64,000 nucleotides of DNA from Cyclobacteriaceae bacterium (GTDB lineage Bacteria; Bacteroidota; Bacteroidia; Cytophagales; Cyclobacteriaceae): the NCBI GenBank assembly GCA_027533395.1, contig JAPZUF010000011.1, positions 1 through 64,000 on the forward strand. The letters run 5' to 3'. The notes under the pieces were generated by a model. The model worked only from the letters and a program-made list of their open reading frames with translations. It did no database searches and was not told where the DNA came from. Both the position numbers and the translations under genes were made by a program. Positions 1 to 64,000 of this stretch are shown in pieces (within the stretch, counting starts at the first letter, position 1; each line of letters begins with the position of its first letter).

Positions 1-91
1 GGTTTTTCTTGTTAATGACATACAACTTTCCTTTGCGTCTGATGATTTTACATTCAGCGCTGCGTTTTTTAATGGATGCTTTAACTTTCAT
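1..91 (-). CDS. rpmJ: 50S ribosomal protein L36 (partial, 3' end cut by window)
   Basis: Small zinc-ribbon protein of the large ribosomal subunit. The reverse strand from 91 reads [20 protein letters not shown] and continues to the window edge. This is the L36 start, and about 30 of the usual 38 residues are visible. It lies 8 bases after infA, the standard end of the spc operon. The visible Cys15 is one of the family's zinc ligands. The C-terminus is outside the window. Confidence 0.93.
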
Positions 92-99
92 CTCTTTAC

Positions 100-318
100 T
101 TATTTGTATCTAAATACAATTCTACCTTTACTCAAGTCATAAGGCGACATTTCAAGTCTTACTTTATCACCAGGTAAAATTCGAATGTAATTCATTCTCA
201 TTTTTCCAGAGATGTGAGCTAAAACTTCGTGTCCATTTTCCAGTTGAACTCTAAACATCGCATTTGATAATGCTTCCGTTATTGTTCCATCTTGTTCTAT
301 AGACTTTTGCTTCGCCAT
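100..318 (-). CDS. infA: translation initiation factor IF-1
   Basis: 72-residue OB-fold factor that binds the ribosomal A site during initiation. The sequence has the family hallmarks: [11 protein letters not shown] at the start, [19 protein letters not shown] in the middle and [18 protein letters not shown] near the end. The length is exactly typical. Its start lies inside the 3' end of map (22-base overlap), so the two are probably translationally coupled. Order secY-map-infA-rpmJ is the common bacterial order. Confidence 0.97.
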
Positions 319-1094
319 TTATAACTATAATTTTCTTCTATATACTGGTGCGTTGTCAACACCTCAGTTTTGTCTTTTAAAATTGCCACCACATGTTCAA
401 AATGTGCTGATGCTTTTCTATCGGAAGTTCGGATAGTCCAACCATCTTTCTCTTGCACCACATTTCTGCTTCCGCGGTTAATCATGGGTTCAATCGCGAA
501 AACCATTCCTGGTATCAACTTGACACCTTTTCCCTTCCTTCCATAATTTGGAACTTCAGGATCTTCATGCAAGTTTCTTCCGATTCCATGGCCAACCAAC
601 TCTCTCACTACTCCGTATCCGAAACCTTCCACATAGTTTTGAATAGCGAAGCCTACATCTCCCAATCGGTTTCCTGCTTTTGCGGCTTCAATCGCTAAAA
701 GCAAAGACTGATAGGTTCTTTCCAGCAACAAAACATCTTCTTTCGAAGCGTTTGGTAACGGATAAGTGTATGCAGAATCACTGTGAAAGCCTTTATAAAA
801 AACACCGCAGTCAACAGAGATGACGTCAGTATCTTTTAATTCATAGTTTCCGGGGAAACCATGTACAACAACCTCGTTAACCGATATACAAAGTGAACCG
901 GGAAAAGTACCATTATAATTTTTAAATGATGGCACACCTCCATGGTTCCTAATAAACTCTTCAGCTACTTTATCTAACTGAATGGTTTTTACACCAGGTT
1001 TAACAAGTTTTGCAACCTCTCCGTGAGCTTTCCCTAAAATCAGGGCACTTTCACGAATCAATGCAATTTCTTCCTCAGTCTTTAAGTGAACCAT
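297..1094 (-). CDS. map: type I methionine aminopeptidase
   Basis: 265-residue metalloprotease that removes the N-terminal Met from nascent proteins. Seen motifs: [12 protein letters not shown]-like substrate loop, the Asp metal ligands in [18 protein letters not shown], the His in [13 protein letters not shown], and the Glu ligands in FAIEPMIN and near the C-terminus (EHVVAIL). The C-terminus carries about 20 extra residues after the usual end and runs 22 bases into infA. It follows secY by 6 bases. Confidence 0.96.
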
Positions 1095-1100
1095 GTCACC

Positions 1101-2417
1101 TTAAGCTGCAGCAAATTGAGAACGTCCTTTCACTCTGCCAGACTTCATCATTCCTTCATAATGCCTCATCAGCAAATAACTTTCGATTTGTTGCAATGTA
1201 TCTAATACAACACCTACTAGAATCAAAAGTGAAGTTCCTCCGAAGAACTGCGCAAAATTTTGTCCAACACCTGCTATGACTGCAAAAGCAGGCATAACAG
1301 CTATTATTACCAGAAATATGGCCCCAGGTAATGTTATTCTTGATAAAACAGTATCAATAAATTCTGCAGTTTGTTTGCCTGGCTTAATGCCCGGAACAAA
1401 ACCACCATTTCTTTTTAAATTATCAGCAATGTCATTTGAGTTGATGGTGATTGCTGTGTAGAAAAATGTAAACAACAAAATTAGTGTACCAAACAACAAG
1501 TTATATTGCCATGATGTAAAGTCTGAAAAGGTTGCACCTATATATGCACCTAAATCGCTATCACTCCAAATGCCACCCAATAGTGCGGGCAAAAACATTA
1601 ATGCTTGCGCGAAAATGATTGGCATTACACCGGCAGAATTTAATTTGAGTGGAATAAAATCTCTTTTACCACCATACAATTTATTACCAACAACTTGCTT
1701 GGCGTATTGAATTGGGATTCTTCTCGTGGCTTGTGTGATTAAAATAACTCCCATTACCACTGCGAATAAGGCTAAAACTTCAACCACGAATAAAATACCT
1801 CCTGCTAAACCACGGTTATTAACCATTTCATCTATTACTGAACCTGGGAATCTTGATACAATTCCAATCATAATTAACATGGAAATACCGTTACCAATTC
1901 CCTTGTCAGTGATTCTTTCTCCTAACCACATACAGAACATGGTTCCGGCAATTAGTATTGTAATTGATGTGAAATAGAAGAAGAAACCTGGATTAGTGAT
2001 GGCCTCAGCAGGGATAGTACCTCTGATATAACCATAGGATTGAAAGCCAGTGATGAAAATTGTTAAAACCCTTGTGATTTGATTTAATCTCTTTCTTCCA
2101 GATTCACCTTCTTTTTGCATTTTCTGGAAATAAGGCACTGCAACAGTTAACAACTGAACAATGATTGATGCCGAGATATAAGGCATAATGCCTAGTGCAA
2201 ATATGGAAGCACGACTAAAAGAACCACCTAAAAAGGTATTTATTAGAGCTAAAATACCTTCTTGTGGAGCACCTGCCAAAGCATTCGGCTCGATACCTGG
2301 CAATACAATAAAGGAACCTAATCTGAAGATGATTAGAAATCCAATTGTATTCAGGATGCGAACACGCAAGTCCTCAATTGAAAAAATGTTTCTTAAAGTC
2401 TGAATAAATCTTTTCAT
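1101..2417 (-). CDS. secY: preprotein translocase subunit SecY
   Basis: 438-residue channel subunit of the Sec translocon in the inner membrane. The hydrophobic segments fit the ten-helix SecY fold. Recognisable pieces are LGIMPYISASIIVQLL (helix 2 region), GNGISMLIM, GVMPIIFAQALMFLP and the cytosolic loop NGGFVPGIKPGKQT. Its start overlaps the rplO stop by one base (TAATG), which implies coupled translation. Length is normal. Confidence 0.97.
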   Translation of the reverse strand: MKRFIQTLRNIFSIEDLRVRILNTIGFLIIFRLGSFIVLPGIEPNALAGAPQEGILALINTFLGGSFSRASIFALGIMPYISASIIVQLLTVAVPYFQKMQKEGESGRKRLNQITRVLTIFITGFQSYGYIRGTIPAEAITNPGFFFYFTSITILIAGTMFCMWLGERITDKGIGNGISMLIMIGIVSRFPGSVIDEMVNNRGLAGGILFVVEVLALFAVVMGVILITQATRRIPIQYAKQVVGNKLYGGKRDFIPLKLNSAGVMPIIFAQALMFLPALLGGIWSDSDLGAYIGATFSDFTSWQYNLLFGTLILLFTFFYTAITINSNDIADNLKRNGGFVPGIKPGKQTAEFIDTVLSRITLPGAIFLVIIAVMPAFAVIAGVGQNFAQFFGGTSLLILVGVVLDTLQQIESYLLMRHYEGMMKSGRVKGRSQFAAA

Positions 2418-2863
2418 TACTTAACAGTTGAAACAGAACCACCTACCTTCTCAATTGCGCTTACCGCAGCTTCTGAAAAAGCATGTGCTTGTACAGTTAC
2501 TTTTGATTTCAATTCACCCCTTCCCAAAACCTTTACTTTATCATTCTTGCTGATGATACCATTGGCAATCATCAATTCAAGTGTAAGATCTTTAGAATTA
2601 GCTTTCTCCACTAAACCTTCTAATACATCAAGGTTAACAGCTTTGAATTCTACTTTATTGTTATTCTTAAAACCGAACTTTGGTACACGTCTCACCAATG
2701 GCATTTGACCGCCTTCAAAACCAGCTTTTCTTGAATAACCTGATCTTGACTTTGCCCCTTTATGTCCACGGCCTGCTGTGCTACCACCAGAACCTTGGCC
2801 ACGACCAAGTCTCTTGTTTGTTTTGGTAGAACCTTCTGCAGGTTTTAGTGTATGTAATTTCAT
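2417..2863 (-). CDS. rplO: 50S ribosomal protein L15
   Basis: 148-residue large-subunit protein. The N-terminus has the glycine/arginine-rich L15 signature (RLGRGQGSGGSTAGRGHKG, then SRSGYSRKAGFEGGQMPL). It sits between rpmD and secY as in other bacteria, and overlaps secY by one base. Confidence 0.97.
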   Translation of the reverse strand: MKLHTLKPAEGSTKTNKRLGRGQGSGGSTAGRGHKGAKSRSGYSRKAGFEGGQMPLVRRVPKFGFKNNNKVEFKAVNLDVLEGLVEKANSKDLTLELMIANGIISKNDKVKVLGRGELKSKVTVQAHAFSEAAVSAIEKVGGSVSTVK

Positions 2864-2864
2864 T

Positions 2865-3044
2865 TTAAATTTCTTTAACGGTTATCAAATGATTTACTTT
2901 TCTAATCATACCTGCAATCTGTGGTGTGTTTTCCACGATAACAGTCTTGTTCATTTTGCCTAAACCAAGTGCCTTCATGGTTAACTGTTGTGTGTAAGGA
3001 CGCTTGATGATACTGCGTGTTTGTTGAATTTGTACTTTAGCCAT
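2865..3044 (-). CDS. rpmD: 50S ribosomal protein L30
   Basis: 59-residue protein read from ATG at 3044 to TAA at 2865. It begins MAKVQIQQTRSIIKRP and contains LGLGKMNKTVIVENTPQI and IRKVNHLI, the L30 core. The gaps are one base to rplO and 10 bases to rpsE. It is short and easily missed by ORF callers, but the motif and position are clear. Confidence 0.95.
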   Translation of the reverse strand: MAKVQIQQTRSIIKRPYTQQLTMKALGLGKMNKTVIVENTPQIAGMIRKVNHLITVKEI

Positions 3045-3054
3045 AAGTCAACGA

Positions 3055-3573
3055 TTAACCGTTAAACACTTTATTTAAAGATATACCTCTGTTTTGAGCC
3101 ACTGTTAATGGATCACGCATACTGGTTAAAGCTTTGAAAGTTGCTTTTACCACGTTGTGAGGGTTGGAAGAGCCCTTAGACTTAGCCAACACGTTGTGAA
3201 CACCTGCACTTTCTAGTACAGCACGCATCGCACCACCTGCAATTACACCAGTACCAGGGGAAGCAGGTTTCAATAAAACAAAACCACCACCAAATTTACC
3301 GATTGACTCATGTGGCACAGTTCCTTTAATAACGGGGACTTTTACCAAATGCTTTTTAGCATCATCAATTCCTTTAGAAATTGCGTCTGTTACTTCGTTT
3401 GCTTTGCCTAATCCATATCCAACTACACCATTACCATCACCCACTACAACGATGGCAGCGAAACTAAATCTGCGACCACCTTTTACTACTTTGGCCACGC
3501 GTTGAATTGCAACTACTTTCTCTTTCAAATCGATTTCGCTTGCTTTAACTGCGCTGATATTGCTTGCCGACAT
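3055..3573 (-). CDS. rpsE: 30S ribosomal protein S5
   Basis: 172-residue small-subunit protein. It has the S5 double-stranded RNA-binding N-domain ([20 protein letters not shown], then [17 protein letters not shown]-like segment) and the C-domain ([22 protein letters not shown], ending in a conserved Ala-rich tail). Order rplR-rpsE-rpmD is standard. Confidence 0.97.
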
Positions 3574-3583
3574 ATTCGTTGTT

Positions 3584-3931
3584 TTAGAAATTTAAACCAC
3601 CCTCGCGGGCACCTTCTGCAAATGCTTTTACTTTTCCGTGATACAAATAACCATTGCGGTCGAATACCACATCTTTTACACCAGCTGCTATTGCTCTTTC
3701 AGCAATTTTCTTTCCGGCTGTTCTACAATTTTCCTGATTACCAGATGCTTTTGCACCTAATTCTTTGGTTGTAACTGATACTAAAGTCACCCCTTTTGTA
3801 TCATCGATAAGTTGAGCGCTTACGGCTGTATTGCTTCTAAAAACCGATAAACGTGGTCTAGATGCAGTGCCCGTAATCTTTTTACGAACGCCTAACTTGA
3901 TTCTTTCTCTTCTTCCTAGTTTGCCTGCCAT
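3584..3931 (-). CDS. rplR: 50S ribosomal protein L18
   Basis: 115-residue 5S rRNA-binding protein. Recognised from [10 protein letters not shown] near the N-terminus, [24 protein letters not shown] at the C-terminus, and a typical length. It lies 10 bases upstream of rpsE. Confidence 0.97.
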
Positions 3932-3952
3932 AGTATTATGAGCTATGATGCT

Positions 3953-4504
3953 TTATTTAGATGCTGCTTTACCTGCTTTTCTGCGTACATATTCACCTGT
4001 GAAACGAACACCTTTACCCTTGTAAGGCTCAGTTTTACGAAGTGACTTTAATTTAGCTGAAATCTGTCCTAATAATTGTTTGTCGATTCCTTCTAAAATA
4101 ATCGTAGGATTTTGTCCTTTTTCCTGAACAGCCTGAACTTTGATTTCAGATGGAACAGCCAAAAAGATATTGTGTGAGTATCCTAAGCTGAGCTCAAGAA
4201 CATTAGATTGAGCGGTAGCTTTGTAACCTACACCTACCAATTCAAGTTGGTGTTTATATCCTTTGCTAACGCCTTCAATCATGTTGGCTATCAAAGCACG
4301 GTATAAACCGTGTAGTGATTTGTGTCTTTTTTGATCAGTTGGTCTTGCTACAACTACATTTCCATCTTCGATTTTGATTTGAAAATCAGGGTCGATGGCT
4401 TGGTGTAGCTCGCCCTTTGGGCCTTTTACTGAAACTTTATCCTTTGAAGGTGTAACTGTTACGCCTGAAGGAATGCTTACGGGTTTTAATCCAATTCTTG
4501 ACAT
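3953..4504 (-). CDS. rplF: 50S ribosomal protein L6
   Basis: 183-residue protein with the two L6 domains. The start MSRIGLKPVSIPSGV and the C-terminal signature PYKGKGVRFTGEYVRRKAGK are both clear. It lies between rpsH and rplR as expected. Confidence 0.97.
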   Translation of the reverse strand: MSRIGLKPVSIPSGVTVTPSKDKVSVKGPKGELHQAIDPDFQIKIEDGNVVVARPTDQKRHKSLHGLYRALIANMIEGVSKGYKHQLELVGVGYKATAQSNVLELSLGYSHNIFLAVPSEIKVQAVQEKGQNPTIILEGIDKQLLGQISAKLKSLRKTEPYKGKGVRFTGEYVRRKAGKAASK

Positions 4505-4514
4505 GGCTCAGTAA

Positions 4515-4913
4515 TTAATAAACATAACATAAAACTTCGCCACCCACATTATTTTTGCGAGCTTCTTTGTCGGTCATTACACCTTTAGAAGTAGATACAA
4601 TGGCAACACCTAACCCATTTAAAACGCGAGGCATCGCTCCAACGTTTGCGTATTGACGCAAACCTGGTGTGCTCACACGTTCTAAGTGCGTGATGGCATT
4701 CTCTTTTGTTTCAGGATTGTATTTCAAAGTGATTTTAATTACGCCTTGTATATTCTTTCCTTCTTCGAATTTATAATTCAAAATGTATCCTTTATCGAAT
4801 AACACTTTGGTTATTTCCTTCTTTAGATTGCTGGAAGGCACCTCCAAAACTTTGTGGTTAGCCTTAATTGCATTACGCAATCTTGTTAAATAATCTGCTA
4901 TTGGGTCTGTCAT
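4515..4913 (-). CDS. rpsH: 30S ribosomal protein S8
   Basis: 132-residue S8, which binds 16S rRNA and in E. coli represses spc operon translation. I chose the ATG at 4913 (MTDPIADYLTRLRNAI) because it matches the universal S8 start. A longer frame from 4991 would add 26 unrelated residues through a promoter and hairpin. The C-terminus STSKGVMTDKEARKNNVGGE is the S8 signature. Unusually for this cluster, 180 bases separate it from rpsN, and that gap holds a promoter and two hairpins (separate entries). Confidence 0.96.
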   Translation of the reverse strand: MTDPIADYLTRLRNAIKANHKVLEVPSSNLKKEITKVLFDKGYILNYKFEEGKNIQGVIKITLKYNPETKENAITHLERVSTPGLRQYANVGAMPRVLNGLGVAIVSTSKGVMTDKEARKNNVGGEVLCYVY

Positions 4914-4932
4914 TTTTCTCCAATTTTTCGCT

Positions 4933-4960
4933 AAAAAAGCAAGCCCGTATAAACCGGGCT
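4933..4960 (-). terminator. hairpin with T-run just upstream of rpsH (terminator or attenuator candidate)
   Basis: Inverted repeat AGCCCG (4942-4947) / CGGGCT (4955-4960) with a 7-base loop. On the minus strand it is followed by TGCTTTTTTAG. This resembles an intrinsic terminator placed about 20 bases before the rpsH start. It also lies at or immediately after the expected start site of the promoter at 4962-4992. It could stop transcripts coming from rpsN, attenuate rpsH transcription, or be a 5' UTR structure bound by S8. The sequence alone does not decide. Confidence 0.5.
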
Positions 4961-4961
4961 G

Positions 4962-4992
4962 CAAAGGTATTGAACATTTTTTAATATTCAAA
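4962..4992 (-). promoter_or_regulatory. internal promoter upstream of rpsH
   Basis: On the minus strand the site reads TTTG (4992-4989), exactly 19 bases, then TACCTTTG (4969-4962). This is a perfect match to the Bacteroidota vegetative promoter (-33 TTTG or TTG, -7 TAnnTTTG). It would give an independent transcript for rpsH-rplF-rplR-rpsE-rpmD-rplO-secY-map-infA-rpmJ. A second hairpin (GATGATT 5062-5068 / AATCATC 5075-5081) lies upstream of it. Confidence 0.7.
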
Positions 4993-5093
4993 CTGTTATC
5001 TGGTTTCGAATTTAATCGACCTGGATACTCAGCAGCAATATGTCGTTATTACAAAGATTTCGATGATTTCATTTAATCATCTCCATCAAATTT

Positions 5094-5363
5094 TTACCAA
5101 GAAGCTTTGGTAAGCCCAGGTATTTTACCATCAGAGGCCATCTGGCGGAACTGGTTACGGCAAATGCCGAACTTACCCATGTAGCCTTTTGGTCTTCCTG
5201 TAAGCTTGCAACGGTTTTTTAATCTAACCGGAGAAGCATTGCGAGGAAGCTTATCCAAAGCCAAATAATCTCCGGCTTCTTTTAATGCTTTTCTTTTGGC
5301 TGCAAAAACAGCTACAAGGTGCTCACGCTTAGCCTGTCTTGCAACAACTGATAATTTTGCCAT
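5094..5363 (-). CDS. rpsN: 30S ribosomal protein S14
   Basis: 89-residue S14. I chose ATG 5363 ([17 protein letters not shown]) over a Met eight codons upstream, because this is the family start and leaves a 4-base gap after rplE. The C-terminal signature [23 protein letters not shown] is present. It has no CxxC zinc pair, so it is the long, zinc-independent (C-minus) type. Confidence 0.96.
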
Positions 5364-5367
5364 AATT

Positions 5368-5922
5368 TTAGTTTTTATTGGTTGCAAACGGCATCCCGAA
5401 TGCTTTTAATAATTCAAAACTTTCTTCATCTGTTTTTGCACTAGTAACAAAAGTGATATCCATACCACTGATCTTTGTTACTTTATCAATAGAAATTTCA
5501 GGGAAGATGATTTGTTCTTTTACACCCAAAGTGTAATTACCTCTTCCGTCAAATCCTTTTGCATTTACACCTTTGAAATCACGTACGCGTGGAAGAGCAA
5601 TATTCATGAGTCTGTCCATAAATTCGTACATGCGATCACCTCTTAATGTAACACGTACACCAATTGGCTGATTTTCGCGTAGCTTGAAGTTAGAGATTGC
5701 CTTCTTTGACTTAGTTGCTACCGCCTTTTGACCAGTAATAGTTGAAATTTCTTCAACTGCTACGTCAATCAATTTTTTATCGGCTACTGCTGCACCCATA
5801 CCTTTGTTGATGCAGATTTTTTCAACCTTTGGAACCTCCATGATCGACTTATACTGAAACTTTTCCTTCAGCGCGTTCATGATTTCCTTTTGATACTTTT
5901 GTTTTAATCTAGGCGTTGCCAT
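5368..5922 (-). CDS. rplE: 50S ribosomal protein L5
   Basis: 184-residue 5S rRNA-binding protein. Seen motifs: [14 protein letters not shown], the central [39 protein letters not shown], and [13 protein letters not shown]. Its start overlaps the rplX stop by one base. Confidence 0.97.
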
Positions 5923-6263
5923 TACTTAATGATTTCTCCAGTTTTCTTTGCGTAACGTTGCAGCTTTCCTTCTGCGTTTAACTTGCGACCAACACGTGTT
6001 GGTTTTCCACTTGCAGGATCAATCAACATTAGATTACTGATGTTAATCGTACCTTCAGTTTTCTTAATACCACCTTCTGGTTTACCAGCAGATGGTTTTG
6101 TGTGCTTAGTAACAATAGCAATGCCCTCTACAACCGCTCGATTTTTAGATGCGATAATTTCAAGCACTTTGCCGGTCTTTCCTTTGTCATCACCGGCAAT
6201 TACCTGAACTGTGTCTCCCTTACGGATATGCAGTTTAGGTTGTTTGTTAAATTTTCTTTCCAT
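5922..6263 (-). CDS. rplX: 50S ribosomal protein L24
   Basis: 113-residue assembly-initiator protein of the large subunit. The KOW motif is clear ([21 protein letters not shown]), followed by [14 protein letters not shown] and a basic C-terminus. It sits 3 bases after rplN. Confidence 0.97.
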
Positions 6264-6266
6264 GGC

Positions 6267-6635
6267 TTATAATACTTCTGGTGCCAATGATACAATTTTC
6301 ATGAATTGCTTTTCGCGCAACTCTCTAGCTACAGGTCCAAAGATACGAGTGCCTCTAGGCTCGTCTTGGTTGTTCAACAATACAGCTGCATTGTCTTCAA
6401 AACGAATATACGAACCGTCTTTGCGTCTTACCTCTTTGGTTGTTCTTACTACTACAGCCTTAGAAACTGTTCCTTTCTTTATCTGACTAGTTGGTGTGGC
6501 AGACTTTACAGTAACCACAATTTTATCGCCTACAGAGGCAGACTTTCTTTTTGTTCCGCCTAATACGTGCATGCAAAGAACTTCTTTAGCTCCGCTGTTG
6601 TCTGCAACTGTTAATCTGGATTCTGTGCGTATCAT
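6267..6635 (-). CDS. rplN: 50S ribosomal protein L14
   Basis: 122-residue L14, full typical length. It begins [19 protein letters not shown] and contains [20 protein letters not shown] and [16 protein letters not shown], which are near-invariant in the family. It is 2 bases after rpsQ. Confidence 0.98.
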
Positions 6636-6637
6636 GA

Positions 6638-6901
6638 TTACTTAGCTTTTTCGATGATTTCTACTAATCTCCAACGCTTGTCTTTGCTCAAAGGACGAGT
6701 TTCCATGATGCGTACTGTATCACCGATACCTGCTTCATTTTTCTCATCATGCGCTTTAAAGCGAGAGGTTTTGTTTACAAATTTTCCATAGATAGGATGC
6801 TTCACTTTTCTATCTACAGTTACAGTAATAGTTTTCTGCATTTTATTGCTTACAACTTTACCTACTCTTTCTTTTCTAAAATTCCTTTCTTGTGTTTCCA
6901 T
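6638..6901 (-). CDS. rpsQ: 30S ribosomal protein S17
   Basis: 87-residue OB-fold 16S rRNA-binding protein. It has [28 protein letters not shown] and the C-terminal [21 protein letters not shown], the S17 signature. Order rpmC-rpsQ-rplN is standard. Confidence 0.97.
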
Positions 6902-6906
6902 AGGAA

Positions 6907-7101
6907 TTATGCTTTAGCTTTTTTAGCTGTTAATTCTGTGTTTAACCTTGCGATTAACTTGCGAGTTGCACGTAAAGTCATTGGGTTTTCAATTGAAGAA
7001 ACTTGGTGAGCAAATTGAAGTTTACGAAGTGTTTCTTTTTCGCTAGCAATTTTTTCGTTGAGCTCAGCAACTGATAATGCTTTGATATCTGCGTTTTTCA
7101 T
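6907..7101 (-). CDS. rpmC: 50S ribosomal protein L29
   Basis: 64-residue helical-hairpin protein at the peptide exit tunnel. It has [18 protein letters not shown] and the central [24 protein letters not shown]. The one-base gap to rplP and 5 bases to rpsQ support tight co-translation. Confidence 0.96.
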
Positions 7102-7102
7102 A

Positions 7103-7534
7103 TTACTTGGCTGTTTCTTCTACGTAATCTCTTCTAACTGTAAAAGTGGTTTTTAAAGGCAATTTACCTTCAGCTAATCTCATGGCTTCCTTTGCAGTCG
7201 CCATGCTAACACCACCAGCTTCAAAAAGGATTGTTCCGGGTTTTACCACTGCTACCCAATATTCAGGAGCACCCTTACCTTTACCCATACGCACCTCAGC
7301 CGGTTTTTTGGTGATTGGTTTGTCTGGGAAAATACGGATCCAAACTTGACCTTCGCGTTTCATAGCGCGGGTAACCGCGATACGAGCAGCTTCTAATTGG
7401 CGAGCTGTTATCCAACCTGGTTCTAAGGCTTTCAATGCAAAAGAACCGAATGCAATAGAGTGACCTCTTGTAGCAAGGCCTTTCACTCTACCTTTTTGCA
7501 TCTTTCTAAATTTCGTACGTTTCGGCTGTAACAT
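7103..7534 (-). CDS. rplP: 50S ribosomal protein L16
   Basis: 143-residue L16. It starts [19 protein letters not shown] and contains [22 protein letters not shown] and a C-terminal KLPLKTTF. This is the expected size, between rpsC and rpmC. Confidence 0.97.
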
Positions 7535-7559
7535 GGTTGCTAAGCTTTACTGATTCAAA

Positions 7560-8354
7560 TTAATTTTTAGACCCTTTTGAGCGGCCACCACGACCTCCGC
7601 GATTATCGCGACCATCGCCTCTTCCTTTTCCATCGCCTCTTCTTCCGCCTCTTTCATTACCTCCACCAGACTGCTGACCACCTGCTGACGCATTGGCGGC
7701 CGCGCCTACGTTAGGAGAAAGATCACGCTTTCCGTATACTTCTCCTTTGAAGATCCAAACTTTGATGCCGATTTTACCATATACAGTTTGTGCTTCTGAG
7801 ATAGCATAATCGATATCTGCTCTTAAAGTGTGCAAAGGAATTCTTCCTTCTTTGTATTGTTCAGTTCTGGCCATATCTGAACCAGCCAAACGACCAGATA
7901 CCTTTACTTTGATACCCTCTGCTCCTACTCTGATGGCAGAAGCAATAGCTTGTTTCATAGCTCTTTTGTAAGAGATACGCGCTTCAATTTGTTGGGCGAT
8001 AGCTTCTCCAACAAGTTTAGCATCAAGTTCAGGTCTTTTTATTTCGTAGATATTGATTTGAACATCCTTACCGGTGATCTTCTTCAATTCTTCCTTGATC
8101 TTATCAACTTCCTGACCTCCCTTGCCAATTACAACACCTGGTCTGGCCGTATGAATAGTTAATGTGATGCGCTTTAAAGTACGCTCTATAACTACTTTAG
8201 AGATACCTCCTTTAGGAATACGAGCGTCAACGTATTTACGAATTTTTTGATCTTCAACTAATTTGTCTGACAAGGTTTTGCCACCGAACCAGCTGGAATC
8301 CCAACCGCGAACAATTCCTAGCCTTAAACCTACAGGGTTAACTTTTTGTCCCAT
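7560..8354 (-). CDS. rpsC: 30S ribosomal protein S3 with Gly/Arg-rich C-terminal tail
   Basis: 264-residue S3 with the N-domain, the KH motif ([21 protein letters not shown]) and the C-domain ([17 protein letters not shown]). After about residue 215 the chain continues for roughly 50 residues of low complexity, rich in Gly, Arg, Asp and Asn (repeated GDGRG/RGG-like units, ending KGSKN). E. coli S3 is about 233 residues, so this is an extension with a composition like RNA-binding RGG tails. There is no sign of frameshift; the frame stays open to a normal stop. Confidence 0.97.
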
Positions 8355-8356
8355 GC

Positions 8357-8815
8357 TTATTTAGATTCAGTAGTTTGAACTTCTTTACCATTAGCTAAGC
8401 TTGCTAAAACCAATGTTACGTGGTTTGAGCGCTTACGAATTCTATAACCTCTACCTTGAGGTGCAGGTCTCATTCTCTTTAACTGACGACCACCATCAAC
8501 CCAAATCTCTTTTACATAAAGATCTGCATCTTCAATTTTGGTTTCGTGTGTATTGCCCCAATTTGAAATGGCAGACAACAAAAGCTTTTCTAATAAAGGT
8601 GCACCTAACTTAGATTCAAACTTTAAAATGTTTAAAGCTTGATTTACGCGTTGACCTTTAATTAAATCTGCCACAAGACGCATCTTTCTTGGTGAAGAAG
8701 GAACATCCTTAAGCTTGGCTACTACAGGACCAGTCTTCGCAGCTTCTTTTCGAGCATCGCGCTGCTGGCGCTTTAATACAGCCTTTTTAGTCTTTTTTAC
8801 AACTGTTGTTTCCAT
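8357..8815 (-). CDS. rplV: 50S ribosomal protein L22
   Basis: 152-residue L22, longer than the E. coli form (110) because of a basic N-terminal extension of about 30 residues ([20 protein letters not shown]). The core starts at [20 protein letters not shown]. The exit-tunnel loop is present around [20 protein letters not shown]. It lies 2 bases before rpsC. Confidence 0.97.
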
Positions 8816-8822
8816 GGCTTAG

Positions 8823-9092
8823 TTAATCTTTACGGTTGCCACTATGACCTTTGAAGGTACGAGTAGGTGCAAATTCACCTAACTTGTGACCTACCATATT
8901 TTCAGTTACATACACTGGTATGAACTTGTTTCCATTGTGAACGGCAAATGTATGGCCGATCAAATCGGGAATGATTGTTGACCTTCTGGACCAAGTCTTG
9001 ATCACAGATTTTTTGCTGGATTTTTCCATCACTTCCACTTTTTTCAAAAGACGGAAGTCGCAATAAGGTCCTTTTTTAATCGAGCGTCCCAT
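8823..9092 (-). CDS. rpsS: 30S ribosomal protein S19
   Basis: 89-residue S19. It begins [19 protein letters not shown] and has [22 protein letters not shown] and [14 protein letters not shown]. Its start overlaps the rplB stop by one base. Confidence 0.98.
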
Positions 9093-9916
9093 TATTTTTT
9101 CCTCTTAGATATGATTAGACGATCAGAATACTTCTTAGGATGACGGGTCTTCTTACCCTTGGTGTATAAGCCTTTGCGTGAACGTGGGTGACCACCAGAC
9201 GCGCGACCTTCGCCACCACCCATTGGGTGATCAACTGGGTTCATAGCAACTGCACGTGTGCGAGGACGAATACCTCTCCAACGGTTGCGCCCTGCTTTGC
9301 CCACACTTTCATTCATGTGGTCAGGGTTAGAAGCTGCACCAACGGTAGCGATACATGTTTCTAGCACATTGCGCATTTCACCTGAAGGCATCTTTAGGGC
9401 AGCGTATCCGTTCTCTCTTGCTAATAATTGCACGAAAGAACCAGCACTTCTCGCAATGGCACCGCCTTTACCTGGTTTCATTTCAACATTGTGTACAATA
9501 GTACCCAATGGAATTTTAGAAAGTGGAAGTGCATTACCTACTTCAGGAGCTACATCAGGACCTGCTTGTACAATTTGTCCAACTTTAAGTCCGTTTGGAG
9601 CCAAGATGTAAGCTTTCTCACCATCAGCGTAGCTTAACAATGCAATTCTTGCTGAGCGAGCAGGATCGTATTCAATAGTTTTTACTGTAGCTGGAACTCC
9701 AAACTTGTTACGCTTAAAATCGATAATGCGCAATTTCTGTTTGTGACCTCCACCGATATAACGCATGGTCAATTGACCTTTGCTATTTCTTCCGCCTGAT
9801 TTCTTGATTGTCTTCAATAAAGACTTTTCAGGCTTCGAGGATGTAATATCATCGAAGGAAGGTGCTAATCTATGTCTTGTGCCGGGTGTAACCGGTTTTA
9901 ATTTCTTCAACGCCAT
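9092..9916 (-). CDS. rplB: 50S ribosomal protein L2
   Basis: 274-residue L2, important for the peptidyl-transferase centre. Seen motifs: [42 protein letters not shown], and the C-terminal [24 protein letters not shown] with its conserved His in [11 protein letters not shown]. Normal length and position. Confidence 0.98.
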
Positions 9917-9926
9917 ATGTATCTAT

Positions 9927-10214
9927 TTAAACGTTGCTATAAAAATCTATTACTTCTCCAGCTGCTAAGGTTACGATTGCCTTTTTATAATTAGGCTTGC
10001 GACCAGCTAAGACACCAGACTTTGTGAAACGAACTTTGAATTTGCCCATTACACGTATAGTGTTTACACTTTCTACAGTTACACCGTATTGCTTTTCAAC
10101 TGCTTTTTTGATTTCTACCTTATTGGCATTCATATCGACAATAAAGCCGTATCTGCCTTTTTCATTCATGGCAGAAACCTTTTCTGTTACGAGTGGCTTC
10201 TTTAATACGCTCAT
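9927..10214 (-). CDS. rplW: 50S ribosomal protein L23
   Basis: 95-residue exit-tunnel protein that docks trigger factor and SRP. It has [21 protein letters not shown] and [26 protein letters not shown]. It overlaps the end of rplD by 4 bases. Confidence 0.96.
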
Positions 10215-10846
10215 GATTCTTTATTTAATAAGGTTACAACTTTGTTGATCGAGCTTTCTACAAAAACAACGCTATCGGCATTCATCAAATCATAAGTGTT
10301 GATTTGATCAGCTGTAGTCACTTTTGTTTTCTGAATGTTGCGCCCAGCTAAAACTACATTTTTAGCTACTTCTGGAAGTACTAATAATGTTTTCTTGTCG
10401 GCCAAAGAAAGTGCATTCAGCATGTTTACGTACTGCTTCGTTTTCGCCTCACTGAAGTTGAAATCTTCAATGACTGCTATAGCATTGTCTTTTGCTTTAT
10501 AAGTTAGTGCTGATTTACGCGCTAAGTCTTTAACTTTTTTGTTGAGTTTGAAAGAATAGTCGCGAGGTTGAGGACCGAAAATTCTACCACCACCTTTGAA
10601 CTGAGGGTTTTTGATGCTACCTGCACGGGCACCACCTGTACCTTTTTGCTTCTTCAACTTTTTAGTAGAACCTGAAATTTCGTTACGCTGCTTAGCCTTG
10701 TGAGTACCCTGGCGTTGATTAGCCAAAATACTTTTTACGTCTAAATAAATGGCGTGGTCGTTTGGTTCGATACCGAACACCTCTGCCGATAAAGCTACTT
10801 TACGGCCTGTGTTTTCTCCGCTATATTTTACAACTGAAACGTCCAT
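10211..10846 (-). CDS. rplD: 50S ribosomal protein L4
   Basis: 211-residue L4. It contains the extended loop that lines the exit tunnel ([26 protein letters not shown]) and a Rossmann-like C-terminal half. In E. coli L4 represses the S10 operon; whether it does so here is unknown. Its start overlaps the rplC stop by one base. Confidence 0.97.
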
Positions 10847-11478
10847 TATTTCTGCAGAATTACGGTTGAATTTTTAGCTCCTGGAACGGAACCACTAACA
10901 ACGATCAGGTTTTGATCTGCCATGATTTTTACCACTTTAAGGTTTGTTACCTTAACGCGATCGCCACCCATTCTTCCTGCTAAACGCTTACCTTTTGGTA
11001 CGCGAGATGCAAAAGACGCGTTACCCATTGAACCGGGTGCGCGTAAACGGTTGTGCTGACCATGAGTTTGACCACCTACACCGGCAAAGTTGTGTCTCTT
11101 AACAACACCTTGAAAACCTTTACCTTTTGATGTACCAACGGCATCTAAAAAGTCACCTTCGGTGAATACATCTTGTACACGAATTTCTTTTCCTAGTTCA
11201 ACGAGACCGTCAAACTCAGCGTTGAAATCGCGAAATTCCACTACATCCTTCTTTGGTGTAGTGTTCGCTTTTTTGAAATGTCCAAGCAGAGGCTTGCTGG
11301 TGTTTTTTTCTTTCTTTTCACCAAATGCAAGCTGCACAGCCTTGTAACCGTCTGTATCCAGGTTTTTCACCTGAGTAACGACACAAGGGCCGGCTTCGAT
11401 TACAGTACACGCGATATTTTCGCCTTCTGCACCGAAAATGCTGGTCATACCTACTTTTCTACCAATAATACCAGGCAT
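10846..11478 (-). CDS. rplC: 50S ribosomal protein L3, first gene of the cluster here
   Basis: 210-residue L3. The start [19 protein letters not shown] and the signature [22 protein letters not shown] are clear. In most bacteria rpsJ (S10) precedes it directly. Here the next gene upstream is an ABC transporter on the opposite strand, so S10 must be encoded elsewhere. It has its own strong promoter about 105 bases upstream of the start codon. Confidence 0.97.
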
Positions 11479-11582
11479 GAGTTATACTTGTTTTAGTTAT
11501 TACTGGTTACGACTTGTTCGCAACCTTCCCCTTTTTTTGCCGTTTTTATGCTTTTTTAGGGCATAGGGCGCGAAAAGGACTG

Positions 11583-11612
11583 CAAAGATAGGAACTTATC
11601 TCATGCAACCAA
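11583..11612 (-). promoter_or_regulatory. promoter of the rplC-led ribosomal protein operon
   Basis: On the minus strand: TTG (11612-11610), 19 bases, TATCTTTG (11590-11583), a full match to the Bacteroidota consensus. The predicted start is near 11577, giving a leader of about 100 bases before rplC. The leader holds short inverted repeats (TATGC/GCATA) and A-runs, so a regulatory structure is possible but not shown. Confidence 0.72.
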
Positions 11613-11645
11613 TACTCCGATTAAAAAAATCTGAAAATCAATACC

Positions 11646-11676
11646 TTTAGGGTGTAAATATTAACTAATACCTTTA
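11646..11676 (+). promoter_or_regulatory. candidate promoter of the FecCD/ATPase pair
   Basis: TTTA (11646-11649), 19 bases, TACCTTTA (11669-11676), with one mismatch in each box. An identical TACCTTTA also occurs at 11642-11649. The ATG follows 24 bases after the -7 box. Confidence 0.4.
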
Positions 11677-11700
11677 CTTTTTAGGATTTTAGTCTTTTCG

Positions 11701-12705
11701 ATGGAATTGAAAATCAAGTATAAACTAGCTTTTTTAGGCATTTTGGTGGTATTTGTTGCAATCCTACATTTATTCTTTGGCTCCATCCATATTCCTTTTT
11801 ATAGTGTGTTTGATGTTTTACTTTTTCCAAACTCAACTTCTTCGGCTTATCATGATGTAATATGGTGGGTGAGGCTTCCACGCATGTTAACAGCTCTTTT
11901 GGCTGGAGCTGCTTTATCTTTGGCTGGCTTACAAATGCAAACATTGTTTAGGAACCCTTTAGCCGGACCGGATGTACTTGGTTTGACATCGGGTGCAGGA
12001 TTAGGAGTTGCTATTTCGATTTTCTTGTCGCCACTTCTTTTAGTAATCAAGGGATTTAACCCAATTTTTGCCTTTACGGGAGCTTTTTTTGTCATGCTTA
12101 TTATTTTACCAATCGCCAAAATGATTAAGGACAACAATTCTCTATTGGTTATAGGTATTATGTTATCTGCAATTGCTAGTTCGTGTGTTGGTATTCTTCA
12201 ATATATCAGCGATGCCAATGATGTGCAGTCTTATTTAATGTGGACATTCGGAAAAATGGGTGGATTATCATTTTTTGAAGTGTTTATTATAGGTATAGGT
12301 TTATTAGTCGGCTTGTTGTTAGCCTTTATCAATTCGAGACAGATGAATGTATGGGTTTTGGGGGAAAGTTATTTGACAAATCTTCAATTTAACATTGCTA
12401 AGGCCAGGATGACGATGATACTTTCGACTTGTTTGTTAACTGGAGTTGTTACTGCTTATTGTGGCCCCATTGCCTTTGTTGGTTTAGTTTCTCCTTTATT
12501 AGTGCGCAACTGGCTAAAGACTTATAATCATCAATGGTTGATTATTGGCGCATGCTTAGGAGGAAGCATTTGTTTGCTTGTGTGCGATTTGTTTATCAAT
12601 ATTTTCTCATCTCAAGTTTCTATACCTATTAATGTGGCAACTTCATTATTTGGAGCACCTGTGGTAATATTCTTTATTTTCAAACTTAAAAGGTTAAGCA
12701 TATAA
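11701..12705 (+). CDS. FecCD-family ABC transporter permease (iron/siderophore/cobalamin type)
   Basis: 334-residue inner membrane permease with eight or more hydrophobic segments. Family motifs: WWVRLPRMLTALLAGAALSLAGLQMQTLFRNPLAGPDVLGL-type stretch (about residues 57-97), GPIAFVGLVSPLLVRNW (about 258-274) and a C-terminal SIPINVATSLFGAPVVIFFIFK. These are FecD/BtuC hallmarks. It is followed after 3 bases by the ATPase gene. No periplasmic binding protein or TonB receptor lies beside it, so the substrate (ferric siderophore, heme or cobalamin) cannot be named. Confidence 0.9.
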   Translation: MELKIKYKLAFLGILVVFVAILHLFFGSIHIPFYSVFDVLLFPNSTSSAYHDVIWWVRLPRMLTALLAGAALSLAGLQMQTLFRNPLAGPDVLGLTSGAGLGVAISIFLSPLLLVIKGFNPIFAFTGAFFVMLIILPIAKMIKDNNSLLVIGIMLSAIASSCVGILQYISDANDVQSYLMWTFGKMGGLSFFEVFIIGIGLLVGLLLAFINSRQMNVWVLGESYLTNLQFNIAKARMTMILSTCLLTGVVTAYCGPIAFVGLVSPLLVRNWLKTYNHQWLIIGACLGGSICLLVCDLFINIFSSQVSIPINVATSLFGAPVVIFFIFKLKRLSI

Positions 12706-12708
12706 GTC

Positions 12709-13659
12709 ATGGTATTCGTGCAAAACCTTTCAGTTGGTTATCAAAAAGGAAAAGAGAAAAACTTATTGCTTGATCATATTGATGTATCCTTGCCTTCGGG
12801 CAAGTTAGTTTGTTTACTTGGAAGCAATGGATCTGGCAAATCTACTTTTTTGAAGACCTTAGCTGGTATTCATCCCCCACTATCACAGCCTGCTGATCAA
12901 ACTTTAATTGAATTTCAAAAGCCAGGAAATATTGCAATTGTATTAACCGATAAACTCAATTTAAGCAATCTATCAGTTTACGATTTAGTAACAACGGGTC
13001 GGTATGCATATGTAAATTGGTTAATACAACTAAGCGAAACTGATAAGCACGCCATTAATCAAGCATTTCATTTAGTCGGCATTGATCAATTGAAGGATAA
13101 GTTTGTTGATGAATTAAGCGATGGCCAACAACAAATGGTTATGATAGCCCGTGCATTGGCTCAGGAAACACCTTACATTTTTTTAGATGAGCCAACTGCG
13201 CATTTAGATTTGAACAATCGAATGGAGATTATGACACTGTTACGTAAGTTGGCACATCAGCATAACAAGACAATTTTGGTGAGCACGCATGAGTTGGATT
13301 TAGCCTTACAATTGGCAGATGTTTTATGGTTGGTACAAGATAAAAAAATTGTAAGCGGAATACCCGAAGAATTAGTTTTAGATGGGGTATTAGACAAAGC
13401 ATTTCCTTTAAAAGGTTTTAATCTTAAAACCGGGGAGATGAATTATGAAAAAACCAAAAACAAAAGCATTCAACTTATAGGTGAGGGTTATCGGTATTTA
13501 TGGACAAAGAATGCTTTTGAGAGAATGGGATTCTCAGTGATTAATGAAAAAGCAGAAATTCAAATTGAAGTTGAAAAAGAGTATTGGAAAATCGATTCAA
13601 ATAGATACAATAGGCTTCAGCTGCTTTTAGAAGATTTGATTAATAGAGAGATTAAATAA
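12709..13659 (+). CDS. ABC transporter ATP-binding protein (FecE/FepC/HmuV-like) with C-terminal extension
   Basis: 316-residue ATPase partner of the preceding permease. Walker A GSNGSGKS is at residues 38-45, signature LSDGQQQ near 136, Walker B YIFLDEP near 156-162, and the switch His near 194. The ABC domain ends near residue 235. A further 75 or so residues, charged and not part of the standard fold, are unusual for the roughly 255-residue FecE family. The function of that tail is unknown to me. The gene ends before a strong bidirectional hairpin. Confidence 0.9.
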   Translation: MVFVQNLSVGYQKGKEKNLLLDHIDVSLPSGKLVCLLGSNGSGKSTFLKTLAGIHPPLSQPADQTLIEFQKPGNIAIVLTDKLNLSNLSVYDLVTTGRYAYVNWLIQLSETDKHAINQAFHLVGIDQLKDKFVDELSDGQQQMVMIARALAQETPYIFLDEPTAHLDLNNRMEIMTLLRKLAHQHNKTILVSTHELDLALQLADVLWLVQDKKIVSGIPEELVLDGVLDKAFPLKGFNLKTGEMNYEKTKNKSIQLIGEGYRYLWTKNAFERMGFSVINEKAEIQIEVEKEYWKIDSNRYNRLQLLLEDLINREIK

Positions 13660-13696
13660 AAGTAGTTTGTTTTACGCAAATAAAGATTTATTCAAA

Positions 13697-13724
13697 AGAA
13701 GAGATTGCAAATGCAATCTCTTCT
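13697..13724. terminator. bidirectional intrinsic terminator
   Basis: Perfect 13-base-pair inverted repeat (13697-13709 with 13712-13724) with a 2-base loop, flanked by AAAA on the left and a T-rich stretch on the right. It sits between the convergent ATPase and SusD genes and can serve both strands. Confidence 0.8.
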
Positions 13725-13734
13725 ATCTTTTAAA

Positions 13735-15198
13735 TTAATAACCTGAATTTTGTTGATTTCTTAAATTCTCGTTTGCATCGATTTCTCTCTGCGGAATAGG
13801 AAGAATCATAAATTGATCATCCCAAGCAATCGAATAATCTAAAACATAAGTATTTAAGTCACCATCAAAAAAATAACCGTCAATTTCTTGTTCTAGTCTT
13901 TTAACATCATGAATTCTTACTCCTTCAAAGGCAAGCTCAAGTTTTCTTTCTTGTATTACATCATTTAATGTAACTGCACCCAATAAGGAAGCTTCTGCTC
14001 TTTCTCTTATTAAATTAACATCATTCAAAGGAGAATCTCCAACTGAGGTTCCTAACTGAAGATTTGCTTCAGCTCTTATCAAGTACATTTCTGCTAAACG
14101 AACTACAGGTATGTTTTGTCCCGGATTATTCCATTTAAATGTTGTTAACCTTCCCGGTCTTCTGCTGAAATCTGTTCCGAAATAAAATAGTTCTGTAAAT
14201 CGTTTGTCTTGAGTCTCATATTGATCGTAAATGGTTACTCGATCATTAAAAATATAATCATCGGGATCATCACTGAAAAAAGCCAAGACTTGAACATCTC
14301 CTCTTCCAATTCCATCTAGGGATGCATAAAAAGTTGCTAATCCATCGTTTCCATTACCAGCATTATTTTGGTCATTCTGCTGAATCTCGAAAATTGATTC
14401 ATTTGTATTGTCGTTTAAAAAGATGGCAGTAACTGACGAATTTAAACTGTATTTATCGCTACTAATTACTCGATTCGCTTTATCAAGTGCCTCCGTATAA
14501 TTACTTTGTTGTAAATAAACTCTTGCTAAAAATGCACTTGCTGCATACGTATCTAACCTATCTCCGTTATCTTCTGGTAATAAACCTTCAGCATCTTCCA
14601 TATCTGCAATTACTTGCTGGTAAACCTGGGCAACTGTTGCACGGCTAGGTAATTCTGATGCTGTTTGTTCATTTATAGTAGGTGTTAACCAAATTGGTAC
14701 CCCTAAATTGACAGCAGGATTACCATCATTCCAGGCTCTTCCGTATAATCTTACTAATTCAAAATGTAGTAAACCTCTTACCAATTTTGCTTCTCCTTCT
14801 AAAGTTAACCTCAAATCATCGTCTTCAACTTTATCTAAAGCAGCTAATACATTGTTAGCTAGATTAATTCCTGCAAATGCATTTACCCAAGTTCTTGTTG
14901 CTTCTGCATTTTCAGAATCCATAGTTTTTCCTCCCACTTGACGATAGCTTTGGAAGGTTCCTCTCCATCTTATACTTTGCTCTGCACCTAATAGTTCAGA
15001 AAGAAAGCTAATATTCGTTCCATATAAAGAACCTCTACCAAGTATTGAATACAATCCAATTACTGCGCTCTCTACATCTGTTTGAGTTTTAAGAGCATTT
15101 TCAGAATCAACGGATTGTAATGGCTCAACTTCTAATACATCACTACATGAGGATGCAATGAAGGAGAAAATGGTTAATAAAATAAATATCTTTTTCAT
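13735..15198 (-). CDS. SusD/RagB-family outer-membrane nutrient-binding lipoprotein
   Basis: 487-residue surface lipoprotein that forms the lid on a SusC transporter. The N-terminus is a lipoprotein signal with Cys18 (FSFIASSC then SDVLEVEP), the usual SusD start. The middle holds the TPR-like helical domain (GEAKLVRGLLHFELVRLYG, AYAASAFLARVYLQQSNYTEALDKA-like). The C-terminus has the family RLAEMYLIRAEANLQLG, and RKLELAFEGVRIHDVKRL. It lies 10 bases downstream of the interrupted susC gene. The ligand is unknown, and there is no glycan enzyme nearby. Confidence 0.93.
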   Translation of the reverse strand: MKKIFILLTIFSFIASSCSDVLEVEPLQSVDSENALKTQTDVESAVIGLYSILGRGSLYGTNISFLSELLGAEQSIRWRGTFQSYRQVGGKTMDSENAEATRTWVNAFAGINLANNVLAALDKVEDDDLRLTLEGEAKLVRGLLHFELVRLYGRAWNDGNPAVNLGVPIWLTPTINEQTASELPSRATVAQVYQQVIADMEDAEGLLPEDNGDRLDTYAASAFLARVYLQQSNYTEALDKANRVISSDKYSLNSSVTAIFLNDNTNESIFEIQQNDQNNAGNGNDGLATFYASLDGIGRGDVQVLAFFSDDPDDYIFNDRVTIYDQYETQDKRFTELFYFGTDFSRRPGRLTTFKWNNPGQNIPVVRLAEMYLIRAEANLQLGTSVGDSPLNDVNLIRERAEASLLGAVTLNDVIQERKLELAFEGVRIHDVKRLEQEIDGYFFDGDLNTYVLDYSIAWDDQFMILPIPQREIDANENLRNQQNSGY

Positions 15199-15208
15199 TT
15201 TTTAAGTA

Positions 15209-18184
15209 TTAAAGTCCAATGTTTACGCCAAAAGTGATTGTTTTTGCCAACGGTGGAGTATAAAAGTCGTGGCCAAGGGTAACATTACTTCTTCCTACAT
15301 AAGTTGTATTTACTTCAGGATCATAACCGGTATAATTTGTGAAGGTGAATAAATTTGCAGCTGCTACATATACCCTAGCGTTGGTGATGAATGTTTTAGC
15401 CAAAAGAGATTTCGGTAAATTGTATCCTAATGATACATTCTTTACGCGTAGGAATGAACCATCTTGTACCCATCTTGAGGATTTTCCAGCGCCATTTCCT
15501 TCGTATAAACGAGGCTGTGGGATGTTCGTCACATCTCCTGGTTCTTTCCAATAACCCAATTGGTCAACGGTTTGATTGTCAAAGTAATCACCATTTACAG
15601 ATTGGAAGAAGCCGGCAATATTGTAAACATCATTACCGTAAACAAATTGGAGCAGTATATCAAGGTCGAATCCTTTGTAAGAAAATTTATTATTCAATCC
15701 ACCAAAGAAATCAGGATTGGGATCACCAATTTTTTGATCTACTGCAGCGGCATAATCGTTTGTTGTTTCACCTGTTTCTGTAAAATATAAAGCATCGCCA
15801 TTATCTGGGTCAACGCCTGCGTATTTAGGTCCATAAAAAACTGCCATTGGCTGATTCTCTCTTATCTGCCCTACAAAACGTTGGCCTCCAATAATGACAG
15901 CTCCATTCATATCAGTAATCTTATTTACATTCCTTGAAATATTCAAATTAGTAGACCACGTGAATGGACCCACAATATTTTGTGAGTTGATTACAAGTTC
16001 GAAACCTTTGTTTGTTAGTTGACCGATATTTTTTGTAATGGTCGTGTAACCCACTACAGAACTTAATGGAACATCTAACAATAAGTCTTTGGTTTGTTTT
16101 TGATAATAATCTATTTCACCTGTAATTCTGTCGTTTAAAAATCCAAAATCAAATCCAATATCGAACTGTGCAGTTCTTTCCCATTTCAAATCGGGACTAG
16201 CTAAACTTAATGGAACAATTCCAGATTCTTCTTCATAAAAACCAGAAGTATACAAACCTCTAGATGCAAAATCACCAATCTCTGCATTTCCAGTTAAGCC
16301 GTAACTCGCTTTAAATTTCAAAAAGCTTAGTGTAGGATTATTTTTAAGAAATCCCTCTTCGGTTAATATCCATCCTGCAGAAGCTGCTGGGAACACACCA
16401 TAACGATTGTCTTTTCCAAATCTAGAAGAACCGTCAGTTCTCACACTAGTTGATAGAAGATACTTACCATTATAGACATAGTTTGCTCTAGCGAAATAAG
16501 AAATAAATCTAAACTCTGATCCAGAAGAACTACCTAAAGTAATTCTGGCTGCACTGGCAAGTTTTTGAAAGTTATCATTAGGAAAACCTCTACCTTCAAC
16601 AGCTGCAGCTGATGTGTTACCTTGTTGATAGCTCAATCCTATCAAGGCATCAATCTTATGTTGATTAACTTCTTTCTTATAATTTAATGTGTTATTGGTT
16701 GTATAGTTGATAGAAGTAAACTGATTATTATATCCATAACCAGTCGGTGCGCCATCTTCCGTTTCTCTTCCTAAGTAAATTTCTTCTTGTAAATTTAAAA
16801 AGTCGATACCTTGTTCTGTTCGAAGTGTTAATTCTGGCGTAATGTTATAGTTCAAATAAAAGTTAGAAATTGATCTATAAGTAGTTGCATCATTAAAACC
16901 TGATTGCTGATCAATCAAACCATTGTAATACAATGTTCTTCTATTTAGTCTTCCTGTTGTTGGATCAATTTTAGGATGAATAGGTGGCAAAGCATTTAAT
17001 TGAATAGGATTAGAAAAAGCATTGTCGTCAGAAACACGTTGATTAAAACTTCTTACCAATGAAATATTTGTACCAATAGAAACTTTATCACTTATGTTGT
17101 GGTCGAGGTTTATTCGTCCTGAAGCACGTTTAAACTCATTACCAACTATAATACCTTTTTGGTCGCTATAGTTCATGCTTAAGAAAAATCTTGTTTTCTT
17201 ATCCCCACCACTAGCGGAAATTTCATATTGATTAATTCCTCCAGTTTGAAAAGCTTCATCTGCCCAATTGGTATTAAAATTATTGTTCCAATCATCAGTG
17301 CCAGATTCTGCACTAAATTCAGCTTCCGGATCATATCCCATATTTTCAGCTGCTGCAGTAAATAATTCTCTATACTGTTGTGCGTTTAAGAATTTTGATT
17401 TTTTGGTTGGCGTGCTAACTCCAGTGAAGTAACCAAAGTTTACTTTTGTATTTCCTACTGCTCCTTTTTTTGTAGTTATAATTACTACACCATTTGATGC
17501 CCGCGCGCCATAAATTGCAGAAGCTGACGCATCTTTCAAAATTTCAATTGACTGTATATCGTTAGGGTTAATATCTGCAATGGGATTAAGTGGCTCTGCA
17601 TTAGATGTTCCTAAATCGGCAGAATTAACAATAATTCCATCAACAACATATAAAGGTTGGTTACTTGCCGATACAGATGAAGCACCCCTAACGCGTATTT
17701 GGAAACCTTGACCTAGTTTACCACTGCCTTGGTTAATATAAACACCAGCTGCTCTGCCCTGTAAAGCACTTTCTACTGAGGGTGATGGAAGGTTTTGTAT
17801 ATCAGCACCTGAAACTTTTGCAATGTTGCCCGTAAGCTCTTGCTTGATTTGTGTTCCAAATCCAACAACTACCACTTCATTTAATTGAGTGATGTCTGAT
17901 TCCATTGAAACATCAACTGCTGTTTTGTTTCCTACATTGACTTCGGCTGTTTTAAGACCGATGAAAGAAAACACTTAGGTTTCTGAACCTGAAGGTAAAC
18001 TAATTCTAAAGTTTCCGTCTGCGTCAGTTGTGGTTCCTACGTTTGTGCCTTTTACAAGCACATTTACGCCAGGAATGGGTTGGCCATCTTCAGCTCCCCG
18101 AACTACTCCACTTACTACTCTGTCTTGTCCGTATGATAATAAGGAAACGCAGAGCAGCATGACAATTAGTAATTGTTTCTGCAT
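15209..18184 (-). pseudogene. SusC/RagA-family TonB-linked outer-membrane transporter, interrupted by in-frame TAA
   Basis: Intact, this would be a 991-residue SusC. The first part (18184-17975) has a signal peptide ending SLLSYGQ and most of the carboxypeptidase-like regulatory domain (VVSGVVRGAEDGQPIPGVNVLV), then stops at TAA 17977-17975. The next codon continues the domain in the same frame (VFSFIGLKTAEVNVGNK), followed by the SusC plug (QGRAAGVYINQGSG, VRGASSVSASNQPLYVVDGI, LKDASASAIYGARASNGVV) and the barrel to the last codons. A single base change TTA to TAA explains the break: Leu fits the family ETLVFSFIG pattern. A GTG lies directly after the stop, but a protein reinitiated there would lack a signal peptide. 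It could be a true null allele, a sequence error or rare read-through. The SusD gene downstream is intact. Confidence 0.88.
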
Positions 18185-18254
18185 ATTTGGTTGGTTAGAT
18201 TATTTTAATGTACAATTTCAGAAAAATATTCCAATAACTTAATTAAGAACTTGA

Positions 18255-18284
18255 AAAAAGTAGGATGATTCCACAAACAAGCAA
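18255..18284 (-). promoter_or_regulatory. candidate promoter of susC-susD
   Basis: Minus strand TTG (18284-18282), 19 bases, TACTTTTT (18262-18255), one mismatch from TAnnTTTG. It lies 71 bases upstream of the susC ATG. It indicates that the pair can be transcribed apart from the enzyme operon upstream. Confidence 0.5.
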
Positions 18285-18304
18285 TTAAACTTATTGAGTG
18301 ATGG

Positions 18305-19375
18305 TTATTTTAAAATAATACCCAACCCACTTTTCTCCGAACAATGCATTATACCTTTCTCAATAATAAATCCTCCAGTTGCGACATCGTTTACTAAATC
18401 TAAACTACCATCTAAATCGATATATTTTGTTTGCGAACTGGCAAATGCGCAATGTAAAGCCGCGGTAATGCTAATTAAACTCTCATCGTTGCAACCCCAA
18501 AATAGTTCAACTCCGGACAAGTGTGCGATATTTGCGATTTGATTTCCTTGACTCGGTCCGCCACATTTCATCAGTTTAATGTTAAAAATTCCTGATGCTT
18601 TTTTTGGCGATAATAATCTTAAGGCATCTTGCGGTGTAATTAACGATTCATCTGCTGCTATTACCTCTCGAATTTCTTCCGGCAAAGAACGCATCTCTTC
18701 AATTTCTTTTGCTGGAAGTGGTTGCTCTATCAATTCAATATTCAATTTTTTTGTACGATGATAAAAGTCGATGGTTTCGCTTACTGTATATCCTTGGTTA
18801 GCATCTACCCGCAAAACAATTCCATTTCCAAAAACTTCGCGCAACTTTACCATTCGCTCAATATCTTCTTCAAGGTTTTTTCCAAGTTTTATTTTTAAAA
18901 CTGAAAAGCCCATCTCGATAAATTCTTTTGCTTCTTTCAATGTTTCTTCTGCGTTTTTAATACCGATAGTATTAGAAGTTGGCATTGAAAAAATTTTCTG
19001 ACCAAAATATTTTACTAAAGGTATACCTAACGTTTGGGTAAATGCATCGTGCAAGGCAATATCTAAAGCAGCCCTTGCCGCAGGATTTTTAGGAAACTTC
19101 TGCCAAACTTCATATGTAAGTTGATTAATTTCATGAATATTTCTTCCAATCAAAAAATCTAAATTATTGGCCTCTAAGGCTTGTAACGTTTGATTGAGAT
19201 TTTCACCTACTACATATTCACTGGGGTTTCCAGAACCTAATCCTGAAATACCATTTTGTAAAGTTATTTGCACAAAAGCATTGCGAACTTCATCTACAGT
19301 TTTGAAAGCAATAGTGTACGGACGTTGATTACCTAAATCTGCGCTCCATACTTTTATGTCCTTAATTTTTATCAT
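18305..19375 (-). CDS. enolase-superfamily dipeptide epimerase / DgcA-like N-acetyl-D-glutamate racemase
   Basis: 356-residue enzyme of the muconate-lactonizing subgroup. Catalytic Lys pair K161-x-K163 (VLKIKLG), metal ligands D191 (VDANQG), E217 (IEQPL) and D242 (ADES), and the opposite Lys in NIKLMKCGG near 267-270 are all present. A D-x-D (YIDLDGSLDL, about 320-322) is the motif that binds the dipeptide amino group in L-Ala-D/L-Glu epimerases. The known family also includes D-Ala-Xaa epimerases and the N-acetyl-D-glutamate racemase DgcA. The last is encoded with a DUF1611 protein (DgcN), exactly the neighbour here (6-base gap). The D-x-D favours a dipeptide substrate; the neighbour favours D-glutamate catabolism. 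Substrate is unresolved. Confidence 0.88.
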   Translation of the reverse strand: MIKIKDIKVWSADLGNQRPYTIAFKTVDEVRNAFVQITLQNGISGLGSGNPSEYVVGENLNQTLQALEANNLDFLIGRNIHEINQLTYEVWQKFPKNPAARAALDIALHDAFTQTLGIPLVKYFGQKIFSMPTSNTIGIKNAEETLKEAKEFIEMGFSVLKIKLGKNLEEDIERMVKLREVFGNGIVLRVDANQGYTVSETIDFYHRTKKLNIELIEQPLPAKEIEEMRSLPEEIREVIAADESLITPQDALRLLSPKKASGIFNIKLMKCGGPSQGNQIANIAHLSGVELFWGCNDESLISITAALHCAFASSQTKYIDLDGSLDLVNDVATGGFIIEKGIMHCSEKSGLGIILK

Positions 19376-19381
19376 AGATAA

Positions 19382-20449
19382 TTATTTCTTGCTTTCAATC
19401 CATTGTTTCAATACAGGTACTAATCTATCCAATCCATCTTCTAATGGCAATACCGTGGGGATAGTAAGTTCTGCTTCAAATTGTACTGCACTTTTGCGCG
19501 CTTCATCCGTTGTCATCTTTGCCGAATTGATGGTGATGGCGATAGTAGGAGCGCCATAAATTTTAATCAATTCAATTTCATCTTTCAACGCTGGTATATA
19601 TGCAGGATAGAACTCTAAGTCTTTGTATTGCTTTCTGGCCGGATTATGTTGTAACACTACCGCATCGGCTGCAGCTGAAACAATCCATTCAGAACCTGCC
19701 GGACCACTAGGGTTGCGCAAGGAAGATTGACCTTCAATGAAAATTACATCCGGTTTCTGTTCTGTGTAACATTGCCAGATGGCATGTTCCATTTCTCCGG
19801 AAATAAAATCGTTTAAGGTAGAATCAAAAATAAATCCATACTTCGCGCCTTGCATCCAACCTGTTTGGCCGGTATAAATCATTTCAGCTTTATATCCTGC
19901 CTGTCGCATGGCTTCCATTAAAAAGCGAGTGGTTGTTCTTTTACCCAATGCACAGTCGGTACCCAACACGGCTACTTTCAAACATTTTACTTCAGCTATT
20001 TTGCCCGACCAAAAATGTAAGTCTTTAAATTTTTTGGGTTTGCGTACATCAATTATTTCTAAACCTTTAGCTTTTGCTAGTGTTGTCAACTCTAAATGAT
20101 CGGAAACATGGTCGTGCAATCCATTAACGATACTCAAGTTATTTTCTAACGCTTCTTTTAACATCAATTGCAAACTTTCCGGAATTACTCCGCCTTTGGT
20201 AGCCACACCAATTACAGCATATTGAATTTTTTCTTTTGTTTTTTCTACTGCTTCAGTAATAGAAGTAAAGATGGGGATGTTTCTTTTTTTGCCATCTAAC
20301 ATTTCACCAGCATCCTTGCCTGCATGTTTATGATCAATAATACCCAAGATTTTGAATCTATCGGTACCTCGAATTAAACCATGAGCAGTTTTAGCATTGC
20401 TGGTGTCTAAATATCCACCTGTAATTACGATGGCATTTGTTTTTTGCAT
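19382..20449 (-). CDS. DUF1611 family P-loop protein (DgcN-like)
   Basis: 355-residue protein with an N-terminal Rossmann-like domain (AHGLIRGTDRFKILGIIDH) and a P-loop domain beginning near residue 165 (VAVLGTDCALGKRTTTRFL). Further family motifs are TGQTGWMQGAKYGFIFDST, VIFIEGQSSLRNPSGPAGSEW and IYGAPTIAITIN. Members paired with an enolase-superfamily racemase were shown to be D-glutamate N-acetyltransferases (DgcN) in marine Proteobacteria. This assignment to a Bacteroidota homologue is by analogy. It lies between the epimerase (6 bases) and a serine hydrolase gene (10 bases), so the three form one transcription unit. Confidence 0.85.
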   Translation of the reverse strand: MQKTNAIVITGGYLDTSNAKTAHGLIRGTDRFKILGIIDHKHAGKDAGEMLDGKKRNIPIFTSITEAVEKTKEKIQYAVIGVATKGGVIPESLQLMLKEALENNLSIVNGLHDHVSDHLELTTLAKAKGLEIIDVRKPKKFKDLHFWSGKIAEVKCLKVAVLGTDCALGKRTTTRFLMEAMRQAGYKAEMIYTGQTGWMQGAKYGFIFDSTLNDFISGEMEHAIWQCYTEQKPDVIFIEGQSSLRNPSGPAGSEWIVSAAADAVVLQHNPARKQYKDLEFYPAYIPALKDEIELIKIYGAPTIAITINSAKMTTDEARKSAVQFEAELTIPTVLPLEDGLDRLVPVLKQWIESKK

Positions 20450-20459
20450 AAATATGAAG

Positions 20460-21707
20460 TTAATTATCGTATTGAACTTTAAAAGCTGAAAGATTGGGTT
20501 TTACTTTTCTTGATCTTTGTAATTCATATTGATGAAGTAATCGACCTAAATTCTTAAAGAAGGGAAATCCAACTCTGTCGTAATCGTATATACCATCGTT
20601 AAAAACTTCATCTTTATTGCATAAGATATAAGCCGTTACCATAAACTCAATATTGTTTTCAAAATCAACGATGTAAGCATTATCTAATAAGTACCCATAG
20701 GCATCGCCAACTTTATTTAATATTCGGATGTTGTCAGGTATTGTTCCTTTTCCACCAAACATAAAAAACTTACAATACGCATCGGTATAATACGTTGTGT
20801 CTTTATTATAAGGAGGATAACTGGTTTCAGTTGGTAGTTGCGACATGTATTGAAGCAAAAACTTTCTATCGTCTTCAGTTAAATTGAAATTATTACCTTT
20901 CTTACTTTCAGGGAATAAGATAGCTTTGAGCATATTTTGTTGCTCGTGTAAAGGAAAAAAATTCTTGTAGGAAAAATCAAAAGCCTGCTTAACCAACGAA
21001 TCATTTTTGATAAATCCTTTTCCTCTTAGAATTTTTTCTTTCGGCACAAATGCAGGAAATTCTCCACCTTCTTGCTTGTAAACGATTTTATCTTTCTGAA
21101 AAAAAGTAATGGCTTCCGTTTGCGCGTTTTCATCGGGTGTTAAAGGTCTTTCTAAACGATGAATCATTCTTGTTGATGCATACCCCAATTCGCGCAAACG
21201 ATTATTGGCTGGAACAGGCCCCACCCATTCATACAAACGATTGTAGGCATCATTATCACTGACAACTAAAATCTTTTTGATGTAGTGTGCAACAGATGGC
21301 ATGTAGTTTTCACTTGTGGTATCTTGCCAAACACTACGTTGACCGGCATATACACTATCGTGATGCATCGGTGTATACTTATCTAAATGCGGAATAGATA
21401 AAGTATTCAGTTTATCCAAAGCCAATAACGCAGACGGAAATTTAATGGTGGATGCAGGATAAAAATACCTTGATGAATCGAAGTTGTAATAGAAAGATTT
21501 AAATGCTGGAATGTTCTTTTCATCTCTGTTAATCTGTGTGTAAATGATTTGAACATCATACACATTAGCGCTATCCAATACCTGTATAAATTGCTCGCGT
21601 TGGGTTTCCATCAGGTTGCGCAAAAACTGCTCATCTTCTACTATCGTTTTTTTACACGAAAATCCAACTAGAAGAAATATAAAAAGTAGAATATACGTTA
21701 TCTTCAT
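20460..21707 (-). CDS. class A beta-lactamase-like serine hydrolase lipoprotein
   Basis: 415-residue lipoprotein: signal peptide ends at Cys18 (FLLVGFSC). The active-site SxxK is S86-T-I-K89 in YPASTIKFPSALLALDKL, and SDN is at 150-152 (VVSDNDAYNRLYEW). This is the class A beta-lactamase/DD-peptidase fold. The usual KTG is not obvious (KVGDAYGYLLDNAYIVDF is the closest match). It is the first gene of the operon with the DgcN- and DgcA-like genes. A plausible role is cleaving D-amino-acid-containing peptides outside the cytoplasm, but this is inferred from context only. It could equally be a beta-lactamase-like hydrolase of unknown substrate. Confidence 0.78.
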   Translation of the reverse strand: MKITYILLFIFLLVGFSCKKTIVEDEQFLRNLMETQREQFIQVLDSANVYDVQIIYTQINRDEKNIPAFKSFYYNFDSSRYFYPASTIKFPSALLALDKLNTLSIPHLDKYTPMHHDSVYAGQRSVWQDTTSENYMPSVAHYIKKILVVSDNDAYNRLYEWVGPVPANNRLRELGYASTRMIHRLERPLTPDENAQTEAITFFQKDKIVYKQEGGEFPAFVPKEKILRGKGFIKNDSLVKQAFDFSYKNFFPLHEQQNMLKAILFPESKKGNNFNLTEDDRKFLLQYMSQLPTETSYPPYNKDTTYYTDAYCKFFMFGGKGTIPDNIRILNKVGDAYGYLLDNAYIVDFENNIEFMVTAYILCNKDEVFNDGIYDYDRVGFPFFKNLGRLLHQYELQRSRKVKPNLSAFKVQYDN

Positions 21708-21860
21708 GGTTTAACTTTAGCTTGGTTTGGCATGAAAAGCCAAAAGTTAGCAGGAAGGCATGAATTTTGAATGTTTTCTTTAAAATTTATTAGGGATGGA
21801 TACAGATAAAAGTATCATTTCCCAACTTTTAACCTTTTACCTTAGTAATCATTAAATTTT

Positions 21861-22298
21861 ATGAAGATGAAAACTTTTATTTTTCTTTTTGCGCTGTTGG
21901 TTAGTCAAACTGTTTGGGGACAAGCCTTAGTAGGGAAATGGCAATTGATGAAACAGACTTCGTGTATCGAAAGTGAATTGGATAATCCCAATCAATCTGA
22001 AGATATGGATGAGTTAATGGCCGAAATGAACAGCAGAAAAAATCGCACGGCCGATGTTATTCAGTTTAAAACGAATTACAAAGGTGAACAAAGCACGAGC
22101 ATTTTAGGCAAGCGGAAAGATGTAAACGATAAAAACTTTGTTTACAATTTAATAGATAAACAGCTGGATATTCTTGATCCCAAATCGAAAACCATTATCC
22201 AATCTTATATCATTGAAGAAATTACAGTTTCTGAAATGATTTTAGCGGATGCCAATCGTACGTGTGATAAGAAATATTTTAAAAAACTTCCTCAATAA
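21861..22298 (+). CDS. small secreted lipocalin-like protein, function unknown
   Basis: 145 residues with a Sec signal peptide (cleavage likely after VSQTVWGQA). The first mature residues LVGKWQLMKQTSC match the G-x-W start of lipocalin-like domains. The rest suggests beta strands (ADVIQFKTNYKG, KNFVYNLIDKQLDIL). The ligand is unknown. It stands alone, 30 bases before rlmN. Confidence 0.6.
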   Translation: MKMKTFIFLFALLVSQTVWGQALVGKWQLMKQTSCIESELDNPNQSEDMDELMAEMNSRKNRTADVIQFKTNYKGEQSTSILGKRKDVNDKNFVYNLIDKQLDILDPKSKTIIQSYIIEEITVSEMILADANRTCDKKYFKKLPQ

Positions 22299-22315
22299 AA
22301 GAAAAGTGCAATGCT

Positions 22316-22323
22316 TACCTTTG
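22316..22323 (+). promoter_or_regulatory. -7 promoter element directly before rlmN
   Basis: TACCTTTG is a perfect -7 element ending 4 bases before the rlmN ATG (22328). The start site would fall at or next to the ATG, suggesting a leaderless mRNA. No clear TTG is found 19 bases upstream, so confidence is limited. Confidence 0.4.
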
Positions 22324-22327
22324 TAAC

Positions 22328-23371
22328 ATGGTTGAGGAGATAACAAAAAAGGATATTCGCAAACTAAAGCTGGAAGAACTTAAAAGTTTTTTTTCAAGCA
22401 AAGGCGACAAACCTTTTAGGGGACAACAAGTATACGAATGGCTTTGGCAAAAGTCGGCCAAAGATTTCGACCAAATGACCAACCTCTCGTTGCAAACACG
22501 CGAGTTGCTGAAAGAACATTTTGTTATCAACCACATTAAAGTAGATAAAATGCAACGCAGCAACGATGGTACCATTAAAAATGCTGTGATGCTGCACGAT
22601 GGTTTAGTAGTTGAGTCTGTTTTAATTCCTACAGAAAAAAGAATTACGGCTTGTGTTTCTTCGCAAGTAGGCTGTAGTTTAGCTTGTAAGTTTTGCGCAA
22701 CTGCTCGACTGAAACGTATGCGCAATTTAAGTGCGGATGAAATTTACGATCAGATTGTTGCCATTCGTGATCAGGCAGAATTATTTTTTAATCGACCACT
22801 TACTAACATTGTATTTATGGGCATGGGTGAGCCTTTGCTCAATTACAACAATGTATTAGAAGCGATTCATAAAGTTACTGATCAAAAAGGTTTAGGCATG
22901 GCCTGGAAACGCATTACAGTTTCTACAGTAGGTGTGGCTAAAATGATTAAGAAAATTGCTGATGATAAAGTGAAATTTAATTTAGCTGTTTCCCTCCACT
23001 CGGCAATTAACAAAACACGTTCTTCCATTATGCCCATCAACGACAGCACACCTTTGGAAGAATTAGGCGATGCGATGAAACATTGGTATCAACAAACCAA
23101 ACGCAAAGTAACGTATGAGTATGTGGTTTGGAAAGATATTAATGATAAAGAAGAAGATGCGCGAGCCTTGCTAAAATTTGCACAGTTGATTCCAAGCAAA
23201 GTAAACATCATTGAGTACAACAACATCGATGATCCTGCCTTTCAGCAGGCGAGCCCCGATGCATTACGCATGTATCAGGAATTATTGGAAGCCAATGGCA
23301 TTACCACGCGTATTCGCATGAGTCGCGGTAAAGATATTGATGCCGCTTGTGGGCAATTGGCTAACAAGTGA
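22328..23371 (+). CDS. rlmN: 23S rRNA (adenine2503-C2)-methyltransferase / tRNA A37 methyltransferase RlmN
   Basis: 347-residue radical SAM methyltransferase. The CxxxCxxC cluster motif is C116-SLA-C120-KF-C123, preceded by TACVSSQVG. The GEPL motif (FMGMGEPLLNYNN) and the C-terminal methyl-carrier Cys (GKDIDAACGQL, near residue 342) are present, so all catalytic parts are intact. The N-terminal HhH-like region (KPFRGQQVYEWLWQK) is also typical. Confidence 0.95.
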   Translation: MVEEITKKDIRKLKLEELKSFFSSKGDKPFRGQQVYEWLWQKSAKDFDQMTNLSLQTRELLKEHFVINHIKVDKMQRSNDGTIKNAVMLHDGLVVESVLIPTEKRITACVSSQVGCSLACKFCATARLKRMRNLSADEIYDQIVAIRDQAELFFNRPLTNIVFMGMGEPLLNYNNVLEAIHKVTDQKGLGMAWKRITVSTVGVAKMIKKIADDKVKFNLAVSLHSAINKTRSSIMPINDSTPLEELGDAMKHWYQQTKRKVTYEYVVWKDINDKEEDARALLKFAQLIPSKVNIIEYNNIDDPAFQQASPDALRMYQELLEANGITTRIRMSRGKDIDAACGQLANK

Positions 23372-23408
23372 ATATTGTTTGTGGTGACTAATCGTTAACA
23401 GCCGTTTA

Positions 23409-24194
23409 CTAAATTCTGAACTCGGCAATGGCACTCTCAAATTCCTTTTTGCGATAACGAGATAGTGGCACTTCCAACTCATTTAAAAGTATAATCACAT
23501 CTCCTTCTTTATTAGAAAATTTTCTTACATATTTCAAGTTAATGATATATGAACGATGTGCTCTAAAAAAACTCGTGTGATTTTGCAATAAGGTTTCGAA
23601 TTCACCTAAAGGTTTACTGGCTATTATAGACGAACCTTCTTTTAATCGTATTGTTGTATAAGTTCCTGAGGCTTCGAGTGTAATAATATTTTCCAATTGA
23701 ACGAAATCAATTCCCTGCGCAAAGCTTACTGCTATTTGTGCGGGTAACTTTTCATGTGTATACGATTCTTTCAACAACTTTACACGCTCTACAATTTTTT
23801 GCTTCTGTACTTTTCCAGCATACCTGCTAAGGGTTTGCTCTAAGTCGAGTGTGTTTACAGGTTTTAACAAGTAATCAAACGCTGAAATTTTAAATGCCTG
23901 AATAGCATACTCGTTAAAAGCTGTAACGAAAATGATATCGAAGTTAATTTCTTGTGGATTGAAAAACTCTACTAATTGCAAACCGGAATATCCGGGCATT
24001 TCAATATCCAAAAAAATTAGGGTGGGATTGTGTGTATGAATTTCTCTAACTGCTTCGGGAATGGAGGCGGCCTCGCCAACTACCTGAATAGCAGGAAAAT
24101 TTTGGTGAAGAATTTCGCGTAGTGCAGATCGCACAGCTTTTTCATCATCTACTAACAGTGCACGTATGGTTTCAAAACTAGTTAACGAACTCAT
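23409..24194 (-). CDS. LytTR-family response regulator
   Basis: 261 residues. Receiver domain at about 10-130, with acidic pocket DDE at 16-18 and phospho-acceptor D63 in LIFLDIEMPGYSG. LytTR DNA-binding domain at about 160-258 (FVQLENIITLEAS, FFRAHRSYIINLKYVRKF, VPLSRYRKKEF). Its start overlaps the stop of the sensor kinase gene by 4 bases (ATGA), so the two are a coupled pair. It is convergent with rlmN. Confidence 0.93.
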   Translation of the reverse strand: MSSLTSFETIRALLVDDEKAVRSALREILHQNFPAIQVVGEAASIPEAVREIHTHNPTLIFLDIEMPGYSGLQLVEFFNPQEINFDIIFVTAFNEYAIQAFKISAFDYLLKPVNTLDLEQTLSRYAGKVQKQKIVERVKLLKESYTHEKLPAQIAVSFAQGIDFVQLENIITLEASGTYTTIRLKEGSSIIASKPLGEFETLLQNHTSFFRAHRSYIINLKYVRKFSNKEGDVIILLNELEVPLSRYRKKEFESAIAEFRI

Positions 24195-27094
24195 GTCTCT
24201 AAAGGTACTTTTATAATTACCATCGTACCACTTGGTATCCCGAAATCAGTTTGCTTATCAATAATTTGAAGCTTTATTTTCTTCATCCTTGCGCTATTGA
24301 GTAAATCAATCCGTTTTTGGTAAGCTTCCAGTGCAAAGGAGTTATGTTCCTTCTTTCTGGCCTTGTTAAATTCTGCTGAGGCTTTTCTACCAATGCCGTT
24401 ATCCTCAATATAAATAAACAAGGCATCGTCTTTTACAGTAAAGCTAATGTTTAGTTTCTTCACGCCTTCTTTGTGCATGAGTCCATGCCGGAGTGCATTT
24501 TCAACAAAGGGCTGTGTTAGCAGCGAAGGAATCCGTATCATTTCATGCTTTACGGCATCATCTAGTGTAAGTGTAAATTCTAGTGAGCCATCAAAGCGAT
24601 CTTTTTCGATAGCTAAGTATTTTTCAAGTATCTCAACTTCCTCGTGCAGGGCAATCATTTCACGGCCAGAAAAATCCAATACCTTTCTAAGTAAGAGCGA
24701 AAAATTTTGAATATTTCGGTCTGCATCTTCTTTTAACCCATTCAATACTTTGCCCTGTATAAGAGACATGGTGTTGAAAATGAAATGCGGATTCATTTGC
24801 GCACGCAACGAAGTAAGTTGGGCAATGCGTAATGCCTGTTGCTGATTTAAATTTTCGAGTTGTAGTTTGTTTACTTTCGCAGTTCTGCGAAAACGCCAAA
24901 AAATAAATAGCACGCAAGTGGCACCAGCCAAAATAAAAACAGTTGCCAAGAACCAAAGTTGTTTCCAAAAAGGTGCCGGCACGGTAATAACGAATCGAAT
25001 AATGTTTGCTGAGGCAATGCCATCTTCATTAGTAGCTTTTGCTTCAAAAGTTAATTCACCATAGGGAAGAGATAGATAATTTACAGTGGCGTTTTTTAAG
25101 GTGGTTACTTGCCACTTGCTTCCATTTATTTCCACAATCCGGTACACAATTTTTGCTTGCCCTTGGCTTCGCAATGCGTTGGATACGTCAAATTCTAATG
25201 TCAGTTGTTGAGACGAAGTGGGCAAGGTAATGCCCTTCAGTGGATTTTCGATTCGAATATTATTGGACGTAGCGGCCTCTAGGTGTATACGTGGTTGCTG
25301 TTTATTTGTGGCAAGCAATGTGGTAAAAACTTGTATGCCGGCAGCGTGGCTTATCCATAACTTATTATTTGTTACCAGCATATCGTAGACTTCTGCTGAG
25401 GCAAGTCCCTTTGTGCTGGTAAGTGAGGTTAATGTGTTTGTTTCTCCCTTAAGGTTTACCACTCCATTGTCAGTGCCTATCCATAAGTTGGTAAAGTCTC
25501 CAGCAAGAGCTGTGATCTTATTCGAAGGTAACCCATGATGAATTGTAAAGTGGTTTTTTTGAAGACCATCTCTAACTATATATAGCCCATTTGTAAGGGT
25601 ACCTATAGCTAAGTCTCCGTTTGAGAGAAATCGCAACTTAGAAGCCCCAGGAGAAAAAGAGTCTGCGTCTTTCCACTGTGTTATTTCTTTTGTTTTTAGG
25701 TTGTAAAAAAAAATGCCTTTTTGCGTACCAAGCCACAGTAAGCCCTTCGATTTTTCTAAGGCAAGTGTGGCAATGCGCTGAAAACTAAGTACAATCTCCT
25801 TTTTATTTGTAGTAGCATTTAAAATGTAAAGCCCCGCAGAAGTTGCCAACGCCAAGGCTGTATCTAATCTCACTATTTCCTTTACCGCAGCGATGTGTAA
25901 CTCTTGCAAATGCGACCAGTTAGACAAATCGTGAATGTGTAGTCCATTGTTAAAAATGAAAAGTTTATTGTCTGCCGAATCAACAAGCATGGCTTGTGTT
26001 TCTGTTTCTGTCTCTGAATTAATGAGTCGATGGATGACGCCATCGCGGTGAATAAAGTCAATATGGCCCTTGTAATTACCCGCCAATATGCCAGTATGAA
26101 GAGGTGCTGGTGCCAACTTAGTATACAAGCCAACTTTTTCTTTTGGATAAAGAAAAGAGTTCAGCGCTGGGAAATAAAAAAGACCCTCATTTAAAGTACC
26201 TACCCATAGACTACCTTCTTTATCAACAATTGCGCTGCTTATATTTTTCTGTGGAAGAAGATGAAATCGCTCTTCTCTTTTATTGACAAGATACACGCCA
26301 TTTGTACCCATAATAGCAAGGAGGGAATCTCCTATGTTTTGGATATTCCGGCAAGCACGCAGTGCATCACTATACTTAGCAGACAAATCATGCACCTGCC
26401 CATTAGCAAGTTCAAGAAAATTTTTGGTGGAAGAATCGAATAAAAATAGTTTTTCCTGCCAAGATATCAAACGAACTACGTTAGGAGTAAGCGGGTATTG
26501 TTTTGCATCGAGTTTATAGGCGTGCGCATTGGCTCCATTTAAAGCCACTACAACAGTATGGTTTGGGCTGGCATAACATAGCCAACGCACTCCGTTTACA
26601 GATAAATGATGATTAAGGTTGACTCGCTCGTTAGCTGAAATGGGGATATCTTTCCAAATTTTTTTTGAGATGACGTAATAGAAAAGCTTTTGTGCAGAGC
26701 TGATGATTAAACTGTCACCTGAAGCTTCTATACTTGGAAAGCCCTCCGAGTACTTTTCCTCCCAACTGTCAAGCTTCCGCAGGGTGTCGTTCTCTAAGTA
26801 CAAAATCTCACCAAAAAAATTATGAAGCCATAGCCGACCTTTGTTATCTTCACTCAGCCCACTAACTGCGCTAGACCTAACCCGACTAGTCGTGTATTTT
26901 CTAAAAAAAGTACCGTTGTAGCGAGCCAAACCATTTTCTGTGGCTATCCAAAGAAAACCCTTCTGGTCTTGAAAAATATTATAGACTGTATTAGAAGGTA
27001 AACCCTGTTGCTGGCTGATTTGAAAATGGACTGGTTGCTGGCTTAGGGTAACTTTGCTTAATAAACAAAGGAATACGGCTTGCAGCAGTCTCAT
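24191..27094 (-). CDS. sensor histidine kinase with two-component propeller and LytS-type kinase domain
   Basis: 967 residues. A signal peptide is followed by beta-propeller repeats (NTVYNIFQDQKGFLWIATENGLARYNG; many Wxx-GLW/GT repeats up to about 600) and a Y_Y_Y-like Ig domain at about 620-710. One membrane span at about 715-740 (FWKQLWFLATVFILAGATC) leads to a His_kinase domain with phospho-acceptor His near 770 (QMNPHFIFNTMSL) and the ATP-binding N box (FVENALRHGL) and IEDNGIGR. The periplasmic propeller should sense a ligand. The closest genes it might control are the surface lipoproteins just upstream; that link is inferred. Confidence 0.92.
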   Translation of the reverse strand: MRLLQAVFLCLLSKVTLSQQPVHFQISQQQGLPSNTVYNIFQDQKGFLWIATENGLARYNGTFFRKYTTSRVRSSAVSGLSEDNKGRLWLHNFFGEILYLENDTLRKLDSWEEKYSEGFPSIEASGDSLIISSAQKLFYYVISKKIWKDIPISANERVNLNHHLSVNGVRWLCYASPNHTVVVALNGANAHAYKLDAKQYPLTPNVVRLISWQEKLFLFDSSTKNFLELANGQVHDLSAKYSDALRACRNIQNIGDSLLAIMGTNGVYLVNKREERFHLLPQKNISSAIVDKEGSLWVGTLNEGLFYFPALNSFLYPKEKVGLYTKLAPAPLHTGILAGNYKGHIDFIHRDGVIHRLINSETETETQAMLVDSADNKLFIFNNGLHIHDLSNWSHLQELHIAAVKEIVRLDTALALATSAGLYILNATTNKKEIVLSFQRIATLALEKSKGLLWLGTQKGIFFYNLKTKEITQWKDADSFSPGASKLRFLSNGDLAIGTLTNGLYIVRDGLQKNHFTIHHGLPSNKITALAGDFTNLWIGTDNGVVNLKGETNTLTSLTSTKGLASAEVYDMLVTNNKLWISHAAGIQVFTTLLATNKQQPRIHLEAATSNNIRIENPLKGITLPTSSQQLTLEFDVSNALRSQGQAKIVYRIVEINGSKWQVTTLKNATVNYLSLPYGELTFEAKATNEDGIASANIIRFVITVPAPFWKQLWFLATVFILAGATCVLFIFWRFRRTAKVNKLQLENLNQQQALRIAQLTSLRAQMNPHFIFNTMSLIQGKVLNGLKEDADRNIQNFSLLLRKVLDFSGREMIALHEEVEILEKYLAIEKDRFDGSLEFTLTLDDAVKHEMIRIPSLLTQPFVENALRHGLMHKEGVKKLNISFTVKDDALFIYIEDNGIGRKASAEFNKARKKEHNSFALEAYQKRIDLLNSARMKKIKLQIIDKQTDFGIPSGTMVIIKVPLET

Positions 27095-27125
27095 AGGACA
27101 ATAAACATATAGAATGAAAGTAATA

Positions 27126-27156
27126 TAAAAAAGGCTGACCGTTATAGGCAGCCTTT
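27126..27156 (-). terminator. intrinsic terminator after the DUF1566 lipoprotein gene
   Basis: Inverted repeat AAAGGCTG (27130-27137) / CAGCCTTT (27149-27156) with further inner pairing. On the minus strand it is followed by TTTTTTAT. It lies 29 bases past the stop of the lipoprotein gene and 32 bases before the sensor kinase start, which separates the two units. Confidence 0.7.
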
Positions 27157-27184
27157 ACTAATCACACAAGTACTGATTCGCTTA

Positions 27185-28324
27185 TTAATTCTGTGTACGT
27201 ACAGCCATAAGGGCGTTTAGATTCGATGATGGTTCACCGCTAGTTCCTACCCCAAAACTGCCAATGAAAAAGGTGTGAACACAAATACCGCCACATCCTG
27301 TAGAAGTCCAATAAGAACCGCCAGTTGGTAATACATTACCGGCATCACCGCCAGATTCTACCGCTGTACCTAAGCTTGTGGCCTCGGTAAGTGTAGGCAG
27401 GCGCCAATCATCAAAACCATTCAACACTAAATTATTGGCGGCAGTAATTGCAGAATTAGCTCCATAACTACCCCCTTGATTACCACTTAGTATTAAACAA
27501 AGACCGGTTGAGGTATTGAACGCACCAATAATTCCTCCAGCGTAAGTTTTTGCATATAGTTGATTCAGTAGCGCATTGTTACTGTTGTAAATCTGCAAAG
27601 GTGTTTCCCCATCGTCTAATCTTTCTTGAACGGTTTCAGTTACATCGGTAAGCGCTATGGTAAAAGTTGCATCAACAAAATCTACATCACGACTGTTATA
27701 CACTGACCTAGCACGAACTGTCGCGATGATAGTTGGGTATAACTCAAAATTAAACAGGTTATTGTCACGCACCTTTAGCACAGTTTGGCCACTACCTAGC
27801 ACACCAAGCTCAAGTGCGTTGGCAGGTGTAACATTTCGTAGTTCGTAGGTTATTATACCTTCATTACTTGTTTCTGCAGTAACCCCAAAAATAACTGCAT
27901 TGGCTGAGGGGTTTTCCGCCATATTTGTATATGAATTTTCGAATGTTATTTCAATTACGTTCGTAAGGGTAATACTCACTTCTACTTCTTTCGATACACT
28001 TCCACTGGTAACAAGTACAGTGCCCGTAACTTGTTCTCTTTCTTCGAAATCAAAATAGAAAGGCTCAGCAACGGTTAGCACACCAGTATTGGCATTAATA
28101 GCAAAAGCACCAACGAAATCTGCAGGTTCGCTCAAAGCAAACGTAACTTCTCCTTGATTGGCAGAGGCTTGCACGGTACCCAGTACTTGGCCATCAGTAG
28201 GGTTTTCTTCAATGGTGGCTGTAAAATTGGTTGCAGTAATTTCAATTGTTGTGGCTTCATCATCGCAAGAAAATATCGTTAGGCAGATAACTAAAAGCGT
28301 GAACGTAATCTTAAATAAATTCAT
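27185..28324 (-). CDS. surface lipoprotein with cadherin-like repeats and C-terminal DUF1566 (Lcl) domain
   Basis: 379 residues with lipoprotein signal (CLTIFSC, Cys20). Two cadherin-like repeats follow (about 33-125, with FAINANTGVLTV and FDFEEREQVTGTV; about 128-235, with VRDNNLFNFELYPTIIATV). The C-terminal DUF1566 region (about 240-379) contains NGFDDWRLPTLTEATSLG and GSYWTSTG. Such proteins are cell-surface, often carbohydrate- or protein-binding; the partner here is unknown. It follows the IPT/TIG lipoprotein by 39 bases and is probably co-transcribed with it. Confidence 0.82.
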   Translation of the reverse strand: MNLFKITFTLLVICLTIFSCDDEATTIEITATNFTATIEENPTDGQVLGTVQASANQGEVTFALSEPADFVGAFAINANTGVLTVAEPFYFDFEEREQVTGTVLVTSGSVSKEVEVSITLTNVIEITFENSYTNMAENPSANAVIFGVTAETSNEGIITYELRNVTPANALELGVLGSGQTVLKVRDNNLFNFELYPTIIATVRARSVYNSRDVDFVDATFTIALTDVTETVQERLDDGETPLQIYNSNNALLNQLYAKTYAGGIIGAFNTSTGLCLILSGNQGGSYGANSAITAANNLVLNGFDDWRLPTLTEATSLGTAVESGGDAGNVLPTGGSYWTSTGCGGICVHTFFIGSFGVGTSGEPSSNLNALMAVRTQN

Positions 28325-28363
28325 ATTGTTTGTATTGGGTTAATAGTATAGGTACAATTGCTT

Positions 28364-28807
28364 TTATAAACCTTGAGAAGGCTTTACACGCGGACACGGA
28401 GTAGGCTGAAGAGGTAACCCAATGCCTACAAATATGTTGCATATTGTAAGCACCTCAAAATCACTGCCCTCTACTTCAAGCTCTTTTACTTTTACATTTA
28501 CAGGCCCTACATAAGCGTTGCTTGGCACCGTTACTGTTAAAGCTGTAGCTGTAACGGTATTGACTACCGCCACTTCTCCATCGTAAAAAGTTACCTCCAC
28601 ATCTTCTACAGATGTGCCAAAGTTTGTACCGTTAATGGTGATTTGTTGACCAGTAAACTGCCCGGTAGGTTCGTACCCGCTAATAGTGGGTGGTAGTTGT
28701 TCGGCAGCGGGCTCATCGCTGTCGGAACAAGCCGCGAGTGCAAAAAGCAAAAGCGCAGATAAAATATTTTTATAAAATTTGCCTAGTGTGAAGATGGGAG
28801 TATTCAT
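28364..28807 (-). CDS. small IPT/TIG-domain lipoprotein
   Basis: 147 residues from ATG 28807. A TTG five codons upstream is possible, but the ATG gives a standard lipoprotein signal ending LFALAAC. The mature part is a single IPT/TIG Ig-like domain (PPTISGYEPTGQFTGQQITINGTNFGTSVEDVEVTFYDG...ALTVTVPSNAYVGPVNVKV). The short C-terminus is Cys/Pro-rich (CNIFVGIG, PTPCPRVK). Function unknown; likely surface-exposed with its operon partner. Confidence 0.78.
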   Translation of the reverse strand: MNTPIFTLGKFYKNILSALLLFALAACSDSDEPAAEQLPPTISGYEPTGQFTGQQITINGTNFGTSVEDVEVTFYDGEVAVVNTVTATALTVTVPSNAYVGPVNVKVKELEVEGSDFEVLTICNIFVGIGLPLQPTPCPRVKPSQGL

Positions 28808-29028
28808 ATCGGTTATTTTCAACCAAAACTCTATAAAACAGATGCAGCATTTGGCGATTCTTTATGAATAGCAACGCTACCGAATGAATGGTTCGTTTTA
28901 CAGAACAAGTGGCTTTGTGCGAAAGCATTTTCGCCACACGGCTATTATTAAAAATTTAAAAATGTAGATTTGAGTTAAAGATCATACAACCTTTTTTCTG
29001 GTAAAATCATCCCATCTTAAATTTGTTT

Positions 29029-29694
29029 TTGAAACGCTTCATCATACCGCTACTTTGTTGTTTGTTAAATGCGAGTCTAGCGCAAAAGAACTACCAAGGC
29101 ATTGTTGTAGATTCTGTAACCATGCAGGGTATACCTTTGGTTCATGTAATGAACAAACGAAACCAAAGTACAGTATCTACAAATGAAAATGGAATTTTTA
29201 AGATAAAAGCATTCGCTACCGATACTTTGATTTTTAGTATGCTTGGTTATCAAACCATAGAATTGCCTTTGTTGTATGAAGAAGATGTACTGTTTATACG
29301 TTTGCGCGAGTCCTTTCAATTATTGCAAGAACTTACAATAAGAGCAACACGGCTTTATCCTGGAAATATTGAAAATAGAACAAGAGAAGCACCGCGAAAA
29401 CCAATGGCACCCTATCAAGCGGCACAATCTCCTTTCACTTATTTTTCTAAAACTGAAAGAGAAAAAAGAAAGATTTACAGATATATTGAAGAAAGCAACA
29501 AAACGCAAACATTCGTTCAAGTGATTACCAATCCGGAAGTGAAAAAAATTTTGATGGATGCTTATGAGTTAACAGAAGATGAGTATTACGATGGTCTTGC
29601 GAAATTTAACTTTATGTATCAAGACATGCAATATGCCACCAACCCGGATGATATCATGGAAGCATTGCATGGCTTTTTTCAGATGGGGAGATAA
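29029..29694 (+). CDS. secreted protein with carboxypeptidase-like regulatory (CNA-B-type) domain
   Basis: 221 residues starting at TTG 29029 (MKRFIIPLLCCLLNASLAQ signal peptide); a second TTG at 29023 adds two residues. Mature residues 20-100 form the CarboxypepD_reg-like fold seen in SusC N-termini (YQGIVVDSVTMQGIPLVHVMN, STVSTNENGIFKIKA, LIFSMLGYQTIELPL). The rest is charged and helical with no family I recognise. No barrel follows, so it is a stand-alone protein. A TAnnTTTG-like TAAATTTG at 29018-29025 overlaps the start region. Confidence 0.72.
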   Translation: MKRFIIPLLCCLLNASLAQKNYQGIVVDSVTMQGIPLVHVMNKRNQSTVSTNENGIFKIKAFATDTLIFSMLGYQTIELPLLYEEDVLFIRLRESFQLLQELTIRATRLYPGNIENRTREAPRKPMAPYQAAQSPFTYFSKTEREKRKIYRYIEESNKTQTFVQVITNPEVKKILMDAYELTEDEYYDGLAKFNFMYQDMQYATNPDDIMEALHGFFQMGR

Positions 29695-29700
29695 AGCGAG

Positions 29701-29733
29701 CCTCCCCCTAACACCCTCCGATGGAGGGAGAAT
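29701..29733. repeat. CCCTCC/GGAGGG palindromic mini-repeat candidate
   Basis: GC-rich island in AT-rich DNA: CCTCCCCCTAAC followed by the hairpin CCCTCC (29714-29719), loop GAT, GGAGGG (29723-29728). Very similar C-rich units with a GGGGGTTAGGGGG-type core are scattered through many Bacteroidota genomes. It lies just after the stop of the preceding gene. Only one copy is in this window. Confidence 0.55.
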
Positions 29734-29826
29734 TATAAATAGTGTTAAAAAAAACAGTCCACGACTTAATTAGTGGAATGATTCATTATAAATACTTTTA
29801 ACTTGATTTAGATAAACAATTCAAAT

Positions 29827-30717
29827 TTATTTCTTCGAAGCGTTAAAGAGTTTTTCCTTCTCTTCTTTCGATAAACTTTCATATCCGCCTGCTGAAATTT
29901 TATCGAGTATGGCATCGATTTCATCTTGGGAAATTTGGCTTTTGCTTTTACCTACCGTACTCGATGCTTTTTTTTCTTTTCGATAGGTTATTTTAACATG
30001 TTGCTTAGGCCCAAACAAATCGCGAAACCAATCGAGTGTTGCTGTTATCCATCCGCCCCAATTAACACCAGCTTGCAGTTGTTTCATATAAACAAAACCT
30101 ATTAATGCTCCACCTAAGTGCGCTATGTTTCCACCAGCGTTAGGGCCAACTGAACCAAGAAAAGAAACAACGATGTAAAATAATACAATGTATTTTATGC
30201 GAACTGGGCCAAGAAACAGCAGAAAGAAAGTGTAATCAGGTAAGAGCGTAGCAGTCGCCACCATAATGGCATACACAGCGGCCGATGCGCCCACCATTCC
30301 GTTAAATCCTGAAGCATTAACAAAATAAGGAATGGTATTGAACATAAGAAGGTACAACAAACCACCTGCTAATCCACCCAAAACATACAAGGCAATTAAC
30401 TTATCGCTGCCTAAATATTCTACAAACAATTTGCCGAACCAATACAAAGCCAGCATGTTGAATAGAATGTGAAAAATATCAGTAATAGAATGTGCGAAAG
30501 AATAGGTGAACAACGTCCACGGTCTAGTTATAAATTCCGAAATTTTCGGTGGAATAGAAAACTGATTATAAATAGCTTCAAACACAAATTCCAAACTTGA
30601 AATTTTGGTGAAAACGAAAAACACTACCATTGTTAAATAAATCGCTACGTTGATGATAATCAACTGCGAATGAGCGTTGTTTCTTTTCTGAAATGCGTTT
30701 TTAAACTCTTCGAACAT
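29827..30717 (-). CDS. rhomboid family intramembrane serine protease (long form)
   Basis: 296 residues with six hydrophobic segments. Catalytic Ser145 in GASAAVYA (GxSx) and His200 in NIAHLGGALIGF; the HxxxN oxyanion element is H83ILFN87. A cytoplasmic tail of about 85 residues follows the membrane part, rich in Lys/Ser/Glu (ISQDEIDAILDKISAGGYESLSKEEKEKLF). This tail is common in Bacteroidota rhomboids. It is the last gene of the mutL operon, 30 bases after the second rhomboid gene. Confidence 0.93.
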   Translation of the reverse strand: MFEEFKNAFQKRNNAHSQLIIINVAIYLTMVVFFVFTKISSLEFVFEAIYNQFSIPPKISEFITRPWTLFTYSFAHSITDIFHILFNMLALYWFGKLFVEYLGSDKLIALYVLGGLAGGLLYLLMFNTIPYFVNASGFNGMVGASAAVYAIMVATATLLPDYTFFLLFLGPVRIKYIVLFYIVVSFLGSVGPNAGGNIAHLGGALIGFVYMKQLQAGVNWGGWITATLDWFRDLFGPKQHVKITYRKEKKASSTVGKSKSQISQDEIDAILDKISAGGYESLSKEEKEKLFNASKK

Positions 30718-30747
30718 CCTCCTGCTAAATAAATTTATTTCAAGTTA

Positions 30748-31347
30748 TTAAAAATATCCTCCTCTACCTCCCTGCTTCCTCCAAATTTGAATCATGATGT
30801 AAGCAAACACAATTCCACCTAAGTGGGCTAGGTGCGCAACGCCACCTGACCTATCTAATAAGAAAGACATTCCTCCTAAAACAAATACCAGATACTTTGC
30901 CTTGATAGGAATGGGAGGAATCAATAACATGATTTCCATATTAGGAAACATCATACCAAAACCCATCAACACACCATACACTGCACCCGAAGCACCAAGC
31001 ATATAGCCGAACGATTGCCCATCTAAAATAAAATAATCGATACCTAAATTAAATACACCAGCACCAATACCAGTAACTAAATAAAACAATAAAAACCTGT
31101 TTTGTCCCCAATAGTTTTCTAATATAGGTGCTGTAAAAGCAAGGCTGAGCATATTAAAAAATAAATGCATTAAGCCGCCATGTGCAAACATGTAAGTAAA
31201 GAGTTGATAAGGCTCGAAAAGATCAGTGTTTACATTCCATAAAGAAATCATTTCTGTCAATCGGTAACTAGAAAGTAAACTCTGCAGCAAGAAAACGATA
31301 ACGTTTATGATAATGATATTGCGGACTACAGGCGTAAGTTGAAACAT
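30748..31347 (-). CDS. rhomboid family intramembrane serine protease (short form)
   Basis: 199 residues, six hydrophobic segments and no tail. Catalytic Ser120 in LGASGAVYG and His175 in AHLAHLGGI; H61LFFN65 forms the oxyanion element. It follows mutL by 20 bases. The tandem pair of intact but divergent rhomboids suggests different substrates rather than a recent duplication. Confidence 0.94.
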   Translation of the reverse strand: MFQLTPVVRNIIIINVIVFLLQSLLSSYRLTEMISLWNVNTDLFEPYQLFTYMFAHGGLMHLFFNMLSLAFTAPILENYWGQNRFLLFYLVTGIGAGVFNLGIDYFILDGQSFGYMLGASGAVYGVLMGFGMMFPNMEIMLLIPPIPIKAKYLVFVLGGMSFLLDRSGGVAHLAHLGGIVFAYIMIQIWRKQGGRGGYF

Positions 31348-31367
31348 ATGGAAATTAACCTTTCGGC

Positions 31368-33170
31368 TTATCGTTTAAAGTAGGTTTCTATTTTGGGCAC
31401 ATCAAAAATAAAAAATGTTAATTCTCCTTCGGGGCTGTGTTGTGGAATTTTACAGGCCATCAGGGAATCTATCAAAGAACGCAATTCTTCGGGCATAAGT
31501 TTTTGTCCGGCCTTAATTCCGGCTCTTTTTGCCAACGAACGGGCTAAATTTTCGTGAATCGTTATGGCTAACTCGCTTTGGTTCCACTTAAACTGTTCGA
31601 TTAAACCTTCTAACAAGGTTTTTTCTTTTCCGGTGGCCAATCCGGCAGGAGTTCCGATAATGGCTAACGTATTATTCGAAAAGAAAGTAAACTTAAAACC
31701 AAGTGCAGCCAACTCAGGCTCCATCTCCGTAACCAAAACAAAATCGGTAGCAGGTAAGGATAATGTTTCCGGAAAAAGTATTTGCTGACTTTCTCCTGAT
31801 TTCGCTTTTAATTGTTGTAAAAATCTTTCGTATAAAATGCGTTGATGCGCAGCTTGTTGGTTGATGAGCATCAACCCATTTTTTACCGTTTGCGCCACAT
31901 ACTGGTTGGCAATTTGAAACACAGTAGTGTGCGTTTCAATTTCGTGTGTTGGCGAAGCCGTAAAATTAGTTTCTTGATGGGCAAAAAGTTGTTGATTGAT
32001 TGTTTCTTCTTGTTGGCCTACTCTCCCCAACCATTCTACTTCTACTAACTTACTCCAGTTTTCGAGGTTGTTGCGCTGGGTAAGCGTGTTGTATCGTTCT
32101 TCGTAATAAATGGTGTTGTCTTTTTGCTGATTGAGTTTGTTTACCAGGTTAGCATCGTCATTAAAATCGATGGAGGGTCTGAGATTACTTTTTCCTAAAG
32201 CTTCGCGCACGGCAGCCTGAATAATGCCATACACGGCACGCTCATCATCAAACTTTATCTCTGTTTTGGTAGGATGAACATTAACATCAATATTTTTCGG
32301 ATCGATTTCGATAAACAAAACATAAAAAGGAAAATTTCCATCGGCCAACAATCCTTCATACGCACTTTGCACAGCATGATGCAAATAATTACTGCGGATG
32401 AAACGGTTATTCGCAAAAAAGAATTGTTCTCCTCTCGTTTTTCTTGCAGCTTCTGGCGTACCGGTGTACCCTGTAATTTTTACATAGGGTGTAGCCGCCT
32501 CGCATGGTAATAGAGCCGATGTATAATTTTTGCCAAATAACTGTACAATACGTTGGCTCAATTTCGATGCCGGTAAATCAAACTCGATATCATCGTGGTT
32601 GATGAGTATAAAATGAATAGAAGGATTCGCTAATGCCAGTCGAAAAAACTCATCCACAATATGCCGATATTCAACCGAATTCGATTTCAAAAAATTTCTG
32701 CGTGCCGGAATGTTATAAAAAAGATTTTTAATCGCGATGCTCGTACCTTTTTCGCAGGCAATGGGTTCTTGCTTTTTTACATCCGATGCTTCCACCATCA
32801 AATACGCGCCGAGTTCATCATCGGCTAAACGCGTTTTCATTTCTAATTGAGCCACGGCTGCTAATGATGCCAAGGCTTCTCCTCTAAAACCCATCGTGCG
32901 CAAAGCAAACAAATCTTCCGCTTTTTGAATTTTAGATGTGGCATGTCTTTCTAAACTCATGCGCGCATCGGTTGTGCTCATGCCCTTGCCATTATCGATT
33001 ACCTGAATAAGTGCTTTGCCTGCCTCTTTAATAATTAATTGAATTTTTGTGGCTCCTGCATCTACAGCATTTTCCATTAATTCCTTTACAGCAGAAGCAG
33101 GTCTTTGCACCACTTCACCGGCCGCAATCTGGTTAGCAATAGCATCAGGAAGTAATCGAATGATATCCAT
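31368..33170 (-). CDS. mutL: DNA mismatch repair protein MutL
   Basis: 600 residues. The GHKL ATPase domain is intact: IAAGEVVQRPASAVKELMENAVDAGAT (12-41), DNGKGM (59-64), RHATSKI (75-81), GFRGEALASLAAV (94-106). A variable linker covers about 335-410 and the dimerisation domain about 415-600. The position of the MutL endonuclease motif DQHA(x2)E(x4)E reads N437-Q-Q-A-A-H-Q443-R-I-L-Y-E: Asp to Asn, His to Gln, first Glu to Gln. The downstream CPHGRP-type motif is also missing (KIPQHSPEGE). This MutL probably lacks nicking activity. It follows the small membrane protein by one base. Confidence 0.96.
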   Translation of the reverse strand: MDIIRLLPDAIANQIAAGEVVQRPASAVKELMENAVDAGATKIQLIIKEAGKALIQVIDNGKGMSTTDARMSLERHATSKIQKAEDLFALRTMGFRGEALASLAAVAQLEMKTRLADDELGAYLMVEASDVKKQEPIACEKGTSIAIKNLFYNIPARRNFLKSNSVEYRHIVDEFFRLALANPSIHFILINHDDIEFDLPASKLSQRIVQLFGKNYTSALLPCEAATPYVKITGYTGTPEAARKTRGEQFFFANNRFIRSNYLHHAVQSAYEGLLADGNFPFYVLFIEIDPKNIDVNVHPTKTEIKFDDERAVYGIIQAAVREALGKSNLRPSIDFNDDANLVNKLNQQKDNTIYYEERYNTLTQRNNLENWSKLVEVEWLGRVGQQEETINQQLFAHQETNFTASPTHEIETHTTVFQIANQYVAQTVKNGLMLINQQAAHQRILYERFLQQLKAKSGESQQILFPETLSLPATDFVLVTEMEPELAALGFKFTFFSNNTLAIIGTPAGLATGKEKTLLEGLIEQFKWNQSELAITIHENLARSLAKRAGIKAGQKLMPEELRSLIDSLMACKIPQHSPEGELTFFIFDVPKIETYFKR

Positions 33171-33171
33171 C

Positions 33172-33558
33172 TTATTTTTTAGAACCGAAACTTCTTAGTT
33201 TCATGAATAAATAGGCCGGCACTAAAAGCAACATGCCATATAAAGCTACAGAACCAAACTGTAAATAAGCCCAAAGTTGAATGACTAAAAACAAAGTAAT
33301 GGCTGTTCGTAAAATAGCGGCTGAAGGTTGGCCAGCTTGCATATTAGATCTTCTTCGAGCTGCCTGCATGGCGCCTTTTATTTTAGAGCGGTGGTTCGCT
33401 AAATCTTCCTCTGTTTCTTTCCTTAAACCAGCTTTAATTTCTTGTTTAATGCGTTCTTCGCGTTCTTTTCGTTGTTCCTCTAAAGGGTCGAAATGACGAG
33501 GAATGTAATTAAAACGCTTATGTGCTGGTGTTTTTCCGAAAAGGCCTACAAACTTCAT
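33172..33558 (-). CDS. small conserved membrane protein, unknown function
   Basis: 128 residues. A basic/acidic helical N-terminal half (HFDPLEEQRKEREERIKQEI) is followed by two hydrophobic helices at about 84-100 and 102-120. The start MKFVGLFGKTPAHKRFNYIPRHFDP resembles a Bacteroidota family sometimes mislabelled riboflavin synthase beta subunit; no riboflavin motif is visible. It is the first gene of the mutL-rhomboid operon. Confidence 0.7.
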   Translation of the reverse strand: MKFVGLFGKTPAHKRFNYIPRHFDPLEEQRKEREERIKQEIKAGLRKETEEDLANHRSKIKGAMQAARRRSNMQAGQPSAAILRTAITLFLVIQLWAYLQFGSVALYGMLLLVPAYLFMKLRSFGSKK

Positions 33559-33612
33559 GTTATTTGTGTTTTAGTTTTTTAACACTCGCATTTGAATCGT
33601 AAAATTGTTGTT

Positions 33613-33626
33613 AATTCGGTCGAATT
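33613..33626. promoter_or_regulatory. perfect 14-base palindrome in a divergent promoter region
   Basis: AATTCG-GT-CGAATT between the divergent starts at 33558 and 33645. It could be an operator for either side. It is short and AT-rich, so chance is not excluded. Confidence 0.3.
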
Positions 33627-33644
33627 CAAACGGAAATTATCCTG

Positions 33645-36452
33645 ATGTGTAAAAAAGTTTTCAGCCTACTCCTTTTTACCCTTTTATTTTCTCTACACGC
33701 CTATCCGCAAACCAGTGCGCAATTTGCAGATAGTGTTTGGCAAGAAATGACTTGGGAGGAGCGTATTGCCCAACTTTTTATTTTACCAGTTGATATAGAA
33801 AATAACGAAAGTGCCGAAAGGTCACTTCAACTCATAAAAAATTGGCAACCGGGTTTCGTGGTGTTTGATGTAGATGGCCCAAATAAAGCACACTTTTTCA
33901 ATAAAGAAATCCGAGAGATTAAAAATAACCTGGTGTGGAGTGGCTACCTTAAAAAAGAACATTGGTTACAAAATGATAGTATTTGGCTATTGCCTCCTCC
34001 TATTGTGTTGGCTGCCTGTGGTGACACAGTGCTTTTAAAACAAAGCGGACAATTGCAAGCTGCCTGGTTAGCCCACATGGGTTTCGATTTTGTGATGCCC
34101 CTATTAGTGCAAAGCAGAGTGCTTGCCAACAACGATAGCTTATATAATTATTGGGGCGATTATCAATTTAATTTTTCAAATAAAACAAAAGCATTCATCC
34201 ATGGACTAAGTCATCAAAATTTTGAAGTGGTGTTGAGTTATAACTCCAACCAAACAAAAAAACCTTGGGAATTAGATGCCAACTTCCTGATGGCGATCGA
34301 AACTGAAAAAGCGCGAAAAACTTTTCAATACAAAGAATTATTAAAGAAGCTTCAAGTGCCTGATGCTGTTTTATCACCTGTTTTGTTTCAATCTTTTCTA
34401 AGAAAGAAAAATAATTTTTCGGGTTTGCTCGTGGCCGATATCAGCGAGATCACTTTTGCCGGCAAGAAAACACGCGCAGGCGAAGCCGAGTTGTTTGCCT
34501 TTCAGAGTGGAAACGACTTATTCTACAAACCCAAAAATATGCAGGCGGGCATTAGAAAAATAAAATCGCTTGTACGAAAAGATAAAAGCTATCAAAAACA
34601 ATTGGAAATAACGGTTAAGAAAGTGCTGACTAAAAAGTTTGAAAGAAAACCTATACAGCGCGATACGAAATCTTCTTATCAACAATTTAAATATGCCTTT
34701 GATGCTTTACATCATAACCTGGCAGAAGCGAGTATTTCTATAGTTAAAAACGAAAACGAAATTCTTCCCATACGCCATTTAGAATTACAATCCATCGCCA
34801 GTGTATCTATTGGACAGCTAATGCCAACCACTTTTCAATCGGCTGCTGAACTGATTGCACCCGTTCAACATTTTCAATTGATTGATCTGAGAGATACAAC
34901 CACGTTGTTCAATTCATTGAAAAAATTTTCGATCTGTTTATTGGCCATTTATCCCACGGCTAATTGGCATGCAGATTTAATATCAAACATCAACCGATTG
35001 GCTCAACACACACAAGTGGTACTGATTAATTACGATAATCCGGCAGAATTACAACATTCATTTAACGTTCAAGCTATCGTACAAGCTTATTATGCTGATA
35101 AAGCGATGGAACAAGCAGCAGCCAACCTTATTTTTGGTTCTACCGCTGCAAAAGGTGATTTTCCATTTACTGTAAACTCGTACACAAACACCACCGTAAA
35201 AAAATTCAATGCGATTGATCGTTTAAAAGTTGGTGTGCCGGAACAAGAAGGAATCAGCAGTTTTAAATTAGATTCTATTGCACCCATTGTTGCCGAAGCC
35301 ATCAATATAAAAGCAACTCCGGGTTGTGTGGTGTTGGTTGCCAGAAACGGCAGAATTATTTACAACAAAGCTTTCGGTTGGCAAACGTATGAAAATCAAA
35401 TTGCTACGAATACAAATACAATTTATGATTTGGCCAGTATTTCTAAAGTAGCGGCTACTTTACAAACCACCGCATTTCTTCATCATAAAAAGGAAATTGA
35501 TGTATATAAAAAGATGTCGGTTTACTTGCCCGAACTCAAATCATCTAACAAAAAAGATTTTACCATAAAAGATATTTTAACACATCAGGCCGGGCTCTGG
35601 CCTTTTCTTCCTTTTTGGGCACAAACAAAAAAAGATAGTTTATTTCTGCCAGAGTTTTATGCCAAAGACTCTTCAGCTAATTTTCCTTTTCCTGTTTCCA
35701 AAAAATTATATGCCACCGTTGGTATGAAAGATTCACTTTGGCAATGGATTATAAAAGCCAAAATCAGAGATAAACCTTTGCGCACACCATTCGACTATCG
35801 CTACTCCGATATGGGTTTTTATATGTTGCATCATTTGGCTGAAAAGAAATTAAACCAACCGATGGAAGATTTTCTGCAACAAAATTGGTACGAACCTCTT
35901 GGCGCTCATACATTGGGTTATCTTCCATTACGCAGATTTTCGGCTAACAACATTGCACCTACTGAAAACGATTTCTTGTTCAGAAGAAGTTTATTGCAAG
36001 GTTATGTGCACGACCAAGGCGCAGCTATGCACGGTGGTATTGCGGGACATGCAGGTTTGTTTGGGTCGGCAGCCGATCTCGCCAAAGTCGGACAACTATG
36101 GTTGCAATTTGGAAATTATGGTGGCCAAACTTTTTTAGACAGTGCAACAGTTACTTACTTTACACAAAAACAATATGAAGCTAGCCGTAGAGGTTTAGGT
36201 TGGGATAAACCAGATTTTATCAATCCTAATCTCAATCCCGCTTCTCAATTTGCATCGCCTGCAACGTTCGGTCATACGGGTTTCACAGGAACATGTATTT
36301 GGGCAGATCCGGAAAATCAATTGCTTTTTATTTTCCTGAGTAACCGTGTACATCCGGATATGAATAACAATAAATTACTCAACAATAATATTCGTCCGCG
36401 TGTACACGACATAGTTTATAAAGCTTTGTTTGATTATCGTTCAATATTTTAG
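33645..36452 (+). CDS. degenerate GH3 N-acetylglucosaminidase-like domain fused to beta-lactamase-family serine hydrolase
   Basis: 935 residues with signal peptide (SLHAYPQ). Residues about 30-330 align to the GH3/NagZ barrel by its start (MTWEERIAQLFIL), the segment FSGLLVADISEIT (Asp265 at the nucleophile position) and GEAELFAFQSGNDLFYKP. The usual acid/base loop KHFPGHG is absent: where it is expected the chain reads LSYNSNQTKKPW. A middle linking domain covers about 340-515. The C-terminal class C-like hydrolase domain (about 530-930) is intact: S598-I-S-K601, YSD at 720-722, HTG at 877-879. Likely a periplasmic or surface cell-wall enzyme whose GH3 part is now non-catalytic. The operon does not extend beyond it. 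Confidence 0.85.
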   Translation: MCKKVFSLLLFTLLFSLHAYPQTSAQFADSVWQEMTWEERIAQLFILPVDIENNESAERSLQLIKNWQPGFVVFDVDGPNKAHFFNKEIREIKNNLVWSGYLKKEHWLQNDSIWLLPPPIVLAACGDTVLLKQSGQLQAAWLAHMGFDFVMPLLVQSRVLANNDSLYNYWGDYQFNFSNKTKAFIHGLSHQNFEVVLSYNSNQTKKPWELDANFLMAIETEKARKTFQYKELLKKLQVPDAVLSPVLFQSFLRKKNNFSGLLVADISEITFAGKKTRAGEAELFAFQSGNDLFYKPKNMQAGIRKIKSLVRKDKSYQKQLEITVKKVLTKKFERKPIQRDTKSSYQQFKYAFDALHHNLAEASISIVKNENEILPIRHLELQSIASVSIGQLMPTTFQSAAELIAPVQHFQLIDLRDTTTLFNSLKKFSICLLAIYPTANWHADLISNINRLAQHTQVVLINYDNPAELQHSFNVQAIVQAYYADKAMEQAAANLIFGSTAAKGDFPFTVNSYTNTTVKKFNAIDRLKVGVPEQEGISSFKLDSIAPIVAEAINIKATPGCVVLVARNGRIIYNKAFGWQTYENQIATNTNTIYDLASISKVAATLQTTAFLHHKKEIDVYKKMSVYLPELKSSNKKDFTIKDILTHQAGLWPFLPFWAQTKKDSLFLPEFYAKDSSANFPFPVSKKLYATVGMKDSLWQWIIKAKIRDKPLRTPFDYRYSDMGFYMLHHLAEKKLNQPMEDFLQQNWYEPLGAHTLGYLPLRRFSANNIAPTENDFLFRRSLLQGYVHDQGAAMHGGIAGHAGLFGSAADLAKVGQLWLQFGNYGGQTFLDSATVTYFTQKQYEASRRGLGWDKPDFINPNLNPASQFASPATFGHTGFTGTCIWADPENQLLFIFLSNRVHPDMNNNKLLNNNIRPRVHDIVYKALFDYRSIF

Positions 36453-36535
36453 TCATTTTTTGTTAAATTATTGAACAAAAACCGAATTAAAAGAGTTAAA
36501 ACAATTAGCTCAAATAAACCAATCGCGTGAAAAAA

Positions 36536-37678
36536 ATGAAGATAGGCATTGTCTGCTACCCAACCTTTGGTGGTAGTGGTGTAGTGGCAACAGAACTAGG
36601 AAAAGCTTTGGCTCAAGAAGGGCATCAAGTTCATTTTATTACTTATTCGCAACCACAACGATTAGAATTTTTAAACGAAAATCTTTTCTATCACGAAGTC
36701 AATTTCCGAAACTATCCTTTGTTTGAATATCCGCCTTATGAATTAGCGCTCGCTAGTAAAATGGTAAGTGTAGTAAAAAATGAACAACTCGATTTGCTGC
36801 ACGTACACTATGCTATTCCACATGCATCGGCAGCTTACATGGCCAAACAAATTTTAAAAACAGAAGGTATTTACATTCCAGTTGTGACAACCTTACACGG
36901 AACTGATATTACTTTAGTAGGAAAAGATGCATCGTACGAACCTGTTGTAACTTTTTCCATCAACGAATCAGAAGGGGTAACAGCAGTATCAGAAGATTTG
37001 CGAAAAGAAACATACGAATACTTCGATATCCGCAACGAAATTGAAGTGATACCTAACTTTATCGATTTACAAAAATTTAAAAAGCAAAAGAAAGATCATT
37101 TCAGAAAAGCCATTTGTCCAAATAACGAAGCCTTAATCGTTCACACCTCTAACTTTAGAAAAGTAAAACGCATACCAGATGTAATCAAAGTTTTTCATAA
37201 TGTATTACAAGTTATTCCTGCAAAACTTTTGATGATTGGCGATGGACCAGAGCGCGATGAAGCCGAGAAAATGGCAAAAGATTTAGGTATGCACGATGCT
37301 GTTCGTTTTCTTGGAAAATTAGAAGCAGTTGAAGAAGTGTTATCCGTTGCAGATTTATTTCTAATGCCTTCAGAAAAAGAAAGTTTTGGATTGGCTGCTT
37401 TAGAGGCAATGGCCTGCGAAGTTCCGGTTATTTCGAGTAATGCGGGTGGTATTCCTGAGTTGAATTTACACGGCATTACTGGCTTTTTAAGTAACGTTGG
37501 AGATATAGAAGACATGACCAAAAATGCGCTAACTATTCTCGATAAAGATAATCTGCCAAATTTTAAAGCCAACGCCTTAAAACGTGCTCAGGAATTTGAT
37601 ATTTCTAAAATTTTACCACTCTACGAAAACTATTATCAGCAAATAATTGAGAAACATAAATTGAAAGTTCACCGTTAA
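36536..37678 (+). CDS. bshA: N-acetyl-alpha-D-glucosaminyl L-malate synthase BshA
   Basis: 380-residue GT4 glycosyltransferase that makes GlcNAc-malate, the first step of bacillithiol synthesis. The start MKIGIVCYPTFGGSGVVATELG is the BshA signature; a GTG three codons upstream is possible but less typical. HVHYAIPHASAAYMAK and the C-terminal GT4 ExxxxxxxE motif (ESFGLAALEAMACEVP) are present. Bacillithiol is used in Bacteroidota; ytxJ at 52.4 kb fits the same pathway. Confidence 0.93.
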   Translation: MKIGIVCYPTFGGSGVVATELGKALAQEGHQVHFITYSQPQRLEFLNENLFYHEVNFRNYPLFEYPPYELALASKMVSVVKNEQLDLLHVHYAIPHASAAYMAKQILKTEGIYIPVVTTLHGTDITLVGKDASYEPVVTFSINESEGVTAVSEDLRKETYEYFDIRNEIEVIPNFIDLQKFKKQKKDHFRKAICPNNEALIVHTSNFRKVKRIPDVIKVFHNVLQVIPAKLLMIGDGPERDEAEKMAKDLGMHDAVRFLGKLEAVEEVLSVADLFLMPSEKESFGLAALEAMACEVPVISSNAGGIPELNLHGITGFLSNVGDIEDMTKNALTILDKDNLPNFKANALKRAQEFDISKILPLYENYYQQIIEKHKLKVHR

Positions 37679-37703
37679 ATCCTATAAAATTTTGTGTTGA
37701 GTT

Positions 37704-38324
37704 ATGAATACAATGACTTCGCCCAAGAACCATGGAACCAAACAACTTTTCAATAACACTATACTCGAAAAGTTAACACGAACTCATATTGCTGTTCCCC
37801 TTACCGTTTTCGCTGTTTATGCAACAGGGCTTTTATACTGGAGCGTTACCCATACCAATTTAAGCGTAAGCCTCACGGTACTTTTATTTTTTGCAGGCTT
37901 TATTGTATTTACCTGGGTGGAATACCAGGTGCATCGCCATATCTTTCATTTAAAACCATTGACAGAATGGCGCAAAAAATTTCAATACACTGTACATGGT
38001 GTGCACCACGAGTATCCGAAAGATAAAGACAGATTGGCCATGCCACCTGTGCTTAGTATAACGATAGCGACCCTTTTACTTTTTCTGCTAAGATTGATAA
38101 TGGGCGATTTTGTATTTGCATTTTTACCTGGATTTTTAGTGGGTTATGCACTTTACCTCTCGATTCATTATTTAGTTCATGCTTATGCGCCTCCTAAAAA
38201 TTTTTTAAAACATTGGTGGATCAACCACAGCATTCATCATTATAAAGATGGAAAAATTGTATTCGGAGTAAGCTCTCCGCTTTGGGATTATGTTTATGGT
38301 ACGATGAAAGGTAAAGAGGCCTGA
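37704..38324 (+). CDS. fatty acid hydroxylase / sterol desaturase superfamily membrane protein
   Basis: 206 residues with about four membrane helices. The di-iron histidine clusters are H-R-H-I-F-H (about 72-77), H-G-V-H-H (about 97-101), H-Y-L-V-H, and H-S-I-H-H near 178-182, in the order expected for this superfamily. Candidate role: hydroxylation of an acyl chain (sphingolipid or ornithine/flavolipid type) or a carotenoid; the substrate cannot be read from sequence. It ends inside a terminator. Confidence 0.85.
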   Translation: MNTMTSPKNHGTKQLFNNTILEKLTRTHIAVPLTVFAVYATGLLYWSVTHTNLSVSLTVLLFFAGFIVFTWVEYQVHRHIFHLKPLTEWRKKFQYTVHGVHHEYPKDKDRLAMPPVLSITIATLLLFLLRLIMGDFVFAFLPGFLVGYALYLSIHYLVHAYAPPKNFLKHWWINHSIHHYKDGKIVFGVSSPLWDYVYGTMKGKEA

Positions 38325-38346
38325 AAGGCCTCTTGTTATTTTTTAA
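38314..38346 (+). terminator. intrinsic terminator overlapping the hydroxylase stop codon
   Basis: Stem AAGAGGCC (38314-38321) / GGCCTCTT (38327-38334) with loop TGAAA, whose TGA is the stop codon, then GTTATTTTTT. The hairpin includes the last coding bases. Confidence 0.78.
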
Positions 38347-38412
38347 GAGCTGATAATCTCAACGTCTGTTTTAAGCTTATTGTAATCAGATTAATTTTAC
38401 TGGATAAGAAGC

Positions 38413-39609
38413 TTACTTGATAACCCCCAACTCTTTACCAACAGACACAAATCCTGCAATCGCTTTATCTAAATGATGTTGTTCATGTGCAGCTGAAATT
38501 TGTACACGAATTCTCGCCTGACCCTTTGCCACCACCGGGTAGAAAAATCCAATCACATAAATTCCTTTATCCAATAATTTCTCTGCAAACTTTTGTGCCA
38601 GTGGCGCATCGTATAACATAATCGGAACGATAGGATGCACACCGGGTTTAATATCAAATCCGGCTTGCGTCATCTCTTTTCTAAAATAATGCGTGTTGCG
38701 TTCAAGTTTATCTCTTAGCTCAGTAGTTTCTGATAACACATTGAAAACTTCTATCGATGCACCGACAATTGCGGGTGCCAATGTATTGCTAAACAAATAA
38801 GGTCTTGAACGTTGACGCAACATTTCGATGATTTCTTTTCTGCCAGAGGTAAAACCACCTAAAGCTCCACCCAACGCTTTACCTAACGTTCCGGTTATAA
38901 TATCCACACGGCCCATTACACCACAATGTTCAGGCACACCTCTTCCGGTTTTACCAAGAAATCCGGTTGAGTGACATTCGTCTGTCATCACTAAGGCTTG
39001 GTATTTATCGGCTAGATCACAAATCTTATCTAACTGAGCAATGGTTCCATCCATAGAGAATGCGCCATCAGTAACAATTACAATTTGCTTCGCGCCTGCC
39101 TGTCTGGCATCTTGTAATTGTTTTTCTAAGTCTTCCATGTTGTTGTGCGTATACCGGTAACGCATGGCTTTGCACAAGCGAACGCCATCAATAATAGAAG
39201 CATGATTCAGTTCGTCAGAGATGATGGCATCTTCTGCTCCAAACAAAGGTTCGAAAACACCTCCGTTAGCATCAAAAGCAGCAGCATATAAAATCGTGTC
39301 TTCTGTGCCTAAAAATTCGGCAATCTTTTTTTCTAATTCTTTATGGATGTCTTGTGTGCCGCAAATAAACCGCACCGAACTCATACCAAAACCGTGGCTA
39401 TCGATAGCCTCTTTCGCTGCTTGTATAATGCGAGGATGTGAGGATAAACCCAAATAATTGTTTGCGCAGAAATTGATTACTTCTTTACCATCAGCTGTTC
39501 TAATATCCGCACCTTGTGGTGTTACTATGATTCTTTCTTTTTTATAAAGACCAGCTTCTTTAATGGCTTCTATTTCTTTTTGCAATACAGGTTGTAAAGT
39601 AGCGTACAT
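38413..39609 (-). CDS. kbl: glycine C-acetyltransferase (2-amino-3-ketobutyrate CoA ligase)
   Basis: 398-residue PLP enzyme that splits 2-amino-3-oxobutyrate with CoA into glycine and acetyl-CoA. Seen: [16 protein letters not shown] (47-61), [11 protein letters not shown] (132-142), [13 protein letters not shown] (207-219) and the PLP Lys244 in [14 protein letters not shown]. Length is typical. The dehydrogenase for the preceding step is encoded divergently at 39969, giving a complete two-step threonine-to-glycine pathway. Confidence 0.96.
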
Positions 39610-39622
39610 ATCTTAGAATTTT

Positions 39623-39874
39623 TTAATTAATTTTAGGTTTGATAATGGGTTTAGGCTTGGCAACCGCAACGGGTTTGTTTGCTTCTATTGTTGCTTCTTC
39701 CTTAAATGGGAATTTTCTACGGATTTTATTAATGAAATTCAATTTCCTGGCGGAAAAACTAGTAGGATGCATCTGCTCAAATTCTTTTTGCCATTCGGCA
39801 TAAAGCATCGCATCATTAGCTTGAAAAGCTTCCGCATCTATTTTCTTCGACTTTAGGTAATCAGTAAAATTCAC
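39623..39874 (-). CDS. small hypothetical protein upstream of kbl
   Basis: 83 residues from GTG 39874. A helical, charged N-terminal part (DYLKSKKIDAEAFQANDA, then MLYAEWQKEFEQMHPTSF) is followed by a basic Lys/Pro tail (KPVAVAKPKPIIKPKIN). No family recognised. It lies 13 bases before kbl and 4 bases after a perfect promoter, so the transcript would start at or near its GTG. It may be a real co-expressed protein, or this stretch may act as kbl leader. Confidence 0.6.
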   Translation of the reverse strand: MNFTDYLKSKKIDAEAFQANDAMLYAEWQKEFEQMHPTSFSARKLNFINKIRRKFPFKEEATIEANKPVAVAKPKPIIKPKIN

Positions 39875-39878
39875 TTTG

Positions 39879-39909
39879 CAAAGGTAATGGCTAACACATG
39901 GTAGCCAAA
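39879..39909 (-). promoter_or_regulatory. promoter of the small-ORF/kbl unit
   Basis: Minus strand TTTG (39909-39906), 19 bases, TACCTTTG (39886-39879): both boxes and the spacing match the Bacteroidota consensus exactly. The box ends 4 bases before the GTG at 39874. Confidence 0.7.
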
Positions 39910-39968
39910 TAGTAATTTTTGGTAATTTCGCGCCAACTTATTGAAAAGCCGAATCAGGCATTTTTCGC

Positions 39969-40916
39969 ATGAAGAAACATAAAATTTTGATTATCGGAGC
40001 CGGTGGCCAATTAGGGTCAGAACTAACACAAGGTTTATGGGAGATTTACGGTAAAGAAAATGTAATCGCTACCGACATAAAAGATCCACAAGGCATTTTA
40101 GCTCAAGGTAAATTCGAAATTTTAGATGTATTGAAAGAAAAAGCCTTATTTGAGTTTATCAAGAAAAATGAGATTACACAGATTTATCATTTAGCTGCAG
40201 TGCTTTCGGCAACCGGAGAAAGAAATCCAAAGTTTGCTTGGCATTTAAATATGGATGGACTGGTTCACGTATTAGATGCAGCCGTTGAGTTTAAGTTAGA
40301 CAGAGTGTACTGGCCCAGTTCTATCGCTGCTTTTGGCCCCACAACACCTAAACAAAATACTCCGCAAGATACCATCATGGACCCAACCACCATTTATGGT
40401 ATTACCAAATTAGCGGGTGAGCGCTGGTGTGATTGGTATTTTAGAAACAAAGGAGTGGATGTGCGTAGCTTGCGCTATCCAGGCTTGATTGGCTACAAAA
40501 CCAAACCCGGTGGAGGCACGACAGATTACGCTGTTGATATTTACATCAAGGCGTTAACCGATAAAAAATTTGAATGTTTTTTAAGTGAACATACTTACTT
40601 GCCCATGATGTATATGGATGATGCTGTGAAAGCCACACTCGACATCATGGAAGCACCGGCAGAGAAAGTAAAAATTCGTTCGAGCTATAACGTTTCGGCT
40701 ATGAGTTTTAGTCCGGCCGAGATTGCCAAATCTATTCAGAAACATATTCCTGAATTTACTATTTCTTATCAACCCGATTTCAGACAAAGCATTGCAGACT
40801 CGTGGCCACAATCTTTAGACGATATGCGTGCGCGAGAAGATTGGGGTTGGCAGCCTGCTTTCGATTTAGATAAAATGACAGCCGAGATTTTAAAATACCT
40901 GCCTGCTTATTTATAA
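39969..40916 (+). CDS. tdh: L-threonine 3-dehydrogenase, SDR/epimerase type
   Basis: 315-residue NAD-dependent enzyme that oxidises threonine to 2-amino-3-oxobutyrate, the substrate of Kbl. NAD motif GAGGQLG (10-16), catalytic Y143-x3-K147 (TIYGITKLAGERWC), and RYPGLIGYKTKPGGGTTDYAVDIY, characteristic of epimerase-like TDH rather than a GalE. Divergent from the kbl unit, with 94 bases between start codons. It ends 2 bases from the convergent T9SS cargo remnant. Confidence 0.9.
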   Translation: MKKHKILIIGAGGQLGSELTQGLWEIYGKENVIATDIKDPQGILAQGKFEILDVLKEKALFEFIKKNEITQIYHLAAVLSATGERNPKFAWHLNMDGLVHVLDAAVEFKLDRVYWPSSIAAFGPTTPKQNTPQDTIMDPTTIYGITKLAGERWCDWYFRNKGVDVRSLRYPGLIGYKTKPGGGTTDYAVDIYIKALTDKKFECFLSEHTYLPMMYMDDAVKATLDIMEAPAEKVKIRSSYNVSAMSFSPAEIAKSIQKHIPEFTISYQPDFRQSIADSWPQSLDDMRAREDWGWQPAFDLDKMTAEILKYLPAYL

Positions 40917-40918
40917 AC

Positions 40919-41961
40919 TTACTTGATTACAAGTCGTTTGGTAGCAGCAAAGTTTTTGTCAGCACTTGTAAATTGTAAAAAATAAGTACCGGGCATAAGG
41001 GTTTGAGGCAATTCTATTTTACCGGTAAAATTGGTTGCTACTCCTTGCCAAACCATATTTCCTGACAAATCTAAAAGAGAAAGAACATCTGTAGAAGTTA
41101 CCTCAAAGTTATAGCTAAGCGTTATTATATGTTCAATTACCGGATTAGGATAAATCTGAAGTGATAATCCTTGATTTGAAACAGATTTGATGATGGTTGA
41201 ATATTCAAAAGTTTCATCTAAATCAACCATCCTCAATCGATAATAATTATTTCCATTGAAAGGATTTTGATTGAGGAAAGAATAAGCAAGGTATTCATTA
41301 GTATTTCCGGCACCTTCTACTTCTCCAATTTTACTCCACGTTTCTCCATTTGCACTATGCTCCACTTCGAAATGACTAAAATTTAACTGGGTAGCAGTAG
41401 CCCAGTGCAATAAGTTAATTTGTTATTCATCAATTTTAAAAAACAATAATTCAACAGGTAAAACACCATTATTTGAGTTTGTTGTTAAGGTACCAATGCC
41501 TTGTATATCGCCATTTGATGCTCTCCAAACTTCATTTGAGCCTATTGTTATTTGATTAGACGAACCTGAACCTGAACCATCAATTTGAGGATTAAAACTA
41601 GCGTTACCTGTTGTATTTTCTAACTTAATGGTTGAACTGGAGTTTGATAAAACTAATTTACCACCAGTTACAAAAATCAATTTTGCTGGGTTAGATGTAG
41701 AAGTAGTTCTTATAAATATTTTAATGTTAGCCGAAATATTGATTGTTCCAGAAGAAATCGTTACCTGATCATCAATGATAATTTCATCACCATCTACCAA
41801 TGTAGGAAGTGGAGAGCCAGTTCCTGTTGTTGTAGATGAGTTCCAAATACTTCCTGTCCAATTACCATTAGAAACTGAGTAATACGTAGCTCCATGTAGT
41901 TTGAAAGAAAAAAAAGTAAAATTGAGCAAATCGTTACAAAACGCTTTACCTTTAAATTCAA
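40919..41961 (-). pseudogene. T9SS-exported surface protein with two lesions (frameshift and in-frame stop)
   Basis: Reads as one gene in three pieces. A signal peptide starts at TTG 41961 (MNLKVKRFVTICSILLFF). An 8-T run (41915-41908) then shifts the frame; one extra T would join it to FKLHGATYYSVSNGNWTGSIW. That frame runs to LPVELLFFKIDE and a TAA at 41425-41423, then continues in the same frame as QINLLHWATATQLNFSHFEVEHSANG. It ends with a complete type A sorting domain (YPNPVIEHIITLSYNFE, GTYFLQF, ATKRLVIK). Family proteins read through this region without a stop. About 340 residues if repaired. It looks like a decaying gene; sequence error or phase variation at the T run are alternatives. 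ATG 41982 would overlap the divergent gene. Confidence 0.8.
41922..41954 (+). promoter_or_regulatory. candidate promoter of the enoyl-CoA hydratase gene
   Basis: TTG (41922-41924) and TACCTTTA (41947-41954) with a 22-base spacer, slightly long, and one mismatch in the -7 box. It lies inside the start of the opposing T9SS cargo remnant. Confidence 0.35.
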
Positions 41962-41970
41962 AAAATAATT

Positions 41971-42744
41971 ATGAATGTTCATCTTTTAGTTGAAGGTTAT
42001 ATCGCCACCATTACCATCTCAAAACCAGAAGCACTGAATGCTTTAAATTCAGAAATTCTTAAAGAGTTAGAAGATGTTTTTAAAAGTTTACGCGAAAACA
42101 ATGCCATTAGAGGTGTGTTGCTCACCGGAGATGGTGAAAAATCTTTTGTGGCTGGTGCTGATATAAAAGAACTTTCAACCCTAACACCAGAAGAAGCAAC
42201 TGTATTATCAGCGAAAGGGCATAGAATATTTCATGCAATCGAGCATTTTACCAAACCTGTAATTGCTGTTGTTAACGGTTTTGCATTAGGTGGAGGATGC
42301 GAACTGGCGATGGCATGCCACATCAGAATTGCTACTGCTAATGCCAAATTTGGATTACCGGAAGTCAATTTGGGACTAATACCAGGTTATGGCGGCACAC
42401 AACGTTTGGCTCAATTGGTAGGCAGAGCGAAAGCTTTTGAACTTGCTATGACCGCCCAAATGGTAACTGCCAACGAAGCCAAAGAATTAGGCTTGGCCAA
42501 CCATGTTTGTGAGAGTAAAGATGCTGCAATTGAACTCGCCACTTCGCTTCTGAACAAAGCATCAGAAAAAGGTCCATTAGCCATCGAAAAACTTATTCAA
42601 GCCATTAATGCCGGTTATCACTCAGAAAAATACGGCTACGAAACAGAAGCAAAATTATTTGGTGAATTATTCGCAACCGAAGATTTCAAAGAAGGAACAA
42701 GTGCTTTCATCAACAAAGCAAAGCCTAACTTTAAGGGTAAATAA
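41971..42744 (+). CDS. enoyl-CoA hydratase (crotonase family)
   Basis: 257 residues. Oxyanion-hole segment AGADIKELS (about 61-69); both catalytic Glu of true hydratases are present: E111 (GGGCELAMAC) and E131 (FGLPEVNLGLIPGYGGTQRL). Likely hydrates 2-enoyl-CoA in fatty acid or amino acid degradation. No other beta-oxidation gene is adjacent, so the substrate chain is unknown. Confidence 0.92.
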   Translation: MNVHLLVEGYIATITISKPEALNALNSEILKELEDVFKSLRENNAIRGVLLTGDGEKSFVAGADIKELSTLTPEEATVLSAKGHRIFHAIEHFTKPVIAVVNGFALGGGCELAMACHIRIATANAKFGLPEVNLGLIPGYGGTQRLAQLVGRAKAFELAMTAQMVTANEAKELGLANHVCESKDAAIELATSLLNKASEKGPLAIEKLIQAINAGYHSEKYGYETEAKLFGELFATEDFKEGTSAFINKAKPNFKGK

Positions 42745-42764
42745 TTTTTTACAGAGATAAATTC

Positions 42765-44234
42765 ATGAGTAAACTTAAAAGTTTAGCTGGCGATACATTG
42801 CTCTACGGATTGGGCAACATGGTGCCGCGTTTGCTAAATTTTTTATTGTTTCCATTGCACACTAAATTTTTTGATACTGAGGCCTATGGTGTGCTAACCT
42901 ATTTAATGTCGGCTGTTGCTTTGCTCATGGTCATCTATAGCTTCGGCATGGAAACCGCTTACTTTCGTTTTGCTACTAAAACAGGAGATGAAAACAAAAC
43001 CTTTAGGCAAGCGCAAACTGTTGTTGTGCTGATTAGCGTATTACTTTCAGTTGGAATTTTATTGGCCTACCAACCCATAGCCATATACATGGGCGTTGGC
43101 GATCGTCCGGAGTGGATTGTGTGGTTGGTGGCTATCATGTTGATTGATAGTTTGGTTATCATACCTTTCGCTAGGTTGCGTTTGCAAAAAAAACCGATTC
43201 AGTTTTCCATCTATAAAATCAGTAATGTTGGTATACTAACAGGTTTAAATTTTTATTTTCTCTATTACAATTTTGATCCGTCAACCGGAATTGGTTACAT
43301 CATTTTAGCTAACCTTATCGCTAATGCTTTTTACTTGTTGTTTTTTGCGAAAACATTGTGGTCCTGGAGGCCAGCTTGGGAAAAAGCAATCAGTTTAAAT
43401 ATGATGCAATATGCTTATCCCATTATGCTCACTGGCTTGGCCGGCATGACAAACGAGTTTTTCTCTCGCCTTGCTTTGAAAGAATGGCTGCCAGAAGGTT
43501 TTTATCCCGGTAAAACCAACGAACATGCTGAAGGAGTTTTAGGTGGAGCTTACAAATTTGCTGTGTTCATGAATTTAGCCGTGCAAGCTTTTCGCATGGC
43601 AGCAGAGCCGTTTTTCTTTCAGCAAGCAAGCGATAAAAATTCGCCCCAACTTTTCGCAACCATTAACCATTACTTTATAATCCTTTGTTGCATTGTTTTA
43701 GTTGGTATAGGCATCAATACAGATGTTTTAAAATTGATTTTTCTCAAACGAGAATCTTATTGGGAAGGCTTAGTGATTGTTCCACCACTATTGATGGGAT
43801 ATTTATTATTAGGTGTTTATTATAATTTTTCAGTTTGGTTTAAACTGAAAGACAAAACGTACGCTGGTACTCTTACAACCCTTGTTGGTTTAATGGTTAC
43901 TTTAGTTGGAAACTATTTTCTGATTCCACTAATGGGCTACGAAGGCAGCGCATGGACAAGTTTTTTATGTTACGCCACTATGGCAACAGTTTGTTACCTC
44001 TGGGGTAAACATCATTTTCCTGTGCCTTACACGATTGTAAAAGATGGGAGCTATTTAATAGTTTCTTTTTTATTGGTTTATGCCATTCAATTTTACATAC
44101 ATCATGGAAATTTTTGGATTTCGATCCTGTTAAAAAATGGTGTTTTCATTTGTTTTCTCCTCATTATTTTTTGGATTGAAAAAAAACCATTGCTCGCTTA
44201 CCTTCAAAGAAAAACGTTCAACAAAATTAACTGA
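42765..44234 (+). CDS. oligosaccharide flippase family (MOP/Wzx-like) membrane protein
   Basis: 489 residues with about 14 hydrophobic segments. The N-terminus SLAGDTLLYGLGNMVPRLLNFLLFPLHTKFF is the typical polysaccharide-export flippase start. Candidate role: moving lipid-linked glycans across the inner membrane. It is not in a glycan synthesis cluster; the next genes belong to an envelope-biogenesis operon. Substrate unknown. Confidence 0.88.
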   Translation: MSKLKSLAGDTLLYGLGNMVPRLLNFLLFPLHTKFFDTEAYGVLTYLMSAVALLMVIYSFGMETAYFRFATKTGDENKTFRQAQTVVVLISVLLSVGILLAYQPIAIYMGVGDRPEWIVWLVAIMLIDSLVIIPFARLRLQKKPIQFSIYKISNVGILTGLNFYFLYYNFDPSTGIGYIILANLIANAFYLLFFAKTLWSWRPAWEKAISLNMMQYAYPIMLTGLAGMTNEFFSRLALKEWLPEGFYPGKTNEHAEGVLGGAYKFAVFMNLAVQAFRMAAEPFFFQQASDKNSPQLFATINHYFIILCCIVLVGIGINTDVLKLIFLKRESYWEGLVIVPPLLMGYLLLGVYYNFSVWFKLKDKTYAGTLTTLVGLMVTLVGNYFLIPLMGYEGSAWTSFLCYATMATVCYLWGKHHFPVPYTIVKDGSYLIVSFLLVYAIQFYIHHGNFWISILLKNGVFICFLLIIFWIEKKPLLAYLQRKTFNKIN

Positions 44235-44255
44235 ACTAAGATTTTATTTTTTCGT

Positions 44256-44263
44256 TACTTTTG
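44256..44263 (+). promoter_or_regulatory. -7 element before the TPR gene
   Basis: TACTTTTG matches TAnnTTTG and lies 17 bases upstream of the chosen TTG start (44281). No good -33 box was found. Confidence 0.35.
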
Positions 44264-44280
44264 GAATTAACCTCCTCGAA

Positions 44281-46050
44281 TTGAAAATTAATTCTACGCT
44301 CGCTTCTTTTTTAATGATTACCCTCACCATTTTAGGTGGTGTTTCAGAAGTTTTTGCACAAAAAAGAAAAAAACAAGATGACGAAGCGTTTTTCAAAGAA
44401 AGGATATTGAGAGAAGCGGAAGCCAGTTTTACTGAAGCTGAGAAATATTTTATTCTGGAAGATTTTTCGAAAGCCTTATTGTTCTATCAAAAGACTTTAG
44501 AACTCACTCCAGATAATGCAACTGTTCATTTCAAAATAGCTGATTTGTTTAGCAGAAGCACACGAACAGAAGATCTACAAAAAGCAGCATCTAGCATTGA
44601 AAAGGCATTGTCACTCGAAAAGAAAAATAAATATTTTTATTTGCTGGCAGCTAATATTTTTTCAGCCCTTGGTGAAAATAATAAAGCCATTCAGGCCTAC
44701 GAAAATTTATTAAAAGAAATTCCAAATACAGAAGAATACCTATACGACTTAGCGGGTTTGTACTTATTCGATAACAAAACTGAATTAGCCATTAAAACTT
44801 ATGAGAAGGCAGAACAGGTTTTAGGTATCAATGAATTTGGCGTTTATCAAAAAGTAAGAATTTTACTTGAACAACAAAAGCTGCAAGACGCAAAAGCAGA
44901 AGCTGAAAAGTTATTGAGTTCAGATTGGCAAGAAGGCGTTTATGCCAATAACCTAGCTGAAATTTTTGCCGCAAACGGACAAATCGAAATTGCCATTTCA
45001 ATTTTAGAAAAAAGTATTAAAGAAGAAGCCAGCGAAAGCGCGCAACTTCAAATTCTTCTCGCCAACTTATACAAAGAAAAAGGAAATCTAGCTAAAGCTA
45101 ACGAATTGTGGTTATCACTTTTTACTTTGGCAGATGTCTCTTTCGAAACAAAAGCCATGATGCTTGCTCAAATTACGGACGAAATCAATTACAACAACAC
45201 AGCCAACAACACCGAAAAAGTTAACTTATTTAATCGACTATTTCCTTTATTAGAAAAAGCACATCCGGAGGAAGGAAAAGTTTTTGTGTTATTGGCAGAT
45301 TTTAAAATGGTAAGTGGAAACGATGCCCAAGCCATCGAGGCTTATCATCAAGCTATAAAACTGGGCGAGGAAAATGCTGAGGTATTTCAAAATTTGTTAT
45401 TACTACATGCCAGAAAAAATAACTATCAGCAATTAATCGATGTAGCACAATCGGCTTTAGAATTGTATCCTAATCAAGCAGCATTTTACTATTATGCAGG
45501 CTTCGGTTATTTTATGAAAAAGCAGTATAACCTGGCAACAGGTGTTTTAGAACAAGCTAAAAAACTTTCAGCAGGCAATACTAACTTTTTACAAGACATC
45601 GGAAGTTTGTTAGGAGATGCCTATCAGTATACAAGGGATTTTACAAAATCTGAAAAAGCATATGATGATGTATTAAGTATTAACCCTAACAACGAATCCG
45701 TTTTAAATAATTACGCATACTATCTTTCACTTCGAAAATCCAATTTGGAAAAAGCAGAAGCGATGTCGAAAAAACTAATTGAACTATATCCAGATAATCC
45801 TACTTTTTTAGATACGCACGCTTGGGTACTTTATACGAAAGGTCAATTTAAAGAATCGAAAAAAATAATGGAGAAAGTGATTAACAGTGGCAAAGCTAAT
45901 GCTACACACTTAGAACATTATGGGGATATTTTATATAAGCTTGGTCAAATCAATGATGCAGTTGCCCAATGGGAAAAAGCAAAACAATTGAATGCAAATA
46001 GCGAAACTCTTTCTAAAAAAATTGCGAACAGAACCTTATATGAACAATAG
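44281..46050 (+). CDS. TPR-repeat periplasmic/outer-membrane protein
   Basis: 589 residues. I chose TTG 44281 because it gives a signal peptide (LKINSTLASFLMITLTILGGVSEVFAQ) and because the longer open frame from 44137 would run back through the flippase gene in another frame. After an acidic helix the protein is a chain of TPR-like helix pairs (LEDFSKALLFYQKTLELTPDN at about 50; AIQAYENLLKEIPNTEEYLYDLAGLYL; AIEAYHQAIKLGEENAEVFQNL; YDDVLSINPNNESVLNNYAYYL; ALEHYGDILYKLGQINDAVAQWEKA at the end). The gene overlaps the DUF4292 lipoprotein start by 11 bases. Confidence 0.85.
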   Translation: MKINSTLASFLMITLTILGGVSEVFAQKRKKQDDEAFFKERILREAEASFTEAEKYFILEDFSKALLFYQKTLELTPDNATVHFKIADLFSRSTRTEDLQKAASSIEKALSLEKKNKYFYLLAANIFSALGENNKAIQAYENLLKEIPNTEEYLYDLAGLYLFDNKTELAIKTYEKAEQVLGINEFGVYQKVRILLEQQKLQDAKAEAEKLLSSDWQEGVYANNLAEIFAANGQIEIAISILEKSIKEEASESAQLQILLANLYKEKGNLAKANELWLSLFTLADVSFETKAMMLAQITDEINYNNTANNTEKVNLFNRLFPLLEKAHPEEGKVFVLLADFKMVSGNDAQAIEAYHQAIKLGEENAEVFQNLLLLHARKNNYQQLIDVAQSALELYPNQAAFYYYAGFGYFMKKQYNLATGVLEQAKKLSAGNTNFLQDIGSLLGDAYQYTRDFTKSEKAYDDVLSINPNNESVLNNYAYYLSLRKSNLEKAEAMSKKLIELYPDNPTFLDTHAWVLYTKGQFKESKKIMEKVINSGKANATHLEHYGDILYKLGQINDAVAQWEKAKQLNANSETLSKKIANRTLYEQ

Positions 46051-46795
46051 TTTTTTTTATCTTGTTATCATTCTTCTTTTTTCTATTACCGCTTGCAGTA
46101 AAAAAACAACAGTGCTTACCAGCGGTCAACCTGTTCAATCAACCGTAAAAATAGAAGAAATTGATTTCGATTATTTTCATGGCAAAGCAAGGTTAGCGGT
46201 TCGTGATGCTAACAAAGAACAAGAAGTGAAAGCCAATATCCGAATCAGAAAAGACAGTGTGATTTGGATGACCTTCACTGTTATAGGTGTACAAGGAGGA
46301 AAAGCCCTCATCAATAAAGATTCGATAACCATCGTTTCAAACATTGATAAAGAGTTTTATGTGTACGATTATTTCTCTCTCTCAAAGAAATTCAATTTTC
46401 CTGTTTCTTACGATGTAATACAAGCAGTTCTATTAGGTAATCCCATTATCAAAAGAAATGAAAATGATGTGGTTGAATTACTGGAAACCATGTTTCTACT
46501 TAAACAACAAACCAATCAAGTTGCTGTCACCAATTACATCAATAGCCCAGGTGCAAAAATTGAAAAAGTAGAATTAAGAGAAAATGACAGAAAAAATGCT
46601 TTAACAATTTACTACTCAAACTTTCAACCTGTTGGAAACAAACTTTTCCCTTACAATGCAACTATTTCTGTTTTTTATCAGGCACCATCTGGCTTAGTAA
46701 ATACAACTATAACGTTCGAATATAATAAAGCAGAGGTCGGTGATAAAGAATTACGTTTTCCATTTAACATTCCTAAGAAATATGTGCGCAAATAG
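46040..46795 (+). CDS. DUF4292 lipoprotein (possible LolB-like role)
   Basis: 251 residues from ATG 46040, chosen because the lipoprotein signal follows at once (FLVIILLFSITAC; in full MNNSFFYLVIILLFSITAC). The mature part (VKIEEIDFDYFHGKARLAV, RIRKDSVIWMTF, YDVIQAVLLGNP) is the DUF4292 pattern, an incomplete beta-barrel fold related by structure to LolA/LolB carriers. An outer-membrane lipoprotein insertion role is an inference. Its start lies within the TPR gene and its end overlaps the EnvC-like gene by 14 bases, so three proteins are tightly coupled. Confidence 0.83.
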   Translation: MNNSFFYLVIILLFSITACSKKTTVLTSGQPVQSTVKIEEIDFDYFHGKARLAVRDANKEQEVKANIRIRKDSVIWMTFTVIGVQGGKALINKDSITIVSNIDKEFYVYDYFSLSKKFNFPVSYDVIQAVLLGNPIIKRNENDVVELLETMFLLKQQTNQVAVTNYINSPGAKIEKVELRENDRKNALTIYYSNFQPVGNKLFPYNATISVFYQAPSGLVNTTITFEYNKAEVGDKELRFPFNIPKKYVRK

Positions 46796-48011
46796 ATTTT
46801 TGTTAATCTTCTTTTTTGCCTGCATCAGTTTTTTGGGTTATACTCAAAAAACTAAAAATCAATTACAGCAAGAAAAACAGAAAAACCTTCAACGCATTAA
46901 GGAAGTTGAAAAAATTATAGCTGAAACCAGTAGCAATAAAAAAAATACTTTAGGCGAATTGTCAGCTTTAAATCAACGCATTCAGGAACAAGAAAATCTC
47001 ATCAATAGCATCCAAATAGAAATTAATTTTCTCAACAAAGAAATAGGAGAAGATAATAGCATTATTACTGCGCTTGAAGAGGATTTAGTAAAAATGAAGG
47101 AAGAATACAGCGCCATGTTATTCGCTGCACAAAAAGCTGGAAACAGCGCTACACGATTAACATTTTATTTTTCAGCATCTTCCTTCAATCAAATGATGAT
47201 GCGCATGCGGTATATGAACCAATATGGAACATTGAGAAAACTACAAGCTGATCAAATAGTAAAAACCCAAAACCAACTCGCATCACAAATTCAAACAACA
47301 GAAATTAAACGCAACGAAAAAAACACATTGCTTTATGATGAAGAAGAAGAGAAAAAGCAACTTGATGGTTTAAAGCAAAAGCAGAAAAATCTTGTCAAAC
47401 AACTAGAGAAACAAGAAAAACAACTTCGGCAAGAATACAACGAAACAAAAAAAGCAATTGCCCAACTCGATAAAATGATCGAAGACATTATTCGCGAAGA
47501 AATTGCCAAAGCCGAACGCGAGGCTAAAGCAGCCGCTGCGAAAAATAAAAGTAATCCCAACAACAAAAACAATTCTCAAGCTCCTGAAATGGTTGTTCTT
47601 TCAACCAACTTTGAACAAAATAAAAATAAACTGAGTTGGCCAGCCAATGGATTTGTTGCTCAAAAATTTGGCAGACAAAATCATCCTTTTTTTAAAGGAA
47701 TTGTAGAAAATAGCGAAGGTATTAAAATACAAACTGGCACAAATGAACCCGTAAAGTGTGTATTCGATGGCGAAATTAGCCGCATAAGCATAATACCTCG
47801 GTTTGGAACAACAGTAGTAATAAAACATGGTAGTTATTTTACAATGTATGTGGGTCTCAAACAAGTAAAAGTAAAAGTTGGGCAAAAAGTAAAGATAAAT
47901 GAAGAGTTGGGGTTAGTTGCTCCCAATATCGAAGGTGTTTCCGAAATTCAATTTCAAGTACGCAAAGGCATCGAAGCCTTAGATCCACTACTATGGCTAC
48001 GCAATAAATAA
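46782..48011 (+). CDS. EnvC-like murein hydrolase activator (coiled coil plus degenerate LytM/M23 domain)
   Basis: 409 residues from ATG 46782 (signal peptide ending FLGYTQ). Residues about 20-260 form a long coiled coil (LQRIKEVEKIIAET, ALNQRIQEQENLINSI, KQLEKQEKQLRQEYNETKKAI). The C-terminal M23 domain (about 300-409) has lost the zinc site: HxGxD is replaced by NSEGIKI, and the final H-x-H by EIQFQV. The HGSYFTMYVGL segment remains. This matches EnvC, which activates amidases rather than cutting peptidoglycan itself. Confidence 0.9.
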   Translation: MCANRFLLIFFFACISFLGYTQKTKNQLQQEKQKNLQRIKEVEKIIAETSSNKKNTLGELSALNQRIQEQENLINSIQIEINFLNKEIGEDNSIITALEEDLVKMKEEYSAMLFAAQKAGNSATRLTFYFSASSFNQMMMRMRYMNQYGTLRKLQADQIVKTQNQLASQIQTTEIKRNEKNTLLYDEEEEKKQLDGLKQKQKNLVKQLEKQEKQLRQEYNETKKAIAQLDKMIEDIIREEIAKAEREAKAAAAKNKSNPNNKNNSQAPEMVVLSTNFEQNKNKLSWPANGFVAQKFGRQNHPFFKGIVENSEGIKIQTGTNEPVKCVFDGEISRISIIPRFGTTVVIKHGSYFTMYVGLKQVKVKVGQKVKINEELGLVAPNIEGVSEIQFQVRKGIEALDPLLWLRNK

Positions 48012-48070
48012 GCTATAACTCGTTTTTCCGCTATTTATACAGTTTTCGTTTCGGTTGGACTAATTTTATC

Positions 48071-48078
48071 TATCTTTA
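48071..48078 (+). promoter_or_regulatory. candidate promoter of tatA
   Basis: TATCTTTA, one mismatch from TAnnTTTG, with a TTT 19 bases upstream (48049-48051). It ends 18 bases before the tatA ATG. Confidence 0.45.
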
Positions 48079-48096
48079 CAACCTAAATCATTAATT

Positions 48097-48336
48097 ATGG
48101 AAGCGATGCTTTTACTTGGAATCGGTGGTACGGAGTGGCTTGTGATTGGTGCGGCTGTTTTATTGTTTTTTGGCGCAAAAAGAATCCCTGAGTTTGCAAA
48201 AGGCTTAGGCAAAGGCATAAGAGAATTTAAAAATGCCGTTAATGACGTAAATCAAGACGTTGAAAATTCAACCAAAGACGTAAAGAAAAATATTGATTCG
48301 GCCCGCGATGCTGGCAGAATAGAGATGAAGGACTAA
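48097..48336 (+). CDS. tatA: Sec-independent protein translocase subunit TatA/E
   Basis: 79 residues: one N-terminal membrane helix (WLVIGAAVLLFFGAKRIPEFAKGLGKGIREF) with the FG hinge and amphipathic helix that define TatA. A charged tail (VNDVNQDVENSTKDVKKNIDSA) follows. It forms the pore part of the twin-arginine pathway; tatC is not in the window. Confidence 0.95.
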   Translation: MEAMLLLGIGGTEWLVIGAAVLLFFGAKRIPEFAKGLGKGIREFKNAVNDVNQDVENSTKDVKKNIDSARDAGRIEMKD

Positions 48337-48350
48337 ATAACTCAAACATC

Positions 48351-49790
48351 TTGATCAACTACGGTTCATTTCGTGCCGTGCAGGAAGCTCTCCGGCACGG
48401 CACGATTTCTTGTAGGGAGTTAGTCTTAAACTTCTTACAAAACATCAATCAAAATAAATCGCTCAATGCTTTCTTAGATGTGTTTGAAGAAAGTGCTTTG
48501 CAACAAGCAGATATTATTGATCAGAAATTAAAAAATAATATAGCCGGACCTCTAGCAGGTTTGGTTGTTGGTATTAAAGATGTTTTCGCTTACCAAAAAT
48601 TTCCCTTACAAGCAGGTAGCAAAATTTTAGATGGTTACAGTGCTGCATACACAGCAACTTGTATTCAAAGGTTATTAGATGCTGATGCAATTATCATTGG
48701 CAGACAAAACTGCGATGAATTCGGCATGGGTTCTTCTAACGAAAACTCTGCCTTTGGTTCAGTAAAAAATTTTTTAGATAATACGCGCGTACCCGGTGGC
48801 TCTTCAGGCGGCTCAGCAGTTGCTGTGCAAGCGCAAATGTGTCATCTTTCTCTTGGTTCAGATACAGGAGGTTCTGTTAGACAACCAGCTTCATTCTGCG
48901 GACTTATAGGATTAAAACCAACTTATTCTCGCATTTCACGACATGGCTTGGTTGCTTACGCATCTTCGTTTGATTGTGTTGGCTTAATTGCCCATGAAGT
49001 AGAAACCATCGCAAAAGTGTTAAGCATTGTTGCCGGCAAAGATGATTTCGATAGCACAGTTTCATCGGAATATATGCCCGATTACGCAACTTCAATTCAA
49101 GAGAATAAAAATCAAACTTTCAAATTTGCCTATAGCAAACAAAGCATCGAACATGATGGCATTCAACCAGAAGTAAAGCAAGCTTTTAGTAGCGCCATCG
49201 AACAAATTAAAAAAGATGGGCACCAAGTAAATGAAATCAATTTGCCCCTTCAACCTTATGCCTTGCCAACGTATTACATATTAACGACAGCCGAAGCGAG
49301 TTCAAACTTAAATCGATACGATGGCATTCGATATGGCGCAAGCACACAAACTTCATCTCTCGAACAACAGTATAAAAGAGTAAGAACAGATGGTTTTGGC
49401 GAAGAGGTAAAAAGAAGAATATTGTTAGGAACATTTGTGCTAAGCTCATCCTACTACGATTCCTTCTATTCAAAAGCACAAAAAGTACGACAACTGATCA
49501 GACAAGAAACTATCGAAGTTTTCAAACAATATGATTTTCTAATTTCACCTACTGCACCCACTACTGCTTTCAAATTAGGTGAAAAACAAGAAAATCCACT
49601 TACTATGTATTTGGCAGATGTTTACAGCGTGTACGCCAATATTGCCGGAATTCCCGCAATCTCCGTACCTTGCGGTAGCGACTTGCAAAATTTGCCTATT
49701 GGTTTACAAATCATGGCAGCAGATTTTCAGGAAATAAAATTATTATCAATAGCTCATCGTTTAAAAGAGAAACTTAAACTACATGGTTGA
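48351..49790 (+). CDS. gatA: Asp-tRNA(Asn)/Glu-tRNA(Gln) amidotransferase subunit A
   Basis: 479-residue amidase from TTG 48351 (LINYGSFRAVQEAL); no ATG lies near. The amidase triad is Lys76 (VGIKDV), cis-Ser151 (PGGSSGGSA) and Ser175 (GSDTGGSVRQPASFCG). FGMGSSNENSAFG marks GatA rather than another amidase. It transamidates misacylated tRNA with GatB/GatC, encoded elsewhere. It overlaps the lytic transglycosylase gene by 8 bases. Confidence 0.94.
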   Translation: MINYGSFRAVQEALRHGTISCRELVLNFLQNINQNKSLNAFLDVFEESALQQADIIDQKLKNNIAGPLAGLVVGIKDVFAYQKFPLQAGSKILDGYSAAYTATCIQRLLDADAIIIGRQNCDEFGMGSSNENSAFGSVKNFLDNTRVPGGSSGGSAVAVQAQMCHLSLGSDTGGSVRQPASFCGLIGLKPTYSRISRHGLVAYASSFDCVGLIAHEVETIAKVLSIVAGKDDFDSTVSSEYMPDYATSIQENKNQTFKFAYSKQSIEHDGIQPEVKQAFSSAIEQIKKDGHQVNEINLPLQPYALPTYYILTTAEASSNLNRYDGIRYGASTQTSSLEQQYKRVRTDGFGEEVKRRILLGTFVLSSSYYDSFYSKAQKVRQLIRQETIEVFKQYDFLISPTAPTTAFKLGEKQENPLTMYLADVYSVYANIAGIPAISVPCGSDLQNLPIGLQIMAADFQEIKLLSIAHRLKEKLKLHG

Positions 49791-51246
49791 TTATTTTTTT
49801 CGCCAAATAAAAATTGTTAGCAAAGCAATAATAATATTTTCTTGCTTGTTTATTTCTTATTCGAGTTTCGCTCAGATTGTTCCTGACTCGGTGGTGGTGG
49901 ATTCTTTAGAAGTAGAAAATGCATTCGATGAAATTTTATACAAAGAAGATTCTATCAACCTCAATTTCTATTCCTTACCAGCAAACTTTGAGTTTATTCC
50001 TGGCAACGATGATCCCTTTTTAATTGCCGACAGGTTATCGTGTATACAAAAAGAAATTCCTTTGATTTATAATGATAAGGTTCATTCATTTATCAACTTT
50101 TTCACAGTTAAAGACAGGGCATACACCAATATGATTATTCAGCGGATGAATTTGTATTTTCCGCTTTTCGAAAAATATTTAAAAGAGTATGGTTTACCCG
50201 ATGAATTAAAATATCTATCCATCATAGAATCAGGATTAAATCCTAAGGCAATTTCGCGTGCACGTGCTGTTGGCTTGTGGCAATTTATGGCAGCTACCGG
50301 TCGCTATTTCGATTTACATGTAGATTTCTATCAAGACGATCGCATGGACCCGGAGAAAGCCACTATTGCTGCATGCAGATATTTAAAACAACTCTACGGC
50401 ATTTTCGGAGATTGGGAGTTAGCACTCGCAGCTTACAACAGTGGGCCGGGCAACGTGAAGCGCGCCATTAGAAGAGCTGGTAACAAAAAATCATTCTGGG
50501 AGATTTATCCTTATGTTCCAAGAGAAACACGTTCTTATGTACCTCAATTTGTAGCGATTACTTACACAATGAATTATTTGAAAGAACATAATTTCCTCTT
50601 CGAAAATCAATACGCACATCCTGCAAGCGATACCATCATCGTTAAAAAATATTTGCATTTACCAACCTTCGCCACTTTAACCCAAACGTGTGCAGAGGAT
50701 ATTTCCTTACTCAATCCTAATATTTTACAATATGCCATTCCAGATGTAAGCAAACCTTTTGTTTTGCGTGTACCCGTTGCTACTAAAAAGATTTTTGAAA
50801 ACAATCGCACTTTTATCTTAGATTCAGCTTCGCGTATTGGCAAAAAAGAATTAGAAATATTGGCCAAAAATTCTCCGGGCAGCACTTATGGAAAAGATAA
50901 AGTGGTATATCGAGTAAGATCCGGTGATGTGTTGGGTTCTATAGCCATCCGTTATAATGTACGAGTGGCGGATATTAAAAAATGGAATAACTTGAGAAGC
51001 AATACTATTCGTGTGGGCCAACGACTTAACATTTGGCTTAAACCTGCTGCAATTAAAAAAGATTCGGTTAGCCAAACTTTGCCAATCCCATTACCCGGAG
51101 ATAAAACCTATGTGGTGCAAGAAGGAGATACACTTTGGAGCATCTCTAAAAAATTTGATGGATTAAGCATTGAGAAAATCAAGGAACTCAACAAATTAGA
51201 AAACAGTCGTATTCAGCCTGGCCAAAAATTGATTTTAGGTCAATAA
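49783..51246 (+). CDS. mltD: MltD-like lytic transglycosylase with two LysM domains
   Basis: 487 residues with signal peptide (FISYSSFAQ). SLT family 1 domain at about 105-270, catalytic Glu149 in LSIIESGLNPKAISRARAVGLWQFM, and ALAAYNSGPGNVKRAI. Two LysM repeats at about 370-418 and 441-486 (VVQEGDTLWSISKKF) bind peptidoglycan. It cleaves glycan strands to 1,6-anhydro ends. It sits in the tatA-gatA run, overlapping gatA. Confidence 0.93.
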   Translation: MVDYFFRQIKIVSKAIIIFSCLFISYSSFAQIVPDSVVVDSLEVENAFDEILYKEDSINLNFYSLPANFEFIPGNDDPFLIADRLSCIQKEIPLIYNDKVHSFINFFTVKDRAYTNMIIQRMNLYFPLFEKYLKEYGLPDELKYLSIIESGLNPKAISRARAVGLWQFMAATGRYFDLHVDFYQDDRMDPEKATIAACRYLKQLYGIFGDWELALAAYNSGPGNVKRAIRRAGNKKSFWEIYPYVPRETRSYVPQFVAITYTMNYLKEHNFLFENQYAHPASDTIIVKKYLHLPTFATLTQTCAEDISLLNPNILQYAIPDVSKPFVLRVPVATKKIFENNRTFILDSASRIGKKELEILAKNSPGSTYGKDKVVYRVRSGDVLGSIAIRYNVRVADIKKWNNLRSNTIRVGQRLNIWLKPAAIKKDSVSQTLPIPLPGDKTYVVQEGDTLWSISKKFDGLSIEKIKELNKLENSRIQPGQKLILGQ

Positions 51247-51296
51247 AAAATGTGACGTTTCACAAACAATTCGATTCTTTTATTGATTAGATAGAT

Positions 51297-52394
51297 ATGA
51301 AAAAGATTTTTATTTTTTTGTTGCTGGTTTCTGTTTTTGCACAATGTACAAAAAACGAAAGTGGCACAGGCGAAGGTTTACCCAGAGCAACAGGTCGCAG
51401 TGGCGATATGATTGTGATGATGGACTCCTTGCAATGGCGTAATGCATTAGGAGAAGAAGTTCAACAAATCTTTCGAAGAGAAATGGAAGGTTTACCAAGA
51501 CCAGAGTATAATTTCAATTCGAAGTTTATTCAGCCAAACAAAAAGATTAAACTTTTGACACAAATCAGAAACTTGGTCTATGTTTTCACTTTAGATCAAA
51601 AGTCGAAAGGTACTAAAGCCATTACTGAAAACTTATCTGAAGAAACAATCAAAAGAATTCAGTCGGATAGTTCCTTTTTTATTGTAAGCAAACCTAATGA
51701 GTATGCAAAGGGTCAGGAAGTATTGTATTTATTTGGCAGAACAGAAAATGAATTACTTGCACATCTTCAGAAAAACAAAATTCAAATTGAAGAACATTTC
51801 AATAAAGCAGAACGAAAAAGATTATTAGAAGCCATGCGAGTTGTGTCTTCCACAACAGCAATTAAAAAAACCATCGAAGAAAAATTCAAAATAAAATCAC
51901 TTTTCCCAGCTGGTTTTAAAATTGCCGATAATCAAAAAGACTTTATTTGGCTTCGCTTACCAGAAACTGAAATCGATAAGAATTTTTTTATTGCCACAAA
52001 ACCTTATGTAAGTGAATACCAACTCTTACCGGATAGTATTTTGCAATGGAGAGAAAGCATTACTAGTAATTATATATTTGAAGACCCTGATCAACCTTCC
52101 AGCTACATAACCATCGAACGAGATATTCCATTTAATCCTATTCAAGCACGACAAGTAAACTTAAATAACAATTTTGCAATGGAAATCCGCGGACTATGGC
52201 GCACTAATACTCGCACCATGGGTGGACCGTTTTTGAGCTACACTTTTGTTAATCCTTCCAATAATCTTTTGTATTATGTAGAAGGATTTGTTTACAGTCC
52301 TGGCAAACCCCAACGCGAACTTATGCGCGAAATAGAAGCCATCGCGTATTCCATCGAACCTATTGAAAAACCAAGAACAGAAAAACAGAACTAA
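51297..52394 (+). CDS. DUF4837 family lipoprotein
   Basis: 365 residues, lipoprotein signal at VFAQC (Cys17). Mature start GRSGDMIVMMDSLQWRNALGEEVQQIF and TRTMGGPFLSYTFVNPSNN are typical of DUF4837, a Bacteroidota-specific family of unknown function. It lies 50 bases after the transglycosylase gene and is probably in the same unit. Confidence 0.85.
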   Translation: MKKIFIFLLLVSVFAQCTKNESGTGEGLPRATGRSGDMIVMMDSLQWRNALGEEVQQIFRREMEGLPRPEYNFNSKFIQPNKKIKLLTQIRNLVYVFTLDQKSKGTKAITENLSEETIKRIQSDSSFFIVSKPNEYAKGQEVLYLFGRTENELLAHLQKNKIQIEEHFNKAERKRLLEAMRVVSSTTAIKKTIEEKFKIKSLFPAGFKIADNQKDFIWLRLPETEIDKNFFIATKPYVSEYQLLPDSILQWRESITSNYIFEDPDQPSSYITIERDIPFNPIQARQVNLNNNFAMEIRGLWRTNTRTMGGPFLSYTFVNPSNNLLYYVEGFVYSPGKPQRELMREIEAIAYSIEPIEKPRTEKQN

Positions 52395-52436
52395 TTTTAT
52401 TGCTCAAGTGTTTTTCCTTTTTTATTCTACCAAACT

Positions 52437-52790
52437 ATGCATTGGCAACATCTTACTACCGAAAGTCAACTAATTGAAGTTATAAAAAAATCTTCTCAGA
52501 AACCTGTTCTGCTTTTTAAACACAGTACACGATGTTCTATCAGCAAAACAACGATAGATAGACTAGAAAGAAACTGGAAAGACAATGATAATCAGGTTAT
52601 CGAACCCTATTACCTAGATTTATTGAGCTATCGATCCATTTCAAATTTAATCGCAGAAAGCTTAAACGTTGAACACGAATCTCCACAAGCCATTGTATTG
52701 GTTGATCAAAAAGTGGTGTATCACGCCTCACACTTCGAAATTAACTATCAACAAATTTTAGCATCAGTTGATGCTGGAATTACCAATTAA
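52437..52790 (+). CDS. ytxJ: bacillithiol system redox-active protein YtxJ
   Basis: 117-residue thioredoxin-fold protein. The active motif LLFKHSTRCSISKTT (Cys33) is the YtxJ signature, a monothiol bacilliredoxin-like site. It likely removes bacillithiol from proteins. Together with bshA this confirms bacillithiol use in the organism. Its 3' end overlaps the convergent OsmC gene by 11 bases. Confidence 0.9.
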   Translation: MHWQHLTTESQLIEVIKKSSQKPVLLFKHSTRCSISKTTIDRLERNWKDNDNQVIEPYYLDLLSYRSISNLIAESLNVEHESPQAIVLVDQKVVYHASHFEINYQQILASVDAGITN

Positions 52791-53187
52791 ATGTGATAAC
52801 CTGCTTTAAGTTTTCTGATAAACTTAAAGCAACCGGACAAGTATGTGCTGCGCGTTCCAATTTTTGTTTTTGTTCTTCAGTAGCTTTCAAACCGGCATGA
52901 TGAAAAATAATGTGAATTTCAGCTATTCTTCTTGGGTTGACAGCCATTACTTTCACCACTTCGGCCTTCAACCCAACTAAATCAATTCCATCCTTTTCGG
53001 CTTGTATGCCCATAATGGTGATCATGCAAGAACACAAAGCTGAACTCACCAAATCCGTTGGACTAAAAGCCTCGCCTTTTCCATTGTTATCCGGAGGAGC
53101 ATCTGTAATGATTGTATTTCCGGATAAAGTATGCGTGGCTTGTGTTCTTAAATTTCCTGAATAAACAACGGTCGCTGTATTTGCCAT
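52780..53187 (-). CDS. OsmC family protein
   Basis: 135 residues with the OsmC/Ohr pattern: EAFSPTDLVSSALCSCMITIMG with Cys52/Cys54, and Cys117 in AHTCPVALSLS. The reactive Cys pair of the family reduces organic peroxides, but many short OsmC members have other roles. It is alone on its strand, convergent with ytxJ. Confidence 0.9.
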   Translation of the reverse strand: MANTATVVYSGNLRTQATHTLSGNTIITDAPPDNNGKGEAFSPTDLVSSALCSCMITIMGIQAEKDGIDLVGLKAEVVKVMAVNPRRIAEIHIIFHHAGLKATEEQKQKLERAAHTCPVALSLSENLKQVITFNW

Positions 53188-53197
53188 AAACTATTGA

Positions 53198-53228
53198 TTT
53201 GAAATTAACGTTAGGTCTGTTAGTTTTA
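53198..53228 (+). promoter_or_regulatory. promoter of the gene at 53247
   Basis: TTTG (53198-53201), 19 bases, TAGTTTTA (53221-53228): exact spacing, one mismatch. It covers an upstream TTG of the same frame (53199), which supports ATG 53247 as the true start. Confidence 0.5.
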
Positions 53229-53246
53229 CTTGTGTTCAAAAATACG

Positions 53247-53963
53247 ATGAGATTCTGGATAGCAATTCTATTGGTACTGATATGTTTTGGAAGTTTTGCA
53301 CAAACCCAAGACAGCTACGAATACCAAAAAGAATTTACATGGGGTATCAATAAAAATACTTTTGGAGGTTTGATTGGCGGCTTCACCTTTAAAAAGGCAA
53401 GAAAGCTGGAGAACAACAGAATTCTACAAACCTATGGTTTAGAAATAGTAAACATCAAACATCCACAAGAAGTAAGAAAGCCCGCCTTGCTTACAAATAA
53501 CCTTTTCATTCCAGGAAAAATAAATTATCTCTATTCATTTCGCTTGCAGTACGGCTACGATTTTATACTCTTTAAAAAAGCTCCACAAAAAGGTGCTGAA
53601 ATCAAGGCTGTTTTTGCTGCTGGTCCTTCGTTAGGATTAATTTCACCGTATTATGTAGAATATCAACCTGATAACTCCAACATCAGCAATTTTGCACCTT
53701 ACAAGGAAGAGATACTCATTTCTTCTATTTATGGTCCAGGAAGACTTTTCCAAGGTATTGGAGACTCGAAATTTAATTTAGGCTTTAATGTAAAAGCAGC
53801 CATAAACTTCGAACTAGGAACTTTTAAAGACCAAGTTACCGGATTTGAAGCTGGATTCTTATTAGATGCATACACGAAAAAAACAGATTTTTTACTCAAC
53901 AATACCCCATATTCTGTTTTTCCTACACTCTTTCTGACCGTATTTTATGGCAGTAGAAAGTAA
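53247..53963 (+). CDS. secreted outer-membrane beta-barrel-like protein, unknown
   Basis: 238 residues from ATG 53247 with signal peptide (ILLVLICFGSFAQ). Alternating polar/hydrophobic strands (YSFRLQYGYDFILF, GFNVKAAINFELGTF, GFEAGFLLDAYT) and a C-terminal aromatic (VFPTLFLTVFYGSRK) suggest a small barrel. No family recognised. The start at TTG 53199 would add 16 residues but overlaps the promoter. Confidence 0.65.
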   Translation: MRFWIAILLVLICFGSFAQTQDSYEYQKEFTWGINKNTFGGLIGGFTFKKARKLENNRILQTYGLEIVNIKHPQEVRKPALLTNNLFIPGKINYLYSFRLQYGYDFILFKKAPQKGAEIKAVFAAGPSLGLISPYYVEYQPDNSNISNFAPYKEEILISSIYGPGRLFQGIGDSKFNLGFNVKAAINFELGTFKDQVTGFEAGFLLDAYTKKTDFLLNNTPYSVFPTLFLTVFYGSRK

Positions 53964-54033
53964 AAAAATAATTTTTTATCTCTAGTTGTGACCTTTTTAT
54001 ATATTTGAAATTCTATTGTCAAAACTAATACCT

Positions 54034-54711
54034 ATGGAAGCTAAGAAGACAGAAAAGGCTGATTTAACCAACAAATCCTTTCTTTTCTTTAATATCGGTC
54101 TTTTTATTGCGCTTTTGCTAGCTGTTTCAGCTTTTAGCATTCGCCAATATGATGATACTAGTGTAAAAGACCTTAACAAAGGAAACAACCAGATGGAAGA
54201 AATCATGGAAGTTCCACCTACAGAACAACCACCTCCACCACAACCTGTTATCCAGCAGCCTCAAATTGTTGAAGTACCCGATGAAGAAGAAATTGAGGAA
54301 GAAATAAAAGTAGAATTCGATGTTGAAGTTACAGAAGACACTAAAGTTTCTGAAATTGTTATTGCTCCAGTAGAAGAACCAAAAGAAGAAGTAGACGAAA
54401 TCTTTACTGTTGTAGAAGAAACTGCAGCTCCTAAAGGTGGTATGCAAGCTTTCTATGAGTTCGTTCAGAAAAAACTGAAATATCCGGCACAAGCTCGCAG
54501 AATGGGAACTGAAGGAAAAGTGTTCGTTCAGTTCGTTATCAATAAAGACGGTTCTATCTCAGACGTTGTAGCGATCAAAGGTATTGGCGCAGGATGTGAT
54601 GAAGAAGCTGTTCGAATCATTCAATCATCTCCTCAATGGACACCAGGTAAACAGCGTGGTAAGCCAGTAAAACAAAGAATGGTTTTACCTATCACTTTTA
54701 AATTAGGTTAA
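54034..54711 (+). CDS. energy transducer TonB
   Basis: 225 residues from ATG 54034; a TTG six codons upstream is less likely. One membrane helix at about 17-36 (LFFNIGLFIALLLAVSAF), then a Pro/Glu/Val-rich periplasmic linker (PPTEQPPPPQPVIQQPQI; acidic EEEIEEEIKVEFDVEV). A TonB C-terminal domain follows at about 135-225 (KYPAQARRMGTEGKVFVQFVINKDGSIS, WTPGKQRGKPVKQRMVLPI). It couples proton motive force to SusC-type receptors. Confidence 0.93.
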   Translation: MEAKKTEKADLTNKSFLFFNIGLFIALLLAVSAFSIRQYDDTSVKDLNKGNNQMEEIMEVPPTEQPPPPQPVIQQPQIVEVPDEEEIEEEIKVEFDVEVTEDTKVSEIVIAPVEEPKEEVDEIFTVVEETAAPKGGMQAFYEFVQKKLKYPAQARRMGTEGKVFVQFVINKDGSISDVVAIKGIGAGCDEEAVRIIQSSPQWTPGKQRGKPVKQRMVLPITFKLG

Positions 54712-54732
54712 TACCCATCTTATAAAAATACT

Positions 54733-54763
54733 AAAGCCTGTTACGAGAGTAGCAGGCTTTTTT
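54733..54763 (+). terminator. intrinsic terminator after tonB
   Basis: AAAGCCTG (54733-54740) / CAGGCTTT (54753-54760), with inner pairs TTAC/GTAG closing a GAGA loop, then TTTT. Strong and correctly placed 22 bases after the tonB stop. Confidence 0.85.
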
Positions 54764-55030
54764 GTTTGCATGGACTTCCATCAGAAAGAGATTATCAAAG
54801 TAAATCTTAAGAGTTTTAAACAGGTATTTTTTACAACTAGAATGAAAAATTGAAAATGAATGTTTACCGAAGTATTATGCAAAAAGTTGAAGTAAGAAAA
54901 GGTAAAATTCAAACAATTGAGTTTGAACAATCTTGTCAGATTATGAATTAGATTTTATGCGTATCCGTATTAAGTCCTAAATCAAAAAATCATCAATTAA
55001 AAAACCTGATAAGTTTTCCATCCGATACAT
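54764..55030. other. intergenic stretch without recognised genes
   Basis: Part of a 528-base gap between tonB and tetR, the longest in the window. AT-rich. It contains only a 31-codon frame (54856-54951) with no recognised motif and no promoter; I do not call it. No RNA gene was recognised. The right part of the gap holds a palindromic element and the tetR operator. Confidence 0.5.
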
Positions 55031-55096
55031 TGCGTTAGGGATGGTAAGGGTGCGCAGCAGCCTAGTCTAGCTGTATAGCTAGACTAGGAACGCCCA
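55031..55096. repeat. REP-like palindromic element
   Basis: A TGCGTTAGGGATGG head is followed by GTAAGGGTGCGCAGCAG and a perfect 12-base-pair hairpin (55061-55072 with 55077-55088, loop GTAT), then GAACGCCC. A TTAGGGATGG-type head followed by a stem recalls Bacteroidota REP elements mobilised by RAYT-type transposases. There is no transposase gene here. Only one copy is in the window. Confidence 0.5.
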
Positions 55097-55202
55097 TCAA
55101 TTTTTTTAAAGACGTAGGAATGTAAAAATTTGGGTGTAAAAGCGGATTAAAATTGATTTGGGTTAGGAAAATAGTCAATGCAACCAAAATGTTATAAAAA
55201 AA

Positions 55203-55215
55203 TAAACACTGTTTA
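55203..55215. promoter_or_regulatory. candidate TetR operator 1 (upstream of tetR)
   Basis: Perfect palindrome TAAACA-C-TGTTTA, 25 bases before the tetR ATG. It sits inside a wider inverted repeat AAATAAAC (55200-55207) / GTTTATTT (55216-55223). A near-copy occurs before the TolC gene. Confidence 0.55.
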
Positions 55216-55239
55216 GTTTATTTCCGTTTTATTTGTGTC

Positions 55240-55875
55240 ATGGGAGTTGCCGAAAGAAAAGAAAGACATCGTGAAGACCTGAAAAATGAAATTTTGCAGG
55301 CAGCGAAATCGCTTTTTACGGAGAAAGGTTACGAGGCTACTTCTATCAGAGCCATAGCAGAGAAAATTGAATACTCTCCGGCTACGATTTATTTATATTA
55401 TAAAGACAAAAATGAAATCGTGCATGCTTTGCATCGAGATGGTTTCAGGTTATTGGTAAGCCATTTCGAAGTTTTAAATACGGTTTCGCACCCGTTTGAA
55501 AGATTGAAAGCAATGGGCAGGGCGTACATTCAGTTTGCAATGCAAAATCCGGATGTGTATAAGCTTCTTTTTATTATGGAAGAGCCGTTGAAACATGTAG
55601 CGAATTGTTTTGAAGAGTGGGATGAAGGTGATCGTGCATTTGATATTTTAAGAAAGACGATTATTGAATGCCAAGCGGAAGGTTATTTTAAGAACATGGA
55701 TAACACGTTGCTTGCTTTTACAATTTGGAGTACAATGCATGGGTTGTGTACACTGAAAAGCAGCGGGCATTTAGGGCATGTAGGTGTGGCACGTGCTAAC
55801 CAATGGAATTTAGATGAGTTAACAGCGATGGCTTACGAAACTTTTGTGGCGATGCTGGAACGAATGAAAACATAA
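55240..55875 (+). CDS. TetR/AcrR family transcriptional regulator
   Basis: 211 residues. HTH at about 12-60 (LKNEILQAAKSLFTEKGYEATSIRAIAEKIEYSPATIYLYYKDK), then a helical ligand-binding domain. It is the first gene of an efflux operon (TolC, adaptor, RND pump), the classic arrangement of a local repressor that releases in the presence of a pump substrate. Two matching palindromes flank it. Confidence 0.93.
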   Translation: MGVAERKERHREDLKNEILQAAKSLFTEKGYEATSIRAIAEKIEYSPATIYLYYKDKNEIVHALHRDGFRLLVSHFEVLNTVSHPFERLKAMGRAYIQFAMQNPDVYKLLFIMEEPLKHVANCFEEWDEGDRAFDILRKTIIECQAEGYFKNMDNTLLAFTIWSTMHGLCTLKSSGHLGHVGVARANQWNLDELTAMAYETFVAMLERMKT

Positions 55876-55893
55876 AATTTTTTTCTTGATTAC

Positions 55894-55906
55894 TTAACAC
55901 TGTTCA
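55894..55906. promoter_or_regulatory. candidate TetR operator 2 (between tetR and TolC gene)
   Basis: TTAACACTGTTCA matches operator 1 at 11 of 13 positions, including the complete AACACTGTT core. It lies 3 bases before the TolC-gene ATG (55909), so it overlaps the translation start region. A regulator bound there could block or pause transcription entering the efflux genes. Confidence 0.45.
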
Positions 55907-55908
55907 TA

Positions 55909-57270
55909 ATGAAAACACTATTTATTAATGTGTCTTTTTTGTCACTTTTGCTTTTGCCTTTTGGGGGAAAAGCACAAGATTCGCTAGATGTTTATATCCA
56001 AGAAGGACTAACGAATAATCTCGTTTTACAACAGAAAAACATTTCGTTAGAAAAAGCTTTGCTTTCACTCAAAATTGCTGAAGGTATGTTTTTACCTTCT
56101 GTTTCGCTATTAGGAAATTATACAGATGGTGATGGAGGGCGAAATATTTCTATTCCTCTTGGGGATTTATTGAATGGTGTGTATAGCACTTTAAATAATT
56201 TGACCAGCACGAATAACTTTCCACAGGTTGATAATGTAAACACTAATTTCTTTCCGCAAGAATTTTATGACGTAAGAGCTAGGATTTCGGCACCGATAGT
56301 AAACACAGATTTAATTTATAACAGAAACATTCAGCGTAAACAACAAACATTACAAGAGTTTGAAGTTGTTATTTACAAACGTGAGTTGGTTAAGAATATT
56401 AAAACTGCATATTACCAATACATCAGCGCGAACCAAGCTAAAAAAATTTATGAGAGTGCACTTGTTCGCGCCCAAGAAGGTAAACGCGTAAATGAATCTT
56501 TACTGGCAAATGGCAAAGCGGTGCCTGCCTACTTGCTACGTTCGCAGAGTGAAATTGAACAAACTTTAGCGCAAATACATGCTGCTGCTGTTCAGGAAAA
56601 TAACGCTCAGCTATATTTTAATTTCTTATTGAACCGACCCGCAGACTCGCCTATCACCATTTCCATTTCTAAGGAAGATGCTTTAACACAAGCTAATCGC
56701 TTAACGCTTACCGAAACCTTACCAAGTAACAGAGAAGAATTACAACAAGTGGCCACAGGATTAAGCATCAACCAGGATATAGTAAAAATGAAACAAAGTT
56801 TTTGGATACCTCGCTTAAGTGGTTTTGCAGATTTTGGTGCGCAAGCTGAAAACTTACGTTATAGCAATCAGGCAAATTATTATTTACTTGGTTTACAACT
56901 CGAGATGCCGATTTTTGCAGGTTTTACAAATCGTTATAAAATTAAGCAAGCCAAATTAGATGTTACCAGCTCGAACCATCAGCAAGAATTAGTTAGACAG
57001 CAGCTAAACATGGCTAGCAAAATTGCGAATAACCAGGTTACTGTTGCCACACAAAATTTAAAATCTGCTTTAAAGCAAGAAGAAGCCGCTTTAAGTTATC
57101 AACGTTTAATAGAAAAAGGATACAAAGAAGGTGTAAACACTTTCATCGAAACAATTGATGCGCGCAATCAACTTACAACCGCACAATTGCAAGTAGTTAT
57201 TTTATCCTATCAGGTTTTAATCGCACAAGCTGCTTACGAAAGAGAAGTGGCCTCTTATCAATTTAAATAA
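55909..57270 (+). CDS. TolC family outer-membrane efflux protein
   Basis: 453 residues with signal peptide (LLLLPFGGKAQ). Two repeats of the outer-membrane efflux domain (about 30-230 and 270-450), with long helices (KKIYESALVRAQEGKRVNESLL) and a beta segment ARISAPIVNTDLIYNRNIQ. It forms the exit duct. It is followed after 18 bases by the adaptor gene. Confidence 0.92.
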   Translation: MKTLFINVSFLSLLLLPFGGKAQDSLDVYIQEGLTNNLVLQQKNISLEKALLSLKIAEGMFLPSVSLLGNYTDGDGGRNISIPLGDLLNGVYSTLNNLTSTNNFPQVDNVNTNFFPQEFYDVRARISAPIVNTDLIYNRNIQRKQQTLQEFEVVIYKRELVKNIKTAYYQYISANQAKKIYESALVRAQEGKRVNESLLANGKAVPAYLLRSQSEIEQTLAQIHAAAVQENNAQLYFNFLLNRPADSPITISISKEDALTQANRLTLTETLPSNREELQQVATGLSINQDIVKMKQSFWIPRLSGFADFGAQAENLRYSNQANYYLLGLQLEMPIFAGFTNRYKIKQAKLDVTSSNHQQELVRQQLNMASKIANNQVTVATQNLKSALKQEEAALSYQRLIEKGYKEGVNTFIETIDARNQLTTAQLQVVILSYQVLIAQAAYEREVASYQFK

Positions 57271-57288
57271 CCATCATTCCAAATACTT

Positions 57289-58341
57289 ATGAAAATCAAT
57301 CAACCATTTTTACTCGTGCTTGTTTTGCCTTTGTTTTGGCAAGCTTGCACCAGCAACGCAGAAAATAAAACAAGCGAAGCAAACAAAAGCGAAGGTGCTA
57401 TTCCGGTGAAGTTATTACCAATAGAAAAACAAAATTTATCAAGCGTGATTCAGACATCAGGAACATTTAATGCTGATAATGAGCCATATTTAAGTTTTAA
57501 AATTGGTGGTGTAATCGATAAAATTTATGTGAAGGAGGGAGACAAAATTAGGAAAGGTCAGCTGCTCGCTTCTCTGAATTTAACGGAAATAAATGCGCAA
57601 GTAGCGCAAGCAAAATTAGCTTTAGAGAAAGCAGAACGTGATAAAAACAGAGCTGAAAAATTATACCGTGATAGTGTAGCAACACTTGAACAATTTCAAA
57701 ATGCCCAAACCGGATTTGAAGTAGCGCGCAAACAATATGATGCAGCCCTGTTTAATAAAACCTATGCTGAAATTCGCGCTGTGGAAGATGGTTTTGTATT
57801 AAGGAAATTAGCCAATGAAGGACAAGTAGTTTCAACTGGAAACAGTGTTTTGCAAACCAATAATGCAGGCAACAATAACTGGAAATTAAAAATTACCTTG
57901 AGCGATGTGCAGTGGGCAGCATGCCGTATAGGAGACCGTGTAAAAATAGAAACTGAGTTAAGTGAACTTAAAAATCTGGAAGGAAAAATTACACGCAAAA
58001 GTGAAACAACCGATATGGCTAGCGGAGCTTTCTATGCAGAAGTAAGCGTAAACGAAAAAGTAAATCTCGCCAGTGGTTTGTTTGCTAAAGCTTGGGTACA
58101 AACGCAAAATAACCAACAAGGTTGGAGAATACCTTACGATGCTTTGTTAGATGGTGATGGTGGCAATGGTTATGTGTTTACCACCCAAGACAAAAAAACA
58201 GTTCAAAAAACACCTGTTGTAATTGCCACAATCGAAAAAGATTTTGTGGTTGTACAAGCCGGATTAGAACAAGCTGGTTATGTGGTGGCAAGTGGCAGTG
58301 CATATCTGCGCCAAGGCTCTGCGATTGTGGAAGTAAAGTAA
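57289..58341 (+). CDS. RND efflux periplasmic adaptor (membrane fusion protein)
   Basis: 350-residue lipoprotein (Cys20 in LFWQAC). It has the biotinyl-lipoyl half motifs (SFKIGGVIDKIYVKEGDKIRKGQLLASLN and AEIRAVEDGFVLRKLANEGQVV), a short hairpin (about 100-145) between them, and a C-terminal beta-barrel region. It joins the pump to the TolC duct. Confidence 0.93.
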   Translation: MKINQPFLLVLVLPLFWQACTSNAENKTSEANKSEGAIPVKLLPIEKQNLSSVIQTSGTFNADNEPYLSFKIGGVIDKIYVKEGDKIRKGQLLASLNLTEINAQVAQAKLALEKAERDKNRAEKLYRDSVATLEQFQNAQTGFEVARKQYDAALFNKTYAEIRAVEDGFVLRKLANEGQVVSTGNSVLQTNNAGNNNWKLKITLSDVQWAACRIGDRVKIETELSELKNLEGKITRKSETTDMASGAFYAEVSVNEKVNLASGLFAKAWVQTQNNQQGWRIPYDALLDGDGGNGYVFTTQDKKTVQKTPVVIATIEKDFVVVQAGLEQAGYVVASGSAYLRQGSAIVEVK

Positions 58342-58363
58342 TCATCCGAAAAAAATCATTGGT

Positions 58364-61300
58364 ATGAAAATTTCAGATTACGCAGTAAAAAATTATCAGT
58401 TTACACTGGTTATTTTTTTAATGATTATCGCCTTAGGTGTTACAACCATTTTAAATATGCCACGCTCAGAAGACCCTGAGCTTAACGCACCACAATATCC
58501 GATTGTAGCTGTTTTTCCGGGTACGAGTCCGAAAGACATGGAAGAGTTGGTGGTGAAACCGATGGAAAGAAAAATCTCAGAATTGAAAGACATCAAGAAA
58601 ATAAAAACGAATATTTCGGATGGTGTAGCTGTATTGTTTGTGGAATATAAATACGAAAGCGATGTTGACGAGAAATACAATGAATTGGTACGTGAAGTAA
58701 ACGCTTTGCGTAATGAGTTGCCTGCCAACCTCGCTAGCTTAGAAGTGCGAAGGGTTTTACCTTCGGATGTAAACATTATACAAGTTGCCTTAGTATCGGA
58801 AAATGCTTCGCGTGATAAACTCAAATTTTATGCAGAAGAGTTACAAGAAGAATTAGAAAAAATAAAACAACTTAAAAATGTTAAAATTCATGGCTTGCCC
58901 GATCAAATTGTTCGAATTGATTTACAATTAGATAAACTCGCTCAATGGAAAATACCATTAGAAGCTGTGATTGGAAGTTTACAAAGTGAAGTTGCTAATA
59001 TTCCCGGAGGAAGTGTTGATGCTGGCACAAAATCGTTTAACATCAAAACCAGCGGTAATTATAAAAATGCCGATGAGGTTGCCAACACCATCATCTACTC
59101 TGTAAATGGTAAAAACATTTTCTTAAAAGATGTTGCACGTGTTTATCCTTCTTTTGAAGATGAAACGCACATTACAAGATTAAATGGGTATAGAAGTGTT
59201 TTTGTTACCGCTGCGCAAAAGCCTGGAGAGAATATTTCTAAAACACAGAAAATTTACCAACCTGTTATTGAATCATTTCAGAAATCATTACCATCTAATA
59301 TTGATTTGGTTCATCATTTCGACCAAGCTGATAATGTAAACAAAAGATTGAAAGGCTTAGGCTTTGATTTCATTTTAGCAATTCTACTAGTTGCCATTAC
59401 TTTATTACCTCTCGGACAACGAGCTGCAATAATTGTGATGATATCCATTCCGCTTTCTTTGGCCATCGGAATTGTAATCATGAATTACTTTGGCTATAAC
59501 TTAAATCAGTTAAGCATTGTTGGATTAGTTGTTGCATTAGGTTTATTAGTTGACGATAGCATTGTTGTTGTTGAAAACATTGAACGTTGGATGCGCGAAG
59601 GGCACTCGCGCCTAGAGGCTACATTAAAGGCTACACAACAAATTGGTTTAGCTGTGGTGGGTTGTACCGCTACATTAATTATAGCCTTTCTTCCTTTGGT
59701 ATTTTTACCCGAAGCAGCCGGAGAGTTTATCAGAAGTTTACCCATGGGTGTGATTACTTGCGTGCTTGCATCCATGTTTGTATCGCTAACCATTATTCCT
59801 TTTTTGTCGAGTCGTTTGTTGAAGGAATCGCACGGACATCCGGATGGTAATATTTTTATGCGTGGCTTAAAGAAATTAATTCATGGCAGTTATTCTGTGT
59901 TGTTAGATAAAGCTTTGGCTAAACCATGGTGGACAATCGCTTTTGCGGCCATTCTTTTCTTTGCTTCCTTACAATTGTTTCCGGTAATTGGTTTCAGTTT
60001 ATTTCCTGCTTCTGAAAAACCTCAATTCTTAATTGAGGTTACCACACCTTTACAATCGAATCTGCATTATACCGATAGCATCACCAAAAAGATTGAAACG
60101 GAATTAACTCAACAAAAAGAAATTGAATATTTCGCAACCAATGTAGGAAAAGGAAATCCGAGAATATACTACAACGTTATTCCTGAAAACGAAAGAAAAG
60201 ATTACACACAAATTTTTGTACAACTAAAAGAAGACACATCATCAGAAGAAAAGTTAGCCTTAATTGAATCACTCAGAAAAAAATGGACGCCTTATCCTGG
60301 TGCCAAAGTAGAAGTGAAAAACTTTGAACAAGGTCCGCCAATCAATGCACCAGTTGAAGTAAGAATTTTTGGTGATAACCTGGATACACTGAGAAACATT
60401 GCTGGTAAAGTTGAAAGAATGCTCGAGAAATCAGAAGGGATGATTTACATCAACAATCCGGTTACCCATTTAAAATCTGATATTAAAGTTGATATCAATA
60501 AAGAGAAAGCGCAGATGTTGGGCGTTTCAACTATTACAATAGATAGGACTGTTCGCTTAGCTGTTGCAGGTTTAAACGTTGGAAAGTTTTCGGATGATAA
60601 TGGAGATGAGGTAGAAATAGTATTAACCAAAAATCATGGTTCCGAAACTACACTCGATGCATTAGAACAATTGTTTGTGAATAGTAACCAAGGCAAAGCT
60701 ATTCCGCTGCACCAAGTTGCCAAGCTTACACTAGAAGCATCGCCATTGAATATCAATCATATTGATAAAGTGAGAATGGTGAGTGTTACAGCTTTTGTGC
60801 AAAAAGGATTTTTAGCTGATGAGGTGATTCAGGATGTGATTAATCACATGGATGAATTTAAACTTCCTGTTGGTTATAGTTATGCGATGGGGGGAGAAAT
60901 AGAAAGCAGACAAGAATCTTTCGGTGGATTTGAAAGTGTAGTAATTGTTACCATCTTCTTGTTTATTGCTGTATTGATTCTAGAATTCAGAACCTTTAAG
61001 AGTACGTTAATTGTTTTATCTGTTATACCGCTTGGTGTTGTAGGAGCAGTGTTGGCCTTATTCATTACTGGTAATTCATTATCCTTTGTTGCTATTATTG
61101 GTTTAATTGCGCTGGCCGGTATTGAAGTAAAGAACACAATCTTATTGGTAGATTTTACCAATCAGTTACGCGAGCAAGGGAAATCTTTAGAAGAAGCCAT
61201 TCGCGAAGCAGGTGAAGTAAGATTTTTACCCATCATCTTAACTTCTATGACAGCCATAGGTGGTTTATTACCAATTGCGTTATCATCTAATCCACTGATA

Positions 61301-61411
61301 TCTCCATTAGCGATTGTATTAATTGGTGGATTAATCAGTTCGACTCTATTATCGAGAGTAGTAACGCCTGTGGTGTATAAATTAATTCCTCCAAGGATTG
61401 AGGTGAAATAA
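58364..61411 (+). CDS. RND family efflux permease (AcrB/MexF-like)
   Basis: 1015-residue inner-membrane antiporter with the two-fold RND layout: large periplasmic loops after helix 1 and helix 7, twelve helices. The proton-relay Asp pair is in GLLVDDSIVVVENIERW (helix 4), and a matching GLIALAGIEVKNTILLVDFTNQLREQG lies in helix 10. N-terminus KNYQFTLVIFLMIIALGVTTILNMPRSEDPE is typical. Substrates are unknown; the operon ends with a terminator. Confidence 0.95.
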   Translation: MKISDYAVKNYQFTLVIFLMIIALGVTTILNMPRSEDPELNAPQYPIVAVFPGTSPKDMEELVVKPMERKISELKDIKKIKTNISDGVAVLFVEYKYESDVDEKYNELVREVNALRNELPANLASLEVRRVLPSDVNIIQVALVSENASRDKLKFYAEELQEELEKIKQLKNVKIHGLPDQIVRIDLQLDKLAQWKIPLEAVIGSLQSEVANIPGGSVDAGTKSFNIKTSGNYKNADEVANTIIYSVNGKNIFLKDVARVYPSFEDETHITRLNGYRSVFVTAAQKPGENISKTQKIYQPVIESFQKSLPSNIDLVHHFDQADNVNKRLKGLGFDFILAILLVAITLLPLGQRAAIIVMISIPLSLAIGIVIMNYFGYNLNQLSIVGLVVALGLLVDDSIVVVENIERWMREGHSRLEATLKATQQIGLAVVGCTATLIIAFLPLVFLPEAAGEFIRSLPMGVITCVLASMFVSLTIIPFLSSRLLKESHGHPDGNIFMRGLKKLIHGSYSVLLDKALAKPWWTIAFAAILFFASLQLFPVIGFSLFPASEKPQFLIEVTTPLQSNLHYTDSITKKIETELTQQKEIEYFATNVGKGNPRIYYNVIPENERKDYTQIFVQLKEDTSSEEKLALIESLRKKWTPYPGAKVEVKNFEQGPPINAPVEVRIFGDNLDTLRNIAGKVERMLEKSEGMIYINNPVTHLKSDIKVDINKEKAQMLGVSTITIDRTVRLAVAGLNVGKFSDDNGDEVEIVLTKNHGSETTLDALEQLFVNSNQGKAIPLHQVAKLTLEASPLNINHIDKVRMVSVTAFVQKGFLADEVIQDVINHMDEFKLPVGYSYAMGGEIESRQESFGGFESVVIVTIFLFIAVLILEFRTFKSTLIVLSVIPLGVVGAVLALFITGNSLSFVAIIGLIALAGIEVKNTILLVDFTNQLREQGKSLEEAIREAGEVRFLPIILTSMTAIGGLLPIALSSNPLISPLAIVLIGGLISSTLLSRVVTPVVYKLIPPRIEVK

Positions 61412-61460
61412 AAACCTTAGGTAAACAAAATAATCACAATCAATTTTAGTTAGTAAAACC

Positions 61461-61492
61461 AAACGGTACGACCATTGTTTCGTACCGTTTTT
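61461..61492 (+). terminator. intrinsic terminator after the efflux operon
   Basis: Perfect 11-base-pair stem AAACGGTACGA (61461-61471) / TCGTACCGTTT (61480-61490), then TTGCATTTT. It lies about 50 bases after the RND stop. Confidence 0.8.
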
Positions 61493-61678
61493 GCATTTTA
61501 TCAAAGCAAAGTAAACTCTCGACTTTGGTTATTGAATATTTCTCATCGCGTTAAGGATTGAGATTTTATTCAAAATAGGTCATAAGAAACGAATTAAAGA
61601 TTGAAGTGACCTTTTATAGATACCGCTAAGCGCAAGTTTGGCAATAACTTCGCCTAACAATAAAAAGTAAAAAATGCC

Positions 61679-62848
61679 ATGAAAATAACACCTAAGTTTT
61701 ACCAGCCACTTTGGAAACAAACCGTAGTAACTTTGTATGAAGAAGTATGGCCAGAAGTAATGAAGGCATGGGATGAAAAAAATTATAAACAATCCATTTC
61801 AAATCTTTTGGACTATGTAAATCCTAATATTAAAACACTGTACAAATCATCACAATCACACACGTATCAAATTCCACATGGAAGTTCCATCATTGAAATA
61901 ATGATAAAGGAAAATGATTTAACTATTATAGGAAAACTAGTGTGTATCGAAAAAGCAAACAAAGCAGAAATTATAAAAGAAGTAGCCGAAATAAATTATA
62001 GATTGTTAAAAAGATCTCAGATAAGAATAACTGAGCATGACTTAATTATTTACTATGCTTCATCCTTAGTGAATTGTGAGCCAACAAAAATTTACTCAGT
62101 GTTAAAAGAAATCTGTTATGTCGCAGATCATTATGATGATCTTTTAATTAAAAAATACAATGCAACTCATTTGGCAGAACCGAAAGTTATCAAATTAAAA
62201 AGTACAGATAAAATTTTGGCGAGAAGCATTGCATTGGCCATCCTTGATGAAACAATTTACTATGTTCAATACCTAGAAACTTTAAACTTAACCAACGAAA
62301 TTGTTGATTTACTTGAAATAGCACTATATCGGATTGACCTTGCTCTATCGCCACAAGGTTTATTAAAAAGTAAGCTGGAACAAACTTTAAATTTCATCTC
62401 AGAAAAAAATAATTCAAAGGAAGAAAAAATTGAAATTGGTAAAAACTTTATACAGTTTATCAAACAAATGCCTATACCTGAATTTGACGAACACTTATAT
62501 CAGGCAGAAGTTTTTATTACTCAAAGAGAGATAGTTAGCACTGAATATGTTTATCAAATACTGATTCAATTAAATGATCGATGTCAAAAACTTATTCAAA
62601 ATAATCATAACTATCCTTCTGTTTGCATCCAGTATTTGCATGAATTGTATAGAATACTATATCACTATAACCTAAAGCCAACCCTACACACCAAAATCTT
62701 AAGAATGATTAGAGAAGCTGCTGAAACAAAATGGGAAGAAGCCGCCAGTTTCTTCTTTCTTCAAATCAGTCTGGAAATTAAAAATCATACAACGTTTTCT
62801 TACTTTATAAATGGCAATGAAAAAGATTATTCTAATCTTCATTCATAG
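61679..62848 (+). CDS. unrecognised 389-residue protein
   Basis: ATG 61679 gives 389 residues, no signal peptide and no membrane segment. The first 110 residues are an alpha/beta segment (FYQPLWKQTVVTLYEEVWPEVM, SHTYQIPHGSSIIEIMIKENDLTIIGKLVCIE). The rest is mainly helical and charged, with regular Leu/Ile spacing (NEIVDLLEIALYRIDLALSPQGLL; CIQYLHELYRILYHYNLKP). The N-terminal shape recalls small chaperone/YbjN-type folds, but no motif is decisive. Codon and base use resemble the neighbours. It is alone, between the efflux terminator and a convergent glycosyltransferase gene. Confidence 0.75.
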   Translation: MKITPKFYQPLWKQTVVTLYEEVWPEVMKAWDEKNYKQSISNLLDYVNPNIKTLYKSSQSHTYQIPHGSSIIEIMIKENDLTIIGKLVCIEKANKAEIIKEVAEINYRLLKRSQIRITEHDLIIYYASSLVNCEPTKIYSVLKEICYVADHYDDLLIKKYNATHLAEPKVIKLKSTDKILARSIALAILDETIYYVQYLETLNLTNEIVDLLEIALYRIDLALSPQGLLKSKLEQTLNFISEKNNSKEEKIEIGKNFIQFIKQMPIPEFDEHLYQAEVFITQREIVSTEYVYQILIQLNDRCQKLIQNNHNYPSVCIQYLHELYRILYHYNLKPTLHTKILRMIREAAETKWEEAASFFFLQISLEIKNHTTFSYFINGNEKDYSNLHS

Positions 62849-62943
62849 GCACTGACCAGTTATGCAATATATTTTGAATTTGGAATGAATAGGATGAATA
62901 TCGAAGTAATATAAGCCTCTTCAATAATAAAAATAATTTCAAT

Positions 62944-63984
62944 CTATCTATTTGCCTTTTCCCAAATTACACTTTGTGTGCCTTTAAGGTAACGCCATAA
63001 GCCTGCATAAGCTGCTGCATTCATCAGTAGAATATATCCAGCAATAACCATCGGTTTTGTAATTACCGATTTAGACTTCAAAACTAAGCCAACTAAGCCA
63101 AAAGCAATAGCTAAACTTTCTGCTATCAGCACTAAGCCAAAAAATAAAGATTGTGAATGTGTAGCCAGGATGGCTGTTATCAACCACAACAACGGCAATA
63201 AAAAGGGTACAACAGCCCAACGCAAAAAACGATGCGATACAAATAACAAACTTAACATACCATACTTAAACGGATTTAAAATGCCGGGCAAATAAGCAAG
63301 CGATTGAAAGCCTCCGGCACAAATGCGCACTTTGCGCTTCCATTCATCTGTTAACGATGCTGAAGGCTCTTCAGCCGCATATGCATTGGGTTCGTAAACA
63401 ACTTTAAATCCTCGCATGGCAATGCGCATCGATAGTACAAAATCTTCTATGATGGTGTTGGCTGGTAATTCTTCATATAAATTTCTTCTGAAAGAAAACA
63501 ACTCTCCTGCCGCGCCAACGGTAGAATATAAGTTACTATCAATTTTCTTCAGCCAAGATTCGTAACGCCAATACAATCCTTCTCCTTCTCCTGCCTTTGT
63601 TCCGCTGTTTCTTACTCGCTTTTCTCCAGCCACTGCTCCTACCTTTTCATTTCTATAATGGCGCACAATATTTATAATAGCCTCCTCATTCAGCATACAA
63701 TTTGCATCTGTTAAAATTATAATAGGCGAATGCACCAAAGGCATAATGCGTTGCACCGCTGCTAACTTTCCTTTACGTGTTGGTGTATGATGATGATAAA
63801 TGTTATCGTATTGTTTAATAACTAATTCGCTGCTATCTGTTGACCCATCTGTTACGATATGTATTTTTAATTTGTTAACCGGATATGCCAGCGCCAATGT
63901 ATTTTCTATTTTTTCTGGTAAGATATTGGCTTCGTTATACGCAGCAACAATAAGGGCTACCTCAGGTTCGAATAAACTCTTCAT
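62944..63984 (-). CDS. family 2 glycosyltransferase with C-terminal membrane helices
   Basis: 346 residues. GT-A domain at about 1-230: VALIVAAYNEANILPEKI, DGSTDSS, the DxD-like TDANCMLN, and ED with the product-site Arg motif (EDFVLSMRIAMRGFKVV; WKRKVRICAGGFQ in place of QxxRW). Three or four hydrophobic helices follow (about 240-340). The shape fits processive or lipid-linked synthases of the cellulose/hyaluronan-like clan. No partner gene is in the window; the start is near its edge. Confidence 0.9.
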   Translation of the reverse strand: MKSLFEPEVALIVAAYNEANILPEKIENTLALAYPVNKLKIHIVTDGSTDSSELVIKQYDNIYHHHTPTRKGKLAAVQRIMPLVHSPIIILTDANCMLNEEAIINIVRHYRNEKVGAVAGEKRVRNSGTKAGEGEGLYWRYESWLKKIDSNLYSTVGAAGELFSFRRNLYEELPANTIIEDFVLSMRIAMRGFKVVYEPNAYAAEEPSASLTDEWKRKVRICAGGFQSLAYLPGILNPFKYGMLSLLFVSHRFLRWAVVPFLLPLLWLITAILATHSQSLFFGLVLIAESLAIAFGLVGLVLKSKSVITKPMVIAGYILLMNAAAYAGLWRYLKGTQSVIWEKANR

Positions 63985-64000
63985 GACTATTTTCTTTTTA

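Follow-up and report, generated by a model that had tools for sequence, protein, structure and literature searches.

A DUF1611-epimerase gene pair next to a class A-like serine hydrolase in a Cyclobacteriaceae bacterium: a branch separate from DgcN/DgcA with a possible role in the salvage of D-residue peptides

The DNA analysed here, a stretch of 64,000 nucleotides from a Cyclobacteriaceae bacterium (the window), contains three minus-strand genes encoding an enolase-superfamily epimerase (EPI), a DUF1611 protein and a serine hydrolase (HYD), next to a SusC/SusD pair (Table 1). The intergenic gaps within the trio are 6 and 10 bases in the ORF listing, and the Pfam matches of all three proteins exceed the gathering scores. 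An earlier note had described these as three close-packed genes for a serine hydrolase with SxxK and SDN motifs, a DUF1611 P-loop protein and an enolase-superfamily epimerase, and ORFs, Pfam families and motifs confirm both the arrangement and the identities. Scans of the 64-kb window for Rfam families (at gathering scores) and for tRNAs gave no matches. A gene fusing GH3 to a class C beta-lactamase/PBP4B-like domain is located about 12 kb away from the trio.

Table 1. Genes of the locus and its surroundings, with positions in the window.
Feature	Position	Strand	Remarks
EPI, enolase-superfamily epimerase, dipeptide-epimerase type	18305..19375	-	356 aa; Pfam MR_MLE_N/C
DUF1611 protein, P-loop, DgcN's Pfam families, no DgcN orthologue	19382..20449	-	355 aa; DUF1611_N/C
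HYD, lipoprotein-like class-A/PBP-A-fold serine hydrolase	20460..21707	-	415 aa; Pfam Beta-lactamase2, 58.8 bits
SusC-like gene, in-frame stop 17975-17977	15209..18184	-	TIGR04056; place in the locus not conserved
SusD-like lipoprotein, SusC partner	13735..15198	-	Pfam SusD_RagB + SusD-like_3; place in the locus not conserved
GH3 + class C beta-lactamase/PBP4B-like fusion	33645..36452	+	NCBIfam + Pfam; context only

The alignment places the residues K161-x-K163, D191, E217, D242, K267 and D320-L-D322 in EPI. The KxK motif, the D/E/D metal ligands, the second lysine and the D-x-D are identical in 122/122 aligned epimerase rows (rows of up to 250 aa were left out), and since the DgcA rows have the same residues, this motif set is not specific to dipeptide epimerases. 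The D-x-D, proposed earlier as a sign of a dipeptide substrate, was rejected as a discriminator because Vibrio tritonius and Sphingobium proteins annotated as DgcA keep D-L-D as well. The best PDB match of EPI is 3rit/3ro6 (E 9.2e-102). Its AF2 model has a TM of 0.92-0.95 to 3ro6/3rit (0.94 to 3rit), and structure ranks 1-12 are all dipeptide epimerases (3ro6, 3rit, 1jpm and 3jva). The nearest solved relative is the dipeptide epimerase of Methylococcus capsulatus, the crystal of which contains L-Arg-D-Lys. EPI scores 130.4 bits against the DgcA equivalog NF042940 (cut-off 400) and 216.4 bits against the L-Ala-D/L-Glu epimerase model NF041118 (cut-off 500). EPI has K at position 25, in contrast to G in DgcA, and this K25 aligns with R24 of the Bacillus subtilis L-Ala-D/L-Glu epimerase (AEE; 1jpm numbering); D297 is common to 3rit, while B. 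subtilis AEE has I; and position 298 is E in the window clade and S or C in two DgcA. The only other MR_MLE_C protein above the cut-off in the genome is matched best by o-succinylbenzoate synthase models, below their cut-offs, which leaves EPI as the sole candidate for a dipeptide epimerase in this genome.

The conservation of the pair was examined in 66 close loci (set 1) and 76 wider loci (set 2), counted apart as they share some genomes (L027/L197, L028/L199, L073/L179, L090/L198 and L045/L158, for example). The wider set is a part of the places found in a phylum-wide search, and L150 and L176 are not among the 76, having no DUF1611 by the blast filter. EPI adjoins DUF1611 in 61/66 close relatives and in 55/76 wider loci, or 37 of the 42 wider loci in which DUF1611 has at least 45% identity. 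This pairing recurs across the phylum and is therefore not due to chance. DUF1611 genes without an epimerase also exist, for example in lysine operons. The linkage across relatives that the earlier note called for is thus present for DUF1611 and EPI, in part for HYD, and absent for SusC/SusD, as described below.

The DUF1611 protein carries the P-loop G163TDCALGK170 and has 2g0t, 2obn and 7xrj as PDB relatives. In an alignment of seven proteins, two of them annotated DgcN, the residues G163, T164, D165, C166, G169 and K170 as well as E239-G240-Q241 are invariant. Against the DgcN equivalog NF041892, the window protein scores 149.7 bits (cut-off 480). In the DUF1611 tree it falls in a 45-row clade, while DgcN forms a separate clade of 6 rows; in the EPI tree, EPI and 3rit belong to a 37-row clade apart from DgcA, and the annotated DgcA clade (6 rows) is separate from 61 rows that include EPI. 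The two trees, built with 7/66 set-1 loci and with set-2 rows of up to 230 aa left out, agree largely, clade by clade. Pairs that do group with DgcN/DgcA are found in four other Bacteroidota genomes (L122-L125), and the two racemases tested among them pass the DgcA cut-off (509 and 501 bits). Because both window proteins miss the curated cut-offs and occupy separate clades, the pair is separate from DgcN/DgcA, which also supports the earlier claim of a non-DgcA epimerase.

HYD has the motifs S86TIK89 and S150DN152, with K332-V-G334 where KTG is expected. These motifs are conserved across 39 aligned rows of 251-519 aa, four of which are duplicates, and 37/39 have K-[VI]-G in place of K-[TS]-G as their third motif. 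The rows include one split across two ORFs (L183); a fusion frame (L185) was left out. An R-L-E with an omega-loop-like Glu, judged by eye to be equivalent to E166, is present in 34/39 rows; this Glu is replaced by S or A in the more distant relatives L037, L053, L170, L172 and L183. The lipobox Cys18, also judged by eye, is Cys in 36/39 rows. The AF2 model (pLDDT 86.7) has a Z of 22.1 to 4hes and of 21.2 to PBP-A 2j7v (rmsd 3.0, 251 residues aligned), the latter tied with many beta-lactamases. HYD scores 25 bits against the class A beta-lactamase equivalog NF033103, below its cut-off of 200. A relative of HYD was sought in viral contigs and was not found there.

Linkage of HYD to DUF1611 is observed in 31/66 close relatives; in the other 35/66, no HYD adjoins it. 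All ten HYD-linked rows of the DUF1611 tree sit in one 17-row clade that extends over two families (DUF1611 identity about 50%), and the linked HYD lies upstream on the same strand. Across the order, HYD is present in 32/59 DUF1611-positive genomes vs 125/232 negative ones, and among the 32 genomes that carry both, only 5 have the two side by side, a count that leaves out two weak HYD places. The class A-like hydrolase linkage proposed earlier thus holds within one clade but not across the order, where presence is independent of DUF1611, and HYD as an obligate partner was rejected for this reason. One of the ten linked rows, L185, has HYD fused with an M14 zinc carboxypeptidase in a single 879-aa frame that immediately precedes DUF1611 and EPI. 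Away from DUF1611, HYD was also observed between GGT and NlpC/P60 genes (L219) and behind a pair of epimerase and PLP-enzyme genes (L213); the L213 epimerase is not of the window type, its best model being DgcA at 219.7 bits, below the cut-off.

Other hydrolases occupy the same place in related loci. Among 28 wider-clade loci outside the HYD clade, 12/28 adjacent same-strand genes match hydrolase representatives, as do 7/190 other genes of these loci, a comparison biased by the choice of the representatives from the neighbours and from which genes below 200 aa were dropped. The Fisher value was rejected as an unbiased test on this account, and a clan-density estimate was used instead: members of the beta-lactamase/DD-peptidase clan make up 6/28 adjacent genes, with about 0.1 expected from genome-wide counts, an estimate free of the representative-choice bias, although its rows are related. 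The remaining 16/28 adjacent genes match no hydrolase representative, and no hydrolase type is constant. The neighbours of the pair include S13, class C with an amidohydrolase, Amidohydro_3 and M28, GH3-S12, an M55 D-aminopeptidase and, in another branch, S58, and M14 stands before DUF1611-EPI in L181 and L217/L220. In haloarchaea, NlpC/P60, DUF1611 and a dipeptide epimerase occur with dacB nearby, or D-aminoacylase precedes DUF1611 and the dipeptide epimerase. The proposed link to murein or D-peptide hydrolases is supported in that such enzymes take this place above background elsewhere in the clade.

The SusC/SusD pair had been read as the importer of the system. The spacing of 120 bases given for it is correct if the count runs from where EPI ends to the natural start codon of SusC, an ATG (18184). 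An in-frame TAA interrupts the SusC frame, so that the ORF as listed, downstream of this stop, begins at a GTG (17974) without a signal peptide; it scores 792 bits against TIGR04056 (cut-off 368). With the window excluded, SusC/SusD lies within 3 kb in 1/66 close and 0/76 wider DUF1611 loci, and direct adjacency is limited to the window and one sister. L217 and L220 have an opposite-strand pair with the SusC start about 3.4-3.6 kb past EPI, and relatives in two congeners sit elsewhere. Given the rare linkage, the congeners and the interrupted gene, SusC/SusD was rejected as a component and is a lineage-specific neighbour.

The trio is, on balance, best read as a salvage module for peptides with D-residues, most likely derived from murein, a reading held with modest confidence; its substrate, reaction order and physiological role are what we infer from families and neighbours. 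HYD, exported and anchored in a lipoprotein-like manner, would work in the envelope on peptides with D-residues, as a serine peptidase resembling PBP-A. In the cytoplasm, the DUF1611 protein may N-acylate a D-amino acid or a short D-peptide, a DgcN-like activity suggested by the invariant motifs common to both. EPI, as a member of the enolase superfamily, would then invert the D-residue of the N-acyl or aminoacyl substrate, with proton transfer between the lysines of K161-x-K163 and K267 and with Mg presumably held by D191/E217/D242, and the L form could be used by ordinary peptidases or deacylases. Of the D-amino-acid/muropeptide salvage system proposed earlier, the D-amino-acid/dipeptide chemistry and the link to murein or D-peptide hydrolases are supported, and the D-x-D argument and the role of SusC/SusD are not.

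Three other explanations were weighed. The pair could be an orthologous DgcN-DgcA pathway, in which D-Glu is N-acetylated, racemised to N-acetyl-L-Glu and deacetylated. The two families occur in the same order, the P-loop and E-G-Q are common to DgcN and the D-x-D to DgcA, and Bacteroidetes are named as dgcN carriers in PMC12363236; the scores far from the DgcN and DgcA cut-offs, the separate clades with long branches, E298 and K25 in EPI and the pairs of L122-L125 that group with DgcN/DgcA make this quite unlikely. Classical murein dipeptide recycling, with EPI in the place of the L-Ala-D/L-Glu epimerases YcjG/YkfB and a side role for DUF1611, appears unlikely, though less so. NlpC/P60 and M14 neighbours fit the YkfC-YkfB and MpaA-YcjG pathways (PMC2954226), K25 stands at the place of R24 of B. 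subtilis AEE, and EPI is the sole candidate in the genome. This explanation has against it the L-Arg-D-Lys in the crystal of the nearest relative, D297 as in 3rit, and the low NF041118 score, and it leaves the constant DUF1611 partner unexplained.

It is similarly improbable that HYD, as a beta-lactamase or cell-wall enzyme, has no relation to the pair beyond a common transcript. Its independence of DUF1611 across the order and the 35 close loci without it agree with such a view, but the same-strand upstream place is kept in one clade across two families, the beta-lactamase equivalog score is low, the omega-loop-like Glu is lost in more distant relatives, and HYD forms a fusion with an M14 carboxypeptidase in L185 and elsewhere lies near NlpC/P60, GGT or an epimerase. 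Returning to the salvage of D-residue peptides, a broader and rather doubtful extension is that DUF1611 proteins are general activators for the racemisation of free or peptide-bound D-amino acids, with most Bacteroidota branches, the window's included, acting on basic D-residues (D-Lys, D-Orn, D-Arg or the D-centre of DAP) and not on D-Glu. It is hinted at by the grouping of EPI with the enzyme crystallised with L-Arg-D-Lys, by a sister DUF1611 branch whose partner, in Bacteroidota and Proteobacteria alike, is a PLP enzyme resembling ornithine racemase, and by another branch that adjoins lysA, aspartokinase and asd. On this view, DgcN would be the exception in acting on an acidic residue.

Organic nitrogen in D-amino acids and murein debris makes up a large pool with slow turnover. 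A second DUF1611-epimerase branch, apart from DgcN/DgcA and widespread in Bacteroidota, means that counts of 'dgcN' by DUF1611 homology would mix several chemistries. The neighbours (class A-like, class C and S13 hydrolases in one slot, ornithine racemase and lysine genes) suggest concrete substrates, through which the function of a large DUF family can be put to the test. Literature searches found no paper that combines DUF1611 with an epimerase, and none that combines three of the subjects dipeptide epimerase, Bacteroidetes, serine hydrolase and peptidoglycan recycling.

The trio resembles the D-glutamate pathway of DgcN-DgcA (Yu et al. 2023, ISME J, as presented in PMC12363236 and PMC10845958) but is a separate branch. 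In both, the gene for an enolase-superfamily racemase comes after that for DUF1611, and the P-loop, E-G-Q and D-x-D motifs are common to them; the window pair differs in its equivalog scores and clades, in its residues at positions 25, 297 and 298 and in the hydrolase neighbours of its type. With the M. capsulatus dipeptide epimerase (3rit, 3ro6), EPI has 48% identity and the KxK, D/E/D, D-x-D and D297-E298 in common, whereas K25 is R in that enzyme. PBP-A of Thermosynechococcus (2j7v), a DD-peptidase near the class A beta-lactamases (PMC11189452), has the class A fold of HYD, which differs in its length, with additional segments, and in the R-L-E of most of its rows. Murein tripeptide salvage through YkfABC or MpaA-YcjG-PepD, as described in PMC2954226, likewise uses an epimerase of the same superfamily, with NlpC/P60 or M14 enzymes that are also neighbours in the window's relatives, whereas the window system has a DUF1611 partner, in its branch a serine hydrolase, and an epimerase whose nearest solved relative has a basic dipeptide in its crystal.

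Three minus-strand genes of the window encode a lipoprotein-like, class-A-like serine hydrolase (HYD), a P-loop protein (DUF1611) and an enolase-superfamily epimerase (EPI). The open reading frames that the earlier note had placed here were recovered with exactly matching coordinates. The spacing of 6 bases between EPI and DUF1611 and of 10 bases between DUF1611 and HYD, on a shared strand, suggests that HYD, DUF1611 and EPI, in that order, are read as one transcript. The window genome (3.6 Mb, 35 contigs) contains a single DUF1611 match and one further MR_MLE_C protein above the cut-off, for which the best models are o-succinylbenzoate synthases, every one below cut-off.

Coordinates of the features in the window and in loci fetched from other genomes
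Feature	Stretch	Positions	Strand	Domains or content
EPI	window	18305-19375	-	Pfam MR_MLE_N/C
DUF1611 protein	window	19382-20449	-	Pfam DUF1611_N/C
HYD	window	20460-21707	-	Pfam Beta-lactamase2
In-frame stop in SusC	window	17975-17977	-	
GH3 fusion	window	33645-36452	+	GH3 fused to class C beta-lactamase/PBP4B-like domain
Racemase-family gene	L063	11114-11887		Asp/Glu racemase family, near cysteate racemase model
HYD fusion	L185	8804-11443		HYD and M14 zinc carboxypeptidase domain
HYD run	L219	448-4881		gamma-glutamyltranspeptidase, HYD, NlpC/P60

The pairing of DUF1611 with EPI is widely conserved. EPI adjoins DUF1611 in 61 of the 66 close relatives with genome contigs, 63 of which share 69-95% and three 52-56% DUF1611 identity with the window. 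The remaining five loci either stop near a contig edge (L052, L081, L086) or hold no EPI within the stretch examined (L085, L087). A DUF1611 match was found in 76 of 395 sampled Bacteroidota genomes, 71 of them above the cut-off. For a wider set, which was counted separately, 78 regions were fetched, including further relatives from beyond this sample, and a DUF1611 ORF was retained by filter in 76. A same-strand EPI lies within 4.5 kb in 55 of these 76: 37/42 at DUF1611 identities of at least 45%, 12/16 at 35-45% and 6/18 below 35%. The DUF1611 and EPI trees are mostly concordant on the pairings, with exceptions including L169 and L177, where DUF1611 falls inside the window's large clade and EPI outside it.

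Additional genes accompany the pair in several loci. A ParE-toxin-like ORF of 99-103 aa is an odd insertion within the conserved pair in L059, L064, L065, L068, L078 and L080 (Pfam run on L059 and L064), and the racemase-family gene of the close relative L063 also sits between DUF1611 and EPI. In family f48 (L142, L145, L157, L159), the gene immediately 5' of the pair encodes a class II DAHP synthase (L142 checked with Pfam). A run of PALP, DUF1611, a protein of about 507 aa, creatininase and EPI is repeated in L131, L134, L135, L138, L139, L147, L149 and L152. The PALP protein is threonine-synthase-like in L135, the protein of about 507 aa is fused to creatininase in L131, and its L134 member gave no Pfam or NCBIfam match.

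DUF1611 has HYD upstream of it in 31/66 close loci and 8/76 wider-set loci. All ten HYD-linked tree rows (window, L026, L170, L172, L179, L183, L185, L197-L199) fall within one 17-row DUF1611 clade (support 99/98), which spans family f1 and the distant family f42. In L185, a single 879-aa frame combines HYD with an M14 domain immediately before DUF1611-EPI. MpaA, a murein tripeptide amidase, is itself an M14 enzyme, but against the MpaA model the L181 M14 protein reached only 26.8 bits, below the cut-off of 157. Among the order's 291 genomes, 157 have HYD and 59 have DUF1611, and the two show no association (HYD in 32 of 59 DUF1611-positive and 125 of 232 other genomes), which opposes a tight bond between them. 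Among the HYD places listed, which leave out those of G657 and G477, HYD is adjacent to DUF1611 in at least five of the 32 genomes with both (G000, G004, G021, G559, G588). Of these, G004 is a congener of the window genome and corresponds by coordinates to L028, a Chryseotalea sanaruensis record. DUF1611 is absent from 17 of 19 further regions around HYD; 13 of the 19 come from genomes that gave no DUF1611 match. In six of the 19 (L208, L213, L221-L224), HYD is found downstream of a PLP-enzyme cluster, whose member in L222 is BioF-like, below cut-off. An epimerase precedes HYD in L213 (best model DgcA, 219.7 bits, below cut-off), and the run in L219 is tight, same-strand and away from DUF1611. 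These neighbours at loci without DUF1611 show that HYD is tied in its own right to murein-peptide enzymes. That the hydrolase is a bystander of DUF1611-EPI is improbable.

Other hydrolases were found in the neighbouring slot in a survey of 28 loci of the window's large DUF1611 clade, with the HYD clade excluded.

Hydrolases found in the slot neighbouring DUF1611-EPI
Hydrolase	Loci
S13 D-Ala-D-Ala carboxypeptidase	L180; one gene further out in L188
GH3-class C fusion	L186, L189 (directly downstream of EPI); one gene further out in L187
Class C and amidohydrolase	L161, L166; divergent in L178
Class C	L192
Amidohydro_3	L171, L173
M28	L163, L168
M55 D-aminopeptidase	L164
M14	L181

Adjacent same-strand genes matched hydrolase representatives in 12/28 cases vs 7/190 other genes of the same loci, a Fisher value of 5e-8 that is biased because the representatives were chosen from the neighbours themselves; no representative matched in 16 of the slots. 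A fairer estimate rests on the clan to which the earlier note's own hydrolase points. In 25 of the 28 genomes, PF00144, PF02113 and PF13354 gave 321, 42 and 65 matches (hand-summed, overlaps and splits included), at most about 0.4% of genes, assuming 0.9 genes per kb across the listed 119 Mb. About 0.1 clan members are expected in the 28 slots, 26 of which belong to the 25 genomes; six were seen (L161, L166, L180, L186, L189, L192), spread over four or more separate parts of the tree. Apart from these slots, a GH3-class C fusion is encoded in the window itself, and 41 of the 66 relatives have a cluster of these fusions no more than 10 kb from DUF1611 (Pfam run on L029 only).

A directly adjacent SusC/SusD pair was observed outside the window in L026 alone, the 95%-identical sister (SusC 51-54%, SusD 39% identical). 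L217 and L220 contain a distant pair on the opposite strand, with its SusC (28-29%) about 3.4-3.6 kb past EPI, and L125 a SusC (33%) 3.4 kb upstream. In two other congeners, the best SusC/SusD relatives sit away from the trio, beside a purF-like gene and near a dinB-like gene (by eye). The window SusC has an in-frame stop early in the gene, after which the listed ORF resumes at a GTG without signal peptide; stop-free relatives exist, and the SusC of the sister genome is uninterrupted. Either gene decay or an assembly error may account for the stop in the window copy.

The predicted HYD structure (pLDDT 86.7) resembles class A-like proteins, namely 4hes (Z 22.1, 260 aligned, 3.2 Å), LRA-5 8eo5 (Z 21.5) and PBP-A 2j7v (Z 21.2, 251 aligned, 3.0 Å), with rows within 1 counted as tied. 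PMC11189452 describes PBP-A as a relative of class A beta-lactamases that works as a DD-carboxypeptidase and endopeptidase; what sets the beta-lactamases apart is a catalytic glutamate in the omega loop. SxxK, SDN and K-x-G are kept in the aligned HYD rows covering them, and R-L-E, a possible counterpart of this glutamate, is present in 34/39. Its replacement by S or A in the other five (L037, L053, L170, L172, L183), three of them outside the close group, argues against an obligate beta-lactamase role. The EPI model (pLDDT 89.0) matches the dipeptide epimerase entries 3ro6 and 3rit with TM 0.92-0.95, and the title of 3rit reads 'complexed with Mg and dipeptide L-Arg-D-Lys'.

Elsewhere, DUF1611 is found in multiple contexts. 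Haloarchaeal plasmids carry NlpC/P60, DUF1611 and a dipeptide epimerase with dacB close by or, in a second arrangement, D-aminoacylase, DUF1611 and a dipeptide epimerase. According to PMC2954226, an epimerase is paired with a second enzyme in the known murein-peptide pathways MpaA-YcjG and YkfC-YkfB. This second enzyme is of M14 or NlpC/P60 type, MpaA belonging to M14. Vibrio tritonius has dgcN and dgcA with a D-amino-acid transaminase, and in Phaeobacter, V. parahaemolyticus and Ruegeria, DUF1611 is followed by an alanine/ornithine-racemase-family enzyme. DUF1611 proteins with an ornithine-racemase-like PLP partner form one tree branch of Bacteroidota and Proteobacterial plasmids (L130, L194, L200, L202, L203); Bacteroidota L130 and L194 scored 405 and 418 bits against the ornithine racemase model, below the cut-off of 480. 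A distant branch without adjoining epimerase lies beside lysA, aspartokinase and asd (L129, L132, L137, L148, L151, L154, L160; genes confirmed by NCBIfam or Pfam in one member each), and these lysine/DAP neighbours suggest that certain DUF1611 proteins may be biosynthetic. L091, titled uncultured Thalassobius, has the same DUF1611 contigs and positions as G570 of the window's order and is probably a mislabelled MAG.

The fold and the families are shown here, and the reading that is somewhat favoured as a whole is D-residue salvage, in which DUF1611 would acylate a D-residue substrate, EPI would invert the D-residue, and HYD would act as an exported D-peptidase in the window branch. Classical L-Ala-D-Glu recycling is doubtful, and the boldest reading, with basic D-residues as the substrates of the Bacteroidota branches, is put forward very tentatively. 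The window pair is also unlikely to be orthologous DgcNA, the known D-glutamate pathway pair. The window DUF1611 scored 149.7 bits against the DgcN equivalog (cut-off 480) and EPI 130.4 bits against that of DgcA (cut-off 400). In the 91-row DUF1611 tree, the window lies inside a fully supported 45-row clade, and the annotated DgcN proteins of Vibrio tritonius (L205) and Sphingobium (L206) share a branch of 2.13 with the four Bacteroidota loci L122-L125. The 67-row EPI tree places the window with 3rit in a fully supported 37-row clade, and DgcA and the partner racemases of L122-L125 are set apart by a branch of 2.43. True DgcA-type pairs are present in Bacteroidota alongside the window type, since the L122 and L123 racemases, at 509 and 501 bits, exceed the cut-off for DgcA. 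The D-x-D that the earlier note had taken as pointing to dipeptides fails as a discriminator, as both annotated DgcA carry D-L-D at that site.

A DUF1611 protein with an enolase-type racemase is a published kind of pair, and Bacteroidetes are reported as dgcN carriers in PMC12363236. No description of a separate DUF1611-EPI branch was found in the open-licence literature, the part covered here. The window's separate branch, with hydrolase partners of its own, is a variant of the published pair. It differs from DgcN/DgcA in its separate clades, in scores below both equivalog cut-offs and in the window columns 25, 297 and 298. Column 25 holds K in 68/68 close rows and E in 14/25 distant ones; 1jpm and 3rit have R there, and the two annotated DgcA have G. 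At 297, the window has D like 3rit, 1jpm has I, and DgcA has L or I. At 298, the dipeptide epimerases compared have E, DgcA has S or C, and the L122-L125 proteins have G.
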